Shown here piece after piece: positions 1 through 64,000 of a stretch of 64,000 nucleotides of DNA. The stretch comes from Corallococcus macrosporus DSM 14697 (lineage in GTDB: Bacteria; Myxococcota; Myxococcia; Myxococcales; Myxococcaceae): the NCBI RefSeq assembly GCF_002305895.1, contig NZ_CP022203.1:8404001-8468000 (forward strand), in the 5' to 3' direction. Position 1 is the first letter of the stretch; the number at the start of each line of letters is the position of its first letter. The position numbers and the translations under genes are program-made. The notes below the pieces were generated by a model, which worked only from the letters and a program-made list of their open reading frames with translations, ran no database searches and was not told where the DNA came from.

Positions 1-162
1 CCGCTCGTCGAAGAAGCGGGCGTAGCTCATCACCTCCCGGTCCGGGTGGTGGCGGCGCATGTGCTCGACGTAGGTGTCGTAGTCTGGAACACCAATCATC
101 AGCCGGGCCACCTGGACCGCGCGGCGCCAGGCGTGGCCCAGCCCTGCCCACCTGGAGACCAT
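1..162 (-). CDS. YbdD/YjiX family small protein (DUF466), 3' end cut by window edge
   Basis: The visible 54 residues begin MVSRWAGLGHAWRRAVQVAR and contain GVPDYDTYVEHMRRHHPD followed by an RFFDER segment. This is the signature of the YbdD/YjiX (DUF466) family of about 65-residue proteins encoded directly downstream of CstA-type transporters. The ATG lies one base after the cstA stop codon (TGA-c-ATG), so the two genes should be co-translated. The usual C-terminal cysteines lie outside the window. The family has no established biochemical activity; association with CstA/BtsT peptide or pyruvate transport is inferred from conserved linkage. Confidence 0.9.
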   Translation of the reverse strand, partial: MVSRWAGLGHAWRRAVQVARLMIGVPDYDTYVEHMRRHHPDREVMSYARFFDER

Positions 163-163
163 G

Positions 164-2230
164 TCAGCGGGCCTCCGCCGCCGGGAGCGGCACGGCGGGG
201 GACTCCCTCGCGGTGGGCGCCGGCGAGCGCCAGGCGGCTCGCGCGGCGCGCACGCCGAAGAGCACCGTGGCCACCACCAGCACCATGAACACGCCCGTGA
301 GGCCGGCATCCAGGTAGTCGTTGCCGATGATGCGCCGCATCTCCTCCGCAGAGGCCGCCGGCGCCACCACCTTCCCCTGCTCCGCCGCGGCGGAGAACTG
401 GCGCGCGTGGGCCAGGAAGGAGACGCGCGGGTCCGCGCCGAACACCTTCTGCCACCCCGCCGTCAGCGTGCAGAGCACCAGCCACGCCGCGGGCACGGCG
501 GGCACCCACGCGTAGCGCTGCCGCTTCATCTTCACCAGAATCACCGTGGCCAGGGTGAGCGCGATGGCGGCCAGCATCTGGTTGGCGATGCCGAACAGCG
601 GCCACAGCGTGTTGATGCCGCCCAGCGGGTCCACCACGCCCTGGTAGAGGAAGTAGCCCCACGCCGCCACGCAGAGGGCCGTGGCAATCATGTTGGCCGT
701 CCAGGACTCCGTGCGCTTGAGCGGGGCGTACACCAGGCCGGCCAGCTCCTGAATCATGAAGCGGCCCACGCGCGTGCCCGCGTCCACCGTGGTGAGGATG
801 AACAGCGCCTCGAAGAGGATGGCGTAGTGGTACCAGAAGGCCATCATCCCCTCGCCCGCCACCAGGCCGTGGAGGATCTGCGCCATGCCCACCGCCAGCG
901 TCGGCGCGCCGCCCGCGCGGGACAGGATGGTGGACTCACCGATGTCCGCGGCCGTCTGGCTCAGCACCTCCGGGGTGATGACGAAGCCCCACTGGCTGAT
1001 GGTGCGCGCGGCCTCCTCCACGGTGGTGCCAATCACCGACGGCGGCGCGTTCATGGAGAAGTACACGCCCGGGTCCAGCACGGACGCGGCGATGAGCGCC
1101 ATGATGGCCACGAAGGACTCCATCAACATGGAGCCGTAGCCCACCACCCGCGCGTCCGCCTCGCTGGCCAGCATCTTCGGCGTGGTGCCGGAGGAGATGA
1201 GCGAGTGCCACCCGGACACCGCCCCGCAGGCGATGGTGATGAACAGGAAGGGGAACAGCCCGCCGGAGAACACCGGCCCCGTCCCGTCGATGAAGCGCGT
1301 CACCGCCGGCATCCGCAGCTCCGGCGCGGCCAGGATGATGCCCACCGCCAGGAGCAGCACGGTGCCAATCTTCAGGAAGGTGGACAGGTAGTCGCGGGGC
1401 GCCAGCAGCAGCCACACCGGCAGCACGGACGCGCAGAAGCCGTAGCCAATGAGCATCCACGCCAGCGCCTTGGCGTCGAAGGTGAAGGCCGCGCCCCACG
1501 TCGGGTGCTCGGCGACGTGACCGCCCAGCCAGATGGAGAGCATCAGCAGCACGAAGCCGGCGACGGAGACCTCCAGCACGCGGCCGGGGCGGAGGTAGCG
1601 CAGGTAGAGCCCCATCAGCACGGCGATGGGCATGGTCATCGCGACGGTGAAGGTGCCCCAGGGGCTGTGCGCCAGCGCCTTCACGACGACCAGCGCCAGC
1701 ACGGCGAGGATGATCATCATGATCATCAACACGCCAATCATCGCCGTCACCCCGGCGGCGGGCCCCAGCTCCAGGCGCACCATGTCGCCCAGGGACTTGC
1801 CGTCCCGGCGCACGGAGAAGACCAGGATGACGAAGTCCTGCACCGCGCCCGCCAGCACCGCGCCCACCAGAATCCACAGCGTGCCGGGCAGGTAGCCCAT
1901 CTGCGCGGCCAGCACCGGGCCCACCAGCGGCCCCGCGCCGGCGATGGCGGCGAAGTGGTGGCCGAACAGCACCCACTTGTCCGTGGGCACGTAGTCCAGG
2001 CCGTCGTTGCGCAGGTGCGCCGGCGTCGCGCGCGAGGCGTCCACGCCCAGCGCCTTGCGCGCCACGAAGCCGCCGTAGAAGCGGTAGCCGATGAGGTAGA
2101 CGGAGACGGACGCCACCACCAGCCAGATGGCGTTGATGCGCTCGCCCCGGTGCAGGGCCACCGTGCCCAGGCTCACCGCGCCCGCGGCGGCGAGCAGCAC
2201 CCAGCCCAACTTCCGCGCGACTCCACCCAT
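164..2230 (-). CDS. cstA: CstA-family carbon starvation / pyruvate-type transporter
   Basis: A 688-residue polytopic inner-membrane protein with roughly 16-18 hydrophobic segments. Family landmarks are visible: YRFYGGFVARKALGVD near residue 50, the FGHHFAAIAGAGPLVGPVLA block near residue 90, VQDFVILVFSVRRDGKSLGD, and WHSLISSGTTPKML near residue 350. E. coli relatives (CstA, BtsT) import peptides or pyruvate during nutrient limitation; the substrate here is not visible in the sequence. The ATG at 2230 is preceded by GGAGG five bases upstream, supporting this start. The YbdD-like partner follows after one base. The 252 bases between this gene and the divergent HNH gene must carry both promoters; no obvious CRP-type site was recognised. 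Confidence 0.95.
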   Translation of the reverse strand: MGGVARKLGWVLLAAAGAVSLGTVALHRGERINAIWLVVASVSVYLIGYRFYGGFVARKALGVDASRATPAHLRNDGLDYVPTDKWVLFGHHFAAIAGAGPLVGPVLAAQMGYLPGTLWILVGAVLAGAVQDFVILVFSVRRDGKSLGDMVRLELGPAAGVTAMIGVLMIMMIILAVLALVVVKALAHSPWGTFTVAMTMPIAVLMGLYLRYLRPGRVLEVSVAGFVLLMLSIWLGGHVAEHPTWGAAFTFDAKALAWMLIGYGFCASVLPVWLLLAPRDYLSTFLKIGTVLLLAVGIILAAPELRMPAVTRFIDGTGPVFSGGLFPFLFITIACGAVSGWHSLISSGTTPKMLASEADARVVGYGSMLMESFVAIMALIAASVLDPGVYFSMNAPPSVIGTTVEEAARTISQWGFVITPEVLSQTAADIGESTILSRAGGAPTLAVGMAQILHGLVAGEGMMAFWYHYAILFEALFILTTVDAGTRVGRFMIQELAGLVYAPLKRTESWTANMIATALCVAAWGYFLYQGVVDPLGGINTLWPLFGIANQMLAAIALTLATVILVKMKRQRYAWVPAVPAAWLVLCTLTAGWQKVFGADPRVSFLAHARQFSAAAEQGKVVAPAASAEEMRRIIGNDYLDAGLTGVFMVLVVATVLFGVRAARAAWRSPAPTARESPAVPLPAAEAR

Positions 2231-2482
2231 GCCGGCCTCCGTGGCCCGCCCCGCCGCGAACGGCGAGGGCCGGACTGTGACGGTCGGCTATAGCCCGGAC
2301 TGTGCCGCCTGGGTGACGAATGCGTGGGTGAGCGCGTCGTCCGCCAACGCCCTGCGTCATGCGCACGCATCCGCCTCCACGGCGATGAGGCGGAAACGAC
2401 CCCGTGTCTTCATTTACGAGAAAGACTTTCACGTGGGCACGCACGCTGGCTTCAAAAGGCTTGCATATGAGACTGTTTCTGA

Positions 2483-2944
2483 ATGCACACGCTTTATCTG
2501 GTCCTGCTCGCGGTCGCGGTCGCGACGCCGTCCACGCGGGAGCTCCCCGCCGCTCCGTCGCCCTTTGCCCCCGTTCCCCTGCTCGAGTCCGTCATTCCCG
2601 ACGGGCAGCCGGTCATCTCCCGCAAGGACAAAGACAAGGCGCAGGAGAAGAACAAGAAGGACCGGTCCGGAAAGGCCTTCACGAAGCGGCAGAAGGAAAT
2701 CGTGAAGGAGCGGAACGCGAAGGAGAACGACGGCAAGGTCCGTTGCGCGAACTGCGACACCGAGACGGTCCCCGGCAAGCGGCATCAGCGAGGCGTGACG
2801 CCTCCGTCGAACGAGGCCCACGTCGACCACAAGCGCGCCAGGTCGAGGGGCGGCGCGGGCGAGGTGGAGAATGGACAGGTGCTCTGTCGAAAGTGCAACC
2901 TCAAGAAGGGCGCCAGGCACTCTTGCGACGGGAAAGCGAAATGA
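2483..2944 (+). CDS. HNH nuclease-domain protein with N-terminal signal-like segment
   Basis: A 153-residue protein. Residues 1-18 (MHTLYLVLLAVAVATPST) look like a short signal peptide or membrane anchor without a lipobox cysteine. Residues 40-80 are highly charged (KDKDKAQEKNKKD). The C-terminal half is an HNH fold: a CANC knuckle, the histidine pair region EAHVDHKRARSRGG, then NGQVLCRKCNLKKG, giving the two CxxC zinc knuckles and the HNH metal site. An in-frame stop sits directly before the ATG, so no longer start is possible, and no good ribosome site is visible. The region from 2400 to 2480 is AT-rich for this genome and probably holds the promoter. The stop overlaps the next start as ATGA. 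Small HNH domains with export signals suggest an antibacterial or polymorphic toxin, but a general secreted nuclease is equally possible. Confidence 0.8.
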   Translation: MHTLYLVLLAVAVATPSTRELPAAPSPFAPVPLLESVIPDGQPVISRKDKDKAQEKNKKDRSGKAFTKRQKEIVKERNAKENDGKVRCANCDTETVPGKRHQRGVTPPSNEAHVDHKRARSRGGAGEVENGQVLCRKCNLKKGARHSCDGKAK

Positions 2945-3390
2945 GCACCGCGGGAAGCGACAACCGGGTCAAGGTCATCTTCGAACTGGAGAGGGACGAG
3001 GACGACTACCCCCCCGCGGACTCAGAGGGGCTCTGGGCGCGTCCCCTGGGCGAAGGGCTGTACCAGCTCGACAACGTGCCCTTCTTCGCGAAGGGCGTTG
3101 CCTGCGAGGACGTCGTGTCCGCCGAGGACGTGGGCGGAGAGCTCCTCTTCCAGGAGGTGGTCCGGCCCTCGGGACACGCCACCTTGCGCCTCATCGTCCA
3201 CGACGAGGAGGACGTCCCCGCCGTGAAGGCGCTCCTGGAGGGGCACGGCTGCGCCGTCGAGCGGAGCCATGTCCCCGGGCTCATCTCCGTGGACGTTCCG
3301 CCCACGGTTTCGCTCGACACCCTGAAGCCACTCCTGGACGAAGGCGAGGACGCGGAGCGCTGGGGCTACGAAGAGGCGTGCCTGCCCTAA
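2941..3390 (+). CDS. DUF4265 domain protein, possible immunity partner of the HNH protein
   Basis: 149 residues starting MSTAGSDNRVKVIFELERDE. The DUF4265 pattern is clear: YPPADSEGLWARPLG, then LDNVPFFAKGVACEDVVSAE, and a SGHATLRLIV strand. No signal peptide, so it should be cytoplasmic. The reading frame is open far upstream (to about 2404), but the ATG at 2941 overlaps the HNH stop as ATGA, the usual sign of translational coupling, and matches where the family begins. DUF4265 has no proven function. A cytoplasmic acidic protein coupled to a small exported nuclease is the classic toxin-immunity layout, which is inference only. Confidence 0.85.
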   Translation: MSTAGSDNRVKVIFELERDEDDYPPADSEGLWARPLGEGLYQLDNVPFFAKGVACEDVVSAEDVGGELLFQEVVRPSGHATLRLIVHDEEDVPAVKALLEGHGCAVERSHVPGLISVDVPPTVSLDTLKPLLDEGEDAERWGYEEACLP

Positions 3391-3436
3391 CGGGCCATCG
3401 TCCGGGCTGTACCGTCTGCCCCAGCCGAGGGTGGCA

Positions 3437-4321
3437 TCACCCCTGCGCGGGCTTCTCCAGGACGAGCCCGAAGTGCGTGTAGCAGGTCGGGTGCAGGTCC
3501 AGGATGTTCTCGAAGTGGAAGACGCGGGCCTGAAGCCCCGCCTCGCGCGCGGGCCCGAGGACGCGCGCCTTCAAGGTGCTGGCGTCGTAGAAGCGGCCGT
3601 GCCGCTCTCCCCAGCGCGGGAAGAGGTGGATGATGGGCTCCGCGTCGCGGCGGATGTCGTAGCCCCAGGCGGGGTCGCACATCGTGAAGGCGTACTCGCC
3701 CAGATACAGCGGGACGATGCAGGCCCTGCCCCCGGGCCGGAGCACGCGCCCCGCCTCCCGGATGAAGCCCGTGTCCGCGCTCCCCTCGAAGTGCTCGAAG
3801 GAGCAGTGCAGCGTCATCGCGTCCACCGAGGCATTCTCAAGCGGCAGCTCCGCCGCCGAACCGCCAATCTGGTGGCCATGGATGCCCGGCGGGAAGACCA
3901 GGTCCTGCGCGTAGACGTTCCGTGTCCGCCCCAACGCCCGGAGCACCTCCAGGTACGGGCTGCTCGCCGTGGAGGCGATGTCCACGTAGACGGCGTCCTC
4001 GCGCGCCATCAGCGGTTCAATCTGCTTCCACGTGAAGAAGTACTGCGGCCGCTTCTCCCAATACGGCTGGAGACCACAGAAGTGCCGGATGACGTCGTTG
4101 CGCGCCTGGAGCCCGTCCCAGAAGCGCTCCAGCTCCGCCACATCGAAGCGGTAGGTCTCGACAGGGATGCCCGCCTGGCGCAGGGGCTCTGGCGACTTGA
4201 GCTGAGGCCCCGGGCCGTAGCGGCCGAAGCCCGTCAGACTGAGCAGCTTCGACAGCGGCTCCGACGCCTTGTAGGCGGCGCGGTGCCGGACACTCTTCTT
4301 CACGCGAGACAGGAGGTTCAC
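3437..4321 (-). CDS. SAM-dependent methyltransferase (class I, Methyltransf_11-like)
   Basis: About 294 residues. The core carries AVYVDIASTASSPYLEVLR (a diverged motif I region), ENASVDAMTLHCSFEHFEG and REAGRVLRPGGRACIVPLYL (motifs IV-VI of type 11 methyltransferases). The glycine-rich loop is weaker than usual. A GTG at 4321 has GGAGGAG five bases upstream and is preferred; an ATG 66 bases further upstream (4387) lacks such a site. Substrate unknown. The gene is convergent with the DUF4265 gene and stands alone. Confidence 0.8.
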   Translation of the reverse strand: MNLLSRVKKSVRHRAAYKASEPLSKLLSLTGFGRYGPGPQLKSPEPLRQAGIPVETYRFDVAELERFWDGLQARNDVIRHFCGLQPYWEKRPQYFFTWKQIEPLMAREDAVYVDIASTASSPYLEVLRALGRTRNVYAQDLVFPPGIHGHQIGGSAAELPLENASVDAMTLHCSFEHFEGSADTGFIREAGRVLRPGGRACIVPLYLGEYAFTMCDPAWGYDIRRDAEPIIHLFPRWGERHGRFYDASTLKARVLGPAREAGLQARVFHFENILDLHPTCYTHFGLVLEKPAQG

Positions 4322-4433
4322 GGAGCTCCTCCGGGCGCAGGCCCGAAATTCGCGCGCGATTCTCAGAGAGGCCCCGGGACGCGTCAATGCGCCCCGGAGT
4401 CCGCGCCCCCGCCGTGCCCCCAGGCCCGCCCGG

Positions 4434-4817
4434 CTAGCGGGCCTGCTGCGCCGCGGGCACCGCGCGGTTCATCTGCCCGGAGCCCATGCCCCCGGCAACG
4501 GCACGCTCCATGTGCGGGGCGAGCTTCCCGGCGGCCATCAGCCCCGCCATGCGGAAGTCGGAGAGGAGCGACCAGAGCGGGTACTTGAACGACGCGGGCT
4601 TGTTCCGCTCGATGACGAAGTGACTGAACCACGCGAAGCCGTACGCGGCGACGAGCGCGGCGGGCACCAGCGCGCCGCGGCCCGTGACGGCGGCCGTCAC
4701 CCCCAGCCCCACGCCCAGGGTGGTGCCCGTGAAGTGCAGCCAGCGCGTGGAAGGAAGCGCGTGCTCCCGCAGGTAGAACGGCCAGAACTCGGCATAGGTC
4801 TCGATGCGGTCGGACAT
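4434..4817 (-). CDS. DUF962 (Mpo1-like) small membrane protein
   Basis: 127 residues. The N-terminus has the family block EFWPFYLREHALPSTRWLHF with the WLHFTGTTLG motif, followed by two hydrophobic segments around residues 33-65, then FAWFSHFVIERNKPASFKYP and a short C-terminal tail. In yeast the Mpo1 relative is an Fe2+-dependent dioxygenase in phytosphingosine alpha-oxidation, using conserved histidines that are also present here; the bacterial role is not known. No operon partner. Confidence 0.88.
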   Translation of the reverse strand: MSDRIETYAEFWPFYLREHALPSTRWLHFTGTTLGVGLGVTAAVTGRGALVPAALVAAYGFAWFSHFVIERNKPASFKYPLWSLLSDFRMAGLMAAGKLAPHMERAVAGGMGSGQMNRAVPAAQQAR

Positions 4818-5017
4818 GGTGTGAAGTTAGGGCCCCAGGGCGCCCTCCCGTCAACCCGTCATGCGTCAGAGCGTGTAGGCATGGACAGGCAAGGGTGCTC
4901 CCCGCACGCCCACCAGCCGGGCGGGCCGTCCAGCACCCGTCATGTTTTCCAGCGCGGTGCCGCGCTCCTCGGCCCAGGTCTGCCGGAGGACTCCAGGTCA
5001 TGAAAGACTCTGGAACC

Positions 5018-6412
5018 ATGTCGGAGTGGACGCCCAAGCCGAATCCCGCGGTGGACCTGCGGACGCTGGCCCTCAGCCCGGAGGAGGGCTTCGTGCTCTC
5101 CCGCCTGGATGGCGCCACCCCGGCCCGGAGCTTGCCCGCACTGACGGGCCTGCCTCCGGACCGGCTTCGCGCCATCCTCTCCCGGCTCGTCACACAGGGC
5201 GCGCTGCTGCCCACGCCCGCCGCGAGCCCGGCGCCGCCGGGTGCTTCGCCGCCCGTGGCCTCCGAGCCCCGGAGGACGCCGCCCACGGCCCCGCCAGCGC
5301 CCGAGCCCGCGACGGAACTTCCACTGCTCGACCTGACGCCCCTGGACGCCGAGTCCGCGGTGGACCTGCCGCTGCTCGACCTGACGCCCCTGGACGCCGA
5401 GTCCGCGGAAGCCCCGTCCCGACCCGACCTGACGCCGCTGGGCACCGAGCCCCCGGTGGACCTGCCCCTGCTCGACCTGACGCCCCTGGACGCCGAGTCC
5501 GCGGAAGCCCCGTCCCGACCCGACCTGACGCCGCTGGGCACCGAGCCCCCGGTGGACCTGCCCCTGCTCGACCTGACGCCCCTGGACGCCGAGTCCGCGG
5601 GGTCCGTGCCCGACGTGTCACCCCGGGATGGCGCCCCGGTGGGGCGGGACGCAGCGCCCGCTCCCGCCACGGATGCGGACGCCGACGCCCCGGACGAGCC
5701 CGAGGTCGCGCTGGGCAACTATCGCCAGCTCTTCGAGCTGCGCCTGCACCCGCTCCCCGAGGACCAGCGCATCGCCCACGCGCACGCGGCGGAGGACCCT
5801 GTCCTGTCCGCGCTGTGCTTCGACCCGGTGCCCGCCGTCATCAAGGCCGTGCTGGAGAACGCGCGCACGGGGCTGGCCCACGCGCGGCTGATAGCGCGCT
5901 ACCACCGCAACCCCGTGGGCCTGGAGGCGCTGTGCGGCCGGGCGGCTTTCGCGGCGGACACGGGCGTGCGGCGCTGGCTCGTGCGCAACCCGCAGCTCCC
6001 CGCCAGCCTCTTCCGGCGGCTGTGGAGCGCGCGCCGGCTCATGGAATTGCACAAGGTGGGCAACGACCGCGACGTCCCGGAGTCCACGCGGCGCGCCGCG
6101 CGCGAGGTGCTCCGCCAGCGCTTCGCCAGCGGCCCCGCGGAGGAGAAGGTGGAGCTCATCCTCAACACCGAAGGCCGCGCGCTGGCCGCGCTCATCGGCC
6201 TGCCGGTGGATGGAAAGACGGCGTCGCTGCTGTGCGGCCGCACCTACCGCTCGCCCATGCTCATCCAGAACATCGCCCGCTGGAGCGCGGCGCCGCCGGC
6301 CCTCATCGCCCACCTGCTGAAGCAGGAGGCGGTGCGGCGTCAGCCCCAACTGCGCATGCTGCTCGCCCGCCACCCCAACGCCCCGGCGGAGGCGAAGCGC
6401 ACGGCGCCATGA
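5018..6412 (+). CDS. Hypothetical protein: winged-helix-like N-terminus, repeat linker, HEAT-like C-terminus
   Basis: 464 residues from the ATG at 5018 (MSEWTPKPNPAVDLRT); another in-frame ATG is at 5000. Residues 10-65 (LSPEEGFVLSRLDGATPARS onward) resemble a small helical or winged-helix domain common in myxobacterial regulators. Residues 100-200 are an acidic, proline-rich linker built of near-identical 32-residue units. Residues 225-464 are all-helical with repeated short helices (for example GLEALCGRAAFAADTGVRRW and QLRMLLARHPNAP), suggesting a HEAT/leucine-rich-variant solenoid for protein contacts. No catalytic motif, signal peptide or membrane segment. Its TGA stop lies inside the left end of the dispersed palindromic element. 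Confidence 0.75.
   Translation: MSEWTPKPNPAVDLRTLALSPEEGFVLSRLDGATPARSLPALTGLPPDRLRAILSRLVTQGALLPTPAASPAPPGASPPVASEPRRTPPTAPPAPEPATELPLLDLTPLDAESAVDLPLLDLTPLDAESAEAPSRPDLTPLGTEPPVDLPLLDLTPLDAESAEAPSRPDLTPLGTEPPVDLPLLDLTPLDAESAGSVPDVSPRDGAPVGRDAAPAPATDADADAPDEPEVALGNYRQLFELRLHPLPEDQRIAHAHAAEDPVLSALCFDPVPAVIKAVLENARTGLAHARLIARYHRNPVGLEALCGRAAFAADTGVRRWLVRNPQLPASLFRRLWSARRLMELHKVGNDRDVPESTRRAAREVLRQRFASGPAEEKVELILNTEGRALAALIGLPVDGKTASLLCGRTYRSPMLIQNIARWSAAPPALIAHLLKQEAVRRQPQLRMLLARHPNAPAEAKRTAP
5326..5600 (+). repeat. In-frame 96-bp tandem repeat inside the HEAT-like hypothetical gene
   Basis: Two essentially identical 96-bp units (5360-5455 and 5456-5551) are followed by half a unit (to about 5600) and preceded by another half unit (from about 5326). 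Each encodes 32 residues with the cores LPLLDLTPLDAESAE and RPDLTPLGTEPPVD. The near-perfect nucleotide identity implies recent expansion, so copy number probably varies between strains. Confidence 0.92.
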
Positions 6413-6579
6413 GGCGAGGCCCCCCGAGGCCCGGGCGCCCCCGGGCAGCTCGCTGTTCGGAAATGTCGGGACATTTCACGCCGCAGAACCCCCGACATTC
6501 CCAAACAGCGAGCTCCGTGCCCAACTCCCCCCGGCGGCGAGGAGGCTCTTGAGACAGGTGTCGGCGCCTCGGAGCCGCG
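6403..6579 (+). repeat. Dispersed palindromic element, copy 1
   Basis: A 24-bp inverted repeat (6447-6470 and 6491-6514, two mismatches) encloses a 20-base loop; arm core GCTGTTCGGAAATGTCGGG. Left of it is GGCGCCATGAGGCG (6403-6416) and right of it GCGCCTCGGAGCCGCGCG (6562-6579). Both flanks recur at the other two copies (29.6 and 55.9 kb), so the unit is larger than the hairpin. This copy fills almost the entire gap between two convergent genes, supplies the stop codon of the upstream gene, and ends three bases before the stop of the downstream one. The hairpin could act as a bidirectional terminator. Confidence 0.88.
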
Positions 6580-6582
6580 CGT

Positions 6583-7353
6583 TCAAGCCCGCCGCGCCGT
6601 GAGGATGGGCTGATGGAAGCCCGTCTCCTCCGGCGTGTGCCAGCGCGTGTCCACCAGCCCCGCGCGCGTGAGCGCCCGCTCCAGGTCCACGCGCTGGAGC
6701 GCGCGGTACACGCCGGTGTGCTCGGTGGCCTGCCAGCCATTGCCCTCCGGGCGCAGGATGAACTGGTGCACCGTGTACGTCCGCCCGTCCGCGGCCCAGT
6801 CCCAGATTTGGAAGAGGATGCGGCGGCCCTCGGGCGCCTCCAACAGCCGCTCTGACGTGAAGCGCGGCTGATGCCGCGCCAACGCATCGGCGTCACGCAC
6901 GCTCAGCACCACCAGCCCACCCGGCGCCAGCTTCGACGCCATGGCGCGCGCGGCCGCGTCCAGGTCCTCGTCCGTCAGCAGGTGTGTCACGGCGTTGTCC
7001 AGCGCCAGCACCACCGGGAAGGTGCCCTCCACCTGCGTGTCCAACGCGCGCATGTCCGCCACGCCCGTGGAGAGGTGCACGCCCATCGCGCGGGCCTCGC
7101 GCTCGGCGCGCGCCACGGCGGCGGGGCTCAGGTCCGTGGCGTGGACGGCGTAGCCCCGGCCCGCGAGCCCCAGCGCCTGGGTGCCGATGCCACACGCGCA
7201 GTCCAGCACGCGCCGGGGCGGCGGCGCCTCGCAGCGGCGCAGCAGCGCGTCCAGCATGGCGCCCTGCCGCTCCACCGCCTGCGGCCAGTTGGCGAAGAGC
7301 AGGTGGTACTCCTCCGCCATGCCCTCGTAGAACCCGAGCGCCAGGTCCGTCAT
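6583..7353 (-). CDS. SAM-dependent methyltransferase, glycine N-methyltransferase-like
   Basis: 256 residues from the ATG at 7353 (MTDLALGFYEGMAEEYHLLF), with GGAG eight bases upstream. A GTG at 7389 overlapping the thioesterase stop (GTGA) is an alternative. Motif I is RVLDCACGIGTQALGLAGRG, followed by ATDLSPAAVARAE (motif II), DNAVTHLLTDEDL and KLAPGGLVVLSVRD. The order and the FYEGMAEEYHLLF opening resemble glycine/sarcosine-type N-methyltransferases, but substrate assignment is not safe. It is downstream of, and probably co-transcribed with, the thioesterase. Confidence 0.82.
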   Translation of the reverse strand: MTDLALGFYEGMAEEYHLLFANWPQAVERQGAMLDALLRRCEAPPPRRVLDCACGIGTQALGLAGRGYAVHATDLSPAAVARAEREARAMGVHLSTGVADMRALDTQVEGTFPVVLALDNAVTHLLTDEDLDAAARAMASKLAPGGLVVLSVRDADALARHQPRFTSERLLEAPEGRRILFQIWDWAADGRTYTVHQFILRPEGNGWQATEHTGVYRALQRVDLERALTRAGLVDTRWHTPEETGFHQPILTARRA

Positions 7354-7385
7354 GGTCGGCGCTCCGCCAGGAAACCGCCCCTCAC

Positions 7386-7850
7386 TCACGAGCTGAGGGA
7401 GCGCCCCTCGAGCGCCTCGATGGCCGCGCGGACCTCCGCGGGCACGGGGACCTTCTCGTGGGTGGCATAGCGCAGGGTGACAATCGTGCAGCTTCCCCGG
7501 GTGTAGATGACGCCGTCGTCCTCGCCGGCCACCGCGTGCTCCAGGGTGATGGAGGACGTGCCGATGCGGGTGGCGCGGCAGCCGGCCACCAGGCGCGTGG
7601 GGAAGAGGACGGGGCGCAGGTACTCCGCGTTGGTGGCCTTCAGGATGGGCCCCACGCCGTCCCGGTTCGTCCGGTCACCTGCCGCGCCGGAGGGCCCCGT
7701 CAGGCCGATGCGCGCGAAGTAGTGGATGCGGGCGGTCTCGAACCAGGTGAACGTGCGCGTGTTGTTGGCGTGGCCGAAGGCGTCCATCTCCCCCCAGTGG
7801 AGGGGAAAGGAGACGACCACCGGGAAGTCCTTGAGCGGCGAGTCCGGCAT
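7386..7850 (-). CDS. Acyl-CoA thioesterase (4HBT hotdog family)
   Basis: 154 residues from the ATG at 7850. The hotdog active-site segment LHWGEMDAFGHANNTRTFTW is at residues 16-35 (Asp in MDAFGHANN is the catalytic position), followed by EYLRPVLFPTRL and the final strand region. Family members hydrolyse acyl-CoA thioesters in the cytoplasm. A longer open frame extends to 8000, but its residues are Arg/Pro-rich and unlike the family. The gene is coupled to the following methyltransferase. Confidence 0.85.
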   Translation of the reverse strand: MPDSPLKDFPVVVSFPLHWGEMDAFGHANNTRTFTWFETARIHYFARIGLTGPSGAAGDRTNRDGVGPILKATNAEYLRPVLFPTRLVAGCRATRIGTSSITLEHAVAGEDDGVIYTRGSCTIVTLRYATHEKVPVPAEVRAAIEALEGRSLSS

Positions 7851-8035
7851 ACCCCCAGGGTGCCCCACCCGGAGGCCCCTGGGAACCGCGAACCGCGCCC
7901 GCCTGGGCTCCAGGCGAGGGCCACGGCCGTGGTAATCCAGGTCTGCCATGCGTTCACGATTCCGCACGTCCCCGCCCGCGGCCCCCGGGCTCGGCGCCAT
8001 CGCCCTTCACGGCCCCATCCCGGAGCAACCTGCGC

Positions 8036-9871
8036 ATGGCCGCTGAGCGCGAACCGCGGGAGTCGCTGGAATCGCCGCGCGAGGACCTCCCCGCGGAGGA
8101 CCTGCGGCCCTACGCCCTGTCCTCGCGCGAGGGCCTGCCGCTGTCGGACCGGAGCCTGGCGGCGCGGCCCCAGAAGCGGGCGGACATGGTGCGCTGGCTC
8201 CACCCCGCGCAGCTCTTGCGCACGGGCCTGGACGCGGTGGTGGCAGCCGTCTTCGGCGCGCGCGCGGACCAGCGGCTCATCGAAGCGGTGGTGCGGCCAC
8301 AGGTGCCCTACTTCGACTACTCACAGGAGCCGATGCCGGAGGGCGGCTTCTGGCTGGACTATGTGTCGGACACGGGTGACGGCTGGAACTCCACCTACGC
8401 CGTGGCGCGGCTGCTGGCGCTGCCGGAGCTAGCGCTGGCCGTGCAGGGTCAGCCCCACGCGGAGTCCCACGACACGCAGCGGGGACGGCTGCTCATCTTC
8501 GGCGGGGACGGCGTGTACCCCGGGGCCAGCCGCGAGGTGTACGACGAGCGGCTGGTGCAGCCCTACGAGGCGGCCATGCGGCGCTCGCAGGCCCCCAGCC
8601 CGGACCTGTTCGTGATTCCGGGCAACCATGACTGGTACGACGGGCTCGGGGCCTTCTTGCGGTTGTTCTGCGCGAACCGGTGGATTGCCGGCCGGCGCAC
8701 GCGGCAGAGCCGCAGCTACTTCGCGCTGAAGCTGCCCCAGCGCTGGTGGCTCATCGGCACGGACGTGCAGCTCAACAGCGACATCGACGTGCCGCAGGTG
8801 GAGTACTTCCGCGAGGTGGCCAATCACATGGGCCCCGACGACCGCATCATCCTCTGCAACGCGGAGCCGGCGTGGATTCTGGCCGCCACCGAGCGGCGCA
8901 AGGGCACCTACCTGGAGAACAACCTGGAGTACCTCCAGGAGAAGGTCTTCGGCCGCCGCATCAACGTCTTCCTCGCGGGCGACCTGCACCACTACCGGCG
9001 GCACGAGGACGCGGGCGGTCGGCAGAAAATCACCGCGGGCGGCGGTGGCGCCTTCCTCCACCCCACGCACGCGCCCTCCGCCCACGTCCTGCGGGATGGC
9101 TACACGCTGCAGAAGAGCTTCCCGGACGAGTGGACGTCCCGGAGGCTGGCGCGGCAGAACCTGCTCCTCATCCGGCACAGCCCCTGGTTCGGCTTGATGA
9201 CGGGCGCGCTGTACCTGCTGCTGGCGCTGGCGGCCTACGCGGAGGTGGGCTCGTTCGGGGTGTCGCGGCTCCCCGACGTCATCCTCGCGGTGGCCAACAG
9301 CATGGTGGCCCGGCCGTGGACGCTGGTGCTGGGCATGGGCACCATCGCCGGGCTCATCGGGATGGCGGACTCGGCCTTCGGCAAGTGGCGCACGCTGGCG
9401 GGCGCGCTCCATGGGCTGGGGCACATCGCCGCGGCCTTCTTCGTGGCCTGGGGCGCCACCTACTTCACGGTGAGCTGCCTGGGCGTCTGCCCCGAGCTCT
9501 CCGCGGACGGCATCCACTGCGAAGCCGGCTGGTGGCACCTGGCGGGCAAGTTCCTGCTGTCCTCCAGCCTCACCTTCCTGGGCGGCTTCCTGGTGGGGCC
9601 CTTCGTCATGGGCCTGTACCTGTGGTTGAGCGTCAACGGCTTCGGCGCGCACTCCAACGAGGCGTTCATCTCGCTCGCCTCGCCTGACTGGAAGAACTTC
9701 CTGCGCATGCGCATTGGCGAGGACGGCCGGCTCACCGTCTTCCCCGTGGGCATCGAGCGCGTGCCCCGCAGGTGGAAGGAGACGCACGCCGGCCCCTACT
9801 CGCCCGCGTTCGACCCGGATGACCCGAAGGCCACCGAGCCCGTGCTCATCGAGCCGCCCATCCGTGTGTGA
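8036..9871 (+). CDS. Metallophosphoesterase with C-terminal membrane domain
   Basis: 611 residues. After a soluble N-terminal 130 residues comes a calcineurin-like domain: LLIFGGDGVYPGAS (first metal motif), PDLFVIPGNHDWYDG (GNHD), and INVFLAGDLHHYRRHE (GDxHH). Residues 385-545 hold about four to five membrane helices (for example ALYLLLALAAYAE and FLLSSSLTFLGGFLVG). A soluble tail follows. The catalytic domain is therefore probably tethered to the inner membrane. The substrate (cyclic nucleotide, phospholipid or phosphoprotein) is not evident. Stands alone. Confidence 0.85.
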   Translation: MAAEREPRESLESPREDLPAEDLRPYALSSREGLPLSDRSLAARPQKRADMVRWLHPAQLLRTGLDAVVAAVFGARADQRLIEAVVRPQVPYFDYSQEPMPEGGFWLDYVSDTGDGWNSTYAVARLLALPELALAVQGQPHAESHDTQRGRLLIFGGDGVYPGASREVYDERLVQPYEAAMRRSQAPSPDLFVIPGNHDWYDGLGAFLRLFCANRWIAGRRTRQSRSYFALKLPQRWWLIGTDVQLNSDIDVPQVEYFREVANHMGPDDRIILCNAEPAWILAATERRKGTYLENNLEYLQEKVFGRRINVFLAGDLHHYRRHEDAGGRQKITAGGGGAFLHPTHAPSAHVLRDGYTLQKSFPDEWTSRRLARQNLLLIRHSPWFGLMTGALYLLLALAAYAEVGSFGVSRLPDVILAVANSMVARPWTLVLGMGTIAGLIGMADSAFGKWRTLAGALHGLGHIAAAFFVAWGATYFTVSCLGVCPELSADGIHCEAGWWHLAGKFLLSSSLTFLGGFLVGPFVMGLYLWLSVNGFGAHSNEAFISLASPDWKNFLRMRIGEDGRLTVFPVGIERVPRRWKETHAGPYSPAFDPDDPKATEPVLIEPPIRV

Positions 9872-9997
9872 GCCGTGCCCCCACCACGCGTCACTTCGCG
9901 CGGTTGAGCCAGCCCCGCGCGTTGGCACGCGAATGGCTCAGGTGGAGCCTCGTCGCATCCTTCCCCCAGGAGCGCCGCCGCGGAGTAGACAGGGGCC

Positions 9998-10702
9998 ATG
10001 AGCGTCCCTGTCTTCATCTACCTGACCCCGCCGGAAGGACTCATCCCCCTGCTGACGCCGGAGCGGCTCGCGGCCTTCCGGGAGTGGTTCTCGCGTGAGG
10101 TCCACGAGAGCCTGGACGCGGGAGAAACACCGGACGAGGACCAGCAGGCCCTCATCGGCTTCGTGGACCACCTGCTCCAGCAGGGCTCCGAGGCCCTGCG
10201 CAAACCGCCCGAGCGCTTCCAGGATTCGGTGCTGGAGCTGCTCGACGAGGTCTCCGACTACTTCACCCGCGAGGAGGCCGGCATCCCCGATGGCATGGAG
10301 CTGGCGACGGAGCTCAAGCCCACCGAGCAGGAAGTCCGGGCCTCGGACATCGTCATCGCGGAGACCTGCCCCAAGCGGACGCTGGACCTGTGGCGGCACC
10401 TCGTCTGGGGCCGGGCCCCGGACCGCGTCGTCGCGGAGGGCATCGGCCTGCGGCGCAACTTCCCCTCCATGGGCTACTGGACGGCCACCGAGGCCCGGCA
10501 GGTGCGCGACGACCTCCGCCAGCACCTGGGCGAGGCCCCCGACTATCAGCCGCTGACGGGCAAGGCCCGCTTCATGACGTCGCTGCGCCGGATGCTGTCG
10601 GCGACGGGCCGGGCCGCGCCCCCCACCCCGGCGATTCACGCCATCACCCAGGCGGTGAACCGGGCGTCCCGCGAGGGCGCGGGCCTGCTGTTCGCGCGCT
10701 AG
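9998..10702 (+). CDS. Conserved hypothetical cytoplasmic protein
   Basis: 234 residues, opening MSVPVFIYLTPPEGLIPLLT, with mixed alpha/beta composition and no signal peptide or membrane helix. Features that can be described: an acidic helical stretch (residues 40-90) and a C-terminal block with GYWTATEARQVRDDLRQHLG. The latter resembles the tail of DUF1877-type proteins only in spacing; I do not recognise the family. Its TAG overlaps the stop of the convergent MocR gene by three bases. Confidence 0.7.
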   Translation: MSVPVFIYLTPPEGLIPLLTPERLAAFREWFSREVHESLDAGETPDEDQQALIGFVDHLLQQGSEALRKPPERFQDSVLELLDEVSDYFTREEAGIPDGMELATELKPTEQEVRASDIVIAETCPKRTLDLWRHLVWGRAPDRVVAEGIGLRRNFPSMGYWTATEARQVRDDLRQHLGEAPDYQPLTGKARFMTSLRRMLSATGRAAPPTPAIHAITQAVNRASREGAGLLFAR

Positions 10703-12135
10703 GCCAGGCTGCGCGCCAGCGCCCCCAGCGTGGACATGGCCGCCTCGATGCGAGGTGTCCACGGGTGGCCACAGCTCAGCCGGAAGCAGTGGCGGAACGA
10801 GTCCATCCGCGCGGAGAAGATGGGCCCAGGGGCGATGCTGATGCCCGCCTCCAGCGCCTTCGCGTTCAGCACCAGCGCGTCCACCTGCTGCGGCAGCTCC
10901 ACCCAGAGCAGCGCGCCGCCGGAGGGGCGCGTCACGCGCGTGCCCTCGGGGAAGGACTCCGCCACGGCCTCGGCCATGCGCTCCACCTGCGCGGCCAGGC
11001 GGCGGCGCAGGGAGCGCAGGTGCCTGTCATAGCCTCCATTCTGGAGGAAGCGCGCAATCGCATACTGGGGCACCGTGGCGGTCGTCACGGAGGTGGAGAA
11101 CTTGAGCAGCTCCACCCGCTCCCGGAAGCGCCCCGGCGCCACGTAGCCCACGCGGAAGCCCGGCGCGAGCGTCTTCGAGAACGAGCTGCACAAGAGCACG
11201 TTGCCCCGCGTGTCGAAAGCCTTGCATGAGCGCGGGCGCTCGGGGCCGAAGTGCAGGTCGCCGTAGATGTCGTCCTCGATGAGCGGCACGTCGTGCGCGT
11301 CCAGCAGGTTCACCAGCCGCTGGCGCCGCACGTCGGGCATGCAGCTCCCCACCGGGTTGCTGAAGCTGGGCACCACCAGCACCGCCGCGATGCGCCGCCG
11401 CGTCAGCGCCGCCTCCAGCGCCTCCATCTGCATGCCGTTGCGCGGGCAGCAGGGAATCTCCAGCGCGCGCAGCCCCAGCGCTTCAATCGCCTGCAGCGTG
11501 CCGTAGTAGGCGGGGGACTCGATGGCGATGGTGTCCCCCGGACGGGCCACCGCGAGCAGGCACAGGTGGATGGCCTCGGACGTGCCGAAGGTGGTGATGA
11601 AGTCATCCGCGGACAGCGAGCAGCCCCAGTCCAGGGAGCGGCGCGCGAGCTGCTGGCGCAGCTCCAGGCACCCGGGCAGCACGTCGTACAGGATGCTCCG
11701 GTCGCGAGACTCGCGGCTGAGCGCGTTCAGCTCGCGGTACAGCCTGCGCACCGGCAGCAGCTCCGGCGAAGGCGAGGCGGCCCCCAGCTTCACCATGCGG
11801 GCGTCCCCCATGGACTGGTAGACGCTCGCGACCAGCCCGCTCACCGTGACGGCGGTGGCGCTGGACGCGGGCCGGGACAGCTCGGGCTCGGCCAACCGGG
11901 GGCGCTCACGGCGGCGCACGTAGTGGCCGGACTGCGGCCGCGTCTCGATGAGCCCCAGGGACTCCAGGTGCAGGTAGGCCTGGAGGACGGTGGAGATGCT
12001 CACCCGCTCGCGCAGGCTGAGCTGCCGCACCGACGGCAGTCTGTCTCCATGCTGCAAGGTGCCCGAGGAGATGGCGTCCGCGATTCGCTCGGCCACCTGT
12101 TCGTAGAGCTTTGCTTTGTGTGCCACCGCGCCCAT
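10699..12135 (-). CDS. MocR/PdxR-type regulator: GntR HTH fused to class I aminotransferase
   Basis: 478 residues from the ATG at 12135, preceded by GGGAGGAG. Residues 8-72 form a GntR winged helix (KLYEQVAERIADAISSGTL, GDRLPSVRQLSLRERVSIST). Residues 110-478 are a fold-type I PLP domain: SPAYYGTLQAIEALG, PSFSNPVGSCMPDVRR, LIEDDIYGDL and the PLP lysine motif SSFSKTLAPGFRVGYV. MocR proteins sense PLP or an amino-acid adduct and activate or repress a divergent gene. Here the divergent gene is the DUF2917 protein, and a 14-bp inverted repeat sits between them. Confidence 0.93.
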   Translation of the reverse strand: MGAVAHKAKLYEQVAERIADAISSGTLQHGDRLPSVRQLSLRERVSISTVLQAYLHLESLGLIETRPQSGHYVRRRERPRLAEPELSRPASSATAVTVSGLVASVYQSMGDARMVKLGAASPSPELLPVRRLYRELNALSRESRDRSILYDVLPGCLELRQQLARRSLDWGCSLSADDFITTFGTSEAIHLCLLAVARPGDTIAIESPAYYGTLQAIEALGLRALEIPCCPRNGMQMEALEAALTRRRIAAVLVVPSFSNPVGSCMPDVRRQRLVNLLDAHDVPLIEDDIYGDLHFGPERPRSCKAFDTRGNVLLCSSFSKTLAPGFRVGYVAPGRFRERVELLKFSTSVTTATVPQYAIARFLQNGGYDRHLRSLRRRLAAQVERMAEAVAESFPEGTRVTRPSGGALLWVELPQQVDALVLNAKALEAGISIAPGPIFSARMDSFRHCFRLSCGHPWTPRIEAAMSTLGALARSLA

Positions 12136-12223
12136 GGCTCCTCCCGAAGTGAGCCGCATCCACGACGGCCGGCATCGGAGACGAGAACGGGCCCGCTGCC
12201 CAGATACAGCTCGCATCAACCGC

Positions 12224-12260
12224 GACCGGCACAGTTCGTTGGAGCTGAACTGTACCGGTC
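12224..12260. promoter_or_regulatory. Likely MocR operator: 14-bp inverted repeat
   Basis: GACCGGCACAGTTC (12224-12237) and GAACTGTACCGGTC (12247-12260) are inverted repeats matching at 13 of 14 positions with a 9-base spacer. It lies in the 202-bp divergent gap, 89 bases from the MocR start and 78 bases from the DUF2917 start. The centre-to-centre spacing of about 23 bp fits two turns of the helix, as expected for a dimeric GntR-type HTH. Function is inferred from position and symmetry. Confidence 0.75.
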
Positions 12261-12337
12261 ACAATCCCGCCTGTCTGAATCTGTTCCGCCACCGCGACGG
12301 GGCGCATCTTGGACGCCCTGGAGTGGAGGACGCGGCG

Positions 12338-12679
12338 ATGTGGGACTGGATGAGGACGGTGGTGAACGGGCTGCGGTTCGAGGCGGCGCCCGCGCGGAGC
12401 GTGGGCCCGGTTCACCTGGCCCAGGGCGGTCTCTGGAGTCAGCACACCCGGAGCGGTCATCCCCTGACGCTGACCTGCCGCGCGGGCCTGCTGTGGCTCA
12501 CCTGCGAGGGGGACGAGCGGGACTACGTGCTGCACCCTGGCGACACGCTGCGCCTGAAGCGCCCGGGGCACGTGGTGGTGCAGGCGCTGAGGCCCTCGCG
12601 CTTCTGCCTGATGGAGCGCGCGCCCGCGCCGTCGCCCTGCACCCCGCCACCGCCAGGGCACGGAGCGCCGGTCCGGTAG
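12338..12679 (+). CDS. DUF2917 family protein
   Basis: 113 residues from the ATG at 12338 with GGAGG eight bases upstream. The body has the DUF2917 cupin-like pattern: PLTLTCRAGLLWLTCEGD, DYVLHPGDTLRLKRPG and VVVQALRPSRFCL. The C-terminus is a Pro-rich tail. No enzyme activity is established for the family. Divergent pairing with a MocR regulator suggests it is the regulated target. Confidence 0.88.
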   Translation: MWDWMRTVVNGLRFEAAPARSVGPVHLAQGGLWSQHTRSGHPLTLTCRAGLLWLTCEGDERDYVLHPGDTLRLKRPGHVVVQALRPSRFCLMERAPAPSPCTPPPPGHGAPVR

Positions 12680-12779
12680 CGAGGCGCTCCCGTCGGTCAT
12701 CTCGTGGAGTGGGCTGTCGATGGGCACCTCCGGCCCGCCGTGCCTCGACCGGTGCACACCGCGGTAGTACCTTGCCGGC

Positions 12780-13142
12780 ATGCTGGTCATCCGACCCTCG
12801 CAGATGCATGCCTTCCAGGGGGCAGCCGAAACAGGGCTCCTGGAGGCCTTCGCGGAGCGGGTGCGCGAATTCTGGCCGCACTCGGCCCAGGCGCTGGGCC
12901 CCGAGCGGCTCCGGACACGCATCCAGGCCGCCGTCGCGCTCGCCCGGCGCCACGGCATCCACGCCCGGACGGACGTGCTCAGGGTGGTCAACGCGGCCAT
13001 GGCGCTCGATGACGACTTCACGCCAGCGCCCCGGCTCGACTGGGTCGTCCCCCTCCTGGAGAACGCCTCGCTCCATCCCTCCGACCGGGTGGCGAGGCTG
13101 TCCTCCCGCGTCCTCGAACATCTGCAAGGCGTCGAGCCATGA
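12780..13142 (+). CDS. Small helical protein, possibly associated with a contractile secretion system
   Basis: 120 residues: MLVIRPSQMHAFQGAAETGL, then a helix with FAERVREFWPHSAQAL, RIQAAVALARRHGIHARTDV and a C-terminal helical hairpin. The I-R-x-x-Q-M opening and the R-H-G-I-x-x-x-x-D-V block resemble small proteins often encoded next to type VI VgrG/effector genes in delta-proteobacteria; this is a recollection of pattern, not a search result. The stop overlaps the next start as ATGA. No signal peptide. Confidence 0.7.
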   Translation: MLVIRPSQMHAFQGAAETGLLEAFAERVREFWPHSAQALGPERLRTRIQAAVALARRHGIHARTDVLRVVNAAMALDDDFTPAPRLDWVVPLLENASLHPSDRVARLSSRVLEHLQGVEP

Positions 13143-13663
13143 GCCTCCTCGATGACCTGGCGCGGCGCGGGCCGGTGGCCAACCCCTTCTCGCCGGCGCC
13201 TCCCCGCGGCAGTCCTCCCCCCAGGGATGACCCGGAGGAGTCCTTCACGCGCATGGAGTCCGCGCTCGACACGGAGCTGGAGGTCCAGGAGGTCGAGTCC
13301 GCCATTCTCCCCTGTGAGTCCCCCTGGCTCGACCTGAGCCTGACGGACCCGGAGGGCAGCCCCGCCGCGGGCATGCCCTACACGCTCACCGCCCCGGGGC
13401 TCGGCACGTTGACGGGGACCCTGGACGACCAGGGTCGTGCCCACTTCGAGAACCGGGAGCTGGGAGCGGGCCCGTGGAACGTCGAAACCGAGGTCCACTA
13501 CGACGACGAGGGCGCGCCCACCCGCTATGACCTCACCCTGGTCCGCGCGCCCTCCGAACAGGCGCCCGCGTCCTCGCCCCCGCCAGGCGACCAGGCCCCG
13601 CTCTCGCTGACGCGCTTCGAGTTCTCCCCGCCCAACCTCGATGAGCGAGACCGCGGTCAGTAG
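13139..13663 (+). CDS. Beta-sandwich (carboxypeptidase-regulatory-like) domain protein
   Basis: 174 residues. Residues 60-120 form one small beta-sandwich unit: WLDLSLTDPEGSPAAGMPYT, LTGTLDDQGRAHFENRELGA. This is the pattern of the immunoglobulin-like extensions found at type VI VgrG tips and in surface proteins. The N-terminal 55 residues are disordered and acidic; the C-terminal 40 are Pro-rich. Coupled to the upstream 120-residue gene by ATGA. It ends convergently with the nuclease/propeller gene, overlapping it by seven bases. A structural or adaptor role is inferred. Confidence 0.7.
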   Translation: MSLLDDLARRGPVANPFSPAPPRGSPPPRDDPEESFTRMESALDTELEVQEVESAILPCESPWLDLSLTDPEGSPAAGMPYTLTAPGLGTLTGTLDDQGRAHFENRELGAGPWNVETEVHYDDEGAPTRYDLTLVRAPSEQAPASSPPPGDQAPLSLTRFEFSPPNLDERDRGQ

Positions 13664-16383
13664 GTGAAGTCCGCCGTCACCGGGAGGTGGTCGCTGATGC
13701 CGCTGGTCTTCCCGAGCCGGATCTTCAAGAAGATGGACTTGGAGTTGAAGACGTTATCGGCGATTGGATCCGTAGGACCCAAGCCCTTCGTAAAGCGGTA
13801 GTCCGCCAGGACGCCTGCCACCAGGTCGATGACGTGGGCATTGGCAGCCGCCACGTGCCCCTTGGCGATGATGTTGTCGTAGGCGTGCTCCCGGTATTGG
13901 TCCCAGACCGCCCGCCCCTTCTTGAGGCTCGAGCGGACGGCGGACTGGACGAGCGTCATGCTGACCGGAGCGTTCGTGAAGCTCTGGAGGACGCCACGGT
14001 CGAGCGAATGACCATCCGCGTCGTCATTGGTGCACTCGGGAGCGGTGGTGGGGTTGGGCACGCCACACAGATTCAGGTCGCCCACATAGACAATCCGGGT
14101 CACGGGGTCGGTCCCATCGAACACGTCCTGGGTGAGCAGCTCGCTCACGCCATCGCGCGCCTTGCGGTTGAGATTCGTGCCGCCGTACGTGGGCGAGGGC
14201 GCGTGCTGCGCCACCAGATTGAACAGGTGCCCGCTGGAGAGGTCCTTGAACTGGACGAGGAAGGGACAGCTCTCGCGCTCATTGAGGATGCGCCAGTTCA
14301 AGGCACCGCCCAGGACATTCGTCAGCAGCTGGGGGTCGTAGCTGTCACCAGGCGCCACGCGGTGCGGACCGGGCATGCCCGCCTGCGCACCCGCGACCAG
14401 GACCTGCACGGCATCACCATCCCCGGTCGGAGTCCAGCGCAGCTCATTGCTGGCGGAGTCGACCCAGCTCACGAAGTCATGGTCATGGCCCACCGTGAGG
14501 CAGGTCGGCTGTCCCGCCGCGGCGGCCTCAACGAAGTCTTCGGGAGTCGAGCCATCGAGCTCCGCCTGACGGATGGTGTGGGTGGCGCCGTCGACCCAAT
14601 AGAGCTTGTCGGAGCGGTTGGAGACGGCGAGGCTCGTGGGCTGCCCCGCGTCGGCACTGGCCACGCACGTGGCCGCCACGTAGGTCGCGAGCGGCGCGGC
14701 TCGAAGCTCCTGGCGCGAAGCGTCCGCCCAGTAGAGGTCGGTGTCTGAAACCGCGAGCGCGACGGGCGCTCCCGCATCGGCCGCGCTCACGCGAAGGGTG
14801 GCGCCGGTGCCATCGAGCGCGGAGCTCCAGATGGCGCCCGTCATGCCGTCCACCCAGAACAGCCCGTTCGTGGAGTGCGCGCACACGGCGCCGCCTATCG
14901 CGGGCAGCGCGTCCGGGTGGCTCCCGTCCAGGTTCGCGTGCCGCACCGTGCGCGCCGTCCCCGCATCCACCCAGTAGAGCCGGGCGTTGTCCGTCCCAAG
15001 CCACCGGGGCTGGCCCGCGTCAGCGGCCGCGACACACAGCGCCTGGCCCGTTCCATCCGGGTTCGCCCGGTAGATGTCGTTGGCCGGGTTGACCCAGTAG
15101 AGCACCCCATTGCCCTCGTGCAGTCCCCGAGGCGCGCCGCCCACCGCGATGATGCTTCCAGGATGGCTCCCATCCAGGTTCGCGCGATGGATGTCGTTGC
15201 CGTCGTCCCAGTAGAGGCCGCTGGGCGCCACGAGCAGTCCGGCGGGCCCCCCCGCGGTCGCGACGACCGTCGCCGCGGTGCTGCTGCTCACGTCGTAGCC
15301 GCGAATCTCGCCGCTCGCGCCGTCCACCCAGTAGAGCATGTGCAGGTGCGCCCCCAGCGAGCGCGGGGTCCCCGCCACCGCCGTCAGCACCAGGTCCTGA
15401 ACGGTCATGCTGACGGTATCCAGGGCGCGGATGGACTGCGTCGCGGTGGCCACCCAGGCCAGGTTGCCGCCGATGACCGTGAGGTCCCTGGGCCCTCCTG
15501 CCCCCATGGCGGACACCACGTCCGTGACGTTCTGACCGTCCAGGTCCGCCCTCCGGATGCTCCCGCTGGCCCCCTCAATCCAGAAGAGCTGTCCGCCGGC
15601 CACGCGCAGGTCCACGGGCTGGCCGGCCGCGGCACCGGCCACACGCAAGGTGGAGGCGCCCGACGGAGCCGCGGTCGACCAGATGGCGTGCGTGCTCGCG
15701 TCGACCCAGTACACCTCGCCCACCCCCGGGGCCGGGACGCACTGGGACGGACTCCTCGCCGACAGGCAGGAGAGCACCTGCGTGACGTTGGCCCCGTCGA
15801 GGTCGCACCGGGAGAGGCCTTGCGCGCGGTGGTCCATCCAGTAGAGGTGCGGCGTGGCGGGCTCGATGCAGGAGGACTTGGGGTCGATGCCAAAGGAAGC
15901 CACCGCGCCTCGTCCCTGGTGGAGCTCGCCCTCCACCAACGAGTGCGGGAGGGTGGTCTGGTCCACCCAATGGAGCGTGCCCTCTCGGGCGGTGAGGGTC
16001 TCCCATTCATCGCCCCCTGGCACCCGCGTGTCCGGTCCCACGAAGGCCACGGTGCGCGAGTTGTAGAGCACGCAGACAGCCTCGCCCTTCCCCTTCCGCT
16101 GCTTGGCGTAGATGCAGAGGGGGGTGATGGCGCGCCAGAAGCGGCCGTTGTGGCGTGCCCGCAGCTTGGCGAGCAGTTGGACCGCGCCATCCGGCCCCGA
16201 GCCTTCCGCCACATCCCCCACGGGCGCGCGCTTGCAGACGGGCTCGATGATGACGAACACGTCGTAGGCGGGGTCGTTCCCGGCCGGATGAAGCAGCTCC
16301 AGGACCCGGGTCGTCTCCTCGGCCTTGCTCCAGAGGGATTTGGCGAAGTTGAAGATGTTCCAGCTCAGGATGCGCACGGGCAT
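13657..16383 (-). CDS. Endonuclease/exonuclease/phosphatase-fold protein with inserted YWTD-type beta-propeller
   Basis: 908 residues. Residues 1-125 are the N-terminal half of an EEP (DNase I-like) fold: RILSWNIFNFAKS with the metal-binding Asn, VFVIIEPV with the catalytic Glu, and GEAVCVLYNSRTVAF. Residues about 135-680 are 12-13 repeats of roughly 42 residues, each with an LYWVD-type strand and a following R-A-N-L-D-G turn, as in LDL-receptor YWTD propellers; this is enough for two six-bladed propellers. Residues 682-908 complete the EEP fold: VAQHAP (His), VYVGDLNLCG (GDLN), AYDNIIAKG and GISDHLPVTADF (SDH). All usual catalytic residues are present, so activity is plausible. No signal peptide. 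It follows the 544-residue gene after 33 bases and is probably in one operon with it. Confidence 0.9.
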   Translation of the reverse strand: MPVRILSWNIFNFAKSLWSKAEETTRVLELLHPAGNDPAYDVFVIIEPVCKRAPVGDVAEGSGPDGAVQLLAKLRARHNGRFWRAITPLCIYAKQRKGKGEAVCVLYNSRTVAFVGPDTRVPGGDEWETLTAREGTLHWVDQTTLPHSLVEGELHQGRGAVASFGIDPKSSCIEPATPHLYWMDHRAQGLSRCDLDGANVTQVLSCLSARSPSQCVPAPGVGEVYWVDASTHAIWSTAAPSGASTLRVAGAAAGQPVDLRVAGGQLFWIEGASGSIRRADLDGQNVTDVVSAMGAGGPRDLTVIGGNLAWVATATQSIRALDTVSMTVQDLVLTAVAGTPRSLGAHLHMLYWVDGASGEIRGYDVSSSTAATVVATAGGPAGLLVAPSGLYWDDGNDIHRANLDGSHPGSIIAVGGAPRGLHEGNGVLYWVNPANDIYRANPDGTGQALCVAAADAGQPRWLGTDNARLYWVDAGTARTVRHANLDGSHPDALPAIGGAVCAHSTNGLFWVDGMTGAIWSSALDGTGATLRVSAADAGAPVALAVSDTDLYWADASRQELRAAPLATYVAATCVASADAGQPTSLAVSNRSDKLYWVDGATHTIRQAELDGSTPEDFVEAAAAGQPTCLTVGHDHDFVSWVDSASNELRWTPTGDGDAVQVLVAGAQAGMPGPHRVAPGDSYDPQLLTNVLGGALNWRILNERESCPFLVQFKDLSSGHLFNLVAQHAPSPTYGGTNLNRKARDGVSELLTQDVFDGTDPVTRIVYVGDLNLCGVPNPTTAPECTNDDADGHSLDRGVLQSFTNAPVSMTLVQSAVRSSLKKGRAVWDQYREHAYDNIIAKGHVAAANAHVIDLVAGVLADYRFTKGLGPTDPIADNVFNSKSIFLKIRLGKTSGISDHLPVTADFTY

Positions 16384-16416
16384 TTCAGGCGGACTCCGGG
16401 TGCCGGGGACGGCGGC

Positions 16417-18051
16417 TCAAGATGACGACCAGACGAACTGCTGCCCCACGTCGTTGCTGGCGATGAACTTCCAGGTCCCCTCGTAGACATCCACGTTGAG
16501 CGAGAACCCCGAGGGAGGCTCCCGCCACCCGAAGGACTCGTGCCCGTGGAGCCTCAGCGCCTGGACGCAGTCCTCCAGGGAGACGGACTCGGAGACAGGC
16601 GTCAGCCGCAGCTCGCAGCGGGGCGCGCGGAAGCCTCCCTCGAACGCGACCCCGTCCAGCGTGGTCCGGGCGACGGTGGTGACTTTCAGGAACCGCGCCG
16701 CCGGGTCATGGGGCTGGCCGACGACGAACCGGAAGACGACGGGGCTCAGCAGGATGGGCGGCGCCTGCACCTCGAGCCCCTCCGAGAAGAGCGTCACCAC
16801 CACATCACTCACCGCCTGGGTCGGCAGGTCGATGCCGACGTGCAACTCCGCGAGCCGGAGGTTCACCGCCGCGTCCAGCACGGGCTTCAGCCTGGGGATG
16901 CGCTGCGTGGGCCGCAGTCCCCCGAACAGGACGGGCAGGCTGTCCACGCCAATGGGCGGCCACTGGCTGGCGGCCCCCGTGAAGTCATCCTTCTCATCGA
17001 GCGCGGGGGGCCACCCCGAATTCCAGCAGAGGACACCCGGGTCTGGAGGAAGGTCGGACCAGAGCGGCACCGCGTCGTCGTAGCGCGTGCCCAGGAACTG
17101 CGCGTGCGCGTAGCTGCCCAGCAGACGGGCCTCCGCCTCGCGGGCCCCCTCCTCATTGGGAGCGACCCGCACCTCCAGGTGGAGGTCGCGCAGGGTGATG
17201 TCCGGAAACGCGAGCGTGAAGGAAGGCGACGTGAGCCGGACGGCGTGCCTCCCGTGCAACTGCCCCTGGAGCACCAACGGCGTGCCGTGCCGCACCGCGC
17301 GCGACAGGTTCGGTCCGAAGCTGAAAGGGAAATAGACCCAGGAGCCGCTGTTGATGCCCATGGTCCCGGTGCTGGCCGGAAAGCTCGAAGAGGCGTGGAT
17401 GATGAGGGGCTTGCCGAAATGAAGGTGGCCGAGCCCCGTGTGATAGGCCTCCTGGAGCACCATCGAGTCGAAGGTCTGGCGTGAGCGCACGGTGATGAGG
17501 TGCTGCAGCTCGCCCTTCTCCGGCCAGAAGGACGCCTGCACCTCATCACCGTTCCGCAGTTGCCCGCGCACCGTCATCAAGCTCGTCAACTTGCTGTAGA
17601 ACGAGCGGTCGAGGACGACGCCCTCCTTCACCCCCTTGGAGCGCAAGCGGACGCGAAGGCCGTCTGCCCGGACATCCTCCTTCGCGAGCAGCGGGAGCAG
17701 GGGCTCGAAGTCCGCGTCCGGGTGACTGTCGGGGCTGAGCGCCCCCAGCACGATGGCGACCGACCCCAGCATCTTGCGCTGCTGCTTCACGTACCTGCCG
17801 GAGACGCGCTTGGGCTGGGACATGCTGCTCAACTTCATCCGGGAGAGCTGCAGGTAGGGCAGCTCCACCCGGGCGTTCTGGATGGCCAGGACCTCATCCC
17901 CGGTCAGCCGGAAGGCGATGTCACTGACGCCTGGCGCCAGGTCATCCGAGAGGGGAACGAAGCCGGACTTGCTTCGCTCCTGGTTGAGCGCGGTGAAGAG
18001 CCGGCGGATGAGCGTGGGCATATGTGTCAGTGCCTGGGAGAAACGCTTCAA
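16417..18051 (-). CDS. Large hypothetical protein upstream of the nuclease/propeller gene
   Basis: 544 residues starting MKRFSQALTHMPTLIRRLFT. The protein is beta-rich with frequent short strands and no signal peptide, membrane helix or recognised motif. Segments such as LHFGKPLIIHASSSFPAS and GTMGINSGSWVYFPFSF have the look of a secreted or structural beta domain. It precedes the EEP/propeller gene on the same strand with a 33-base gap. I do not recognise the family. Confidence 0.75.
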   Translation of the reverse strand: MKRFSQALTHMPTLIRRLFTALNQERSKSGFVPLSDDLAPGVSDIAFRLTGDEVLAIQNARVELPYLQLSRMKLSSMSQPKRVSGRYVKQQRKMLGSVAIVLGALSPDSHPDADFEPLLPLLAKEDVRADGLRVRLRSKGVKEGVVLDRSFYSKLTSLMTVRGQLRNGDEVQASFWPEKGELQHLITVRSRQTFDSMVLQEAYHTGLGHLHFGKPLIIHASSSFPASTGTMGINSGSWVYFPFSFGPNLSRAVRHGTPLVLQGQLHGRHAVRLTSPSFTLAFPDITLRDLHLEVRVAPNEEGAREAEARLLGSYAHAQFLGTRYDDAVPLWSDLPPDPGVLCWNSGWPPALDEKDDFTGAASQWPPIGVDSLPVLFGGLRPTQRIPRLKPVLDAAVNLRLAELHVGIDLPTQAVSDVVVTLFSEGLEVQAPPILLSPVVFRFVVGQPHDPAARFLKVTTVARTTLDGVAFEGGFRAPRCELRLTPVSESVSLEDCVQALRLHGHESFGWREPPSGFSLNVDVYEGTWKFIASNDVGQQFVWSSS

Positions 18052-18197
18052 TAGTCGACGATACGGAGGGGCCTGACAATCGAGGAGCGGGCGGCCTGGC
18101 GGGCTCTTGCGCCGATTTCACCTGAATCCCCGCTCTGCCGCGCGCCAGGGCCACGGCGCATCCTTGGGCTCCATCTGCTTCCACCCGAGGTCCCGTC

Positions 18198-18923
18198 ATG
18201 ACGCATGAACACTCCGCCCACCACCACGTCCCGGTGGGCTTTGGCGCCGACCGCGCGCCCCACTACGACGCCCAGGCCTCCCTCAACCTCGCGGGCGCGC
18301 CGGCCATCTACGAGCTCGGCACCAGCGCCCTCACGGCCCGGCTCGACGGGCAGGACGCGGCGTCACTGCTGTTCGTGGGCGTGGGCACGGGCGCGGAGCT
18401 GGTGCCCTACAACCGCTTCGGCGTGCCGGGCTGGCGCTTCACGGGCGTGGAGCCCTCGGAGCCCATGCTCGCCGTCGCCCGCAAGCGGCTGGAGGACGAA
18501 GGGCTCCTCTCGCGCACCCACCTGCACCACGGCGAGCTGCGCACCCTGCCCGCCAGCGCCCCGTTCGACGGCGCGCAGCTCATGGGCGTCCTCCACCACG
18601 TCGAGGGAGAGGAGGCGCGACTGGAGCTGCTGCGGGAGGTGACACGGCGCCTCAAGCCGGGGGCGCCGCTCGTCCTGGGGTGCCGCGTCGGCATCGACCC
18701 CGTGCTGACGGACATCGAGTTCCACCGGCTGAAGGCCCTGGGCGTCTCCGCGGAGGCGCTGGAGCGGCGGCGCCAGATGCTCCCCACGCTGAAGCCCATC
18801 CCGTCCGACGCCGCGCTGTTCGACATGTTCGCGCGCGCGAACCTGGTGGAGCCCCGCACCCTCTTCATCTCACTCCACTTCAAGGTCTTCCTGGCGCGCT
18901 ACCAGCCTGACTCTCGAGGATGA
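18198..18923 (+). CDS. SAM-dependent methyltransferase
   Basis: 241 residues. The His-rich start MTHEHSAHHHVPVGFG is followed by motif I LLFVGVGTGAELVPYNRFG, GVEPSEPMLAVARKRLE (motif II), APFDGAQLMGVLHHVEG (motif IV) and RLKPGAPLVLGCRVG. This is a standard class I small-molecule methyltransferase layout; substrate unknown. It is divergent from the 544-residue gene and ends at a strong hairpin facing map. Confidence 0.85.
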   Translation: MTHEHSAHHHVPVGFGADRAPHYDAQASLNLAGAPAIYELGTSALTARLDGQDAASLLFVGVGTGAELVPYNRFGVPGWRFTGVEPSEPMLAVARKRLEDEGLLSRTHLHHGELRTLPASAPFDGAQLMGVLHHVEGEEARLELLREVTRRLKPGAPLVLGCRVGIDPVLTDIEFHRLKALGVSAEALERRRQMLPTLKPIPSDAALFDMFARANLVEPRTLFISLHFKVFLARYQPDSRG

Positions 18924-18930
18924 CCCCGGA

Positions 18931-18961
18931 GCGCGCGGCCGGAAGCCTCCCGGCCGCGCGC
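18931..18961. terminator. Bidirectional terminator hairpin
   Basis: A perfect 12-bp stem (18931-18942 with 18950-18961, GCGCGCGGCCGG and complement) has a 7-base loop. It sits between the convergent methyltransferase and map genes. No T-tract follows, as is usual at this GC content. Confidence 0.75.
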
Positions 18962-18971
18962 GTCCACGGGC

Positions 18972-19973
18972 TCACGCCACGGTGAGGATTTCCGCGCCCT
19001 GCTCGGTGACGAGCAGGGTGTGCTCGAACTGGGCGCTGCGGCTGCCGTCGGCGGTGACGGCGGTCCACTCGTCATCCCAGGTGCGGTGACCCCAGCCGCC
19101 CAGGTTGATCATCGGCTCGACGGTGAAGATCATGCCGGGCTGGATGACGGTGTCGGCCTCCGGCTCGTAGTAGTGCGGAATCTGGAGCGCGGTGTGGAAC
19201 GTCTCGCCGATGCCGTGGCCACAGTACGCGCGCACCACGCTCATGCCGTTCTGCGTGGCATGCGTCTCGATGGCGCGGCCGATGTCGCTGATGGGCCGGC
19301 CCGGCTTCACCGCGGCGATGCCCAACTCCAGGCACTCGCGCGTCACCCGCACCAGGCGCTGGCTCTCCTCGTCCACGTTGCCCACGAAGAGCGTCGCCGA
19401 GCAGTCACCGTGCACGCCATCCAGGAAGATGGTGACGTCCAGGTTGACGATGTCGCCATCCTCCAGCGGCCGGCTGTCCGGGATGCCGTGGCAGATGACC
19501 TCGTTGACGGAGGTGCAGAGCGACTTCGGATAGCGGTGGTAGTTCAGCGTGCTCGGGTAGCCGCCGCGCTTGATGTAGGCCTCGTGGGTAATCGCATCCA
19601 GCTCGTCCGTGGTGATGCCCGGACGCACGTGCGAGGACACCTCCTGGAGCACCTCGGCGGCGGCCTTGCACGCCTTGCGCATGCGGGCGATGACGTCCGG
19701 CGTCTTGATGTCCGAGCCCGGGTCCTTGCGCGACGGCCGGCCCGTCAGCGCGTAGTCAGGCCGGGGGATGTGAAGGGGCACCTCGCGGCGGGGGCTGATG
19801 ACGCCCGGACGGATGCCCTTGCGAGCGCCGGCGTCCGGCCCCTTCTTGCGCGCCTCGGCGGCGTCCGCGCCGCGGTGGCACTTCTTGTACTTGGTGCCGC
19901 TGCCACACCAGCAGGCGTCATTGGGGCCCGGAAGCACGGCGGGCGGGGTACGAGGAGGAGCGGCGGTAGTCAT
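18972..19973 (-). CDS. map: Type I methionyl aminopeptidase with N-terminal SEC-C zinc motif
   Basis: 333 residues. Residues 18-36 are a SEC-C motif (NDACWCGSGTKYKKCHRG; C-x-C-x8-C-H) that binds zinc. A linker precedes the peptidase domain (about 85-333), which shows metal ligands in VNLDVTIFLDGVHGDCSATL, AYCGHGIGETFHT, FTVEPMINLG and SAQFEHTLLV. It removes initiator Met from nascent proteins in the cytosol. The SEC-C extension occurs in a subset of bacterial MetAPs and may contact the ribosome. The ATG overlaps the stop of an upstream HTH gene (ATGA). Confidence 0.96.
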   Translation of the reverse strand: MTTAAPPRTPPAVLPGPNDACWCGSGTKYKKCHRGADAAEARKKGPDAGARKGIRPGVISPRREVPLHIPRPDYALTGRPSRKDPGSDIKTPDVIARMRKACKAAAEVLQEVSSHVRPGITTDELDAITHEAYIKRGGYPSTLNYHRYPKSLCTSVNEVICHGIPDSRPLEDGDIVNLDVTIFLDGVHGDCSATLFVGNVDEESQRLVRVTRECLELGIAAVKPGRPISDIGRAIETHATQNGMSVVRAYCGHGIGETFHTALQIPHYYEPEADTVIQPGMIFTVEPMINLGGWGHRTWDDEWTAVTADGSRSAQFEHTLLVTEQGAEILTVA

Positions 19974-20188
19974 GACTCACCTTCTGCGTGGAGTTGCTCG
20001 GACTTGCGGGCGCGCATCCAGCGCACCACCTGGGGACGAAGCCAAAGCCGGGGCCGCCCCGTGCCCAGGTCCAGGACGGGCCGGGGCATGTCGGGATAGC
20101 GGCGCAGGTAGGTGCTGACGCTGTTGGCGTGGCGCAGGCGCAGCAACCCGGCCACCGCCTGAGCGTCAATCAGGTCTTCGGTCTTCAC
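19970..20188 (-). CDS. Small AlpA/excisionase-like helix-turn-helix protein
   Basis: 72 residues from the ATG at 20188 (MVKTEDLIDAQAVAGLLRLR). The pattern DLIDAQAVAGLLRLRHANSV then PDMPRPVLDLGTGRPRLWLR is the MerR-like HTH_17 fold: a helix-turn-helix followed by a beta-hairpin with the R-P-R-L-W-L-R strand. Its TGA overlaps the map start. Translational coupling of a DNA-binding protein to map is unusual. A 9-bp inverted repeat lies just upstream of the start. Confidence 0.82.
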   Translation of the reverse strand: MKTEDLIDAQAVAGLLRLRHANSVSTYLRRYPDMPRPVLDLGTGRPRLWLRPQVVRWMRARKSEQLHAEGES

Positions 20189-20205
20189 CATGGGACACAT
20201 GACGG

Positions 20206-20229
20206 GCGTGTCTATACCTCTAGACACGC
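20206..20229. promoter_or_regulatory. 9-bp perfect inverted repeat upstream of the HTH-map operon
   Basis: GCGTGTCTA (20206-20214) and TAGACACGC (20221-20229) form a perfect inverted repeat with a 6-base spacer, 18 bases before the HTH gene start. In this position it could be an operator for the HTH protein itself. It would also form a hairpin in the leader if transcription starts further upstream. Confidence 0.6.
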
Positions 20230-20311
20230 ACCCGTGCACGGCTTCTTTCCCGAGGCGGCCCGCGCGATTGCCCGCCAGGTGACGCCGCCCGCCCGGCAGG
20301 TGGCCGGGCCT

Positions 20312-20575
20312 TCAGCGCGCCAGGGCGGCGCACGTCAGGCAGTGCCGGGCCTCCGGGACGGCGCGCAGCCGGTGCCGGCCCATGGCGCCGCCACACCGCG
20401 CGCACCGGCCGAACTCCCCGTGGGCGATGCGCGCCAGCGCGTCCTCGATGTCCCGCAGCTCCTGCTCCTCCGCCTGGGTGAAGGACAGGCCCTCCACCCC
20501 CGAGGAGGCCCGGGCGCGCAGCCGGTGGCTGCGTTGCCGCAAGGCTTCCTGGGCCTCCCGAGCCAACAGCTCCAT
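20312..20575 (-). CDS. DksA/TraR-type C4 zinc finger protein
   Basis: 87 residues. The N-terminal helix contains REAQEALRQRSHRLRARA, then TQAEEQELRDIEDALARIAHG, and the zinc finger FGRCARCGGAMGRHRLRAVP...CLTC (CxxC-x17-CxxC). DksA/TraR proteins bind RNA polymerase through the secondary channel; this short form lacks most of the coiled coil. The ATG at 20575 has GGGAG six bases upstream. An ATG at 20581 overlaps that site and is less likely. Confidence 0.88.
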   Translation of the reverse strand: MELLAREAQEALRQRSHRLRARASSGVEGLSFTQAEEQELRDIEDALARIAHGEFGRCARCGGAMGRHRLRAVPEARHCLTCAALAR

Positions 20576-20732
20576 GTTCATCTCCCACGGCAGCCACCGC
20601 GGACCGGCGGCCCCGTGGGGAGATAATGCTTTCAGGAAGCGTGCCTTGCGGTTCAAGGCACCACGGCCCAGGAAGCGCGCAAGCCTTGCGCTCCCCGGGC
20701 GGCGCCCTGCATGGGTTGCGGCGTGTCCCGCG

Positions 20733-21380
20733 TCACTCCGCCCGCGCGCGCGATTCGGCCCGCGCCCGGGCGCGCTTCTCCACCGCGCGGAAGGTGTCCT
20801 CCACCGCGTCCTTCTGGCCCATGCGCGCCAGGAAGCCGGGGATGGAGCCGGCCGGGTCCACCGTGAAGCGGTACACCGCGTGGGACTTCCCCTCGCCCCG
20901 GGGCTCCACGCGCCAGCTCCCTTCGTTGAGCCGGATGCGCACCGTCCTGCGCCGCTGGGGGATGGCGTCCGGCTCCGCGCGCCACCGCTGCGCGAACACA
21001 CCCGAGCCGTCCTCCGCCAGCTTGGACTCCAGCACCACGTTGCAGATGTAGTCACGCGCGGACACCACCGGCAGGTCCAGCCGGGTGTACGTGAGCTGGC
21101 CCTCGTCCGGCAGGTCCTTGAGGATGCGGGACTCCTTCACGTACGGCATCCAGTGCCGGTAGGACGCCACGTCCCGCAGCACGGCCTGCACGTCCGCGGC
21201 GCTCGCGGCCAGCTCGCCCTCCGCCCAGACGTCCTTGGCCCCGGAGCCCGGGCGGGAGCGGACCTTCACCACGTAGGGCTTCTCCGCCACCGTCTTCCAC
21301 GCCTCTTCCGCGCGGGCAGTCCCGGCGGCGAGCGTCAACGCACAGGTGGCCAGGGCGGCCCCACTCCACAGCATCTTCAT
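20733..21380 (-). CDS. Periplasmic START/SRPBCC-domain protein
   Basis: 215 residues from the ATG at 21380. Residues 1-24 (MKMLWSGAALATCALTLAAG) are a signal peptide with a TARA|EE cleavage site. The remainder is a START-like helix-grip fold: GAKDVWAEGELAASAADVQA, YRHWMPYVKESRILKDLPDE, SARDYICNVVLE and PGFLARMGQKDAVEDTFRAV (long C-terminal helix). Such domains bind lipids or hydrophobic molecules. No clear operon partner; two small genes lie upstream on the same strand. Confidence 0.82.
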   Translation of the reverse strand: MKMLWSGAALATCALTLAAGTARAEEAWKTVAEKPYVVKVRSRPGSGAKDVWAEGELAASAADVQAVLRDVASYRHWMPYVKESRILKDLPDEGQLTYTRLDLPVVSARDYICNVVLESKLAEDGSGVFAQRWRAEPDAIPQRRRTVRIRLNEGSWRVEPRGEGKSHAVYRFTVDPAGSIPGFLARMGQKDAVEDTFRAVEKRARARAESRARAE

Positions 21381-21524
21381 GCAGGCTTCCTTCGCGGCTC
21401 GGGCCGGATGTGACGGCGCGTCAGCATCCGACACCCGGGCCCGGCGGCGCATTCACGAAAGCCCAACGGGCCCCCGCCCGCACCGCCCCCGAGCCACCTT
21501 CCCAGGTGGCCCGGGGCGGCAGGC

Positions 21525-21764
21525 CTACGGCACGCGGACGGCCCGCCCACCGAACGCCGGGCTGGCCATGACGTCCATCGCCAGGCGGTCCGCGTAGGGG
21601 CGGCCCAGCCGCGCGTAGGCCTCGGCTTCCTGCGCGGTGAGGACCACCCGCACCGTGAACTGGGCGATGCCGCCCACCACCACGTCAAGGAAGAGCGTCC
21701 CCTCCGCCGAGCGCGCCAGCCGGTACATCAACGGACTCTGGATGAGGACCTGCTCCTCGCTCAC
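21525..21764 (-). CDS. Small hypothetical protein coupled to a lipoprotein gene
   Basis: 79 residues. The GTG at 21764 overlaps the TGA of the upstream lipoprotein gene (GTGA). The protein begins SEEQVLIQSPLMYRLARSAE and continues as beta strands (GTLFLDVVVGGIAQFTVRVV) with a C-terminal helix (TAQEAEAYARLGRPYADRLA). No signal peptide. It may be cytoplasmic; function unknown. Confidence 0.72.
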   Translation of the reverse strand: MSEEQVLIQSPLMYRLARSAEGTLFLDVVVGGIAQFTVRVVLTAQEAEAYARLGRPYADRLAMDVMASPAFGGRAVRVP

Positions 21765-22381
21765 GGAATCTCCGTCACCACCGCCTGCGAGACGGGCGCG
21801 TCGATGACCATCAGCTCCGGCACGCCGCCGGAGGTGTAGCCGCCGAACTTGAAGCAGTCCTTGTCCTCCTCGCTGGTGCACGGCCACACGCCCGGGTCGC
21901 TGTCCACGGGCAGGCGCACGCACACGCCGGAGGCCGCCAGGTCCAGCGTCATCATCCGCAGCGGGCCCTCGAAGTTCTTCGCCGGCAGCCCCAGCGCCTG
22001 GCCAATCACCGCCGGGTCATGCGCGCCGTTCACCATGGACTGCTCCACGGCCGCCTGGATCTTCTCCGACGGCGCCGCGAACAGGTAGCAGCCGCTGTCA
22101 TTGCAGCGGCCAAAGTTCCGCGCGTTCGGCTTCACCACGAAGTTCTGGTACGCGGCGTCCGTCATCAGCCACGACACCTTCTTGCTGGGGAAGTTCTGCG
22201 CCAGGTGCTGCTCCACGCTCCACGGCGCGGCGCGCGCGTCCGCCTCGCGGGAGATTTGCGCCTGCTGCGCGTCACAGGCCTGCGGCTGCGTCGGGGTGGG
22301 GGTGACGTCGCCGCCGCCCGTGTGCTTGCAGCCGGACAGCAGGAAGACACCAAGGAGCAGGCTGCGAATCGTCCACGTCAT
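21761..22381 (-). CDS. Lipoprotein of unknown function
   Basis: 206 residues from the ATG at 22381. MTWTIRSLLLGVFLLSGC is a signal peptide with lipobox LLSGC, and the following KHTGGG gives outer-membrane sorting by default. The mature part has six further cysteines (for example GRCNDSGCYLFAAPSEKIQA). Between it and the divergent glutathione peroxidase gene is a 101-bp gap with an AT-rich patch at about 22445-22475 that probably holds promoters. Confidence 0.78.
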   Translation of the reverse strand: MTWTIRSLLLGVFLLSGCKHTGGGDVTPTPTQPQACDAQQAQISREADARAAPWSVEQHLAQNFPSKKVSWLMTDAAYQNFVVKPNARNFGRCNDSGCYLFAAPSEKIQAAVEQSMVNGAHDPAVIGQALGLPAKNFEGPLRMMTLDLAASGVCVRLPVDSDPGVWPCTSEEDKDCFKFGGYTSGGVPELMVIDAPVSQAVVTEIP

Positions 22382-22482
22382 GGGCAGACCTCCAGAGAGG
22401 AAAGGTTTGAAAGAGGCGGCGGAACCTACCTCTTGTCGGCCCATGGATAGTCTTCATTTCTGGATTTTGTATCCTCCCCGGC

Positions 22483-23034
22483 ATGAACCAGAACCTCTAC
22501 GACATCCCTCTCAAGTCCATTGACGGTGCCCCTCAGACGCTGGGCCAGTTCAAGGGCAAGGTGCTGCTGGTGGTCAACGTGGCCTCCAAGTGCGGCCTGA
22601 CGCCGCAGTACGAAGGCCTGGAGAAGCTCTACGAGCGCAAGCGCGCCGAGGGCCTCGAGGTGCTGGGCTTTCCCGCCAACGACTTCATGGGTCAGGAGCC
22701 GGGCAGCGAAGAGGAGATCAAGCAGTTCTGCACGCTGACCTACGACGTGAAGTTCCCGCTGTTCTCCAAGATTTCGGTGGTGGGCGCGGACAAGCACCCG
22801 CTCTACCACGCGCTGACGGGCGCCATCCCGGACGCCGTGGGAGAAGGCCCCATGCGCAGCCGGCTCCAGGGCTACGGCATCACCGCCAACCCCGTGCCGG
22901 AGGTGCAGTGGAACTTCGAGAAGTTCCTCATTGGACGGGACGGCCGCGTCGCCGCCCGCTTCGCGCCGGACGTGGCCGCGGACGACCCGCGCCTGCTGTC
23001 GGCCATTGACGCGGCGCTGGCGAAGCAGGGCTGA
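22483..23034 (+). CDS. Glutathione peroxidase (Cys type)
   Basis: 183 residues. The catalytic Cys37 lies in NVASKCGLT, Gln71 in ANDFMGQEPGSEEEI, and Trp143 in VQWNFEKFLIGRDG, the complete triad for a thioredoxin-dependent Cys-GPx. No signal peptide, so it is cytoplasmic. It reduces H2O2 and lipid hydroperoxides. A hairpin 15 bases downstream of the stop (23049-23073) ends the transcript. Confidence 0.95.
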   Translation: MNQNLYDIPLKSIDGAPQTLGQFKGKVLLVVNVASKCGLTPQYEGLEKLYERKRAEGLEVLGFPANDFMGQEPGSEEEIKQFCTLTYDVKFPLFSKISVVGADKHPLYHALTGAIPDAVGEGPMRSRLQGYGITANPVPEVQWNFEKFLIGRDGRVAARFAPDVAADDPRLLSAIDAALAKQG

Positions 23035-23048
23035 GCCGGCCCGGGGCG

Positions 23049-23073
23049 CCGCTGGACTTGTGCCGTCCAGCGG
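23049..23073. terminator. Terminator hairpin after glutathione peroxidase
   Basis: CCGCTGGAC and GTCCAGCGG form a perfect 9-bp stem with a 7-base loop, 14 bases after the TGA. No T-run follows. Confidence 0.65.
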
Positions 23074-23130
23074 ACGGGCCCTGACGAAAGCAGTGACTTT
23101 TCGCGCGCTCCGGGGCAAGCCAGGGGGGCC

Positions 23131-24642
23131 ATGAGCCCGTTCATTCCTGGTCCCCCGCCCGAGCGCGGACTGTTCTGCAACCGCACCCTCAACCTGCGCG
23201 CCATCAAGGCGGTGGGTTACGACATGGATTACACGCTCATCCACTACCACGTGGAGGCGTGGGAGCGCCGCGCCTACGAGCACATCCGGGACAGGCTGGT
23301 GGAGCAGGGCTGGCCGGTGGCGGACCTGTCCTTCGACCCCGAGCTGTCGATGCGCGGCCTCATCATCGACACGGAGAAGGGCAACCTCCTCAAGGCCAAC
23401 CGCTTCGGCTTCGTGAAGAAGGCGCTGCACGGCACGCAGGCCATGAGCTTCGAGGCCCAGCGCGACGAGTACGCGCGCACCATCATCGACCTGCACGAGC
23501 GGCGCTGGGTGTTCCTCAACACGCTCTTCTCGCTGTCGGAGGCGTGCATCTACGCGCAGCTCGTGGACCGGCTGGACGCCGGCCAGCTCCCGGGGCCCAT
23601 GGGCTACTCGGACCTCTACGAGCACGTGCGGAAGAACCTGGACGCCACGCACATGCAGGGGAAGCTGAAGGCGGAAATCATCGCCGACCCGGAGCGCTAC
23701 GTCATCGACGACCCGGAGACGCCGCTGGCGCTGCTGGACCAGCGCAACGCCGGCAAGAAGCTGCTGCTCATCACCAACAGCGAGTGGGCCTACACCGAGC
23801 CCATGATGCACTTCGCCTTCGACCGGCACCTGCCGGAGGGCATGACGTGGCGGCAGCTCTTCGACGTGGTGATTGTCTCCGCGCGCAAGCCGGAGTTCTT
23901 CACCACGCGCTCGTCGCTCTTCGAGGTGGTGGAGTCCAGCGGCGAGGCGCTGCTGCGGCCGCACTCCGGGCCCTTCAAGCCCGGCACGCCGTACTTCGGC
24001 GGCAGCGCGGTGGAGCTGGAGCGCCACCTGGGCATGAGCGGCGACCAGATTCTCTACGTGGGCGACCACATGTTCGGCGACGTCCACGTGACGAAGAACG
24101 TGCTGCGCTGGCGCACGGCGCTCATCCTGCGCGAGCTGGAGGACGAGGTGCGCTCCATCGCCTCGTTCCGCGCCACCGAGGCCCGGCTGGCCGAGCGCAT
24201 GGTGGTGAAGGAGCGGCTGGAGGCGGAGAGCCGCCAGATTCGCCTGGAGCTGCAGCGGCGGCGCTTCCAGTACGGCCCGCGCACGGAGGCGCCGACGGAG
24301 GCGGAGCTGGTGGCCCGGCAGGCCACGCTGCGCACCGAGCTGGAGGCCCTGGACGCGGAGCTGGGCCCCCTGGCGCGCGCGGCCACCGAGCTGTCCAACC
24401 CCATCTGGGGCCTGCTCACGCGCGCGGGCAACGACAAGAGCCACCTGGCCCGGCAGGTGGAGCGCTACGCGGACATCTACACGTCGCGCGTGTCCAACTT
24501 CCTGTTCGCCACGCCCTTCGTCTACCTGCGCAGCCCGCGCGGCAGCCTCCCGCATGACCCCAGCCTGCCCGGCGGCACGCCCGTCTTCGGCGCCAACGAG
24601 GCCGGCGCTGGCGGCGCGTCCGGCGCGGACGGCGGGGAGTAG
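23131..24642 (+). CDS. HAD-IG family 5'-nucleotidase
   Basis: 503 residues. HAD motif I is VGYDMDYTLIHY (nucleophile Asp and acid Asp) at residues 28-39; motif II is KLLLITNSEWAYTE; motif III/IV are QILYVGDHMFGDVHVTKN. The domain arrangement and length match the cytosolic purine 5'-nucleotidase (NT5C2-like) family, which hydrolyses nucleoside monophosphates. Residues 340-440 are a charged helical extension (coiled coil) typical of the family. No export signal. Confidence 0.93.
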   Translation: MSPFIPGPPPERGLFCNRTLNLRAIKAVGYDMDYTLIHYHVEAWERRAYEHIRDRLVEQGWPVADLSFDPELSMRGLIIDTEKGNLLKANRFGFVKKALHGTQAMSFEAQRDEYARTIIDLHERRWVFLNTLFSLSEACIYAQLVDRLDAGQLPGPMGYSDLYEHVRKNLDATHMQGKLKAEIIADPERYVIDDPETPLALLDQRNAGKKLLLITNSEWAYTEPMMHFAFDRHLPEGMTWRQLFDVVIVSARKPEFFTTRSSLFEVVESSGEALLRPHSGPFKPGTPYFGGSAVELERHLGMSGDQILYVGDHMFGDVHVTKNVLRWRTALILRELEDEVRSIASFRATEARLAERMVVKERLEAESRQIRLELQRRRFQYGPRTEAPTEAELVARQATLRTELEALDAELGPLARAATELSNPIWGLLTRAGNDKSHLARQVERYADIYTSRVSNFLFATPFVYLRSPRGSLPHDPSLPGGTPVFGANEAGAGGASGADGGE

Positions 24643-24721
24643 CCGCCGGCCCGGGGGACGCGGCGGCGTGTGGGCCTCTCTGCGCTGTCCGCGTCCTACC
24701 AATAGGGGTGGATGCGTAAAT

Positions 24722-24761
24722 CCTCGGACTCATTGAACTTTCGTTCAGTGCCCCTCCGAGG
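24722..24761. promoter_or_regulatory. Extended inverted repeat of unknown role
   Basis: CCTCGGA (24722-24728) pairs with TCCGAGG (24755-24761), and inside this ATTGAAC (24732-24738) pairs with GTTCAGT (24743-24749) around TTTC. The inner half looks like a TetR-type operator; the whole could also form a hairpin. It lies 64 bases before the zinc-motif gene and after the 5'-nucleotidase, and could be an operator or a terminator. Confidence 0.5.
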
Positions 24762-24824
24762 AGAGGGCAGGCAGGCATCCCCCTCCACGGGGCATGTCAG
24801 ACCGCCCCGGTATGAGTTGCTCCT

Positions 24825-25292
24825 GTGAGCCACTCGACCACGAACAGCTCTTCGACGCGCGTCCTCGAGCAGCGCAACCTGCTTGGGGGCATGGACCTGG
24901 TGCCGGTGCTGGGCGGCAAGGGCCGCAAGCGCGCCCGGCGCTTCCACGTCGCCTCGGAGCGGCGGGTGGGCTTCGCCGCGGCGCTGGCGCTGGTGGTGGA
25001 GCATGGCAAGCAGAAGGCGAAGGAGACGGGCGTCACGTACCTGAGCACCTGCCCCCGCTGCGGCCACAAGGGCCCCACGGCGCAGGACTTCGGCTACCGC
25101 ATCATGCGCGGCGAGCGCCGGCCCCAGTCCTGGTGCCGCGGCTGCCGGGGCCTGCACCTGGAGCCCTCGGAGACGTCGCGCACCCACAACACCGCCCCGA
25201 GCGGCACCGACGGCTGGCTCTTCCCGCCGGAGAGCACCACCAGCACCCGCCCGCCCCGGCGTGGCAAGGGCTCGTCGACGCAGTCCCGCTGA
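24825..25292 (+). CDS. Hypothetical protein with zinc-ribbon motif
   Basis: 155 residues from a GTG at 24825; an internal ATG at 24891 after GGGGG is another possible start. Residues 75-110 contain STCPRCGHKGPTAQ and SWCRGCRGLH, two CxxC pairs that form a zinc ribbon. The N-terminus has basic GRKRARRFHVASERR; the tail is Ser/Pro/Arg-rich and probably disordered. A nucleic-acid-binding role is a reasonable guess only. Confidence 0.7.
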   Translation: MSHSTTNSSSTRVLEQRNLLGGMDLVPVLGGKGRKRARRFHVASERRVGFAAALALVVEHGKQKAKETGVTYLSTCPRCGHKGPTAQDFGYRIMRGERRPQSWCRGCRGLHLEPSETSRTHNTAPSGTDGWLFPPESTTSTRPPRRGKGSSTQSR

Positions 25293-25300
25293 GACGCGGC

Positions 25301-25329
25301 CAGCCCCGACCCATGCGACGTCGGGGCTG
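25301..25329. terminator. Bidirectional terminator hairpin
   Basis: CAGCCCCGAC and GTCGGGGCTG form a perfect 10-bp stem with a 9-base loop between the convergent zinc-ribbon and fghA genes. Confidence 0.78.
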
Positions 25330-25349
25330 ACCTGCACCCGGGAGGACCG

Positions 25350-26183
25350 TCAACCGCCCAGGGCCTTGGCGTGGTGGGCGAAGTGGTCCGCGAGGAACGT
25401 GGCGATGAAGTAGTAGCTGTGGTCGTACCCCGCGTGCCGCCGCAGCGTGAGCGGGTGGCCCACGGCCTCGCAAGCGGCGGCCAGCAACTCCGGGCGCAAC
25501 TGGGTGGCGAGGAACTCGTCGGCCTCGCCCTGGTCCACCAGGAGCGGCAGGCGCTCCTTCGCCGTCTTCACCAGCTCCACGGCGTCCCAGGCCGCCCACG
25601 CGCCCCGGTCGTCGCCCAGGTAGGCGGCGAAGGCCTTCTGGCCCCACGGCACCTGTGAGGGGGCCACGATGGGGGAGAAGGCGGACACGCTGCGGTAGCG
25701 GCCCGGGTGGCGCAGGGCGGTGACGAGCGCGCCGTGGCCGCCCATGGAATGGCCGAAGAGGCCTCGCGCGTCCGTGGCCGGGAAGTGCTGCTCCACCAGC
25801 GCGGGGAGCTCCCGGGCCACGTACTCCTGCATGCGGAAGTGCGGCGCCCAGGGGGCCTGCGTGGCGTCCAGATAGAAGCCCGCCCCCTGCCCCAAGTCGT
25901 AGGCGGCGTCATTGGCCACCGCGTCGCCGCGAGGGCTGGTGTCCGGCGCGACGACGATGAAGCCGTGGCGCGCCGCGTGCTCCTGCGCGCCCGCCTTGGT
26001 GATGAAGTTCTGCTCGGTGCAGGTCAGGCCGGAGAGCCAGTAGAGCACCGGGCAGCGCTCGCCGCGCAGCGCGGCCTCCGGCAGGTAGATGCCGAACCGC
26101 GTCTCGCCGCCCAGCGCGGCGGAGGTGTGCTTCCACACCTCCTGCCGGCCGCCAAAACTCGCGTGGTGTTCGATGCGTTCCAT
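25350..26183 (-). CDS. fghA: S-formylglutathione hydrolase
   Basis: 277 residues from the ATG at 26183 (MERIEHHASFGGRQEVWKHT). The esterase-D fold is marked by YWLSGLTCTEQNFITKAGAQ, the nucleophile GLFGHSMGGHGALV, DQGEADEFLA (Asp region) and HAGYDHSYYFIATFLADHFA (catalytic His). It hydrolyses S-formylglutathione to glutathione and formate, the second step of formaldehyde detoxification. It starts two bases after the frmA stop. The open frame upstream of 26183 lies within frmA and is not used. Confidence 0.96.
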   Translation of the reverse strand: MERIEHHASFGGRQEVWKHTSAALGGETRFGIYLPEAALRGERCPVLYWLSGLTCTEQNFITKAGAQEHAARHGFIVVAPDTSPRGDAVANDAAYDLGQGAGFYLDATQAPWAPHFRMQEYVARELPALVEQHFPATDARGLFGHSMGGHGALVTALRHPGRYRSVSAFSPIVAPSQVPWGQKAFAAYLGDDRGAWAAWDAVELVKTAKERLPLLVDQGEADEFLATQLRPELLAAACEAVGHPLTLRRHAGYDHSYYFIATFLADHFAHHAKALGG

Positions 26184-26185
26184 GC

Positions 26186-27614
<1,429 letters not shown>

Positions 27615-27660
27615 GGCGGTGACGGCATACTGGGTGGGAGTATCCTGCCTGGGCGGATGT

Positions 27661-27677
27661 ATACCCCTGGGGGGTAT
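27661..27677. promoter_or_regulatory. CsoR/FrmR-type operator
   Basis: ATACCCC and GGGGTAT flank a 3-base centre, within a wider TGTATACCCC...GGGGTATTGG sequence. This is the classic AT-flanked G/C-tract palindrome bound by CsoR/FrmR/RcnR tetramers. Its place just upstream of frmR supports autoregulation. Confidence 0.85.
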
Positions 27678-27836
27678 TGGACAAGGAAAGAATGACGGCG
27701 TCCTCCGTGCGTGACGGGGAGACAGGGCGCGGCATCTCTTCCTCCCGGCGAGCAGGGAAGCAATGACCTCCGCTGTCCCCCGGAGGGGGATGGAAAAGCC
27801 GGGGCGCCGTCCTTACCTCACCCGGAGGGAGGCAAC

Positions 27837-28136
27837 ATGGCCGTTCGGACGAAAGTGGCAGGCATCAAGAACAGGCGGCGGGTCGACGCACACGGAGCCC
27901 AGCCGAGCGTGCAGGCCAGCAAGGGACGCAAGACGCTGGCCCGGGATGACGCGGCCGCGCTGCGGCGGCAGAAGACGCTGGAGCGCGTGACGCTGGGCCC
28001 CGCCGCCGAGGCGCATGAGCCCAAGAGCCATCGGCGCCGCGCGACGACGCTCAAGGGCCGCAAGAAGACCCCCAGTGAGATGAACGTGAAGCACACCGGT
28101 GGGCCCAAGAAGCGCCTGCCCCTTCACGGCGGATAG
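27837..28136 (+). CDS. Small highly basic protein
   Basis: 99 residues from the ATG at 27837, behind a strong GGAGGGAGG ribosome site. It is Lys/Arg-rich (MAVRTKVAGIKNRRRVDAHG, HRRRATTLKGRKKTPSEMNV) and apparently disordered, without Cys or a signal peptide. Composition suggests nucleic acid binding. A second protein of this kind is at 29011-29412; the two share motif style (GRKT, KK-x-P, P-x-H-x-G) rather than clear homology. Confidence 0.72.
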   Translation: MAVRTKVAGIKNRRRVDAHGAQPSVQASKGRKTLARDDAAALRRQKTLERVTLGPAAEAHEPKSHRRRATTLKGRKKTPSEMNVKHTGGPKKRLPLHGG

Positions 28137-28154
28137 CAGCCTCGCTTCGTGACG

Positions 28155-28188
28155 CGGCCCCTGCCCGGCACCTCCCGGACAGGGGCCG
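28155..28188. terminator. Bidirectional terminator hairpin
   Basis: CGGCCCCTGCCCGG (28155-28168) pairs with CCGGACAGGGGCCG (28175-28188), one mismatch in 14 and a 6-base loop, between convergent genes. Confidence 0.8.
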
Positions 28189-28195
28189 TGCTCAT

Positions 28196-28861
28196 TCAAG
28201 GCCCCGGTGGCCACAGCGCGTTGGAGCCCGGGTCCTCCGCCACGTAGACGGCCCACACCCGCTCGCCCGGGCGGCGCAACAGGTCCGCCGCGTGCGGCGA
28301 AGGCATGCTCCCCTCGATGCGCTGACCATGCACCGTGAAGGCGTAGTCGAGCCGCACCACCGCTCCAGCATGGAGCGAAGGCACCGTTTGACGCTCCACC
28401 CGCGTGATTTCAGCCGTGGCGGGCAGCCCCCAGACCAGGGCCTTCAACCGGCGCCGCTGCGCACGCCGCAACGCCACCGGCCAGCTCGTGCGCCGGAACA
28501 ACACCCCCATCCCCATGAAGAGGAGGGACTGCAACAGCAAGGGCCACACGAAGGCCAGCGCCACCGGGAGCATCATCAGCCCCGCGCAGAGCGCCAACGT
28601 GCCCCAGACGTAGGGCTTGCGCCGCTGGGGACACAACACGGCCGCGCGCTGCGCCCGCGTCAGGCGGCGCGGTGGCAACGGCGGCGGCGGCCCACGCGCT
28701 GCGCTCAGGGCCGCCTCCAGGCCCGCGCCGCACTTCACGCAACGCGCTTCGGCCTCCACGGGGACGGCATGCCCACAGCCCGGACAGACGATGCGGTACT
28801 CGCCCACCTCCAACGGGGTGAACACATCGGCCAGGAACGTGGCAGGGCCGCGGTCGCGCAT
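28196..28861 (-). CDS. Zinc-ribbon membrane protein of unknown function
   Basis: 221 residues from the ATG at 28861. Residues 20-50 are a CPGCGHAVPVEAEARCVKCG ribbon. Two membrane helices follow (about 80-120: WGTLALCAGLMMLPVALAFV and LLLQSLLFMGMGVLF), then a basic stretch and a soluble beta domain of 80 residues (TAEITRVERQTVPSLHAGAV). This DUF3592-like layout is seen in membrane proteins of unknown role. No operon partner. Confidence 0.75.
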   Translation of the reverse strand: MRDRGPATFLADVFTPLEVGEYRIVCPGCGHAVPVEAEARCVKCGAGLEAALSAARGPPPPLPPRRLTRAQRAAVLCPQRRKPYVWGTLALCAGLMMLPVALAFVWPLLLQSLLFMGMGVLFRRTSWPVALRRAQRRRLKALVWGLPATAEITRVERQTVPSLHAGAVVRLDYAFTVHGQRIEGSMPSPHAADLLRRPGERVWAVYVAEDPGSNALWPPGP

Positions 28862-29010
28862 GGTGCCGGCATCGGAGCACCGGGGGCCCTTCCCTCGCAA
28901 CCGTCCGGGAATGCCACCCCAGGGAGGACCTGGGGCACCGGTGCCCGTCTGCCCCGCCGCTCCCTGGCATCGGCCTGCCAGCATTCCTACCTGTGTCGCT
29001 GGGAGGATGC

Positions 29011-29412
29011 ATGCCAGAGAAGAGTCAGACGGAGCGCGTGAAGCGCGCGAAGCGGCAGGGAACGACGCTGGAGCTCAAGCCCACGGACGTGCACCGCGCC
29101 GGCACGGACAGCGCGCACCGGGCGAAGAAGAGCGGCAGGCGGGCCCTGGGCAAACAAGCCTTCGCGGACCGCAACGTCAGCCCGCGCCATGCCCCGGGAA
29201 CGGGCCTCACCGCGAAGAGCCGCAAGCTGCCAGAGCCGGAGCCGGGCCAGAGCAGCACCTCGCGGCGGAAGACGCTGCCGTCCGCGGCCGCGGCGGCCTA
29301 CCGCAAGGAAGGACGGCCCAAGAAGACCACGGGCCGGGGCGACACCACCCCGCTGAAGGCGGGCAAGGTCTACAAACGCACGGGCGCGCGGAAGACCCGC
29401 ATCCGCACCTGA
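29011..29412 (+). CDS. Basic low-complexity protein
   Basis: 133 residues from the ATG at 29011, five bases after GGGAGG. It is Lys/Arg/Ala/Thr-rich: MPEKSQTERVKRAKRQGTTL, SAHRAKKSGRRALGKQAFAD, KEGRPKKTTGRGDTTPLKAG, ending KTRIRT. Predicted disordered and cytoplasmic. It might be a chromosome- or RNA-associated protein; family not recognised. Compare the basic gene at 27837. Confidence 0.72.
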   Translation: MPEKSQTERVKRAKRQGTTLELKPTDVHRAGTDSAHRAKKSGRRALGKQAFADRNVSPRHAPGTGLTAKSRKLPEPEPGQSSTSRRKTLPSAAAAAYRKEGRPKKTTGRGDTTPLKAGKVYKRTGARKTRIRT

Positions 29413-30241
29413 GCGCGGCGCGCGGATGAAGCGCGCAGGCGGAGGCCGTCGAGGGAGGAGGGACTGCCGGCCATGCCCAGTCCCTCACCGCGCGAGCGCT
29501 TCATCGCAGCCTGGCAAGGGGCGGCTGCGCACCCGCGCCGGGCTACACCAGGGCATCACGCCCGCCCTGTCGGCCATTGCTCCGTGCGATGCAGCCGGAG
29601 GGGCCGCCCACCGCGGCGACGCCATCGCTCAGCCCTGTTGAGCTGCGCCGTGAGGCGCGGCGCCCCGAGGGCCTGGGCGCACCGTGGGAGCTTGCTGTTC
29701 GGAAATGTCGGGACATTCGCGCCGCACAAAACCCCCGACATTTCCGAACAGCATCCACCGGGCTGGCCCCCGACCCACGAGGAATGAGACGCGGTAGCCC
29801 GCGCGTGGCGTAGGCACGGAGGTCGGCGCGTCACGGGTGCGGAGGGGCCCGTCGAACAGTTGGACCCGGAGCCTGGTGAGCCCGCCCGACCGCTGCTGTC
29901 GCGCCTCCTTCCTGCCGACCTGGCACTCGCGCAGCGCCTGCTGTCGCTTCTCGTGCCGCTCTGCCGGTCGCGCGTCCAGCCCATGGACGGAACGCCGCGG
30001 AGGGTTCGCCCCTGGCGTCGACTCCGTCGCTCAGCGCCTCCGAGCCGCGCGCTGGGGTGACGCCGCCCGCCCACCTCGACCCGAACCCGGCGCCGCCCGT
30101 GACGACTCGGCGTCCGGCCTCGCGGGGAGGGCGGCGCTCCGCGGCCTCCGCAGCCCCGCCGCCACGCGTGCGTTGACGGCGCAGGGCCCGAGGCCCCTTC
30201 GGAGCCGGAGACGGGCCTCCGCGCGGCCGGTATGGCCCGCC
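29413..30241. other. 829-bp gene-free region containing repeat copy 2
   Basis: No open frame here has codon usage, start site or family features of a gene. It contains the second copy of the palindromic element and its flanks. A motif at 29426 (ATGAAGCGCGCAGGCGGAGG) recurs at 55743 upstream of copy 3. The right part (30060-30240) is GC-rich without visible structure. Confidence 0.7.
29644..30051 (+). repeat. Dispersed palindromic element, copy 2
   Basis: The hairpin has perfect 20-bp arms (29693-29712 and 29734-29753; TGCTGTTCGGAAATGTCGGG) and a 21-base loop. The left flank TGCGCCGTGAGGCG (29644-29657) and the right flank GCGCCTCCGAGCCGCGCG (30034-30051) match copies 1 and 3. The right flank is 281 bp from the hairpin against 48 and 89 bp in the others, so this copy carries extra sequence. 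Confidence 0.85.
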
Positions 30242-30757
30242 TCAATCCGTGGGGGAGACGCCATTCACCATCGCGACCCGCTTGCGAATCTCCTCATGCA
30301 GTTCGCGCAACTGTCCCAGGTTGCGCTGGAGGAGCGCGTCAAGCTGCTCGCCCCGCTGGACATCGCCCTGTGCCAGGGCGTCCTCGCGCTCGCGCGCCAG
30401 CCGAACCACGTCTCGCTCCACCAGCGCCGCCAGGCGCGCCGTCTTCTCAATCTCCCACTGAACCGTCTGTGGCGCCTCGGGCTCGATGTCGTCGTTGTCC
30501 TGGGGCGGAGGCATGGAGACCTCCGGCTCCGGTCGCTCCGGCGCCATCCGCGCCACGGTGACCTGGGGCTCGTCGCGCAGGGGCGCTACCGCCTGGCGAG
30601 CCATGGGAGGCGGCGTGGGCGGAGGCGCCACCCTCGGCTCGGCGAGCACCGTGACTGGCAGGGGCTCGGGGACGGGCACGGGCCACAGCGCCACGGCGCT
30701 CAGGGCCCCGGCGAGCACGCCGGCGCCCCCCAGAATCAGACGGTAACGAATCCGCAT
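30242..30757 (-). CDS. Hypothetical protein with N-terminal anchor and coiled coil
   Basis: 171 residues. Residues 8-26 (ILGGAGVLAGALSAVALWPV) are a membrane anchor or signal; residues 27-95 are Pro-rich; residues 98-165 (EIEKTARLAALVERDVVRLA, QGDVQRGEQLDALLQRNLGQ) form a predicted coiled coil. Probably periplasmic. Last gene of a three-gene lipoprotein operon (32053 to 30242). Confidence 0.72.
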   Translation of the reverse strand: MRIRYRLILGGAGVLAGALSAVALWPVPVPEPLPVTVLAEPRVAPPPTPPPMARQAVAPLRDEPQVTVARMAPERPEPEVSMPPPQDNDDIEPEAPQTVQWEIEKTARLAALVERDVVRLAREREDALAQGDVQRGEQLDALLQRNLGQLRELHEEIRKRVAMVNGVSPTD

Positions 30758-30775
30758 GGTCCCCTCTCCCAGCGC

Positions 30776-31153
30776 TCAGAAGCGCACGCGCCAGACACCG
30801 CCCTGCCGCTCCACCCGTAGCAACCACGGTGCCGGGCGCTCCCGCCCACCATGCGCCATCCGGGCCCGCACGAGGACAGCCTCGGCGTCGCGCCCATCCA
30901 CCGCCGATTCGACAATCCCCACCAACGTGAGGCCATGCCCCCGCAGCTCACGCACCGTCTCCACACAGGGCTTCGCGCTTCCTCCCGTGGCCAGCAGCGG
31001 CGCCAGCACCTCGCAGTCTCCCGCGGGCAACACCGAGAAGAAGTGACGCACCGCCGCCTCCGCGGCCCGCGTCTTCGACGCCTCGGAGGAACAGCCGAGC
31101 ACGGCCAGCGTCAGCCACCCCATCCACCGCGCTGGCGTGGACCGTCGTGGCAT
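30776..31153 (-). CDS. Small lipoprotein, NTF2-like/DUF4878-type
   Basis: 125 residues. The signal MPRRSTPARWMGWLTLAVLG ends with the lipobox LAVLGC. The mature part (AAEAAVRHFFSVLPAGDCEV, LLRVERQGGVWRVRF) has the length and final strands of the small NTF2-like lumazine-binding/DUF4878 fold. Begins three bases after the upstream lipoprotein gene ends. Confidence 0.75.
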   Translation of the reverse strand: MPRRSTPARWMGWLTLAVLGCSSEASKTRAAEAAVRHFFSVLPAGDCEVLAPLLATGGSAKPCVETVRELRGHGLTLVGIVESAVDGRDAEAVLVRARMAHGGRERPAPWLLRVERQGGVWRVRF

Positions 31154-31156
31154 GGC

Positions 31157-32053
31157 TCAGTAGCAGTTGGGAGCGAAGAGCTCGTCATCCACGGCGGCGA
31201 CGAACTGGTCGTTGCACCAGCCGCTCACCAGGATGTGGCCATTGCGCACGCAGCTATCGTGGTTGGTGGCATCCACCGTGTACTGGGTGTCCCCGCCGCA
31301 ATCGCTGCCGCAGCGGCCAAAGCAGTTGCCCACCACCTTCGGCCGGTGCCAGTGGTCGGGGGACCCGCAGAGCCAGGTGCCCCCTGCCAGGAAGAACTCG
31401 TCCCCATTGCACGAGTAGTGGTCCCCCAACTGGGCCAGTTGCTGGTTGCCGGGCCAGTCGAAGCCGCCCCGGTCGCAGTCATGCGCCGCGTGGGCGTACC
31501 AGTTGTAGACGCCCCCGCAGCTCCCTGTGTCGCGGCCGTTGCAGCGCGCATAGCTGCACAACATCGTATAGCCGCGGCCCTTCTCCCCCATCACCGCGCG
31601 CCGCAGCGCCACGGTGTCCGGGTACTGGGACCACACGCTCACCGCGCGGCGCAGGTACATGGCCTCCGGCGCCGCCGCGTCTCCGGCGGGGAGCGCCGCG
31701 TTGAGCTCACGGTAGAGGGCGGTCAGCAGCGCCCGGTCCGCGGCGCCCATCTGCGCGTCCGCGCCGTTCGCCTCCGCGAACCCATCCAGCGTGGACACGC
31801 CACTCGCCGGCTCCATCAACCCGGTGAGCGTCAGGCCCCGCAGCCGGACCTCCACCCGGAACACGCCGGGCTCCACCTGGCGCGAGGAGAACGTCACCTG
31901 CTCCCCCTGGTGCGCGAAGCTGCCGCGGGAGCCTCGCGGCGAGGCGGCGAGCGACAGCCCCTCCTGCTTCAACGGGACGTCGTCCCCCGTCTTCACGGCG
32001 CCACCACAAGCACATGCCACCAGCACGACGGCCCACCACAGCTTCGTGCGCAT
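31157..32053 (-). CDS. Cys-rich lipoprotein
   Basis: 298 residues from the ATG at 32053. MRTKLWWAVVLVACAC has a lipobox near Cys14-16. The mature N-terminal half has beta strands (GVFRVEVRLRGLTLTGLMEP). The C-terminal 120 residues carry about a dozen cysteines with CSYARCNGRDTGSCGGVYNW, AHAAHDCDRGG and DATNHDSCVRNGH. The HDxC pieces faintly recall phospholipase A2 but no Ca loop is clear, so no activity is assigned. First gene of the operon. Confidence 0.75.
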   Translation of the reverse strand: MRTKLWWAVVLVACACGGAVKTGDDVPLKQEGLSLAASPRGSRGSFAHQGEQVTFSSRQVEPGVFRVEVRLRGLTLTGLMEPASGVSTLDGFAEANGADAQMGAADRALLTALYRELNAALPAGDAAAPEAMYLRRAVSVWSQYPDTVALRRAVMGEKGRGYTMLCSYARCNGRDTGSCGGVYNWYAHAAHDCDRGGFDWPGNQQLAQLGDHYSCNGDEFFLAGGTWLCGSPDHWHRPKVVGNCFGRCGSDCGGDTQYTVDATNHDSCVRNGHILVSGWCNDQFVAAVDDELFAPNCY

Positions 32054-32165
32054 CAGCGGATTCCCTCGGCCAGGAGCAGGCCGGCCCTGCGCCCCTGACA
32101 GGGAGCACGGCCCGGCGACAGGGGATGCTCGCACCGGAGGGATTGGTGGAAAGCGCCCTCCAGTC

Positions 32166-32987
32166 TCAGACGTCTGTCCGCGCGAAGACAGGCAGCGGGC
32201 CCGCGGCGCGCGTCAGGCCGAAGTCGCCTTCGGGCAGGGACTCATGGCCGCCAATCACCAGCAGGCCACCGGGGACCAGGCGCGCCACCAGCCGGGCCAG
32301 CACCTCGCGTTGGAGCGGCGGCGCGAAGTAGGTGAAGGCCACGTTGCGGCACAGCACCAGGTGGAATGGCCCGTCCGGCATCCGGGCGCGCAGGTCCTGC
32401 TGGAGGAAGTCCAACCCCTCCCGGTACTCCGCCGCCAGGCAGGGCTCGTCACCCGTGCCCGGGAAGGCGCGCTCCGCCCACTCGGGAGGCAGCTCCCTCA
32501 GCGCCCCGCGTGGGTAGCAGCCCCGCAGCGCCCGCGCGAGCAGGCCCTCATCGGCGTCGGTGGCCACCAGCGCCAACCGCGCGCCCGGGAAGCGGGGCTG
32601 GAGCCCCAGCCGGAAGAGCACCGACAGCGTGTAGGGCTCCTCGCCCGAGGCACAGCCCGCGCTCCACACCCGCAGCGTCGCGTCTCCCTTGGCCAGGAGG
32701 GACTGCAGCCGGGCGGGGAGCAGGTCCTGGCGCAGCACCTCGAAGACCCGCGCGTCCCGGTAGAAGCGGGAGATGGTGACGCGGCACAGCGCGTCGAGCA
32801 CGTCCCACTCCGAGGGCTCGGCCTCCAGCCGGGCGCGATAGGCCCCGGCGTCTGGCAGGCCCAGCGCCTTCAGCCTGCGGCCGATGCGCTTGCACACCTG
32901 CCCCCGGACGCGCCGGAAGCCCTCCCAACGCAGGCGCAGGCGGGGCGCCGCCCACTGCAACAGCTCCACGCATTCACGGTCCGTCAT
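32166..32987 (-). CDS. CheR-type protein-glutamate methyltransferase
   Basis: 273 residues from the ATG at 32987. The N-terminal helical CheR domain (residues 1-75) precedes the catalytic part: TISRFYRDARVFEVLRQDLL, LRVWSAGCASGEEPYTLSVL (motif I), VATDADEGLLARALRGCYPR, FHLVLCRNVAFTYFAPPLQR and VPGGLLVIGGHESLPEG. It methylates chemoreceptor glutamates with SAM. There are no other che genes adjacent, so it may be an orphan CheR as found in myxobacteria. The frame upstream of 32987 is unlike the family. Confidence 0.92.
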   Translation of the reverse strand: MTDRECVELLQWAAPRLRLRWEGFRRVRGQVCKRIGRRLKALGLPDAGAYRARLEAEPSEWDVLDALCRVTISRFYRDARVFEVLRQDLLPARLQSLLAKGDATLRVWSAGCASGEEPYTLSVLFRLGLQPRFPGARLALVATDADEGLLARALRGCYPRGALRELPPEWAERAFPGTGDEPCLAAEYREGLDFLQQDLRARMPDGPFHLVLCRNVAFTYFAPPLQREVLARLVARLVPGGLLVIGGHESLPEGDFGLTRAAGPLPVFARTDV

Positions 32988-33094
32988 CGGCCAGGGCCTC
33001 CGCCTGGATGTCCGCATCCCTTGCGCCGAGCGGAAGCGGACGGGATGTGGCATGACGCTCCGACGTTTCCATTGGACTCCGGAGGAACCCACCC

Positions 33095-35161
33095 TTGAAG
33101 AGATTGAGCGCCCTCACCCTCTCCGCGGCACTGGCGTCGGCCGGCTGCACGCACACCCCTGCGGCGCCCGAGCCCGCCGCGCGGCAGTCCCCGGCTCCCG
33201 CCCCCGCCGCCCAGGCGCCCAGGCCCGTGCCGCCCCCCGAGGGCGCCAGCGTCCTCTCCGGCACCCTGGCTGACTTCACCGCCGCGTGTGACGCGGACCT
33301 GGAGCGCGCCCGCGCGCAGGTGGCGGCCATCAAGGCGCTGGACGCGCGCAAGGACGGCCCGGCGGTGCTCGCCGCCTACGACGAGGCCCAGGGCTCGCTG
33401 TTCGCCGCGGCCAACCGCTCCAGCCTCGCGCGCGAGGTGCATCCGGACGCGGCCTTCCGCGACGCCGCGCGCGAGTGCGAGCAGCGCGTGGACTCCGCCA
33501 ACGTGGCGCTGTCCCAGGACCGCGGCGTCTATGACGTGCTGGCCGCGGTGGACCTGTCCGCCACGGACGCGGCGACCCGGTACTGGCTGGAGCGCGCGCT
33601 GCTCGACTTCCGCCGCGCCGGCGTGGACCGCGACGACGCCACCCGCGCCAGGGTGAAGGAGCTCAACGAGGAGCTGCTCAAGCTGGGGCAGAAGTTCAGC
33701 AAGAACATCGCCGAGGACGTGCGCAAGGTCACCTTCACGCCCGCCGAGCTGGACGGCCTGCCGGAGGACTACCGCGAGGCGCACCCGCCGGGCGCGGACG
33801 GCCTGGTGGTCATCACCACCAACTACCCGGACTACTTCCCCTTCATGACGTACGCGAAGAGCGCGAAGGCGCGCGAGAAGCTGTGGCGCGCCTACCGCCA
33901 GCGCGCGTACCCGGCCAACCACAAGGTGCTGTCGCTGCTCATCACCAGGCGCCACGAGCTGGCCACGCTGCTGGGCTACGCGAACTGGGCCGCGTACACC
34001 ACCGAGACGAAGATGACGCGCACGCAGCAGGCGGCCGCGGACTTCATCGACCGGCTGGGCGCGGCCACCGAGGCCCGCGCGAAGCGGGAGTACGCGCAGC
34101 TCCTGGCGCGCAAGCAGCAGGACGTCCAGGGCGCCAAGGTGCTGGAGCCCTGGGACCACGACTTCTACGAGGACCGGCTGCGCGCGGAGCGCTTCAGCTT
34201 CGACTCGCAGGCGGTGCGGCCCTTCTTCGAGTACGGCCGGGTGAAGGCGGGGGTGATGGACATCACCTCGCGCATCTGGGGCATCACCTACAAGCCGGTG
34301 AAGGACGCCAAGGTCTGGCAGCGGGAGGTGGAGACCTATGACGTGTTCGACGGCGACACGCTGCTGGGCCGCATCTACCTGGACATGCACCCGCGTGACG
34401 ACAAGTACAAGCACGCGGCGCAGTTCGACCTCGTCGCGGGGCAGGCCGGCAAGCGCTACCCGGAGGCGGCGCTGGTGTGCAACTTCGCGCGCCCCGGCGA
34501 GCTGATGACGCACGACGAGGTGGAGACCTTCTTCCACGAGTTCGGCCACCTGCTGCACGCCATCTTCGGCGGCCACTTGAAGTGGGCGGGCATCGCGGGC
34601 ACGCGCGTGGAGTGGGACTTCGTGGAGACGCCGTCCATGCTGCTCCAGCAGTGGGCCGGCAACCCGGAGGTGCTGAAGGAGTTCGCCAGGCACCACGAGA
34701 CGAACGAGCCCATCTCCGCGGAGCTGGTGGAGAAGCTGCGCGCGTCGAAGGAGTTCGGCCAGGGCCTGTGGGCGCGGCGCCAGCTCTTCCTGTCCGCGCT
34801 GAGCCTGGACTACTACTCGCGCGCGCCCGGCTTCGACACCACGCAGGCCCTGGTGGCGCTGCAGGACAAGCTCAGCCCCTTCAAGCACGAGCACCGGCAT
34901 GGCACGCACTTCGAGGTCGCCTTCGGGCACCTGGATGGCTACTCGGCCGCGTACTACACGTACCTCTGGTCCTCCGTCATCGCGAAGGACCTGGAGACCG
35001 AGTTCCAGCAGAAGGGCTTCCTGGACCGGGAGACGGCGATGAAGTACCGCCGCACCGTGCTGGAGCCCGGCGGCTCCAAGCCCGCGGCCGAGCTGGTGAA
35101 GGACTTCCTGGGGCGGGAGTACGGCTTCGACGCGTACCGCGCCTGGCTGGACTCGAAGTAG
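33095..35161 (+). CDS. M3 family oligoendopeptidase-like lipoprotein
   Basis: 688 residues. The start is a TTG at 33095 with GGAGG nine bases upstream. KRLSALTLSAALASAGC is a lipoprotein signal. A Pro/Ala linker leads to the M3 peptidase domain. The zinc motif VETFFHEFGHLLHAIFGG is at residue 481 (HEFGH), followed by the third ligand in VEWDFVETPSMLLQQW, then HGTHFEVAFGHLDGYSAAYY. It degrades short peptides in the periplasm or at the outer membrane; M3 enzymes are usually cytoplasmic, so the lipid anchor is notable. Confidence 0.95.
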   Translation: MKRLSALTLSAALASAGCTHTPAAPEPAARQSPAPAPAAQAPRPVPPPEGASVLSGTLADFTAACDADLERARAQVAAIKALDARKDGPAVLAAYDEAQGSLFAAANRSSLAREVHPDAAFRDAARECEQRVDSANVALSQDRGVYDVLAAVDLSATDAATRYWLERALLDFRRAGVDRDDATRARVKELNEELLKLGQKFSKNIAEDVRKVTFTPAELDGLPEDYREAHPPGADGLVVITTNYPDYFPFMTYAKSAKAREKLWRAYRQRAYPANHKVLSLLITRRHELATLLGYANWAAYTTETKMTRTQQAAADFIDRLGAATEARAKREYAQLLARKQQDVQGAKVLEPWDHDFYEDRLRAERFSFDSQAVRPFFEYGRVKAGVMDITSRIWGITYKPVKDAKVWQREVETYDVFDGDTLLGRIYLDMHPRDDKYKHAAQFDLVAGQAGKRYPEAALVCNFARPGELMTHDEVETFFHEFGHLLHAIFGGHLKWAGIAGTRVEWDFVETPSMLLQQWAGNPEVLKEFARHHETNEPISAELVEKLRASKEFGQGLWARRQLFLSALSLDYYSRAPGFDTTQALVALQDKLSPFKHEHRHGTHFEVAFGHLDGYSAAYYTYLWSSVIAKDLETEFQQKGFLDRETAMKYRRTVLEPGGSKPAAELVKDFLGREYGFDAYRAWLDSK

Positions 35162-35177
35162 GCGGCGCGCACGGCGG

Positions 35178-35208
35178 CCCCGGCCCCGGCTTGAAGCCGG
35201 GCCTGGGG
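35178..35208. terminator. Bidirectional terminator hairpin
   Basis: CCCCGGCCCCGGC pairs with GCCGGGCCTGGGG (two mismatches) across a TTGAA loop, between the convergent M3 peptidase and reductase genes. Confidence 0.7.
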
Positions 35209-35215
35209 TCGCGGC

Positions 35216-35965
35216 TCACTTGCTGACGAAGGCCTTCTCGATGAGGAAGTCGCCCTGCTCGTGCGAGTCGCCTTCCTGGAAGCCGAAGCCCTCGAGCAGG
35301 CTCGCCGTCTCCTTGATCATCTCGTGGCTGCCGCAGATGACGACGCGGTCCGTCTCCGGGTCGAGCGGCTTCGCGCGGAGCATGTCGGTGATGCGGCCCT
35401 GGTTGCGGAACGGCTCGCGCGTGACGGTCGGGTGATAGGTCAGCTTCTCCTTCACCAGCTCACCCAGGTACTCGTCGTTCGGGAGCTGCTCCTCGAAGAA
35501 CTTCGAGAACGACAGGTCGCACACGTTGCGGCAGCCGTGCACCACGGTGATGTGCTCGAAGCGCTCGTAGGTCTCCGGGTCCTTCACCATGCTGAGGAAC
35601 GGCGCGAGCCCGGTGCCGGTGGCCAGCATCCACAGGTGGCGGCCCGGCCGGAGGTTCGCGATGGTGAGCGTGCCCACCGCCTTCGTGCCCACGAGCACGT
35701 TGTCGCCCGGGGTGACCTTCTGCAGGCGAGAGGTGAGCGGACCGTCCGGCAGCTTGATGGAGTAGAACTCCAGCGTGTCGTCGTAGTTCGCGCTCGCCAT
35801 CGAGTACGCGCGCATCAGCGGACGACCTTCCACCTCCAGGCCCATCATCACGAACTGACCGTTCTGGAACCGGAAGCCGCTGTCACGCGTGCAGACGATG
35901 GAGAAGAGGCGGTCAGACCAGTGCTGCACCGACAGAACACGCTGAGTCGTGAAACCCGTCGCCAT
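35216..35965 (-). CDS. fpr: Ferredoxin/flavodoxin-NADP+ reductase
   Basis: 249 residues. FAD-binding RAYSMASANYDDTLEFYSIK, NADP-binding LWMLATGTGLAPFLSMVKD, HGCRNVCDLSFSKFFEEQ, VVICGSHEMIKETASLLEGF, and the AFVSK C-terminus of bacterial Fpr enzymes. It moves electrons between NADPH and ferredoxin or flavodoxin in the cytoplasm. Single gene; its promoter must lie in the 474-bp gap upstream. Confidence 0.96.
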   Translation of the reverse strand: MATGFTTQRVLSVQHWSDRLFSIVCTRDSGFRFQNGQFVMMGLEVEGRPLMRAYSMASANYDDTLEFYSIKLPDGPLTSRLQKVTPGDNVLVGTKAVGTLTIANLRPGRHLWMLATGTGLAPFLSMVKDPETYERFEHITVVHGCRNVCDLSFSKFFEEQLPNDEYLGELVKEKLTYHPTVTREPFRNQGRITDMLRAKPLDPETDRVVICGSHEMIKETASLLEGFGFQEGDSHEQGDFLIEKAFVSK

Positions 35966-36439
35966 GGCTCAGCCCTGATTCTTCCCGTGGAAATTGTCGA
36001 ACGGCACGAAGGACTCCTTGTCTAGGCCACAGCCGCTTGCCGCATTCCGGCCTGACCGTCGCCTGTTTGGCTGATTCGTTGGCGGAATGTCAACCCGTTG
36101 GCACGAGGGTGGCTCGCGCCTGGACGGCGGCACACGGGCCAGGCGCCGCGCCGCGCGCCGCGTCTTCAGCGCCGCGCGTATCACTCCGTCCGCCCGCGCC
36201 TCCACCGCGCGGGCGCCGCTCGCCTGCCGTGGCCCGCGTCCGCCCGGCCTGCCCACGCCGGGAAACGCGTTACCCACGCGTCCCCATCCCATGCCCCGTG
36301 GCTGGCGGGTGGCCAACGCCGGCCTGCCCCCTGGCACGCCCCGGAGGTCCACCAGGCCACGGGCCCTGCTGGAGAGCACCTTGCTACGGCTTCGGCTGTC
36401 CCGGCTTCGTAGGGGGCAGTGTGGAGGGGGGTAGCCGAC
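35966..36439. other. 474-bp divergent intergenic region
   Basis: Upstream of both fpr and the DUF1592 gene. It shows a TTGGC-containing direct repeat (CGTTGGC at about 36077 and 36098) in an otherwise AT-richer patch at 35990-36110, next to fpr. The remainder is GC-rich with no gene-like frame. Confidence 0.6.
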
Positions 36440-38143
36440 GTGACACCCATGCATCGACGAAGAGGGGGCTGGCTCTTCCTTGCGGGCGCGACTCTCGCCC
36501 TGCTGGTGACCAGCTGTACCGATGACGACCCGATGGCCCGGGTCAAACCCGATGAGGAGATTCCAGTGGATCCAACTCCGCCACCGGGGTCACCGCCGCC
36601 GGTGGCAGGTGAGTGCGAGAACGTGCCCAGGAAACCTGGACGCGTCACGATGCACCGGCTCAACCGCGCGGAATACAACGCCACCGTGCGGGACCTGCTG
36701 GGAGACACCACCCAGCCGGCCAAGGACTTTCCCATCGACGACCACGGCTACGGCTTCGACAACATCGCCGACGTGCTCTCGCTGTCGCCGCTGTTGATGG
36801 AGAAGTACTCGGCCGCGGCACAGAAGCTGGTGGAGGACGCCTGGACGCGCGGCGTCTTCAATTCGTGCACGCTGGACCCGGCCAACCCGGCGCCGTGCGC
36901 GAACGAAATCCTGTCCGACTTCGCCCGGCGCGCGTGGCGCCGTCCGGTGGAGCAGGCGGAGGTCGACAAGCTGATGAGCTTCGTCACCCTGGCGAGCCAG
37001 CACGCGGACCCGCCCGCCGAGGGCGTGAAGCTGGCCCTGCGCTCGGTGCTCATCTCACCGCACTTCCTCTTCCGGGTGGAGAAGAACGCGCCGCCGGGAA
37101 GCACCGAGCCGTACACGCTCGACAACTACGAGCTGGCCAGCAGGCTCTCCTACTTCCTGTGGAGCAGCATGCCGGATGACGCGCTGTTCGCCGCCGCGGA
37201 GGCAGGGAAGCTGACCGACCCCGTGGAAGTGGAGGCCCAGGTACGGCGCATGCTCGCGGACCCGAAGGCACGCGCGCTGGTGGAGAACTTCGCCGGCCAG
37301 TGGCTCTTCACCCGCGCGCTGGGCACCGCGGTGCCGGACGGCACGCTCTATGGCGCGTTCAACGAGGAGCTGCGCGCCGCCATGCGCACGGAGACGGAGC
37401 TCTTCTTCGCGGAGTTCATCGCGGGGGACCACAAGCTGAAGGACATCATCGACGCGCCGTTCACCTACGTGAACGACCAGCTCGCCGCCTACTACGGCCT
37501 GCCCCCGCCCGGCAGCCCCACGCATGTCCGCGTGGAGCTCACGGGGCACCCGGAGCGCAGCGGCATCTTCGGCAAGGGCTCGCTGCTCACCGTCACCTCC
37601 AACCCGGACCGCACCTCGCCGGTGCAGCGCGGCGTCTGGGTGCTGGAGCAACTGCTCTGCTCCGCGCCGCCGCCACCACCACCGGACGTGGAGAACCTGC
37701 CGCCGCCCATCACTCCGGACATGACGATGAAGGAGCGCATGGCGCTGCACCGCAGCGCGCCGGCGTGCCAGGGCTGCCACCGGCTGATGGACCCACTGGG
37801 GCTGTCGCTGGAGAACTTCGACCCCATTGGCCGCTGGCGGATGCAGGAGGTGAGCGGCGCGCCCGTGGACGCCACGGGTGACATGCCCGACGGCGCCATC
37901 CTCAACGGCGTCCGCGACATGCAGACCTACCTGAAGCAAGACCCGAAGCTGACCAACTGCATCACCGAGCACATGCTCACCTATGCCACGGGCCGTGGCA
38001 TGAACGAGGCCGACCACTGCGCGGTCGTGGACATCGCCAGCCACGCGGAGGCCCGCGGTGGAAGACTGGTCGACTACATCCTCAGCATCGTCTCGAGCAG
38101 CCACTTCAGACAGCGCGGCGCGGAGGAGGCGCAGACCCCATGA
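36440..38143 (+). CDS. DUF1592 family lipoprotein (DUF1587/1592/1588/1585)
   Basis: About 567 residues. A GTG at 36440 has GGAGGGGGG eight bases upstream; an ATG at 36449 is the alternative. The signal RGGWLFLAGATLALLVTSCT gives a lipobox. Domain order: DUF1587-like MHRLNRAEYNATVRDLLGD (after the N-terminal linker), DUF1595/1592 with LRSVLISPHFLFRVEKN and SRLSYFLWSSMPDDALFAAA, DUF1588 with SGIFGKGSLLTVTSNPDRTS and RGVWVLEQLLCS, a single CQGCH heme-c-like motif in a DUF1588 context (ACQGCHRLMDPLGLSLENFD), and DUF1585. Role unknown; always paired with DUF1552. Confidence 0.93.
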   Translation: MTPMHRRRGGWLFLAGATLALLVTSCTDDDPMARVKPDEEIPVDPTPPPGSPPPVAGECENVPRKPGRVTMHRLNRAEYNATVRDLLGDTTQPAKDFPIDDHGYGFDNIADVLSLSPLLMEKYSAAAQKLVEDAWTRGVFNSCTLDPANPAPCANEILSDFARRAWRRPVEQAEVDKLMSFVTLASQHADPPAEGVKLALRSVLISPHFLFRVEKNAPPGSTEPYTLDNYELASRLSYFLWSSMPDDALFAAAEAGKLTDPVEVEAQVRRMLADPKARALVENFAGQWLFTRALGTAVPDGTLYGAFNEELRAAMRTETELFFAEFIAGDHKLKDIIDAPFTYVNDQLAAYYGLPPPGSPTHVRVELTGHPERSGIFGKGSLLTVTSNPDRTSPVQRGVWVLEQLLCSAPPPPPPDVENLPPPITPDMTMKERMALHRSAPACQGCHRLMDPLGLSLENFDPIGRWRMQEVSGAPVDATGDMPDGAILNGVRDMQTYLKQDPKLTNCITEHMLTYATGRGMNEADHCAVVDIASHAEARGGRLVDYILSIVSSSHFRQRGAEEAQTP

Positions 38144-39483
38144 GCAAGAAATTCAAACTTTCGCGACGGACCGTCTTGCGGGGCTCCGGGGCGCTGATGG
38201 CCCTGCCCCTGCTGGAGCAGATGCTGCCTCGCACCGCGCGTGGCGCGCCGGGCGACGTGCCCCGGCGGCTGGCCGTCTTCTACACGCCCAACGGCATCCA
38301 CATGCCGAAGTGGACGCCCACCACCGAGGGACCGGGCTGGGCGCTGACACCCACGCTGGAGCCCCTGGCGGCGGTGAAGGACGACCTGCTGGTGGTCTCC
38401 GGCCTGGCGAACAAGCCCGCCTTTCCCGATGGTGACGGACACCATGCCGCCGCCACCGGCGCGTTCCTGTCCTGCGCCAAGGTCTTCAAGACGGAGGGCA
38501 CCAACATCCGCGTGGGCATCTCCATGGACCAGGTCATCGCCAACCACATGGCGGCGATGCGGGCCACCCGCTACGGCTCCATGGAGCTGGGCATCGACGC
38601 GGGCCGCGGTATCGGCAACTGCGACTCCGGCTACGCGTGCCCGTACGCCAACAACATCGCCTGGTCCGGCCCCCGCACACCGGTGGCCAAGGAGACCAAC
38701 GCCCAGGCCGCGTTCGACCGGCTCTTCGCGGGGACCATCCCCGGGGAGACGCAGGCGCAAATCGAGAAGCGGCGCGCGTACGGCAAGAGCATCATCGACG
38801 TGGTGCGCGACGACGCCAACGCGCTGCAGGGCCAGCTCGGCGCGGCCGACCAGCAGAAGCTGGAGGAGTACTTCACCAGCGTGCGGGAGCTGGAGAAGCA
38901 GGTGGACGACGTCTCCGTCCCGTCCGCGACCTGCGCGCCGGCCACGGCGCCCATCCTGACCGAGGACCCGACGGCCAAGACGAAGGCGATGATGGACCTC
39001 ATCGTCCTCGCCTTCCAGTGCGACGTCACCCGCGTGGCCACCTTCATGCTGGCCAACGCGCGCGCGAACAAGGTCTACCCCTTCCTGGGGCTCAGCGGCG
39101 GGCACCACACGTACTCGCACCACCAGAAGGTGCAGTCCAACTACGACGCGCTCGCCACCATCGACAGGTGGGAGGTGACGCTCCTCCAGTACCTGCTGGA
39201 GCGCATGAAGTCGGTCATCGAGGTCAACGGCATGTCGCTGCTCGACAACTCCATCGTCTACTTCTCCAGCGAGGTCGGCGACGGGGACTCCCACAACCAC
39301 GTGGACCTGCCCATCCTCCTCGCGGGCCGGGGCGGCGGCGCGCTCACGCCGGGCCGGCACATCCGCTACCAGGAGGACCCGCTGGCCAACCTGTACATCT
39401 ACCTGATGCAGGCCATGGGCGTGCCCGACGTCACCACCTTCGGTGACGACGGGACGGGCCCGCTGCCCGGCCTCGTCGTGTAG
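38140..39483 (+). CDS. DUF1552 family exported protein (Tat signal)
   Basis: 447 residues; the ATG overlaps the DUF1592 stop (ATGA). The N-terminus KFKLSRRTVLRGSGALMALP is a twin-arginine signal, implying a folded, perhaps cofactor-bearing export product. Core DUF1552 segments: LAVFYTPNGIHMPKWTPTTE, SYDQ-type region STEMGIDAG-like block (GSMELGIDAGRGIGNCDSGY), GISGGHHTYSHHQ-like GLSGGHHTYSHHQKVQSNYD, and SSEVGDGDSHNHVDLPILLA. It is related to DUF1501-type sulfatase-fold proteins. Function unproven. Confidence 0.93.
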   Translation: MSKKFKLSRRTVLRGSGALMALPLLEQMLPRTARGAPGDVPRRLAVFYTPNGIHMPKWTPTTEGPGWALTPTLEPLAAVKDDLLVVSGLANKPAFPDGDGHHAAATGAFLSCAKVFKTEGTNIRVGISMDQVIANHMAAMRATRYGSMELGIDAGRGIGNCDSGYACPYANNIAWSGPRTPVAKETNAQAAFDRLFAGTIPGETQAQIEKRRAYGKSIIDVVRDDANALQGQLGAADQQKLEEYFTSVRELEKQVDDVSVPSATCAPATAPILTEDPTAKTKAMMDLIVLAFQCDVTRVATFMLANARANKVYPFLGLSGGHHTYSHHQKVQSNYDALATIDRWEVTLLQYLLERMKSVIEVNGMSLLDNSIVYFSSEVGDGDSHNHVDLPILLAGRGGGALTPGRHIRYQEDPLANLYIYLMQAMGVPDVTTFGDDGTGPLPGLVV

Positions 39484-39595
39484 TCCGGCCACACCCGTGC
39501 GCGGCGGGGCAGGCGAGCGAGCGGCCCGCCGCCCGCCGTTCCCGCCGCGCACGCTTCCCATGCATGAGAGCGGGTCCTGGCGCATCATCGCCCCC

Positions 39596-40240
39596 ATGCC
39601 TTCCTTCGCGCGCGCTCCCCGTTGGTCCGCCCTGCTCCTGCTGCTGCCGCTGCTCGGCTGCGGAAGCGGCGGCACCCGCCAGGGCCAGAGGCAGACCGCC
39701 ACCACCCGGCAGGCGGTGACCTCCAGGCAGGCCGCCGCGCCCGCGAAGCAGCAGGCGCAGCCACGCGCCGCCCTTCCGGATGCGCGGGCCTTCGCCCGGG
39801 ACATGGTGGCCGCGCACAACCTGGCGCGCTCCCAGGCCCGACCCGCGCCCAAGCCCCCGCTGCCGCCGCTCGCCTGGTCCAGCGCCGCCCAGCGCAAGGC
39901 CGCGTCCTGGGCGAAGGCCTGCAAGTTCGAGCACAACCCGGACCGGGGCGACTTCGGGGAGAACCTGGCCGCCGCCACGCCCGGCGCGTGGACCACGTCC
40001 CAGGTGGTGAAGAGCTGGGCCGACGAGGCCGCGGACTACGACTACCGGCGCAACACCTGCGAGAAGGGCAAGGTGTGCGGGCACTACACCCAGGTGGTGT
40101 GGCGCAAGACGGCGTCCGTCGGGTGCGCCACGGTGATGTGCAACAAGAACTCGCCCTTCGGCGCGCAGTTCCCCACCTGGCAGCTCTGGGTGTGCAACTA
40201 CGCGCCGCCGGGCAACTGGGAGGGTCAGCGGCCCTACTGA
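39596..40240 (+). CDS. CAP (SCP/PR1) domain lipoprotein, copy A
   Basis: 214 residues from the ATG at 39596. SALLLLLPLLGC is a lipoprotein signal. A 40-residue Gln/Thr-rich linker precedes the CAP domain (65-214): AHNLARSQARP (His), FGENLAAATPGAW (Glu), CGHYTQVVW (Glu/His signature) and LWVCNYAPPGNWEGQRPY. Extracellular, function unknown for bacterial CAP proteins. A paralogue follows after 103 bases. Confidence 0.9.
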   Translation: MPSFARAPRWSALLLLLPLLGCGSGGTRQGQRQTATTRQAVTSRQAAAPAKQQAQPRAALPDARAFARDMVAAHNLARSQARPAPKPPLPPLAWSSAAQRKAASWAKACKFEHNPDRGDFGENLAAATPGAWTTSQVVKSWADEAADYDYRRNTCEKGKVCGHYTQVVWRKTASVGCATVMCNKNSPFGAQFPTWQLWVCNYAPPGNWEGQRPY

Positions 40241-40343
40241 GCGCGGACGGCGCGTGCCCTCCGGGGCTGGTGCGTCCATGGCGCGCGACACTCGCGTGGC
40301 GAGGAGGTGACGGCCCTCCCGCCCGCGGCGGATACTCCGCGCC

Positions 40344-40919
40344 ATGCCCCGTCCCCTGCTCCGCCGCCCGTGGCCTCTTGGCCTGCTCGTCTCCGCGCTC
40401 CTCATCGGCTGTGGCTCCGACACGCCCAGCGACGGTGACGGTGACGGTGACAACCAGCCGCTGACCATGACGCAGTTCGACCGCGACATGCTGGACGCGC
40501 ACAACGCCGCGCGCAGGAGCGTGGCGACCTCGCCGCCGCTGGATGACCTGACGTGGGACGAAGCGGCGACGCGCACGGCCAGGGCCTACGCCGCCCGGTG
40601 TGACTTCACGCACAACGCCAACCGCGGCAGCCTGGGGGAGAACCTGACCGCCGCCTCGTCCAGCGCCCTGGGTGCCCAGGGCGTGGTGCAGGGCTGGATG
40701 GACGAGGCCGCGGACTACGACTACGGCAGCAACACCTGCGCGAGCGGCAAGGCCTGCGGGCACTACACCCAGGTGGTGTGGCGCAACACGCGGGCCCTGG
40801 GCTGCGCCGTCCAGGAGTGCACGGAGAACTCACCGTTCGGGTCCAGGTTCCCCACCTGGACCCTGTGGGTGTGCAACTACGCGCCGCCGGGCAACTACGT
40901 GGGCCAGCGTCCCTACTGA
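40344..40919 (+). CDS. CAP (SCP/PR1) domain lipoprotein, copy B
   Basis: 191 residues. LGLLVSALLIGC is the lipobox; a GDGDGD linker encoded by a GACGGT trinucleotide-pair repeat follows. CAP motifs: LDAHNAARRS, LGENLTAASSS, ACGHYTQVVWRNT and LWVCNYAPPGNYVGQRPY. The last 70 residues are about 70% identical to copy A, so the two are a tandem duplication. The stop overlaps the convergent hydrolase gene by seven bases. Confidence 0.9.
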   Translation: MPRPLLRRPWPLGLLVSALLIGCGSDTPSDGDGDGDNQPLTMTQFDRDMLDAHNAARRSVATSPPLDDLTWDEAATRTARAYAARCDFTHNANRGSLGENLTAASSSALGAQGVVQGWMDEAADYDYGSNTCASGKACGHYTQVVWRNTRALGCAVQECTENSPFGSRFPTWTLWVCNYAPPGNYVGQRPY

Positions 40920-41743
40920 CGCAGGTGCTGGTCCAGGAAGGCCGCCACCTGCTGCCAGGCGCCGGCGGCGGCCTGTTCGTCGTAGCGCTCACCGGACGGG
41001 TTGGCGAAGGCGTGCTCCGCCTCGAACTCCAGGATGTAGTGCCGCACGCCGGCCTCATCCAGGGCCTGCCGGAACGCCTGCACCGTCGCCTGCGGAATGG
41101 ACGGGTCCTTCGTGCCGAAGATGCCCAGCACCGGCGCCTGGATGGCGGCGAGCTCCCGGGCGTCCGTCACCGGGTTGCCGTAGTAGAGGACCGCCGCGTC
41201 CAGTTCCGGAATGGCCATGGCCGTGCGCAGCGACCAGCCGCCGCCGAAGCACCAGCCGATGCTGCCCGTGCGCGGCGCCCGCACCCGCGCGTCCTGCTGG
41301 AGGAAGGCGTGCGCGGCCCGCAGCGTCTCCTGCGCGCGCGCCGGGTCCACGGCCTTCAGGAGCGCCAGCGCCTCCTCGCGCGTGGTGGCCACCTTGCCGC
41401 CGTACAGGTCCACCGCCAGCGCCGCGTAGCCCTCCGCCGCCAGCCGGTCCGCCCAGTGCTTGATGTGCGGGTTGAGGCCCCACCACTCGTGGATGACGAG
41501 GACGGCGGGCAGCGGCCCCTGGGCGCCCTGGGGCAGGCTCAGGTAGGCCTGGGTGCCGGCCACCTCCACCTCCTCGCCCTGGAGCGAAGGCGGGGCGTCC
41601 GACCGCAGCGTGTGCATCGCCTTGAAGGCCTCCTCCGACACGGCCCCCGTGGCGGACGGCTCGCGGAGGACCTCCCGGGCGCGGCCCTGGACGCAGCCAC
41701 TCAGCAGCAACGCTCCCATCATCAGCAACAGGCCCTGGCGCAT
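40913..41743 (-). CDS. Dienelactone hydrolase family lipoprotein
   Basis: 276 residues. MRQGLLLMMGALLLSGCVQG is a lipoprotein signal. The alpha/beta hydrolase domain has VLVIHEWWGLNPHIKHWADR, the nucleophile IGWCFGGGWSLRTA (Cys as in dienelactone hydrolases), LGIFGTKDPSIPQA (Asp) and EFEAEHAFANPSG (His). Substrate unknown; the lipid anchor is unusual for a family mostly known as cytoplasmic. Confidence 0.9.
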   Translation of the reverse strand: MRQGLLLMMGALLLSGCVQGRAREVLREPSATGAVSEEAFKAMHTLRSDAPPSLQGEEVEVAGTQAYLSLPQGAQGPLPAVLVIHEWWGLNPHIKHWADRLAAEGYAALAVDLYGGKVATTREEALALLKAVDPARAQETLRAAHAFLQQDARVRAPRTGSIGWCFGGGWSLRTAMAIPELDAAVLYYGNPVTDARELAAIQAPVLGIFGTKDPSIPQATVQAFRQALDEAGVRHYILEFEAEHAFANPSGERYDEQAAAGAWQQVAAFLDQHLRQ

Positions 41744-41921
41744 GGTGTGTCGACCTCCGTGGGTTGGCCCGCCCCCTCGGCGGGGACGCTGGCGGCCCTG
41801 GGACTATCGCGGGCGGGCGCCGGGCGCCACCGCGCCGCGCGCGTCTCCTGGAACGCGAAGAGGGCTGGGAGGGGAGAATCCCTCACCAGCCCCCCGGGCG
41901 TGCTGCCTCAGCGACGGGTGA

Positions 41922-42701
41922 CTACTTCTTCTCGGCCGCGGAGGGCTTGCCCGCCGGCGGCTTGCCGCCCATGGCCGGCATCTCCGGCGGCTTGACGATC
42001 TCCAGCAGCTCCACCTCGAACACCAGGGCCGCGCCGCCCGGGATGTTCGGCGGGGCGCCGCGGTCACCGTAGGCGATGTCGGACGGGCACACGAGCTTGG
42101 CCTTGCCGCCCACCTTCATCTTCTGCACGCCCTCGGTCCAGCACTTGATGACGCCCTGGAGCGGGAACTGCGTGGGCTCGCCGCGCTTGTGCGAGCTGTC
42201 GAACTCGGTGCCGTCCGGCAGCGTGCCGCGGTAGTGCACCTTCACGATGTCCGACGCCGCGGGCGTCGCGCCAGTCCCGGCGGTCAGCTCCTTGTAGATG
42301 AGGCCGGACTCCGTCTTCACGGCGCCCTCTTCCTTCGCGGCCGTCTCCAGGAACGCCTTGGACTTCTCCTTCTCCGCCTCCGCCTTGCGGGTGCTGCGCG
42401 CGCGCGCCAGCTCCTGCAGCTTCGGGCCGTACGTCTCCAGCTCCACCGCCGGCTTCTCGCCCTTCACCTGCGCGGTGATGCCCGCCTTGACGTACTCCAG
42501 CTCCTCCGGAGTCATGTCGAACACGCTCACGCTGCGGCCAATGGACAGGCCGAGCGCGTACAGCGTCTTCTGGTCCTCCGTCTGGGGGTTGGCGCTCGCG
42601 CCAGGAGCCGTCGCCGCCGGCGTCGCCGCCGCGTCCGTCTTGCCCTGCTGCTGGCAGCCCGCCAGCACCAGCATTCCCGCGACCAGCCACGTCTTCCGCA
42701 T
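41922..42701 (-). CDS. FKBP-type peptidyl-prolyl isomerase lipoprotein (FkpA/Mip-like)
   Basis: 259 residues from the ATG at 42701. MRKTWLVAGMLVLAGCQQQG is a lipoprotein signal. Residues 45-130 are the Mip-type helical dimerisation domain (TLYALGLSIGRSVSVFDMTP, long charged helix). The FKBP domain follows: DIVKVHYRGTLPDGTEFDSS, GVIKCWTEGVQKMKVGGKAK, and IPGGAALVFEVELLEI. It catalyses proline isomerisation in outer-membrane or periplasmic proteins. Confidence 0.94.
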   Translation of the reverse strand: MRKTWLVAGMLVLAGCQQQGKTDAAATPAATAPGASANPQTEDQKTLYALGLSIGRSVSVFDMTPEELEYVKAGITAQVKGEKPAVELETYGPKLQELARARSTRKAEAEKEKSKAFLETAAKEEGAVKTESGLIYKELTAGTGATPAASDIVKVHYRGTLPDGTEFDSSHKRGEPTQFPLQGVIKCWTEGVQKMKVGGKAKLVCPSDIAYGDRGAPPNIPGGAALVFEVELLEIVKPPEMPAMGGKPPAGKPSAAEKK

Positions 42702-42890
42702 GTCGTTGCCCTTCCTTGCTTTTTGGAGCGGCAGTGAGACATCGCCGCAGTCAGTTCTGGTGGGCGACTTACTACAGAAATGGCCTGACAGCCGGTTCCA
42801 CCGCACACCGGAAGCGTCCCTGTCCCTGGGCGACACCCCGCCCGCCTCCAGGGCGACCTCGCGGCCCTCCCCAGCAGGTGGGCCTTTTCA

Positions 42891-43814
42891 CTACCCGCAG
42901 TTGGCCTCCAGATAGCCGAGCAGCGGCGCCAGCACGGGGGCGACGCGCTTGTAGGCCGCGGTGTCCTCGGGCACGGAGCGCAGCACGCTGGCCAGCCGCT
43001 GCCGGCGGCCGGGGGGCGCCACCTCGGATGAGATGGGCGCCACGTAGGTGTGGATGGTGAAGAGGATGGCGCGCGTGCGGGGCAGCCGGGTGAGCGTCTG
43101 GCGCTCCAGGCGGAGGAAGCAGCGCTCGCCCGCGTTGTCCGAGGTGATGCCGTCGAACAGGTGCCGCCACTCCGGCAGCGTGTGCGGCTCCAGGTCCAGC
43201 CGCTCGGTGACGCTGATGGCCCAGTTGCAGCGCGTGACGGGGCGCCCGGGCTTCAAGCCGTCCATCAGCTTCAACGTGGAGGGGCCCAGCTTCGCGTTGA
43301 ACCGGGGCACCGGGTCGTGCACGGCGAGCAGCGGCAGGCCCAGCTTGTCCCCCAGGCACCAGCCGGAGGGGAAGCAGAGCTGGCCGGCCACCAGCGGGAA
43401 CCCCTCACGCGTGCCGTCCAGCAGCAGCAGGTCCTCCTGCACCTGCCGGCCAAACCAGTCCAACGGCGCCAGCGGCAGGCTCGCCGCGTCGCCCGGCGTG
43501 AAGTGCGTCCGGGTGCCCAGCAGGCGGTTGTGCCAGGTCCACCGCGCGTCCTCCACCTCCAGCGTGAAGTGCTCCGGGGATTGACGCGCCATGGCGGGCA
43601 GCAGCACCGTCAGCGTCTCCCACTGGAGCGCCTCCGTTCCGGGGCCGCCCTGGAAGCGCGCCGCGTGCCCCGCGGTGAGCAGGGCCTCCTTCAGCGCCAC
43701 CTCCTCCGCATAGCGCGGCGCGTCTACCTCGATGAGTGTCTCTTCGGGCCTCAGCGCACGCACGCCCAGCGACATTGAAAAGACATCCTGCTCGAAGGGG
43801 AAGTAAGGCAGCAC
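42891..43814 (-). CDS. DUF3445 / heme-dependent oxidative N-demethylase-like protein
   Basis: 307 residues from a GTG at 43814 with GAGAGG eight bases before. Family markers: YFPFEQDVFSMSLGVRALRP at the start, LCFPSGWCLGDKLGLPLLAV, HDPVPRFNAKLG, and RPVTRCNWAISVTERLDLEP, with ITSDNAGERCFLRLERQTLT (heme region). HODM enzymes remove methyl groups from amines with a heme; bacterial members such as this are mostly uncharacterised. Divergent from the beta-helix gene, 201 bp apart. Confidence 0.86.
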   Translation of the reverse strand: MLPYFPFEQDVFSMSLGVRALRPEETLIEVDAPRYAEEVALKEALLTAGHAARFQGGPGTEALQWETLTVLLPAMARQSPEHFTLEVEDARWTWHNRLLGTRTHFTPGDAASLPLAPLDWFGRQVQEDLLLLDGTREGFPLVAGQLCFPSGWCLGDKLGLPLLAVHDPVPRFNAKLGPSTLKLMDGLKPGRPVTRCNWAISVTERLDLEPHTLPEWRHLFDGITSDNAGERCFLRLERQTLTRLPRTRAILFTIHTYVAPISSEVAPPGRRQRLASVLRSVPEDTAAYKRVAPVLAPLLGYLEANCG

Positions 43815-44015
43815 CGCGTCGACCTCTCATGAAGGATTGGAGCAATTTATCAACCGTGTTGCAGAACGCATCGCGTCACGGACGGTGTGGATGTTTTTGA
43901 TGGCTCACCCTTGAGGTTGTTCAACTTCACAGGGAGGATTCGCACGGTCCTGGCTGCGCCCCGAAGCCCCGCGCTCGGGCGCCCGAAGGCGCAGCACTTC
44001 CACGGGAGATACCGG

Positions 44016-45569
44016 ATGCATCCTCTGTCGCTGTCGCGCGCGCCTCGTGCCGTGCTCCTGGCCCTCGTGGGTCTGCTTGCCCTCCCCGCCTGTTCGGATG
44101 ACGGCGATGACCGCCCCGACGCGGGCCAGCCGGACTCCGGAACGCGTCCGGACGCGGGCGCGGGTGACGCCGGCGGTGACGCGGGCACGTCGGACGACGG
44201 CGGCACGGAGGGGGACGGCGGCACCGTGGCCTGGCCGCAGGACTTCTCCTGCGAGGGCAAGGAGCAGACGACGCTGACGTTCAACCCGGGCCAGGAGCAG
44301 GAGCTCCAGGACGCGGTGAACGACCTGGCGGAGTGCACCACCATCGAGCTGGGCGCCGGCACCTTCCAGTTCGACAACGCCATCACCATCCGCGCCAACG
44401 GCATCACCATCCAGGGCGCGGGCAAGGGCACCCAGGGCGAGGCCACCGGCGGCGAGGCCAGCACCGTGCTGGACTTCTCCAACGCCGCGGCGAACACCAA
44501 CGGCCTGGACGTGGTGAGCAAGCTCTTCACGGTGAGCGACCTGGCCGTCTGGAACGCGAAGAAGGACGGCATGCGCATCGAGTCCTCCAGCAACGTGAAC
44601 ATCCAGCGCGTCCGCACGGAGTGGGCCGCGGAGAACCTGGAGAGCAACGGCAAGTACGGCATCTACCCCGTGAAGTCGACGTACGTGCTCGTGGAGGACT
44701 GTGAGGCGTACAACGCCGCCGACGCGGGTATCTACGTCGGGCAGACGCAGCACACCATCGTCCGGCGGAACGTGGCGAAGAAGAACGTGGCGGGCATCGA
44801 AATCGAGAACACGAAGTTCGCCCACGTCTCCCACAACGTCGCCCAGGACAACACCACGGGCCTCGTGGTGTTCGACCTGCCGGGCAACCCCATCCGCGGC
44901 ACGGACGTCTACATCGCCCACAACACCATCACCGGGAACAACCGGCCCAACTTCGCCTCGGTGGAGGCCAGCAGCAGCACCGTGTCCCAGGTCCCCGCCG
45001 GCACCGGCACGTTCATCCTGGCGTCGCGCCGGGTGGAGCTGGAGCACAACACCTGGGGCGACAACAACACGGTGGACATCGCCATCCTCAGCGGCCTGGC
45101 CATCGAGTCCGACCCCATCCAGTGGGCGGCCGGCTTCTTCAACTACCCCAGCCAGGACATCTTCATCCACGACAACACCTTCACCGGAGGCAGCGGCCGC
45201 ATGGTGGACAACGGCACGCCGGACCCGGAGCGCCGGCCGCTGGGCGCGCTGGTGGGCGCCGTCTACCAGTACGGCGCCGCGGCCCACGGCGTGACGGGCG
45301 TGGAGCACGTGCTGTGGGACGGCATCGACCCGGCGCCTCGCGATGAGAGCCTGGCCAACCCCATCAACATCTGCTTCACCCGCAACACGCTGCCGGAGGG
45401 CACGCAGGCCTCTGTGGTGGACTTCGACCTGCAGGCCGTCGGTGGCCACCTCGCGGCGGGCCCCACCCCCGAAAACGTGGCCGCCGCCTGGGGCGAGACG
45501 CGCCGCTATGCCCAGGATGCCGAGCCCTACAACTGCGCGGGCTTCACCCCGGCCCTGACCCTCCGCTGA
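44016..45569 (+). CDS. Parallel beta-helix repeat lipoprotein (TIGR03805-type)
   Basis: 517 residues from the ATG at 44016. RAVLLALVGLLALPACSDDG gives a lipobox. A long Asp/Gly/Thr linker leads to right-handed beta-helix repeats (about 100-470): NAITIRANGITIQGAGKGT, GMRIESSSNVNIQRVRTEWA, GIYVGQTQHTIVRRNVAKKN, DIFIHDNTFTGGSGRMVDNG. It precedes an SO2930-type diheme cytochrome by eight bases, the known pairing of these two families. Surface exposed; role unknown. Confidence 0.92.
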   Translation: MHPLSLSRAPRAVLLALVGLLALPACSDDGDDRPDAGQPDSGTRPDAGAGDAGGDAGTSDDGGTEGDGGTVAWPQDFSCEGKEQTTLTFNPGQEQELQDAVNDLAECTTIELGAGTFQFDNAITIRANGITIQGAGKGTQGEATGGEASTVLDFSNAAANTNGLDVVSKLFTVSDLAVWNAKKDGMRIESSSNVNIQRVRTEWAAENLESNGKYGIYPVKSTYVLVEDCEAYNAADAGIYVGQTQHTIVRRNVAKKNVAGIEIENTKFAHVSHNVAQDNTTGLVVFDLPGNPIRGTDVYIAHNTITGNNRPNFASVEASSSTVSQVPAGTGTFILASRRVELEHNTWGDNNTVDIAILSGLAIESDPIQWAAGFFNYPSQDIFIHDNTFTGGSGRMVDNGTPDPERRPLGALVGAVYQYGAAAHGVTGVEHVLWDGIDPAPRDESLANPINICFTRNTLPEGTQASVVDFDLQAVGGHLAAGPTPENVAAAWGETRRYAQDAEPYNCAGFTPALTLR

Positions 45570-45577
45570 GTGAACCG

Positions 45578-46864
45578 GTGAAGAACGGACGCATGCACAG
45601 GCCGTTCATCCCCGGGCTGGGCCTCGCCGCGGTGCTGGTGACCGCGGCGCTGGCCTCATGCGGAGGTGACGAAGACGGCGTGCCGCCCACGCCGGACGGC
45701 GGCTCCGTGGTCGACTCCGGCAACCCGCCCGCGGACAGCGGCACCCCTGACGCGGGTGACGACGCGGGCACGGGCGACGCGGGCGCGGACGACGCCGGCA
45801 CGGACGCGGGCACGCCCGACGACGCGGGGACGCCGGACGCGGGCCTGCCCGACGGCACCGTGCCCATCCCCAACGCGCTGTCGGGCTTCGGCCTCTTCAC
45901 CGGGACACCCGCGACGGGCGGGCTCAAGCCGGTGGAGGGGAACATCCCCTACGCGCTGACCACGCCGCTCTTCTCCGACTACTCGGTGAAGTCCCGCACG
46001 CTGTACATCCCGCCGGACGCGCAGGCCCGGTACTCGGCCAGCGACGTGCTGGACCTGCCGGTGGGCACCGTCATCACCAAGACGTTCGCCTTCCCCGCGG
46101 ACCTGCGGGAGCCGGAGGAGGACGTGCGCGTCATCGAGACGCGCGTGCTGGTGCGGCAGCCTGGCGGCTGGGAGGCCTTCCCCTACTTCTGGAACGAGGC
46201 CCAGACAGAGGCCACGCTGGCCAACGGCGGCCGCGTCGTCCGCGACGTGCGCTTCATCGGCGAGGACGGCGTGGAGCGGACGCTGGACTACCTGGTCCCC
46301 AGCAAGAACCAGTGCCAGAAGTGCCACCACGTCCAGGACGCCCAGGAGAACCAGGTGCTGGTCCCCATTGGGGTGAAGGCCCGTTACCTCAACCAGGACC
46401 AGGACTACGGCGACGGGCCCGTCAACCAGCTCCAGCACCTGGCCGACCTGGGCCGACTGACGGGGCTGCCTCCGGTGGACCAGGTGCCCCGCGAGCCGAA
46501 CGCGTTCAACCCGGAGGAGGCCACGCTGGAGCGGCGCGCGCGCGCCTACCTGGACATCAACTGCGCGCATTGCCACAACCCGAAGGGGACGGCGGGCACC
46601 ACCAGCCGGCTGTTCCTCAACGTGGACAACACGGATGAGTTCACGTTGGGCGTGTGCAAGCGACCGGGCTCCGCGGGCGGTGGCGTGGGCGGTGAGTTCG
46701 ACATCGTCCCGGGCGACCACTCGACGTCCATCCTCTGGTACCGCCTGCACACCGAGGAGTCGGGGAAGATGATGCCGGAGCTGGGCCGGGCGCTGCGCCA
46801 CGACCAGGGCTCACAGCTCATCGCCGACTGGATTGACGCCATGCCGGCGCGGGCCTGCAAGTAG
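45578..46864 (+). CDS. SO2930 family diheme c-type cytochrome lipoprotein
   Basis: 428 residues from a GTG at 45578; an ATG at 45593 is also possible. GLGLAAVLVTAALASCGGDE is the lipobox region, then a long (D/G/T)n linker. Two heme-c motifs are seen: NQCQKCHHVQDAQ and NCAHCHNPKGTAG. The region between (LVPSKNQ...GRLTGLPPVDQVP) and the strands SRTLYIPPDAQARYSASD match the SO2930/HNE_0200 family. Exported electron carrier or redox enzyme, partner of the beta-helix protein. A strong hairpin follows. Confidence 0.92.
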   Translation: MKNGRMHRPFIPGLGLAAVLVTAALASCGGDEDGVPPTPDGGSVVDSGNPPADSGTPDAGDDAGTGDAGADDAGTDAGTPDDAGTPDAGLPDGTVPIPNALSGFGLFTGTPATGGLKPVEGNIPYALTTPLFSDYSVKSRTLYIPPDAQARYSASDVLDLPVGTVITKTFAFPADLREPEEDVRVIETRVLVRQPGGWEAFPYFWNEAQTEATLANGGRVVRDVRFIGEDGVERTLDYLVPSKNQCQKCHHVQDAQENQVLVPIGVKARYLNQDQDYGDGPVNQLQHLADLGRLTGLPPVDQVPREPNAFNPEEATLERRARAYLDINCAHCHNPKGTAGTTSRLFLNVDNTDEFTLGVCKRPGSAGGGVGGEFDIVPGDHSTSILWYRLHTEESGKMMPELGRALRHDQGSQLIADWIDAMPARACK

Positions 46865-46883
46865 GTCCGTTGTCCGGCGAGCG

Positions 46884-46912
46884 GCCCCTCCGTGCCCGGT
46901 GCGCGGAGGGGC
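46884..46912 (+). terminator. Rho-independent-like terminator after the diheme cytochrome
   Basis: GCCCCTCCG pairs perfectly with CGGAGGGGC (46884-46892 with 46904-46912), followed by TTCTCGTTT. Confidence 0.82.
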
Positions 46913-46965
46913 TTCTCGTTTCCGCACCGTGACAGGGCGCGCGCGTGCCGCATAATCCCCGGCGC

Positions 46966-48015
46966 ATGTCGTCCCTGCCCACGCTGCTCCGGGCCGCGGG
47001 TGTCACCGCCGCGCTCGTCCTCCTCACCGCCTGCCGCATCGAGTCCGCCGCGCCCTCGGCGGGGCCGGCCCAGGCGCGCGAGGGCGCGCCGTCCGGGGAC
47101 GTCTGGGTCTACACGTCCATGTACCGGCACGTCCTGGACGCGCTGGAGCCGCTGCTGAAGGCGCGGCTGCCCGGCGTCCAGGTGCGCTGGTACCAGGCGG
47201 GCAGCGAGAAGGTGGCCAGCCGGCTGGAGGCGGAGCGCGCCGCCGGGGCCGTGCGCGCGGACCTGCTGGCCACGTCGGACCCGTTCCTCTACGAGCGGCT
47301 GGCGCGCGAGGGCGCCCTGCTCCGCTACGCCTCGCCCCATGTGCTTCGGGTGCCTCGCGCCCTGGTGGACCTGGACGCGCGCTACGCGGCGCTGCGGCTG
47401 TCCACCATGGTCCTGGTCCACCGGAAGGGCGGGCCCCCGCCGCCCGCCTCCTTCGCGGAGCTGGCCCAGGGGCCGTGGACGGGGCGCGTGGCCATTGGAG
47501 ACCCGCTGACGTCCGGCACCGCCTTCACCTGGGCCGTGTTCTGCGACGCGAAGCACGGCGAGTCCTTCTTCCCCGGGCTGCGCCAGCGGGGCGCCATCGT
47601 CGCGGGTGGCAACGCGGCGGTGCTCCAGAAGGTGGAGAGCGGCGAGGCGGACGCGGGCGTGCTGCTGCTGGAGAACGCGCTCGCGGCCCAGGCGCGCGGC
47701 AGTCCCCTTGAGGTGGTGTGGCCCACGGATGGCGCCGTCGTCATCCCCGGGCCCGCGGCGCTCTTCGCGACCACGCCCAACCCCGTGGCGGCCAAGGCGG
47801 TGGTGGACGTGCTGCTGTCCCCTGAAGGCCAGCGCATCATCGTAGAGCAGGGCGACATGCACGCGGTGGACCCCAGGCTCGGAGGTCCGAGGGGAGCGGC
47901 CGGCGTCTCCGAGCTGCTGGAGCGCGCGCGCCCGTGGACCCCCGAGCTGCTCGAACGCGGGCTCACGCAGGGCGGCGCCGTGAAGGAGCGCTTCCGGCGG
48001 GCGTTCTCACAATGA
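46966..48015 (+). CDS. Iron(III)-type ABC transporter substrate-binding lipoprotein
   Basis: 349 residues from the ATG at 46966. LPTLLRAAGVTAALVLLTAC is a lipoprotein signal. The mature protein has the FbpA/AfuA layout: VWVYTSMYRHVLDALEPLL, VRWYQAGSEKVASRLEAERA, ADLLATSDPFLYERLAREGA, VAIGDPLTSGTAFTW and TPNPVAAKAVVDVLLSPEGQ. Ligand not proven: iron, phosphonate or thiamin-type ligands also use this fold. ATGA overlap with the permease. Confidence 0.9.
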   Translation: MSSLPTLLRAAGVTAALVLLTACRIESAAPSAGPAQAREGAPSGDVWVYTSMYRHVLDALEPLLKARLPGVQVRWYQAGSEKVASRLEAERAAGAVRADLLATSDPFLYERLAREGALLRYASPHVLRVPRALVDLDARYAALRLSTMVLVHRKGGPPPPASFAELAQGPWTGRVAIGDPLTSGTAFTWAVFCDAKHGESFFPGLRQRGAIVAGGNAAVLQKVESGEADAGVLLLENALAAQARGSPLEVVWPTDGAVVIPGPAALFATTPNPVAAKAVVDVLLSPEGQRIIVEQGDMHAVDPRLGGPRGAAGVSELLERARPWTPELLERGLTQGGAVKERFRRAFSQ

Positions 48016-49685
48016 GCGCGGCGGCGTCCAAGGCCCGGTGGCTGGGGCTCGGCGTGTGGCTGCTGCCGGTGCTCTGCTTCTCCGTGCTCCCGGTGGCCGC
48101 GCTGCTCTGGCGGGGGCTGGGGCCGGCCGGGGTGGAGGGCCTGGGCTGGCTGCTCGCGGAGGGCGGCGCGCTGGGGAACACGCTGCGCATCGCCACGGGC
48201 GCGGCGGCGCTGGCCTTCGCCGCGGGGACACCGCTGGCGCTGGTGCTGTTCCGCACCGACCTGCCCCTGCGAGGGGCCTTCACGGTGCTGTTCACCCTGC
48301 CCTCCGCCGTGCCCGCGTTCATCTGGGGCATGGGCTGGCTGTCGCTCGCGAGCCCTCGCGCGGGGTACCTCAACCGGCTCCTGGGCGGTGACACCTTCGA
48401 CATCTACGGCCCGGTGGGCATCGCCTTCGTGGAGGGCGTGTCGGGCCTCCCGCTGGTGCTCCTGGCGGGCGCGGCGGCCCTGCGGCGCGTGGACCCGGCG
48501 GTGGAGGAAGCCGCGCGCGTCTGCGGCGCCTCCACGGTCCGGGCGCTGCTGACGACGACGCTGCCGCTGGCGCTGCCCTCGCTGCTGTCCGGCGCGGTGA
48601 TGGTGTTCCTCATGGCGGCCTCGTCCTTCGGCGTGCCGTACCTGCTGGGCGTGTCGGCCTCGCCGCCCACGCGGGTGCTCACCACGCGCATCTATGAGCT
48701 GGTGTTGATGGGCGGTGAGCAGGGGCTGGCGCGCGCCGCGCTGCTGGCGACCTCGCTGCTGCTGCTGGCGCCCCTGTCGCTGCTGGTGACGTGGGCCCTG
48801 GGCCGGGCGGGCCGCGTCCGGCTCAGCGCGGGCAAGGGCCTGTCCTCCCGCCCCTTCCCGCTGGGGCGCGCACGCGGCCTCGTGCTGGGCACGGTGAGCC
48901 TGGCCGCGGGGGTGCTGGTGCTGCTGCCCCTGGGCGCCATCCTCCTCACGTCGCTCCAGCGCAGCTTCGGCGCGGCGCTGACGTGGGAGGCGCTGACGCT
49001 GGCGCACTGGTCGGGCGTGCTCCTGGAGCCGCGCACGCTGCACGCCCTGGGGCGCAGCGTCCTGCTCGCGGCGGGCGCGGGCCTGCTGGTCTGTGCCCTG
49101 GGGCTCGCGGCGGCGGTGCTGCGCCGCGGGCTGCGGCGGCTGGGCCCGGGGGTGGAGGCGCTGGCGGTGTGGCCCTACGCGGTGCCGGGGACGGTGCTGG
49201 CCCTGGCGCTGCTGCTCGCGTTCTCCCGGGACTTGCGCTTCATCCTGCTGGACCGCGTCGCCTTCGTGCTCGCGCTGGCGCACACGCCGTGGCTGCTGCT
49301 CATCGCCTATGTGGCGAAGTACCTGGCCCTGGGCGCGCGCAACAGCGAGGAGGCGCTCGCGCAGTTGGATGCCTCGCTCGCGGAGGCCGCGCGGGTGAGC
49401 GGCGCGGGCCCGTGGCGCGCGTTCGTGGATGCGCCCCTGCCCCTGCTTCGGCCCGCGCTCACCGCGGCCTTCGTGCTGGCGTTCCTCGCGTGCGCGACGG
49501 AAATCACGATGTCCGTCCTGCTGGTGCCCGCGGGAACCGACGTGCTCGGGACGCTGCTGTTCGAGCTGCAGAGCTACGCGGACCCCGCCGCCGCCGCGGT
49601 GCTGGCGTGTGCCTTCATCGCGCTGGTGGTGGTGGGACAGGCCTTGCTCGCGCTGCTGACGCGGAGGCCCGTGGACACGCGGTGA
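48012..49685 (+). CDS. ABC transporter permease, two fused half-permeases (FbpB-like)
   Basis: 557 residues, about 12 membrane helices in two similar halves. EAA loops are visible in both: EEAARVCGASTVRALLTTTL and AEAARVSGAGPWRAFVDAPL. This duplicated layout is typical of iron(III) permeases (FbpB/SfuB/AfuB). ATGA overlap with the binding protein. No ATP-binding gene follows; the next gene is on the opposite strand. Confidence 0.92.
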   Translation: MSAAASKARWLGLGVWLLPVLCFSVLPVAALLWRGLGPAGVEGLGWLLAEGGALGNTLRIATGAAALAFAAGTPLALVLFRTDLPLRGAFTVLFTLPSAVPAFIWGMGWLSLASPRAGYLNRLLGGDTFDIYGPVGIAFVEGVSGLPLVLLAGAAALRRVDPAVEEAARVCGASTVRALLTTTLPLALPSLLSGAVMVFLMAASSFGVPYLLGVSASPPTRVLTTRIYELVLMGGEQGLARAALLATSLLLLAPLSLLVTWALGRAGRVRLSAGKGLSSRPFPLGRARGLVLGTVSLAAGVLVLLPLGAILLTSLQRSFGAALTWEALTLAHWSGVLLEPRTLHALGRSVLLAAGAGLLVCALGLAAAVLRRGLRRLGPGVEALAVWPYAVPGTVLALALLLAFSRDLRFILLDRVAFVLALAHTPWLLLIAYVAKYLALGARNSEEALAQLDASLAEAARVSGAGPWRAFVDAPLPLLRPALTAAFVLAFLACATEITMSVLLVPAGTDVLGTLLFELQSYADPAAAAVLACAFIALVVVGQALLALLTRRPVDTR

Positions 49686-49704
49686 TGGCGGAGACGTCTG
49701 GCAC

Positions 49705-49731
49705 CGCCAGGAAGCCAGCGGCCTCCTGGCG
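49705..49731. terminator. Bidirectional terminator hairpin
   Basis: CGCCAGGAAGCC pairs with GGCCTCCTGGCG (one mismatch) around an AGC loop, between the convergent permease and Cys-rich peptide genes. Confidence 0.75.
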
Positions 49732-49754
49732 ATGTCTTCAGACCCTGCTTGCCA

Positions 49755-49961
49755 TTACATGCACGCGCAGTAGAGCCCCCGGATGCAGTGCCCGAAGCCC
49801 TCACCACCACAGGTGTAGTCACAGTCCGAGTTCGTCCGACAGACGGCCTGCTTGAGCTCCGGCGCATTGGCCTCGGCGGTGGACGGCATGAACGCCATTC
49901 CGAAACCCGCGGCCAGTCCCACGCCCAGCGCCGCCAACATCGCAATTCCGTTCTTCGTCAT
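49755..49961 (-). CDS. Secreted six-cysteine mini-protein
   Basis: 68 residues from the ATG at 49961, behind AAAGGAG. MTKNGIAMLAALGVGLAAGF is a signal peptide with cleavage near AEA|N. The mature peptide of about 37 residues ends CRTNSDCDYTCGGEGFGHC, then IRGLYCACM, with cysteine spacing x5-x3-x8-x5-x1. All six cysteines could pair into a knottin-like core. Role unknown; candidates are a bacteriocin, an adhesin fragment or an extracellular signal. Single gene. Confidence 0.78.
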   Translation of the reverse strand: MTKNGIAMLAALGVGLAAGFGMAFMPSTAEANAPELKQAVCRTNSDCDYTCGGEGFGHCIRGLYCACM

Positions 49962-50211
49962 CGCGTGACTCCTTTCAGGGAACCTCCAGCCTAACTCCAG
50001 GCTCAGACACGCGTCAGCCCACCCACACGCGGCGTGCGCCTGCGATGCAGCATCAGTCGTCCTGACACACAGAGACATGAGGTTCCGGCGCCCCCCTTTG
50101 AAACGTCAGCGCGGTGACCAGGCGCTCCAGCGGGTTGAAGCCGCGCCTCCCGGACGCGGCCCGATGCCCCGGCGAAGCCACGGCGGCCAGGGTAGGCTCC
50201 GTCCCCGCCGC

Positions 50212-51318
50212 ATGAGCGACCTCCGACGCGCCACCCGTGACGACAACGCCGAGCTGCTCGACCTGTTCGGCGCGGTGCCCATGCAGGGCGACCTGGTCCT
50301 CTCATCACAGCGCTCGCCCGACTACTTCGGCCTCTACGCCATGCAGCGCGGCGACACGGAGGTCTGGGTCCACGGTGCGGCCGGCGCACTGGACGGCATG
50401 GGCACCCTCCACGTGCGCGAGGGCTGGCTGGAGGGCCGCCCGTGCCGCGTGGGCTACCTGGGCGACCTCCGCACCCGCTTCTCCGCGCGCCGGGCTCGCG
50501 GCCCCGCGCGCTTCTATGGGCCCCTGCTCGAGGACCGTGCCCAGCGCCTGGGCGTGGACACCTTCCTCACGGCGGTCATGGCCTCCAACGCCGCCGCGCT
50601 CCAGTCGCTCGTGCGCCGCAAGCCCGGGCGCGTGAGCCAGCCGCACTACGCCCTGCTCCGCCGCTTCTCCGCCGTGTCCCTCCAGTTCCTGCGCCACCGC
50701 CGTCCCCAGCGAGGCGCGTTCGACGTGCGGCGCGCCACGCCCGCGGACCTGCCGGCCATGTCGGCCCTGCTGAACGCCGACCACCGTGCCCGCCCCTTCG
50801 GCTACCGCTTCGACACGGGCGAGCTGGCGCACCGGTTCGCCCACTGGCCCGGGCTGCGCATCGAGGACACCTACCTGGCCTTCGACGCGACAGGCGCGCT
50901 GGTGGGCTGCACCACGGCGTGGAACCCCGAGGCCGTGAAGCGCTACCGCGTGCACGCCTACCGCGGCGGCATGCGCTGGGTGCGGTGGGGGTGGAACACG
51001 CTGGCCACCGCCATGCGCGCGCCGCGCCTGCCCGCGCCGGGCAGCGACTTCCGCTACTTCTACCTCTGCAACACCAGCGTGCGCGGCGAGGACCCGGCCA
51101 TCCTCCGCGCGCTCGTGGAGCAGGTGTACGCGGACTTCCACGGCCAGGGCTTCCACTTCTTCACGCTGTACCAGGACGAGGCGGACCCGCTGGCGCCCGC
51201 GCTGAAGGGCTTCTTCCAGCGGCGGCTCGACTTCCACCTCTACGCCGTGACGCCCGCCTCACGCCCTCGGGACACCTTCCCCGCCGGACGGACGGGCTTC
51301 GAAATCTGCCTGCCCTGA
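50212..51318 (+). CDS. GNAT-like N-acetyltransferase with two domains
   Basis: 368 residues from the ATG at 50212. The first GNAT-like half has VWVHGAAGALDGMGTLHVRE and ARFYGPLLEDRAQRLGVDTF; the second begins FDVRRATPADLPAMSALLNA and contains YFYLCNTSVRGEDPAILRAL. No clean acetyl-CoA loop (R/Q-x-x-G-x-G/A) is seen in either half, so catalysis is not certain. Cytoplasmic, substrate unknown. Single gene. Confidence 0.78.
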   Translation: MSDLRRATRDDNAELLDLFGAVPMQGDLVLSSQRSPDYFGLYAMQRGDTEVWVHGAAGALDGMGTLHVREGWLEGRPCRVGYLGDLRTRFSARRARGPARFYGPLLEDRAQRLGVDTFLTAVMASNAAALQSLVRRKPGRVSQPHYALLRRFSAVSLQFLRHRRPQRGAFDVRRATPADLPAMSALLNADHRARPFGYRFDTGELAHRFAHWPGLRIEDTYLAFDATGALVGCTTAWNPEAVKRYRVHAYRGGMRWVRWGWNTLATAMRAPRLPAPGSDFRYFYLCNTSVRGEDPAILRALVEQVYADFHGQGFHFFTLYQDEADPLAPALKGFFQRRLDFHLYAVTPASRPRDTFPAGRTGFEICLP

Positions 51319-51323
51319 CGCCC

Positions 51324-53180
51324 TCACTCCGCCTGGAGCGTGAAGCGCCAGGGCACCTGCGCCAGGCCGGAAGCACCGGCGAGGGTCAGCACATGAACCC
51401 CGGAGCGGTCCGCGACGAACCGTCCGCTCCGCAGGTGCGACAGCGCGCCGCCGGGCGCCAGCAGCGACACCTGGAGCGCGCCGGTCTCCAGCTCCAGCCG
51501 GTACGCCCGGCCCGCCTCCAACGCGACGGTGAACACATCCGCGTCAATGGCCGTCTGCACCACGCCCGACACCGAGGCCGGCAACGTCAAGGTGACGGCC
51601 GTTCCACTGTGGTCGCCGAAGTCATCGATGGCCAATTGCTCCAGCAGCAGGGAGAACGCGTCCGCGCCATTCAAGGGCTGGAACATCATGGTGACGGGCG
51701 CCGGGTTCCAGGCGCTGAAGAGGTGACGGCCGCTGCCCAGCTCCAGCATGCCCACCGCGCCGCGCGGGTTGAAGGACAGGTCCGCGAAGGGCGCGTAGGA
51801 CGCGAGGTAGATGCCGCGCGCCTCGGCCGGGAAGACCACGGCGTCCGTGTCCTGCGGTGTCTCGAAGATGCCCGTGACAGGCGTCCCCGGAGTGATGAGC
51901 GTCGCCGTCTGCGGCGAGTCCCCATGGTCATCCACCCCGGCGTCCACCAACGTCAGCACGAAGGAGTGCGCCCAGGGCACCCCGCCTTCCAGGAGGAGGT
52001 AATACGTCCCGGTGGCCTCCACCCGGGCCCTCAGCAGGTCCGTGTCCGTCCGGGCCACGTTCTCCCCGTTCGCGTCCACCACCTGGGCCGACCACCGCCC
52101 GGCCCCCTCCGTCCGCACGGCGTAGACGTGCCCGGCCGCGCCGGTGAAGGCGAAGACATCCACGTCCTCGCGCGACTGGAGGGTGACGGCCACGGGGACA
52201 CCGGGCGTCATGGGCGTGGCGGTCCCCAGCGTGTCGCCGTGCTCATCGGGCCCCAGGTCCTCGAAGCGGCAGGCGACGTCCACCGGGAAGTCGCCGTAAT
52301 CCGCCGCCAGCGTCACGAGCCAGTCCCGCTCGGACGTCGCCCGCAGGCTCACCGTGAGCGGCTCCCCGGACGCGCCCAGTGATTCATCCATCAACTGGCC
52401 CGTCGAGGATTGCAGCGTCAGCCGGAGGAAGGGGTTGGGCTCCGTCTGCTCGCAGATGAAGCGGTAGCCATGCCCCACCCGCGAGCGGAAGGCGAACATG
52501 TCCGCGTCGAAGGGCGAGGAGAGCCGCACGGGAAACGAGGCGCTGGCGCCAGCCTCCAGGACGGTGGCGTCCTCCGACGTCGCCCCGTGGTCGTCCACGC
52601 CCAGCGCCACCAGCTCGTACGTGTAGCGCCCGTGTGAGCGCGCGCTGGAGACCTCGAAGTACCAGGTGCCCGCGGAGAGCGTGGGGAACCACGACACCGC
52701 CGCCCCCTCCACGGTGCCAGGCATGTCGTGCGCAGCGCCCCCCACGTCCAGCAAACGCACCCGGCAATCCACCAGGGTCAGCCGCGTGCAGGAGAAGCGG
52801 TACATGCCTCCTGTCTCCACGGCGACGGCGAACAAGTCCGTGTCGCGCATGTCCTCGCGCTGGCCCTCGTCGATGCGGCCCTCGCGAGGCGACATGGGGA
52901 GCGTCAGCACCGTCGCGCGGTCGGGCGAGCCGCCATGGTCATCCGGCTGCTTGAAGGCGGCGACCGCGCACGCCACGTCCGCGGCCCGCTCCCACGGCCC
53001 ACAACGGCACATGGGCTGCCCCGCGTTGGAGAAGCAGGTCCCCGCGGTGCACTGCAGTCCCGCGCAGGCCACCGCGTCCCCGGGAATCTCCACGGTGCCG
53101 CACGAGGACACGCCCAGGAAGAGGAACAGGGCCAGCGGGAGCGGCCTCGCGGCCCGGGTGGAACGCCGTGCCTGGCCCAT
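51324..53180 (-). CDS. Lipoprotein with EGF-like start and five PPC-type repeats
   Basis: 618 residues from the ATG at 53180. RPLPLALFLFLGVSSC is the lipobox. Residues 35-60 have an EGF-like Cys cluster (CAGLQCTAGTCFSNAGQPMC). Then come five repeats of about 110 residues, each beginning with a DDHG-type motif (DDHGGSPDRATVLT, DDHGATSEDATVLE, DEHGDTLGTATPMT, DDHGDSPQTATLIT, DDFGDHSGTAVTLT) followed by a D-x-D-x-F-A/V strand, as in bacterial pre-peptidase C-terminal domains. Probably a surface carbohydrate- or matrix-binding protein. Confidence 0.88.
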   Translation of the reverse strand: MGQARRSTRAARPLPLALFLFLGVSSCGTVEIPGDAVACAGLQCTAGTCFSNAGQPMCRCGPWERAADVACAVAAFKQPDDHGGSPDRATVLTLPMSPREGRIDEGQREDMRDTDLFAVAVETGGMYRFSCTRLTLVDCRVRLLDVGGAAHDMPGTVEGAAVSWFPTLSAGTWYFEVSSARSHGRYTYELVALGVDDHGATSEDATVLEAGASASFPVRLSSPFDADMFAFRSRVGHGYRFICEQTEPNPFLRLTLQSSTGQLMDESLGASGEPLTVSLRATSERDWLVTLAADYGDFPVDVACRFEDLGPDEHGDTLGTATPMTPGVPVAVTLQSREDVDVFAFTGAAGHVYAVRTEGAGRWSAQVVDANGENVARTDTDLLRARVEATGTYYLLLEGGVPWAHSFVLTLVDAGVDDHGDSPQTATLITPGTPVTGIFETPQDTDAVVFPAEARGIYLASYAPFADLSFNPRGAVGMLELGSGRHLFSAWNPAPVTMMFQPLNGADAFSLLLEQLAIDDFGDHSGTAVTLTLPASVSGVVQTAIDADVFTVALEAGRAYRLELETGALQVSLLAPGGALSHLRSGRFVADRSGVHVLTLAGASGLAQVPWRFTLQAE

Positions 53181-53359
53181 GACGCTCCACCCTCCCATTC
53201 AAACCACCCGGTGCTTCCATTCCATGCCGAGAGCATAGAACAGGAAGCTGGCGCTCAGGATGCGCAAGGCGAGCACCCGAGAGCGTCGGACGCTGGACAA
53301 CCCACCTGCGCCGCCGGGCCGTCGGGCGACGCGGCGCGTGGGTGTAGGGTGCCGCGTCA

Positions 53360-54421
53360 ATGGTCATCAGCCTGCCGCACGAAAGTGCGCCTGCGGTGCC
53401 TGTCGGGGGGGCCGCGCACTTCAGCCTCTCCAGCAGCGCGCGGGTGCTGGGAACTCTCCACCTGGGTCCGGGAGCGAACATCGCGCAAGGCGCGGTGGTG
53501 CGCTCGCATGACGGCGCCGTGCGGTTGGGCGCCGGCTCGGCCGTGATGGAGAACGGGGTCATCATCGGACTGCCACAGCATCCCGTCACGGTGGGAGAGA
53601 GGACCTTCCTCGACCACCGCAGCCTGGTGCTGGGCGCGGAGGTCGGCGCGCTCTGCGACGTGGGGGGCGGCTCCATCCTCATGCCGGGCGCGCGCATCGG
53701 CACGCGCTGCCTGCTGGGGGAAGGAACGCTCATCCCCGCGGGCACCGTGGTGCCAGACGACTCCGTCGTCGTGGGCCGCCCCGGCCGCATTCTCCGCCGA
53801 ACCACCGCGGATGACGTGGAACGGCTCCGGAAGCGGCGCGGCGGAAGCCTCGACCTGCCGGGCCAGCCACTCACCGCTTTCTCCGCGAGAGATCGCGCAG
53901 AGGACGCTCCCATGGGACAGCTCTATACGTTTCGCGACAAGCACCCACTGGTGCACCCCACCGCCACCCTCTTCTCCTCGGCCGAGGTGACGGGGGACGT
54001 CATCATCGGCCCGGGCTGCGTCATTGGCCCCGGGGTCAAGATTCTGGGAGACGGGAATGGCCCGGTGCGCATCGGCGCGGGCGTGCAGGTGCTGGCCAAC
54101 ACCGTGCTGCACCGGTTGTCGGACCACGCGCTGACGCTGGAGGACGGCGTCATCATCGGCCCGGGCTGTACGGTGCATGGCAGCCACGTGGGCGCGAACA
54201 CCGTGGTGGAGCCGGGCGCCATCCTCTGTGACGGGACGCGGTTGGGGCGCGGCAGCTTCGTGGGCGCGGGCAGCCTGGTGAAGCAGGGCAGCGCCTTCGC
54301 GGACGGCGCGCACGTGGAGGGCTTCCCCGCGACGCAGACCGGCACGCTGGCGTCACTGCCGCCGGTCCCCCGCTGGGCGCTGCGGCCCGAGGACCTGCCG
54401 GGCCTGCGGCGCATCGGCTGA
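53360..54421 (+). CDS. Double left-handed beta-helix hexapeptide protein
   Basis: 353 residues. Two hexapeptide-repeat domains in tandem: residues 15-150 (TLHLGPGANIAQGAVVRSHD, GVIIGLPQHPVTVGERTFLD, GARIGTRCLLGEGTLIPAGT) and residues 195-330 (EVTGDVIIGPGCVIGPGVKI, DGVIIGPGCTVHGSHVGANT). Both look like gamma-carbonic-anhydrase or acyltransferase folds. Possible metal-ligand histidines (HDGAVRLG, LDHRSLVLG, VHGSHVGAN) are present. Cytoplasmic. Function (carbonic anhydrase-like or scaffold) not certain. Confidence 0.88.
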   Translation: MVISLPHESAPAVPVGGAAHFSLSSSARVLGTLHLGPGANIAQGAVVRSHDGAVRLGAGSAVMENGVIIGLPQHPVTVGERTFLDHRSLVLGAEVGALCDVGGGSILMPGARIGTRCLLGEGTLIPAGTVVPDDSVVVGRPGRILRRTTADDVERLRKRRGGSLDLPGQPLTAFSARDRAEDAPMGQLYTFRDKHPLVHPTATLFSSAEVTGDVIIGPGCVIGPGVKILGDGNGPVRIGAGVQVLANTVLHRLSDHALTLEDGVIIGPGCTVHGSHVGANTVVEPGAILCDGTRLGRGSFVGAGSLVKQGSAFADGAHVEGFPATQTGTLASLPPVPRWALRPEDLPGLRRIG

Positions 54422-54434
54422 CGCGCGCGGCCCG

Positions 54435-54854
54435 CTACCGCTGCTTCTCCGCCTGCCGGAGGGCCGCGCTCAACGTCCCCATGGCATGGAACGCCAGTCC
54501 CATGCCCCAGCCGATGGCGGGGTACTGCACCCACCAGGCCGGCCCCGAGGCCAGGTCGATGAGGGTGAGACCGCCGATGACGATGGTGTAGCTCGTCGCG
54601 TGTGACACGAGGCCCAGGTAGGCCCTGCGCATGCGGCGCTTCGCCTTGTCGCGCCCCGCGCGCGCGGCAATCACGCTCTCCACGGCGGACTCGCTCACGC
54701 CCATCTCCCGGGCCATGGCGAGCAGGTCCTCACGCGTGAGCGCGCGGTCCACGTCCTTGCCGGCCAGCGCGCGGGTCGTGGCCTCCCGGATGATTTCCGC
54801 GGCCTCGTCCTGGGAGAAGCTTGGAGGTGCGCTGCGCTGCCGTGTGTCCGCCAT
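54435..54854 (-). CDS. 2TM-domain protein
   Basis: 139 residues. Residues 12-65 form a charged helical domain with SQDEAAEIIREATTRALAGK and TREDLLAMAREMGVSESAVE; residues 80-130 are two membrane helices of the 2TM type (YLGLVSHATSYTIVIGGLTL, WVQYPAIGWGMGLAFHAMG). Such 2TM domains occur in histidine kinases and regulators; here it stands alone. Convergent with the hexapeptide gene. Confidence 0.82.
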   Translation of the reverse strand: MADTRQRSAPPSFSQDEAAEIIREATTRALAGKDVDRALTREDLLAMAREMGVSESAVESVIAARAGRDKAKRRMRRAYLGLVSHATSYTIVIGGLTLIDLASGPAWWVQYPAIGWGMGLAFHAMGTLSAALRQAEKQR

Positions 54855-55110
54855 GGGACGCGGACGCTAGCGCGGTGACTCCGCCACGAAAAGAGCAGGG
54901 CGCCCGCCGGCTCCAGTCTCGCTGACGTCTCACCACACGCGGGGCGCGCACGCCGTACGGCGGCACCCACGCGCTCCGTGAGCGACGCGCCGGGACGCGG
55001 CGCGCATCCCGGGGCCGTAATGAAGGGGGGTTGAATGACTCCCGGAGCCTCCCGTCAGAAGGAGCAAGACGACGAAGCAGGGCCCCAGCGGCCAGCAACG
55101 GGAGGCAGTC

Positions 55111-55665
55111 ATGCGTGGGAAGATGATGCGGGTGCTCGTGGTCATCGCGATGTCCGTCGGAAGCCCGGTCCTCGCGCAGAGCGTGCATGGCGCCTCCGGA
55201 ATCCAGGCGCCCGGCGGCGTCGCGGCATGGGCACCGGGCGGCAGCGTGGATTCCTCCCGTCAGCGCGCGGAGCACGAGCGGCTGGCGCGCGAGCACCAGG
55301 CCCGGCTGGAGCGGGAACGGCAGGAGCGGGAGCGCCAGGCTCGCATCGAACGCGAGCGTCAGGAGCGCCTGGAGCGGGAGCGGCAGGCCCGCATCGAACG
55401 CGAGCGCCAGGAGCGGGAACGACAGGCTCGCATCGAACGCGAGCGCCAGGAGCGGGAACGGCAGGCTCGCCTCGAACGCGAGCGCCTGGAGCGGGAGCGC
55501 ATCGCCCGCCTCGAACGCGAGCGTCAGGAGCGCTTGGAGCGGGAACGGCAGGCCCGCCTCGAACGCGAGCGTCAGGAGCGGGAACGGCAGGCTCGCATCG
55601 AACGCGAGCGCCAGGAGCGCGAGCGTTGGAACCGCGACCACCCCATGCGCGGGCGGCGGGGCTGA
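55111..55665 (+). CDS. Secreted Arg/Glu/Gln-rich single-helix protein
   Basis: 184 residues from the ATG at 55111 behind GGGAGG. MRVLVVIAMSVGSPVLAQ is a signal peptide. Residues 45-170 are continuous RERQERERQARIERERQER-type repeats with alternating charges i/i+4, predicted to form one long isolated alpha-helix. The tail is RDHPMRGRRG. The repeated GCGGGAGCGCCAGG units keep several frames open, and an antisense frame across it is an artefact. Likely periplasmic rod or spacer. Confidence 0.8.
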   Translation: MRGKMMRVLVVIAMSVGSPVLAQSVHGASGIQAPGGVAAWAPGGSVDSSRQRAEHERLAREHQARLERERQERERQARIERERQERLERERQARIERERQERERQARIERERQERERQARLERERLERERIARLERERQERLERERQARLERERQERERQARIERERQERERWNRDHPMRGRRG

Positions 55666-56184
55666 GCTGGCGCGCGACAGCGACGCGGAAGGCCTCCCTT
55701 CCGCGCTCGCCGCTCAGCGTCGAACCTGATAGCGGCGTGCGGATGAAGCGAACAGGCGGAGGCTGTTGAGTGAAGGTGCCGCCGCTTCATTGAGCCTGGC
55801 CAGCGAGTCATCCGAGAGGCGCTGGCCGCGCACACGTGCCGAGCGCGCATCGACGTCAGTGAATCACGGGCGCCATGAGGCGGGCCGGGGCGCACTTGAG
55901 GAGCTCGCTGTTCGGAAATGTCGGGAGATTTCGCGGCGCAAAACCCCCGACATTCCCAAACAGCGAGCTCCGGGACCGGCTCCGCCCCCCCCCGGCGAGA
56001 GGGCCCCGTTGGGGCGACACCGCGGAGGGGGCGCCCACTGCGACGGATCCTTCGCTCAGCGCATCCGAGCCGCGCGATGAGTCAAGCGCGCCGGCCCGCC
56101 AGTGATGGCTTCCGTGCGCCGCACTGCCCCCGGGGGTCGTTCCGCGTCGAAAGGGCCCGACAGAATAATGAGGCGCCCACGCAC
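55666..56184. other. 519-bp gene-free region containing repeat copy 3
   Basis: No gene-like frame. It contains the third palindromic element, and at 55743 the motif ATGAAGCGAACAGGCGGAGG shared with 29426. Confidence 0.65.
55869..56076 (+). repeat. Dispersed palindromic element, copy 3
   Basis: 25-bp arms (55901-55925 and 55946-55970; two mismatches; core GCTGTTCGGAAATGTCGGG) around a 20-base loop. The left flank GGCGCCATGAGGCG (55869-55882) is identical to copy 1; the right flank GCGCATCCGAGCCGCGCG (56059-56076) differs by one or two bases from the others. Unlike copies 1 and 2 it lies between genes that face the same way. Confidence 0.87.
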
Positions 56185-57618
56185 ATGGTGAGGACGATGC
56201 CTCCACCCGACGCCGCGACTCCCGGGAGCACCCACCGGCAGCCCGCCACCGAGCCTCCTGTCGGTCATTCCCTGGCGCAGGACCACACGGTCCAGTTCTA
56301 CGAGGATGAGGCGTTCGTCATCGACATCGTCGAGGCCTTCATCACGGGTGGGCTCGAACGAGGCGACCCGCTCATCATCATTGCCCAGGCGAGCCACCGG
56401 GAGCAGCTCGTCGCGCGGCTGATGACGGCGGGCGTGGACACCGCGGCGGCCATCAGCCGCGGTCAGCTCACCCTGCTCGATGCCCGAGAGACGCTGGCGC
56501 GCTTCATGGTGGGCGGACGCCCGGACTGGGAGCGCTTCCGTCAAATCGTCGGCGCCGTCATCGAGCACACCCTGGCGGCCGCGCGCCCGGGGACCAAGGT
56601 GCGCGCCTACGGAGAGATGGTGGACGTCCTCTGCCTGGACGGGATGCCGGACGTCGCGGTGGAGCTGGAGTCGCTGTGGAATGACCTGAGCGTGCTGTAT
56701 CCCCTGTCCCTCCTGTGCACCTACGCCATCGGCCACTTCGGCCAGGCGGAGCGCGCGCGCCCCTTCATGGACGTCTGCAAGGCGCACGCGCACGTCATCC
56801 CCACCGAGCGCTACACCCGGCTCACGGCCCCGGAAGAAAAGCTGCGCGAGGTCAGCCTCCTCCAGCAGCGCGCCCAGGCGCTGGAGGCGGAGGTCCAACA
56901 GCGGCAACAGGCCGAGCGGGACCTGCGCGACGCCCTCCATCAGCGGGACGAGTTCCTGGCCCTCGCCAGCCACGAGCTCAAGACGCCCCTGACCGCGCTC
57001 CAGCTCCAGCTCCAGTCACTCCCCTCCGCGGCGGCGCGGAAGGATGGCGGTGAACGGCTGCTGGAGCGGCTGGACAAGGCCATCCGCCAAACGGAGCGGC
57101 TCGCCACGCACATCGACGGCTTGCTCGACGTCTCCCGCCTGGGGGATGGCCAGGTGCCCTTGATGTTGGAGGCGCACGACCTGTCGCGGCTCGTCCGGGA
57201 CACGGTCGCTCGCGCCATGACGTCGGCGGCCGAGGCGGACTGTCCCATCCAGTTGAGGGCGGACCTCCCTGTCGAGGGCGTGTGGGACCCGCTGCGGATT
57301 CAGCAGGTGGTGGGCAACCTCCTGGTCAACGCCTTCAAGTACGGCAGGGGCCGCCCCGTCGAGGTGCGGGTGGAGGGCGCGCCGGACCACGCGCGCATCA
57401 CGGTGCGGGACCACGGCATCGGCATTGCCGCCGAGCACCAGGAGCGCATCTTCCACCGCTTCGAGCGCGCCGTTCCGTCCAGCGCCTTTGGCGGCCTGGG
57501 CCTGGGGCTCTACGCGGCCCGGCAGGTCGTGGTGGCCCACGGCGGCATCCTCCGCGTGGAGAGCGAGCCAGGCCACGGGGCGGCCTTCATCGTCGAGCTA
57601 CCCTACCGCCCGCAGTAG
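56185..57618 (+). CDS. Orphan histidine kinase with MEDS sensor domain
   Basis: 477 residues (ATG 56185; ATG 56197 also possible). Residues 30-190 are a MEDS domain of the DcmR type: HTVQFYEDEAFVIDIVEAFI, EQLVARLMTAGVDTAAAISR, LDARETLARFMVGGRPDWER. Then a coiled coil, DHp box LALASHELKTPLTALQLQLQ (His), and ATPase with QQVVGNLLVNAFKYG (N), VRDHGIGIA (G1), IFHRFERAVP (F) and GGLGLGLYAARQVVVAHGG (G2). Cytoplasmic, no membrane segments. No adjacent response regulator. Confidence 0.93.
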   Translation: MVRTMPPPDAATPGSTHRQPATEPPVGHSLAQDHTVQFYEDEAFVIDIVEAFITGGLERGDPLIIIAQASHREQLVARLMTAGVDTAAAISRGQLTLLDARETLARFMVGGRPDWERFRQIVGAVIEHTLAAARPGTKVRAYGEMVDVLCLDGMPDVAVELESLWNDLSVLYPLSLLCTYAIGHFGQAERARPFMDVCKAHAHVIPTERYTRLTAPEEKLREVSLLQQRAQALEAEVQQRQQAERDLRDALHQRDEFLALASHELKTPLTALQLQLQSLPSAAARKDGGERLLERLDKAIRQTERLATHIDGLLDVSRLGDGQVPLMLEAHDLSRLVRDTVARAMTSAAEADCPIQLRADLPVEGVWDPLRIQQVVGNLLVNAFKYGRGRPVEVRVEGAPDHARITVRDHGIGIAAEHQERIFHRFERAVPSSAFGGLGLGLYAARQVVVAHGGILRVESEPGHGAAFIVELPYRPQ

Positions 57619-57632
57619 CGCGGCGCGCGGCC

Positions 57633-58814
57633 TCAAATCCAGAAGGCCATGTCGCGCTCGGCGTCCTCTGGCCCCGAGCCCTGACCTCCCTCGCGCAGCC
57701 AGCGGCGATACGCCTCGATGTCGGCGTGGTGCAGGTCCGCCTCCGTGCCGGAGTAGACGCCGCCGCCCGGGCCGTCCAGCAAGGCCTCGCGCTGGATGTC
57801 CATGATGACCACGTCCTGCGCGATGACCTGCCGCGTGTACCACCGCACCAACGGCCTCAGCGCGCGCCCCACCAGGGCCCCGGGGACGTCCACCGGCAGC
57901 CGGTAGCTGATGGCCGTGTAGACGAGGCTGTCCGTGGGCCCCAGCGGCGTACACTGCGAGTTGATGACGAAGCCGTGCTCGCCCCACAGGTAGTCCACGC
58001 GCGTGACGTTGGGGACGTAGAACCTGTCCGTGTGGAGCAGCGGCAGGCCGCGCGGATTGAAGAGCCGGCCCAGGCCCGTGACGGTGTCCTGCGCCTGCTT
58101 GTACGTCACCAGCACGCTGCCCGCCGTGCGCCGCACCGTGGCGGGCACCCGCTTGCTGGCGGGCCTGCGGAACCAGCCGGGGTGCACGAAGAGCGTGTGC
58201 GGGACGTCCATGAAGTTCTCGACGAGGTTCGTCACCCCGTTCGGGAAGCGCGTCACCATGAAGTAGACGTTCCAGCCCGCCTGGCCCCAGTACGGCACGC
58301 GGAACGGCGCGGCCCGCGCGGGCGCGGCGCCCCCCAGGTAGACGAAGACGAGGCCGTCCTGCTCCACGGTGGGGAAGCGCGTCAGCCGGCCCAGCGCGCA
58401 GGGCTCGGCCGCCAGCCCCTCGCGCGCGCAGCCCTCCGCGTCGAGCAGCTCGCTCCGCTGCGAGGGCCCCAATGACGGGACCTCCACCACGGCGCCCGAC
58501 GCGTCGTAGACCCAGCCGTGATACGGGCAGCCGATGCGCCCACCGAAGACCGCGCCCCGGGACAGGCGCGCGTTGCGGTGCAGGCACCGGTCCCTGAGCG
58601 CGGCGGGCCGCCCGTGCGCGTCACGGAAGAGGACCACCCCCGTGCCGAAGAGGGTCCGCGCCAGCGGCTGGCCTGGCTTCAGCTCGGTGGAGAGACACGC
58701 GACGTACCAGAAGTCCTTCAGCGCGCCGCACCGCGCGAGGTCGGCTTCAGCCTCCAGGTCCACGTTGGGGACAGGCGAGGTGTCGCGCGAATGCAGGCGC
58801 GGGGGCGGTCTCAT
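57633..58814 (-). CDS. Rieske-type non-heme iron oxygenase
   Basis: 393 residues. The Rieske 2Fe-2S site is C-x-H-x16-18-C-x2-H: DRCLHRNARLSRG and RIGCPYHGWVYD (about residues 73-98). The C-terminal domain has the mononuclear iron helix NLVENFMDVPHTLFVHPGWF (two His). It hydroxylates or demethylates a small aromatic, steroid-like or alkaloid substrate with O2; the family here resembles ketosteroid 9-alpha-hydroxylase/vanillate demethylase types. ATGA overlap with the GH3 gene. Last gene of the four-gene operon. Confidence 0.93.
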   Translation of the reverse strand: MRPPPRLHSRDTSPVPNVDLEAEADLARCGALKDFWYVACLSTELKPGQPLARTLFGTGVVLFRDAHGRPAALRDRCLHRNARLSRGAVFGGRIGCPYHGWVYDASGAVVEVPSLGPSQRSELLDAEGCAREGLAAEPCALGRLTRFPTVEQDGLVFVYLGGAAPARAAPFRVPYWGQAGWNVYFMVTRFPNGVTNLVENFMDVPHTLFVHPGWFRRPASKRVPATVRRTAGSVLVTYKQAQDTVTGLGRLFNPRGLPLLHTDRFYVPNVTRVDYLWGEHGFVINSQCTPLGPTDSLVYTAISYRLPVDVPGALVGRALRPLVRWYTRQVIAQDVVIMDIQREALLDGPGGGVYSGTEADLHHADIEAYRRWLREGGQGSGPEDAERDMAFWI

Positions 58815-60475
58815 GGGGTGACTCCGGAGAAATGGTCCGACCAGCCCGTCAGGCGGTGCAGGTCCGCGGGCTTGATGTCGCCCGCGCGCTGCCCCAGCGC
58901 GATGCAGCGGGCCTCGTAGCGGCGAGCCCCCTCCTCCACGCGCACGGCACGCACCGGGCCGAGCTGCCCCAGGGCCCGCGCGTAGCCGTAGTGATGTCCC
59001 TCACGGAGGGCGCGCTCCACCGCGTCCGCCGCTTCCGCGAGCCGCGCCTCGGAGGCGTCCGTCTCCAGGAACAGGACGTAGGAAGGCGCGGGGCTCCACT
59101 CGGGCGCCAGCATGGAGAAGCCAGGGCGCGTGCCGCCGAAGAGGTCCGGGAGGACGGCGTTGAGCACCGCGCTCACGCGCGTGGCGGCGAGCTTCTCCCC
59201 CACGAGGTCAGAGACGGCGTCCGCGCGGCCCACGAAGCGCAGGCAGGGGGTGGCGTGCTGGAAGCCCTCCACGCGGACCAGGTCGCCCAGGCGGTAGCGC
59301 AGCAGGCCGCCCGAGGTGGACAGCAGCACCAGGTACGTGCGGCCCTGCTCCAGCTCATGCGCCAGGCGTGGCCGCGCATCGGGCGCCTCGCTGTCGATGA
59401 ACTCATAGAAGTGGCTGCGCACCGCGAGCACGGGCGCGGGCGCATCGAAGAGGGGCACGGTGACGACGCCTTCCGTCGCCAGCAGGCCCTTGCCCTGGAC
59501 CTCCACGCCGGGGAAGCGGCGGCACGCGGCGGGCAGCGCCTGGGCCGCCTGGGCGTCCGTCCACATGCTCAGGAGCGACAACCGGGGCCACAGCGCCCGG
59601 GCGCTCCAATCGCCGTGGAGGACGGCTCGCAGCAGCGAGGCGCGCTCGGGATGCGGAGAGAAGCGCATCCGGGCCAGCACCGTCCGCTGGGCAGCGACCG
59701 CGTCCGTGGAGCCCGTCTCCGGAGGCCGGCAGCGCCCTTGAGCCAGGTCGTCCGCCAGCCGCTCACCGTGCCGCTCCAGCGCGGCCATGAGCAAGGTGAG
59801 GAAGCTCGGGTTCCACACGCTGAGGAGCGTCAGGTCCTCGCGGGCGACGAGGTGCCAGAGCGTCACGTAGCGGCACGACTCCACGTCCGGCAGCGCGCCC
59901 ACCTCACCGGGCACGGCGAAGATGCGCGACAACAACGGGCGCAAGAGACGCGAGAAGTAGGCGCTGTCCTCCGCGCTGCCCACGGGGATGCCGCCCGCCG
60001 TGCGCGCCTGCTTCCGCGCCAGGGGGGAGATGGACCAGTAACTGGCGCCCTCGCGCAGCGCGGGACGGCGGTGGAGCAGTTCGAAGAGCATGGGGGCCAG
60101 GGCGCGCTGGAACTCGGACAGCAGGCCTCGCGTCATGGGCACCCGCTTGCTGGCCCCGGACGAGCCGCCGGAGAGCTCGAAGCGCAGCACCGGCTCACGC
60201 GTGAGCACGCGGGCCTGCCCTGCCGCGATGCGCTCCACGTCGGGCGTCAGCGCGTCCGGTGTCACCCACTGCACCGCGTCCTGGAAGTCTCGCGCGCTCC
60301 GGACGCGGCGGAAGCCAGGGATGCGCTCCGCCTGGAGACTGCCCGCGACGGACTGGAGCACCCGCGCCAGGCACGCCGCCTGCGCGGCCTCGGGCTGGCG
60401 CAAGGCGCGGTGGAAGCGCAGCGCGGAGGGCGCGAGCACGGCCCGCAGGCCGCTCAGTGGCAGGGAGGGAGCCAT
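58811..60475 (-). CDS. GH3 auxin-responsive-promoter family protein (acyl adenylase type)
   Basis: 554 residues from the ATG at 60475 with GAGG about 10 bases upstream. The adenylate-forming GH3 core: LRFELSGGSSGASKRVPMTR (P-loop-like), VESCRYVTLWHLVAREDLTL, LVLLSTSGGLLRYRLGDLVR, and LRFVGRADAVSDLVGEKLAA. Plant GH3 enzymes adenylate carboxylic acids (auxin, jasmonate) and join them to amino acids; bacterial members have unknown substrates. Its partners here suggest an acyl or aryl amide product. Confidence 0.9.
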   Translation of the reverse strand: MAPSLPLSGLRAVLAPSALRFHRALRQPEAAQAACLARVLQSVAGSLQAERIPGFRRVRSARDFQDAVQWVTPDALTPDVERIAAGQARVLTREPVLRFELSGGSSGASKRVPMTRGLLSEFQRALAPMLFELLHRRPALREGASYWSISPLARKQARTAGGIPVGSAEDSAYFSRLLRPLLSRIFAVPGEVGALPDVESCRYVTLWHLVAREDLTLLSVWNPSFLTLLMAALERHGERLADDLAQGRCRPPETGSTDAVAAQRTVLARMRFSPHPERASLLRAVLHGDWSARALWPRLSLLSMWTDAQAAQALPAACRRFPGVEVQGKGLLATEGVVTVPLFDAPAPVLAVRSHFYEFIDSEAPDARPRLAHELEQGRTYLVLLSTSGGLLRYRLGDLVRVEGFQHATPCLRFVGRADAVSDLVGEKLAATRVSAVLNAVLPDLFGGTRPGFSMLAPEWSPAPSYVLFLETDASEARLAEAADAVERALREGHHYGYARALGQLGPVRAVRVEEGARRYEARCIALGQRAGDIKPADLHRLTGWSDHFSGVTP

Positions 60476-60485
60476 CACGCCGGCC

Positions 60486-61259
60486 TCACGTCCCCGCGCG
60501 GACGCCCGCGTGCCGCAGCCCGCGCCGGGCCCAGCCGCGAAGCTGTCCGGCCACGCTCCGGCCCAGCGCCAGGAAGAGGTCCCCCCAGCGAATCTCCACC
60601 AGACACACCAACTCCTCGCCCTCTCCGTGACGCGGGTTGCGCTCGGCGAAGAAGGCGATGTCCGGGTGCGTGGCCGCCGCGCGGTCGATGGGCGCGACGC
60701 CGTCACGCACGCGGTAGTGCGCGCCCTGGAAGCGGAGCGTGCCTCGCGCCACGTCGTACTGCGCGCCGAACCAGCGGGCGGCCAGCGCGTGCAGGAACTC
60801 GGCGCGTCCGGGAGGCGGCGTCCAGTCCCGACGAGGCATCGTCCTGGGGAAGTAGTTCACCGCCAGCAGGTACGTCTTGAAGCCGGCGCTCAAGAGCAGC
60901 CAGTGCAACGGCCGCAGGGGATGGCGGAGCTTGCGCGACAGCACGAAGCGCCCGAAGCACACCTGCAACACCTTGTGGCCCCACCAATCAGGGTGGATGA
61001 CCGTGTCCCCTGAATAGACCACCTGCACCTGTTGCCCGGCGGCGAGCTCCTCGGCGACGCGCAGGGTGCTGAAGCCCACCAGCTCCCCGCCTCGCCGCGT
61101 GTGGAGGAGGATGACGTACTGCTTGGCCTCCAGGTCCTCCGCGAAGCGCTCCGGCGACACGCCCGAATAGCAGCGCTGCATCAGCGCCAGCATCTGCCCG
61201 CGCTGCGCCTCCGTGAGCGCTTCCCGCCGCACCGTCGAGCCCCTGAGTGGCGACATCAT
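60486..61259 (-). CDS. GNAT/acyltransferase-like protein
   Basis: 257 residues. TEAQRGQMLALMQRCYSGVS, GELVGFSTLRVAEELAAGQQ, and VVYSGDTVIHPDWWGHKVLQ look like an N-acyltransferase fold, with RKLRHPLRPLHWLLLSAGFK and LAVNYFPRTMPRRDW afterwards. The acetyl-CoA loop is diverged (HPDWWGHKVL). Similar layouts occur in N-acyl amino acid synthase-type enzymes. No signal peptide. Its start overlaps the upstream stop (ATGA), and GH3 starts 10 bases after it. Confidence 0.8.
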   Translation of the reverse strand: MMSPLRGSTVRREALTEAQRGQMLALMQRCYSGVSPERFAEDLEAKQYVILLHTRRGGELVGFSTLRVAEELAAGQQVQVVYSGDTVIHPDWWGHKVLQVCFGRFVLSRKLRHPLRPLHWLLLSAGFKTYLLAVNYFPRTMPRRDWTPPPGRAEFLHALAARWFGAQYDVARGTLRFQGAHYRVRDGVAPIDRAAATHPDIAFFAERNPRHGEGEELVCLVEIRWGDLFLALGRSVAGQLRGWARRGLRHAGVRAGT

Positions 61260-64000
61260 GGCCGTGCCTGCCCTCGCGGCGTCTCCGGGCCGGGAGGCTG
61301 CCGCAGCGCGTGCGTGCGGTCCGCCTCCAGCGACACCTCCTGCACCTCCCCGCCATACCAGTGCACCCGCGCCGTCACGGGCCCCGCATACCGGCCCAGC
61401 CCGAAGTGCAGCCGCGCATCCGCCGACGCGGAGAAGCCGCCCATCAACCCGACCTCCTGCACCTGCTCCACGCGCCGCCCCGCCTCCTCGTAGGAGACGA
61501 CCACCCGGGTGCCCACCGCGCTCCGGTGCGTCCGCCCACCGTGGCCCACCAACGTGAGGCCCACGAAGTGCGCGCCCCCACGTCCCTCCGAGCGCAGCGT
61601 GTTGCGATACAGCGACACCGGCCCGTGCTGGTTGGTGATGAGCGCGTCCAGGTCGCCGTCCCCATCCAGGTCCGACAGGAGCACGCCCCGCGAGTTGTCC
61701 GGGTCATCCAACCCGAGCTCCCGCGCCAGGTCCACGAAGTGCCCGGGCTTCGCGTCGCCCAGGTTGAGGTACGCGCGGCGCGCCTCGTTCGGGTAGATGG
61801 TGCGTCCCCGGATGTCGCCCCACTTGTCCGCGTACGTGTGCACCTCCGGGCCGGACTGCATCAGCTTGTGATTCACATACCAGTAGTCCTTGCGCTGGCC
61901 GTCGGGGATGCGCCACCGCGCCGCGTCCAGGCGGTCATCCACCATGCCATTGGCCTGCACCAGGTCCGGCCAGCCGTCGTTGTCCAGGTCTCCCGCCGCC
62001 GCGCCCCAGCCGAAGCGCCGCTCGTTGAGCGCGCCGCGGAAGGTGGCCTCGTCCCGGAACGCCGGCGTGAAGGCGTCCTCCCCGGGGCCCACCATCCACA
62101 GCAGGCTGCCCTCCGCCTGGAGCGAGTGGTGGACGTTGGAGACATACAGGTCCAGCCAGCCGTTGCGGTCGAAGTCCGCCACGGAGGCATTCATCCCCTT
62201 GTACGTGTCCTTTCCAATCTCGCCGAAGAGCCGGCCCGCCACGCGGCGGAAGTGCGTGCCGCCCTCGTTGAGGTAGACGTCGTCCGGCCCGAAGTCGTTG
62301 GCCACGTACAGGTCCGTCCAGCCGTCGCGGTTGAAGTCCACCGTGCTCACCGCCAGCGACCAGTGCGTCTGCGGCATGCCCATGGCGGCGAGGTCCACCT
62401 TCTCGAAGGTGCCGTCTCCCCTGCCGCGATAGAGCGCGTTGAGCCCGCCGTTGGCCGCGTTGTGCCAGCCGTCGTGCATGAAGCGGAACATGCGGCGGTC
62501 GTCGGGGTGCTCGGGCTGGGGCAGCCGGAAGAGGTTGAGCGGCACCGGCGGCGTGTAGTCCGGCAGGTGCGTGGTCATCACGTTGAGGACGAAGAGGTCC
62601 AGGTGCCCGTCCCGGTCATAGTCCAGGAAGGTGAGGCCCAGGCTCACCGCGTGGTCCGTCACGCCCGCGGCCTCCGTCACGTCCTCGAAGCCCGCCGTGC
62701 CCGTCTCGCGCAGCGTGTTGCGCAGCAGGCGGACGGGCCCGAAGGCCACCGCCACCGCGAGGTCCAGGTCGCCGTCACCGTCCCAGTCCACGAAGGTGCC
62801 GCCGCCCGGCAGGCCCTCTTCCTTGTACCGCGTGGCGAAGCGCTCCAGCGCGGGCACGGGCACCCGTTCGAAGCGAAGCTCGCCGAGGTTGCGGTAGAGG
62901 ACCGCGTGGTCCTCGGGACGGCCCAGGGGGTGCGTGAGGAACAGGTCTGGCCGGCCATCGCCGTCGAAGTCCCCAACGGCGACGGCATCCCCCACCGCCA
63001 CCAGCCACTTCGCGACGTGCCCGAGCCGGGGGTCCAGCTCCTCCAGCGTATGGCCCATGGTGGAGCCCAGCCCTGCGGCGCGCGCGTCCACGCGCTCCAT
63101 GCGGAAGTCTAGCGGCGTGGCCCTGGCGCCCGGCGTGGCGGCCAGGGTGTAGCCCCCCAGCATGAGGGCCCCGAGTCCCCCCACCACCGCGGCGCGCTTC
63201 AGCCAGCCGGAGGACACCAGCGTGCGCAATGACTCGCGCCCCCCGCGCCGCCACGCGGCGCGGGCGTGGAGGAAGAGGAACCGCGCGGCGGCGCACGTGA
63301 GGGCCGCATAGAAGAACGTGTAGACGCTCTCCTTGAAGTGCAGCACCAGGTCCACCAGCGTCACCGCCAGCGCCAGCAGTATCTGCCCGCGCCGCGTGCC
63401 CGGAGACGTGGCCGGGTCGGTGAGCATGTAGAAGACGAAGATGAAGAACGACGGCGCGCCGAGCGTGCCGAGGAAGAGGACCTCGGGCGGCAGGTGGTGC
63501 CGGAGCACGTAGGCGCGCAGCGCCGTCTGCAGCGCGTAGAAGCCGAGGAAGCTGACCACCAGCCACCCGCGCCCCACCCGGAAGAAGAACAGCACCAGCG
63601 CCGCCATGAGGATGAAGGCGGAGAGCGCCACCTCCCCGTTGGCCCACTGGTACGCGGGCGCGGCGGTGATGAGCTCCCGCGTGAAGAGCAGCGACAGGGC
63701 CACGCCGAACATGGACGGGTTGAAGACGTGGCGGCCCTGGAAGGTGAGCACGTACTTCGAGCCGATGGCGATCCACACCGGGAAGAGGAGCAGCCAGCTC
63801 GAATGCGAATAGTTGAGCAGCAGCGCCAGCGAGCAGCAGGAGATGTATGCGCTGAGGGGCACCACCTTCTGCCGCTTCAGCGTCCACCCGAGCGCCATGT
63901 CCAGCGCGCTGCCCGTCACCACGATGGTGGCCATCTGCCAGGGGCTGCGGTTGAAGCCGAAGAAGGTGAAGCCGAGCACGCCGTAGAGCGTCAGCAGGAA
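61256..64000 (-). CDS. RnfD/NqrB-like membrane protein fused to FG-GAP repeats and an ASPIC/UnbV domain; 5' end beyond window
   Basis: The frame is open to base 64000, so the start lies outside; at least 914 residues are visible. Residues before about 250 of the visible part have several membrane helices with the RnfD/NqrB signatures GRHVFNPSMFGVALSLL and YMLTDPATSPGTRRGQ. The usual covalent-FMN motif is not seen. Then a periplasmic half of FG-GAP/VCBS repeats (AVGDFDGDGRPDLFLTHPLG, VDWDGDGDLDLAVAVAFGPV, DYDRDGHLDLFVLNV, DFNRDGWTDLYVANDFGPDD, DLDGDGDLDALITNQHGP) and a C-terminal ASPIC/UnbV domain (AVGTRVVVSYEEAGRRVEQV, VHWYGGEVQEVSLEAD). A CRTAC1-like protein tied to a redox-type membrane module. 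Probably first visible gene of the operon. Confidence 0.92.
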   Translation of the reverse strand, partial: FLLTLYGVLGFTFFGFNRSPWQMATIVVTGSALDMALGWTLKRQKVVPLSAYISCCSLALLLNYSHSSWLLLFPVWIAIGSKYVLTFQGRHVFNPSMFGVALSLLFTRELITAAPAYQWANGEVALSAFILMAALVLFFFRVGRGWLVVSFLGFYALQTALRAYVLRHHLPPEVLFLGTLGAPSFFIFVFYMLTDPATSPGTRRGQILLALAVTLVDLVLHFKESVYTFFYAALTCAAARFLFLHARAAWRRGGRESLRTLVSSGWLKRAAVVGGLGALMLGGYTLAATPGARATPLDFRMERVDARAAGLGSTMGHTLEELDPRLGHVAKWLVAVGDAVAVGDFDGDGRPDLFLTHPLGRPEDHAVLYRNLGELRFERVPVPALERFATRYKEEGLPGGGTFVDWDGDGDLDLAVAVAFGPVRLLRNTLRETGTAGFEDVTEAAGVTDHAVSLGLTFLDYDRDGHLDLFVLNVMTTHLPDYTPPVPLNLFRLPQPEHPDDRRMFRFMHDGWHNAANGGLNALYRGRGDGTFEKVDLAAMGMPQTHWSLAVSTVDFNRDGWTDLYVANDFGPDDVYLNEGGTHFRRVAGRLFGEIGKDTYKGMNASVADFDRNGWLDLYVSNVHHSLQAEGSLLWMVGPGEDAFTPAFRDEATFRGALNERRFGWGAAAGDLDNDGWPDLVQANGMVDDRLDAARWRIPDGQRKDYWYVNHKLMQSGPEVHTYADKWGDIRGRTIYPNEARRAYLNLGDAKPGHFVDLARELGLDDPDNSRGVLLSDLDGDGDLDALITNQHGPVSLYRNTLRSEGRGGAHFVGLTLVGHGGRTHRSAVGTRVVVSYEEAGRRVEQVQEVGLMGGFSASADARLHFGLGRYAGPVTARVHWYGGEVQEVSLEADRTHALRQPPGPETPRGQARP

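What the first reader, a model, noticed from the sequence alone, without database searches (positions are those of the whole stretch)
13657..16383. DNase I-like fold interrupted by a two-propeller-sized YWTD insertion
All EEP catalytic motifs are present but split: Asn and Glu motifs at residues 1-50, His, GDLN and SDH motifs after residue 720. Between them are 12-13 LYWVD repeats. Insertion of so large a propeller into a catalytic domain, not fused at an end, is to my knowledge very unusual. The propeller could position or gate the nuclease on a receptor or substrate.
Basis: partly seen in the sequence, partly recalled or inferred. Interest (0 to 1): 0.75.

Follow-up and report, generated by a model that had tools for sequence, protein, structure and literature searches.

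The report
Nuclease interrupted by exchangeable repeat domains
A predatory soil bacterium carries a DNase I-type enzyme, probably a weapon fired by its type VI secretion harpoon, whose catalytic domain is split by a large double beta-propeller; relatives have no insert, a smaller propeller, or a chain of Ig domains one loop away, so this toxin varies in its middle rather than at its ends.

Summary
The gene is on the MINUS strand (13657-16383, 908 aa). It is an EEP (DNase I-type) domain with all catalytic residues (N9, E47, H727, D769, N771, D898, H899), split by about 555 aa holding 13 YWTD/LDLR-B repeats. Natural homologues show one domain plus an insert: three Pseudomonas proteins (324-328 aa; two compared directly, 53-55% identical) and a Thermoanaerobaculia protein (364 aa) lack it. 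Twelve other members were found: four uninterrupted, four same-genus members with 7 or 13 repeats at the same loop, four with Ig (He_PIG-type) domains at the next loop. Propeller carriers are not one clade (C-half AU p about 1e-6), so the insert was gained or lost at least twice. Every member follows an undescribed ~535-aa partner gene. Seven loci lie beside DUF4123 (T6SS adaptor family), one also beside VgrG and DUF4280; all 8 host genomes tested have T6SS core genes. Best reading: T6SS-cargo nuclease with exchangeable loop inserts. AlphaFold was too poor (pLDDT 49) to show geometry; activity, substrate, secretion and the insert's role are untested.

The parts
13657..16383 (-). split-EEP gene, 908 aa
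   Evidence: ORF, GC3 0.88, homologues of matching length
16033..16383 (-). EEP N-half, residues 1-117: SWN (N9), IIEP (E47)
   Evidence: aligned with uninterrupted homologues
14329..16032 (-). slot-1 insert, residues about 118-685
   Evidence: absent from Pseudomonas and Thermoanaerobaculia homologues
14458..15975 (-). 13 YWTD/LDLR class B repeats, residues 137-642
   Evidence: motif spacing 38-44 aa; Ldl_recept_b 8.7e-18; LRP4/LRP2 propellers
13660..14328 (-). EEP C-half, residues 686-908: H727, GDLN (D769, N771), D836, SDH (D898, H899)
   Evidence: C-half profile aligns with DNase I R111, H134, D168, N170, D212, D251, H252; invariant in 12 rows
16417..18051 (-). gene A, constant partner directly upstream; likely start at 18021 (MPTLIRRLF..., 534 aa)
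   Evidence: present only beside split-EEP genes, 7 of 7 in 193 genomes; no family match; alignment A8
13139..13663 (+). convergent Ig-like/carboxypeptidase-regulatory-like small gene, 174 aa; overlaps the EEP gene's end by 7 bp
   Evidence: homologues at the same place in most loci; weak Big_1/CarboxypepD_reg in L034 and L035 homologues
12780..13142 (+). 120-aa 'MLVI' gene, just before the Ig-like gene
   Evidence: homologues in L050, L054, L088, L090; fused to DUF4123 in L053

Best explanation
The gene encodes a cytoplasmically made nuclease-type cargo of the type VI secretion system. Its catalytic module is one DNase I-like EEP domain. A double YWTD propeller of 13 repeats leaves it from the surface loop that precedes the strand starting at DNase I Arg111, next to the DNA-facing edge. 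The propeller does not create the active site, because natural homologues without it keep every catalytic residue. It is an accessory module in one of two loop slots that can hold a propeller, an Ig chain or nothing. Proposed working order: gene A binds the nuclease and keeps it silent or loads it; adaptor proteins (DUF4123, the MLVI protein, the Ig-like protein) dock it on a VgrG/PAAR tip; after injection the EEP domain cuts nucleic acid in the target cell; and the insert sets binding (target, substrate or carrier) or limits access to the active site. Shown: the split domain, the catalytic residues, the insert-free relatives, the two slots, repeated gain or loss, the partner gene, and T6SS genes in the hosts. 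Inferred: delivery, nucleic acid as substrate, gene A's role and the insert's role.
For: All catalytic residues are invariant in 12 rows. The C-half profile's best solved match is DNase I, collinear at R111, H134, D168/N170, D212 and D251/H252 (weak, E 0.007). PF03372 passes its cut-off in the insert-free homologue L090 (24.9 vs 24.5 bits) and covers L054 over its full length. Insert-free homologues are 53-55% identical over the EEP parts. DUF4123 (PF13503) lies beside gene A/EEP in L032-L034, L053, L054, L055 and L090 (by sequence likeness). It is the only DUF4123 in three genomes. VgrG (TIGR03361, 626 bits) and DUF4280 lie on the L053 contig. VipB is in 8 of 8 host genomes. Gene A and split EEP co-occur 7 of 7 in 193 genomes. 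No signal peptide is visible: the first EEP strand starts at residue 3.
Against: In the window itself no DUF4123, VgrG or PAAR lies nearby; the genome's only DUF4123 is 3.3 Mb away. No known T6SS delivery domain (MIX, FIX, PAAR, Rhs) was found in the protein. No immunity protein is shown. The window protein itself gives no PF03372 hit, and the AlphaFold model is poor, so an assembled active site is not demonstrated. EEP also includes lipid and sugar phosphatases, so the substrate is open.
Confidence: 0.68

Rival explanations
1. The EEP domain is a T6SS cargo but acts on phospholipid or phosphoinositide rather than nucleic acid; the insert helps bind membranes or glycans.
For: EEP enzymes include sphingomyelinases and inositol phosphatases (established knowledge). 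YWTD propellers and Ig domains are usually binding modules. T6SS lipases also use DUF4123 adaptors: L054's DUF4123 protein weakly resembles the Tle1 chaperone Tla1.
Against: Weak but consistent best matches are to nucleases: DNase I, DNase gamma, exodeoxyribonucleases, MnuA, ExeM/NucH.
Confidence: 0.15
2. The protein is not exported; EEP plus gene A are an intracellular toxin-antitoxin or defence pair, and the T6SS neighbours are coincidental.
For: The window locus has no DUF4123/VgrG nearby. Gene A is an invariant operon partner, as an antitoxin would be. The module lies in a strain-variable interval.
Against: Repeated adjacency to DUF4123 in three phyla (Myxococcota, Pseudomonadota, Acidobacteriota) and to VgrG/DUF4280 in one. 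No PADLOC or PHROG match.
Confidence: 0.12
3. The propeller insertion is a degenerating accident and the protein is inactive.
For: Low-confidence fold; long branch of the window C-half.
Against: Full-length ORF, all catalytic residues kept, high GC3 as in coding sequence, and five proteins in five species keep propellers of two sizes.
Confidence: 0.05

Closest known systems
DNase I / EEP superfamily (PF03372)
   Same: Order and identity of all catalytic motifs; C-half collinear with DNase I
   Different: About 555 aa inserted at the loop before DNase I R111. No such architecture appeared in the searched papers, though that library is incomplete
YWTD / LDLR class B propellers (LRP4, LRP6, nidogen)
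   Same: Repeat motif and spacing; size of a tandem double propeller as in LRP6 E1E2
   Different: Bacterial, no signal peptide, no EGF modules, 7 or 13 repeats instead of 6 or 12, embedded inside an enzyme
DUF4123 (Tap/Tec)-linked T6SS effectors (review: PMC10433429)
   Same: Adaptor gene beside the cargo; VgrG/PAAR-like genes in one locus
   Different: Partner gene A of about 535 aa is undescribed; variation sits inside the catalytic domain rather than in a C-terminal toxin swap
MnuA-family membrane nucleases (NF045851)
   Same: Weak sequence match of both halves
   Different: Far below cut-off (22 vs 185 bits); no membrane anchor seen

Membership tests
EEP (DNase I-like) superfamily | Catalytic Asn, Glu, His, Asp-x-Asn, Asp-His in order | tested here: met
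   N9, E47, H727, D769/N771, D898/H899 invariant; C-half aligned with DNase I
EEP (DNase I-like) superfamily | Profile match over the domain | tested here: met
   Only through insert-free homologues: L090 24.9 bits vs cut-off 24.5, L054 full length just below it; the window protein itself gives no hit
EEP (DNase I-like) superfamily | One assembled alpha/beta sandwich | tested here: inconclusive
   AlphaFold mean pLDDT 49.4
EEP (DNase I-like) superfamily | Metal-dependent phosphodiester cleavage | not testable with these tools
   needs enzyme assay
YWTD propeller | LDLR-B repeats above curated cut-off | tested here: met
   65 bits vs 21
YWTD propeller | Six blades per propeller | tested here: inconclusive
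   13 repeats here, 7 in single-insert relatives (the 7th motif, LYWSN, read by eye); no usable model
T6SS effector | T6SS core genes in the host genome | tested here: met
   VipB in 8 of 8
T6SS effector | Genetic linkage to VgrG/PAAR or an effector adaptor | tested here: met
   For the family: DUF4123 at 7 of 13 loci, VgrG+DUF4280 at one. Not at the window locus itself
T6SS effector | Known delivery domain (MIX, FIX, PAAR, Rhs) in the protein | tested here: not met
   Only Ldl_recept_b found; cargo effectors need not have one, so this is not a required feature
T6SS effector | T6SS-dependent secretion and cognate immunity | not testable with these tools
   gene A is a candidate partner only

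The most novel reading that the evidence does not exclude
An injected nuclease family in which the catalytic domain is the constant chassis and the variable part is an exchangeable repeat domain (single or double YWTD propeller, or a chain of Ig domains) plugged into one of two loops flanking the same beta-strand. It would be a toxin polymorphic in its middle, the insert acting as a target reader or gate for the active site.
Probability: 0.35. Interest if true: 0.75.

Novelty: new variant of a known kind. Interest (0 to 1): 0.6.

Why it matters
Polymorphic toxins are usually understood as constant delivery parts with swapped C-terminal toxin domains. Here the toxin fold stays and an insert in its middle is swapped, present in several states among relatives, with natural insert-free homologues. 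That gives a ready natural series for asking how a folded enzyme tolerates roughly 165-555 inserted residues at a loop and whether such inserts gate or aim catalysis. It also exposes an undescribed partner family (gene A) tied to this nuclease.

Tried and rejected
AlphaFold on P0001 (7-row alignment) and on gene A: mean pLDDT 49.4 and 54.6, not usable for geometry. Foldseek of gene A: no match at E<=0.001. Foldseek of P0001 finds LRP propellers by local similarity only, with rmsd of 9 A or more. No relatives in viral contigs, plasmids or phages. No defence-library or PHROG match. The idea that the module sits beside the genome's own DUF4123 gene was rejected: that gene is 3.3 Mb away. One common origin of all propeller inserts was rejected for the C-half (AU p 1.1e-6) and is borderline for the N-half (p 0.0498). 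Literature searches for EEP-type T6SS effectors or propellers inserted in DNase I folds gave nothing relevant; the library is incomplete. The T6SS nuclease TseN (PMC12574953) was checked and is a different fold.

Full report
The thing itself. The finding's coordinates hold a single intact gene on the minus strand (window 16383 to 13657, ATG, 908 aa, GC3 0.88). Residues 3-9 form the first strand of an EEP domain with SWN (N9); E47 sits in IIEP. H727 (QHAP), D769/N771 (GDLN), D836 (HAYDN) and D898/H899 (SDHLP) follow after a stretch of about 555 residues. These residues are invariant in the 12-row alignment. Pfam recognises only the repeats (Ldl_recept_b, 65 bits, cut-off 21). Thirteen LYWVD-type motifs run from residue 137 to 642 at 38-44 aa spacing. 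The nearest solved relatives are the propellers of LRP4, LRP2 and LRP6.

Is it really one domain plus an insert? The AlphaFold model cannot say: with seven rows it reached mean pLDDT 49.4, and much of the insert and of the C-half is below 50. The decisive evidence is natural homologues. A scan of 85,000 species genomes found insert-free versions: Pseudomonas huaxiensis (326 aa), P. bharatica (328 aa) and a Thermoanaerobaculia MAG (364 aa). A further Pseudomonas has 324 aa. The first two are 53-55% identical to the window protein over the EEP parts. One of these insert-free proteins passes the PF03372 cut-off (24.9 vs 24.5 bits). A profile of the C-half finds DNase I as its best solved match (E 0.007, weak), but collinear from DNase I Arg111 through His134, Asp168/Asn170, Asp212 and Asp251/His252. 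So the insert sits in the loop just before DNase I Arg111. From memory, this loop is exposed and carries the Asn106 glycan in bovine DNase I, and Arg111 touches DNA.

Two slots, several inserts. In the window's own genus, 5 of 27 genomes carry the family and no other genome of 195 in the phylum does. The members are: window (13 repeats, insert 554 aa); L031 (13 repeats, 549 aa); L032, L033 and L034 (7 repeats, 305 aa); and two paralogues, L035 and L050. The paralogues and two Pseudomonas proteins (L088, L089) have slot 1 closed. Instead they carry Ig domains at the next loop, between the strand PYLxxF and the His strand (DNase I about 119-126): Pfam counts 4, 1, 3 and 3 He_PIG stretches, with a second, weaker Ig-like unit in L050 read by eye. 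Since slots 1 and 2 lie at opposite ends of the same strand, the propeller should leave near the active-site edge and the Ig chain at the far end. This is inference from DNase I topology, not shown.

History of the insert. To avoid joining flanks inside a possible effector gene, the two halves were treed separately. The C-half groups the window with the insert-free Pseudomonas proteins (100/99). Holding all propeller carriers together is rejected (AU p 1.1e-6), and holding all insert carriers together is rejected too (p 1.9e-4). The N-half agrees weakly (p 0.0498 and 0.033). The Ig carriers are one clade in both. Three to four changes of insert state are needed. Long branches are present, so the exact number is uncertain, and gain cannot be told from loss. 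The propellers of different clades are only about 25-35% identical.

Neighbourhood. Directly upstream in every locus is gene A (window 16417-18051). It has no family match and no usable fold match. In 193 genomes gene A appears seven times, always beside the split EEP. Convergent to it in the window are a 120-aa gene and a 174-aa Ig-like gene (12780-13663). The Ig-like gene recurs beside most members, and the 120-aa gene in several, including Pseudomonas. Next to gene A or these small genes lies a DUF4123 gene in L032-L034, L053-L055 and L090. It is the only DUF4123 of the genome in three cases. DUF4123 proteins are the Tap/Tec T6SS adaptors (PMC10433429). The Thermoanaerobaculia contig also has VgrG (TIGR03361, 626 bits) and DUF4280. 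VipB is present in all 8 host genomes. The window locus itself lacks DUF4123; adaptors would have to act in trans.

Genome setting. The four genes 12780-18051 fill the interval between a conserved DUF2917 gene (after the MocR-type regulator) and a methyltransferase gene (before the M24 peptidase). The MocR-type and M24 genes are kept in all 27 genomes of the genus, but the space between them varies from about 0.6 to 15 kb and holds other genes in the relatives read, including ones about 95% identical at the flanking proteins. The module is therefore accessory.

Mechanism and limits. The best reading is a T6SS-cargo nuclease whose insert modulates binding or access. Because insert-free homologues keep the same partner genes, the insert is unlikely to be the docking site for gene A or the adaptors; this favours a role toward target or substrate. 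No step of delivery, catalysis or immunity was tested. DNA as substrate rests on weak matches to nucleases only.

Noticed in passing
window 12680-18198: Strain-variable interval between MocR/DUF2917 and methyltransferase/M24 genes; the outer MocR and M24 genes are conserved in all 27 genomes of the genus, with 0.6-15 kb of different cargo between them.
   Followed up: partly
G000:C1:2165856-2166617 (L002): A second YWTD-like repeat protein (open frame 662 aa) in the same genome, matching only the repeats; similar matches in many genus members.
   Followed up: no
L090:4096-5001 and L051:5901-6437: Genes before DUF4123 end in copies of a TPFCEVCE / MPFCEECA-type motif, three copies in L090; possible small metal-binding or docking motif.
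   Followed up: no
L053:8098-9123: DUF4123 fused to a relative of the 120-aa 'MLVI' protein, linking that small family to T6SS adaptors.
   Followed up: partly
L031:7826-10540 (minus strand), protein residues about 431-595: Four nearly identical consecutive LYWVDRAVNxVWWADLDG repeats, suggesting recent blade duplication within the propeller.
   Followed up: no

Follow-up and report, generated by a model that had tools for sequence, protein, structure and literature searches.

Our sequence analysis indicated that four minus-strand genes at one end of a 64,000-nucleotide stretch of the Corallococcus macrosporus DSM 14697 genome (the window) form a tightly conserved predicted operon of predatory myxobacteria. 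The joining of a putative amide-forming enzyme and its acyltransferase partner to an oxygenase and a UnbU-UnbV fusion points to a probable, undescribed lipid-like amide product. We tentatively propose, with a confidence slightly short of even, that the operon makes an amide-linked lipophilic product and handles it at the membrane, the likeliest candidate being a long acyl group (e.g., fatty-acyl) conjugated to an amino acid or an amine. The genes occupy 57633-64123 (Table 1), and the start codon of gene 1 lies 123 bp past the window edge (L007:13124). The coordinates bear out the layout given in the initial annotation, in which two ATGA overlaps and one 10-bp gap link the four genes. In each of the four genes, third codon positions differed from those of relatives about 2.8-3.1 times more often than second positions did, an excess indicating that the frames are coding.

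Table 1. Predicted operon, its junctions, and the associated double-GNAT gene (window coordinates)
Feature	Position	Strand	Size and remarks
Gene 1, UnbU-UnbV fusion	61256-64123 (61256-64000 inside window)	-	955 aa
ATGA start/stop overlap, genes 1/2	61256-61259	-	
Gene 2, putative GNAT-fold acyltransferase-like protein	60486-61259	-	257 aa
Intergenic gap, genes 2/3	60476-60485	-	10 bp
Gene 3, GH3-family acyl-acid amido synthetase (acid-adenylating ligase)	58811-60475	-	554 aa counted from ATG
ATGA start/stop overlap, genes 3/4	58811-58814	-	
Gene 4, Rieske non-haem iron oxygenase	57633-58814	-	393 aa
Double-GNAT protein (family F4)	50212-51318	+	368 aa; convergent with the operon, 6.3 kb away, outside the interval initially annotated

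The initial annotation had named a lack of conservation in related genomes as grounds for abandoning the pathway; the relatives do share the set, with gene order and strand identical in 25/25 loci from Myxococcus, Pyxidicoccus, Corallococcus, Archangium, and Hyalangium, far above chance expectation. The ATGA overlap between genes 3 and 4 is available in 20 of these loci, some of them from other genera. The overlap between genes 1 and 2 is retained in 13/14 Myxococcus/Pyxidicoccus loci and is replaced by a gap of 3-16 bp outside these two genera, and the spacing between genes 2 and 3 varies. The view of a compact, conserved, undescribed pathway is supported; at its core are a GH3 enzyme of the acid-adenylating type, a putative acyltransferase-fold protein, and an oxygenase, with predicted chemistry. 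As a single four-gene pathway, it holds for Myxococcaceae and their relatives; in other genera, gene 1 and the GNAT-GH3 pair can each occur without the other. The set is not described in the literature covered on bacterial GH3 operons or UnbU/UnbV function, which included few subscription journals.

Gene 3 matched the N, central, and C domains of GH3 above the Pfam cutoffs (PF03321, PF23571, and PF23572), and its alignment retained three ATP-binding motifs (SGGSSGASKRVP, ATEG, and YRLGD). It is accordingly annotated as a GH3 ligase predicted to form amides. The closest functional precedent is the planctomycete ornithine-lipid pathway, in which GH3-like OlsH makes N-acyl ornithine in an ATP-dependent manner (PMC12493201). 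In both systems, an operon includes a bacterial GH3 protein that carries ATP-binding motifs; however, the operon analyzed here lacks OlsI, OlsG, or any hydrolase and instead has the GNAT, Rieske, and UnbU-UnbV genes, plus the associated double-GNAT. Some GNAT loci (L097, L099, and L101) do have alpha/beta hydrolase genes nearby. Since gene 3 scored 32.7 bits against the OlsH equivalog NF052613 (cutoff, 620), ornithine and fatty acids cannot be presumed to be its substrates. A homospermidine-lipid (hsl) origin was also considered; the publication consulted on it lists hsl genes and MXAN_1675/1676 but makes no link between them and the four-gene set.

Gene 2 had no Pfam match, and nearly all of its Foldseek matches were GNAT proteins (best E value, 1.4e-4, on a low-confidence model with a pLDDT of 62); it therefore appears to have a GNAT fold, with acyl transfer as its predicted activity. 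PDB sequence searches with gene 2, the AurF-like protein, and F9 returned nothing useful. Homologs of gene 2 adjoin GH3 genes across Myxococcota and Proteobacteria, with a GH3 gene no more than 10 kb away in 58/64 GNAT loci. Phylogenetic analysis of 43 GH3 proteins placed each of the 19 GNAT-linked members in a single clade (support, 100/100), and none of the 19 proteins outside this clade was linked. These patterns mark GNAT and GH3 as an old module. Its neighbors elsewhere encode a fatty acid hydroxylase, 3beta-HSD, MMPL transporters, and alpha/beta hydrolases, as well as an M20-family peptidase directly upstream of the GNAT gene in one locus (L088) and HlyD/MFS/outer-membrane efflux genes in Acinetobacter; its tailoring genes (Rieske, AurF-like, radical SAM/B12, and SDR) vary by taxon. 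Synteny places the double-GNAT gene close to the operon in Corallococcus, Archangium, and Myxococcus. Its homologs, one of which reaches Pfam Acetyltransf_1, stand beside GNAT-GH3 in further loci (L088, L092, L094, L099, and L142-L144) and recur with the pair in Acinetobacter, Burkholderia, and Citrobacter, and the protein is assigned to the same module. A Hexapep protein (53360-54421) was left out despite its synteny, as it is carbonic-anhydrase-like and differs from the Hexapep proteins of L090/L095.

Gene 1 combines an RnfD/NqrB-like membrane domain (UnbU; NQR2_RnfD_RnfE, 6.7e-9) with an FG-GAP propeller and an ASPIC/UnbV domain (UnbV; FG-GAP_3, 1.4e-40; UnbV_ASPIC, 3e-12). The membrane domain exceeds the Pfam cutoff and carries the FNP and TDP motifs of RnfD/NqrB from the Rnf and Na+-NQR complexes, and this half of the protein had initially been named RnfD. 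However, it is fused to a propeller, the covalent-FMN attachment motif was not found in 23 UnbU sequences, and a PF03116 search of the genome returned gene 1 as the sole RnfD/NqrB-family protein (the E. coli control was positive). Given the missing flavin motif and the lack of a second family member, gene 1 is identified from its sequence as a fusion of UnbU and UnbV, and the RnfD name is replaced; it does not represent a working RnfD or a classical redox-complex subunit. An AlphaFold2 model of gene 1 was discarded (pLDDT, 34).

Each half of gene 1 has homologs among the proteins of the enediyne PKS cassettes (E3/E4/E5/E/E10; UnbV, UnbU, UnbL, PKSE, and TEBC) of Streptomyces and myxobacteria. 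This homology would favor an enediyne or polyyne warhead as the operon product, but we regard such a product as highly improbable. UnbU and UnbV are separate adjacent genes in the cassettes, whereas gene 1 is fused, with its domains in the reverse of the cassette gene order. The cassettes include a PKS, a thioesterase, and DUF1702; in contrast, the operon has no iterative PKS or thioesterase, and no DUF1702 gene was found in the genome by a search that was positive in three relatives (G010, G104, and G190).

Gene 4 matched the Pfam Rieske domain (6.2e-23) and conserved the CxH...CxxH ([2Fe-2S]) and NFMDxxHxxxxH (2-His-1-Asp) motifs, identifying it as a Rieske non-haem iron oxygenase with a predicted oxidation step; no ferredoxin or reductase for it is encoded in the operon. 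It matched dicamba demethylase DdmC and 4beta-methylsterol monooxygenase SdmA at ~72-74 bits, sharing their Rieske and mononuclear iron motifs. Sterol demethylation, suggested by the SdmA similarity and by 3beta-HSD neighbors elsewhere, was rejected for this operon because gene 4 scored 71.7 against the SdmA equivalog cutoff of 600 and a reductase is lacking; neither a ferredoxin nor a reductase gene adjoins gene 4.

For the proposed lipophilic amide, GH3 would use ATP to adenylate a free carboxylic acid and would condense it with an amine, as OlsH does with ornithine. The GNAT, aided by the double-GNAT, might then attach another acyl or acetyl group, with an acyl thioester as donor, and the Rieske oxygenase may hydroxylate or demethylate the product. 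UnbU-UnbV, at the inner membrane and periplasm, could oxidize the poorly soluble product or present or export it. This proposal draws on the retained GH3 ATP motifs and the OlsH precedent, on the GNAT-GH3 linkage with its lipid-type neighbors elsewhere, and on gene 1 lying in the same operon as GNAT-GH3 in 42 genomes and in distant families, where it accompanies a six-helix membrane protein (L087 and L122). Against it stand the GH3 score below the OlsH cutoff, the weak GNAT model, the lack of a Rieske ferredoxin or reductase, and the occurrence of gene 1 away from GH3. A small secreted specialized metabolite, for which GH3 would couple an amine to an acid of the aryl, short-chain, or terpenoid type, GNATs would acetylate, and oxygenases would tailor, is a somewhat unlikely alternative to a lipid. 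Taxon-specific tailoring genes are typical of natural-product clusters, Acinetobacter has a tripartite exporter, and the structure-solved plant GH3 enzymes use indole-acetic, jasmonic, and benzoic acids; however, the fatty acid hydroxylase, MMPL, and hydrolase neighbors suggest lipids, the bacterial precedent OlsH uses fatty acids (PMC12493201), and the operon contains no PKS or NRPS.

An electron-transfer role for UnbU-UnbV, in which it would supply the Rieske oxygenase or oxidize the product of that enzyme via quinone or periplasmic carriers, seems unlikely. The RnfD/NqrB ancestry of UnbU is consistent with such a role, as are the 4-bp overlap of an orthologous fusion with an SCO1/SenC-cytochrome c-YHS protein gene (L115 and L117) and the distribution of Fer2 ferredoxin, which occurs in module loci without UnbU (L090, L093, and L095) and was not found in UnbU-bearing loci (L007, L087, and L122). 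The missing flavin motif and the lack of further Rnf/Nqr family members in this genome argue against it, as do the predicted cytosolic Rieske and periplasmic UnbV locations and the PKS cassettes that have UnbU-UnbV but no Rieske gene (L126 and L133). Two unrelated functions on one transcript, with gene 1 as an envelope protein in its own role and genes 2-4 as the pathway, would explain the fusion without GNAT-GH3 in two genera (g18 and g40; L115-L118) and GNAT-GH3 without gene 1 in many genomes. This arrangement seems quite improbable, because the two parts are joined in the 42 genomes and also in the distant G186 and G148, gene 1 is ATGA coupled in Myxococcus, and the set is absent as one whole from 12 same-genus genomes. 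As each part is found without the other in other genera, the four-gene set appears to unite two modules, gene 1 and GNAT-GH3.

A GH3-dependent bacterial lipid pathway was described in 2025, and other N-acyl amino acids were expected from other bacterial GH3 clades (PMC12493201). The GNAT-linked clade would be one such further clade, now defined by constant partners. A broader scenario, possible but rather doubtful, is that this GH3 subfamily, its dedicated GNAT, and the double-GNAT form an undescribed cross-phylum cluster family for exported amide lipids or signals, in which myxobacterial UnbU-UnbV, freed from the enediyne PKS, oxidizes the product at the membrane. Genetic methods exist for Myxococcus, and its natural PKS-free fusions make the UnbU-UnbV role testable without a cytotoxic product. 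In 2024, what exactly E3/E4/E5 do in the enediyne cassette was still described as uncertain (PMC11069151); membrane-level oxidation by UnbU-UnbV, if true, would reveal what UnbU/UnbV do in enediyne biosynthesis. The module gains wider relevance from the matching gene sets in Acinetobacter and Burkholderia.

The window spans C1:8404001-8468000 of a host genome assembled as one contig of 8.97 Mb, and the four genes are transcribed from the minus strand in the order gene 1, gene 2, gene 3 and gene 4. The initial annotation had both ATGA overlaps and the 10-bp gap exactly right. Codon-position differences between relatives indicated purifying selection in all four frames.

Coordinates of the operon genes, neighboring features and compared loci
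Feature	Location	Coordinates	Strand	Remark
Gene 1 (UnbU-UnbV fusion)	window	64123 to 61256	-	955 aa; ATG 123 bp outside window
Gene 2 (GNAT-like)	window	61259-60486	-	257 aa
Gene 3 (GH3)	window	60475-58811	-	554 aa
Gene 4 (Rieske)	window	58814-57633	-	393 aa
Double-GNAT orthologue	window	50212-51318		
Small repeat protein	window	55111-55665		
DUF2169 and PAAR-like genes	L007	14020-15633		just past window end
Enediyne-type cassette	L126	2971-13081		genome G010
Enediyne-type cassette	L133	3098-13256		genome G104
Plasmid UnbV-UnbU locus	L140 (NZ_MT039191.1)	32487-52769		Serratia proteamaculans
Efflux-associated module	L144	5150-12826		Acinetobacter baumannii record
Long conserved clusters	L090; L095	4612-17693; 8559-17188		

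Conservation in related genomes bore out the view of these genes as one set: all four were retained, in order and strand, in 25 of 25 distinct loci from Myxococcus, Pyxidicoccus, Corallococcus, Archangium and Hyalangium, Myxococcus species being the nearest named relatives with the locus. Pairwise distances among the four proteins correlated at 0.92-0.98, and those of two syntenic neighbors did likewise, consistent with the locus being inherited vertically. Among 195 Myxococcota genomes searched, 42 had genes 1-3 together on a single strand, and 12 genomes of the same genus lacked genes 1 and 3, gene 2 being represented there at most by a distant paralogue; the set is therefore gained or lost as a unit. 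The entire Myxococcus locus (protein identity, 82-93%) was also present in BNCN01000005.1, labeled Comamonas sp. KCTC 72670, which is probably a misnamed myxobacterium.

Gene 1, initially annotated as an RnfD/UnbV fusion, did match NQR2_RnfD_RnfE in its N-terminal part and FG-GAP and UnbV_ASPIC in its C-terminal part, but the RnfD name gave way to UnbU. It is the sole PF03116 and sole PF07593 protein found in the genome, and thus is not used by any Rnf or Nqr complex; the covalent-flavin motif was missing from all 23 UnbU sequences compared, while an H-x-x-N-P and a (T/S/P)DPxT(S/T)P motif are retained. The sequence suggests a periplasmic C-terminus (an arginine-rich stretch stands ahead of the final predicted helix) and a calcium-binding propeller of seven blades (it has seven DxDxDG-like loops). 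UnbV and UnbU are separate adjacent genes in two enediyne-type cassettes, one (L126) from a genome of 13.3 Mb in the same genus and the other (L133) from a different genus of that family, whereas gene 1 encodes one fused protein. The gene order in both cassettes is DUF1702, UnbV, UnbU, large iterative PKS and hot-dog thioesterase; the KS-AT-KR-DH domains of the PKS were verified in L126. Streptomyces records contain the same adjacent pair, annotated as CRTAC1 together with either RnfD or enediyne biosynthesis protein. Gene 1 thus fuses naturally two proteins whose genes are neighbors elsewhere, an argument for UnbU and UnbV acting as a single physical unit. The fusion also occurs apart from GNAT and GH3 in two other genera (g18 and g40; UnbU part, 60-66% identical), where in two loci its 4-bp overlap with a SCO1/SenC-cytochrome c-YHS protein gene is the strongest clue to a redox role. 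On the Serratia plasmid, DUF1702, UnbV and UnbU adjoin separate ketosynthase, SDR, glycosyltransferase and methyltransferase genes, and the 20 kb shown includes no enediyne PKS gene of the large type I kind. UnbU-like genes adjoining or fused to a DUF2330-type gene (L125, L128-L132 and L134) constitute a second UnbU context, without UnbV.

Gene 2 gave no Pfam match, and Foldseek placed its low-confidence model in a putative GNAT fold; gene 3 contains all three GH3 domains and the ATP motifs, and gene 4 both Rieske oxygenase motif sets. A GH3 gene lay within 10 kb in 58 of 64 Myxococcota gene-2 loci. When 43 GH3 proteins, which were not a random sample, were placed in a tree, all 19 GNAT-linked members fell within one 100/100 clade of 24, with linkage in 0 of the 19 proteins outside it; of the five clade members lacking the link, two come from contigs of at most 7 kb, short enough that a partner could be missing. 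This clade includes Burkholderia, Acinetobacter and Citrobacter plasmid sequences, each with GNAT and double-GNAT proteins near GH3. Burkholderia also has a Rieske gene nearby, Acinetobacter has HlyD, MFS and outer-membrane efflux genes, and Citrobacter has four radical SAM genes. In the A. baumannii record, whose 3.97-Mb "plasmid" is probably a mislabeled chromosome, HlyD, MFS, GNAT, GH3, outer-membrane efflux and double-GNAT genes are consecutive. The position of the double-GNAT orthologue near the operon is kept in Corallococcus and Archangium. Module neighbors in other Myxococcota include fatty acid hydroxylase, 3beta-HSD, AurF-like, ferredoxin, SDR, MMPL, M20 peptidase or alpha/beta hydrolase genes. 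Two long conserved clusters (L090 and L095) comprise Rieske, GNAT, SDR, uncharacterized F9, AurF-like, Fer2, Rieske, fatty acid hydroxylase, Hexapep, GH3 and 3beta-HSD.

The analysis established which genes are present, their motifs and conservation, the GNAT-GH3 partnership and the gene 1 fusion. As to the chemistry, we infer that the GH3 enzyme would adenylate a carboxylic acid and then form an amide, by analogy with OlsH, which does so with ornithine (PMC12493201). The GNAT proteins may attach another acyl group and the Rieske enzyme may carry out an oxidation; the product could be exported or placed into the envelope, with UnbU-UnbV possibly working on it at the membrane. Because the score ruled out membership of gene 3 in OlsH, no claim can be made for ornithine or for a fatty acid as substrate. 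The initial finding is real, and its reading as a set that would adenylate, couple and oxidize was broadly right, once gene 1 is renamed, the double-GNAT protein is counted as a partner and the module is followed into other phyla. The enzyme kinds are already known, and the set is not a new kind of system.

A gene for a 226-aa membrane protein (approximately 5-6 predicted helices) starts 115 bp upstream of the operon on the opposite strand, and probably belongs to the same system, because in L087 and L122, from two more distant genomes, its counterpart sits within the operon and separates gene 1 from the GNAT/GH3 genes. The DUF2169 and PAAR-like genes, of type VI secretion type, adjoin the operon, and gene content on this side differs among relatives. 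The small protein encoded in the window consists mainly of RQERERQARLERER-type repeats after a possible signal sequence.
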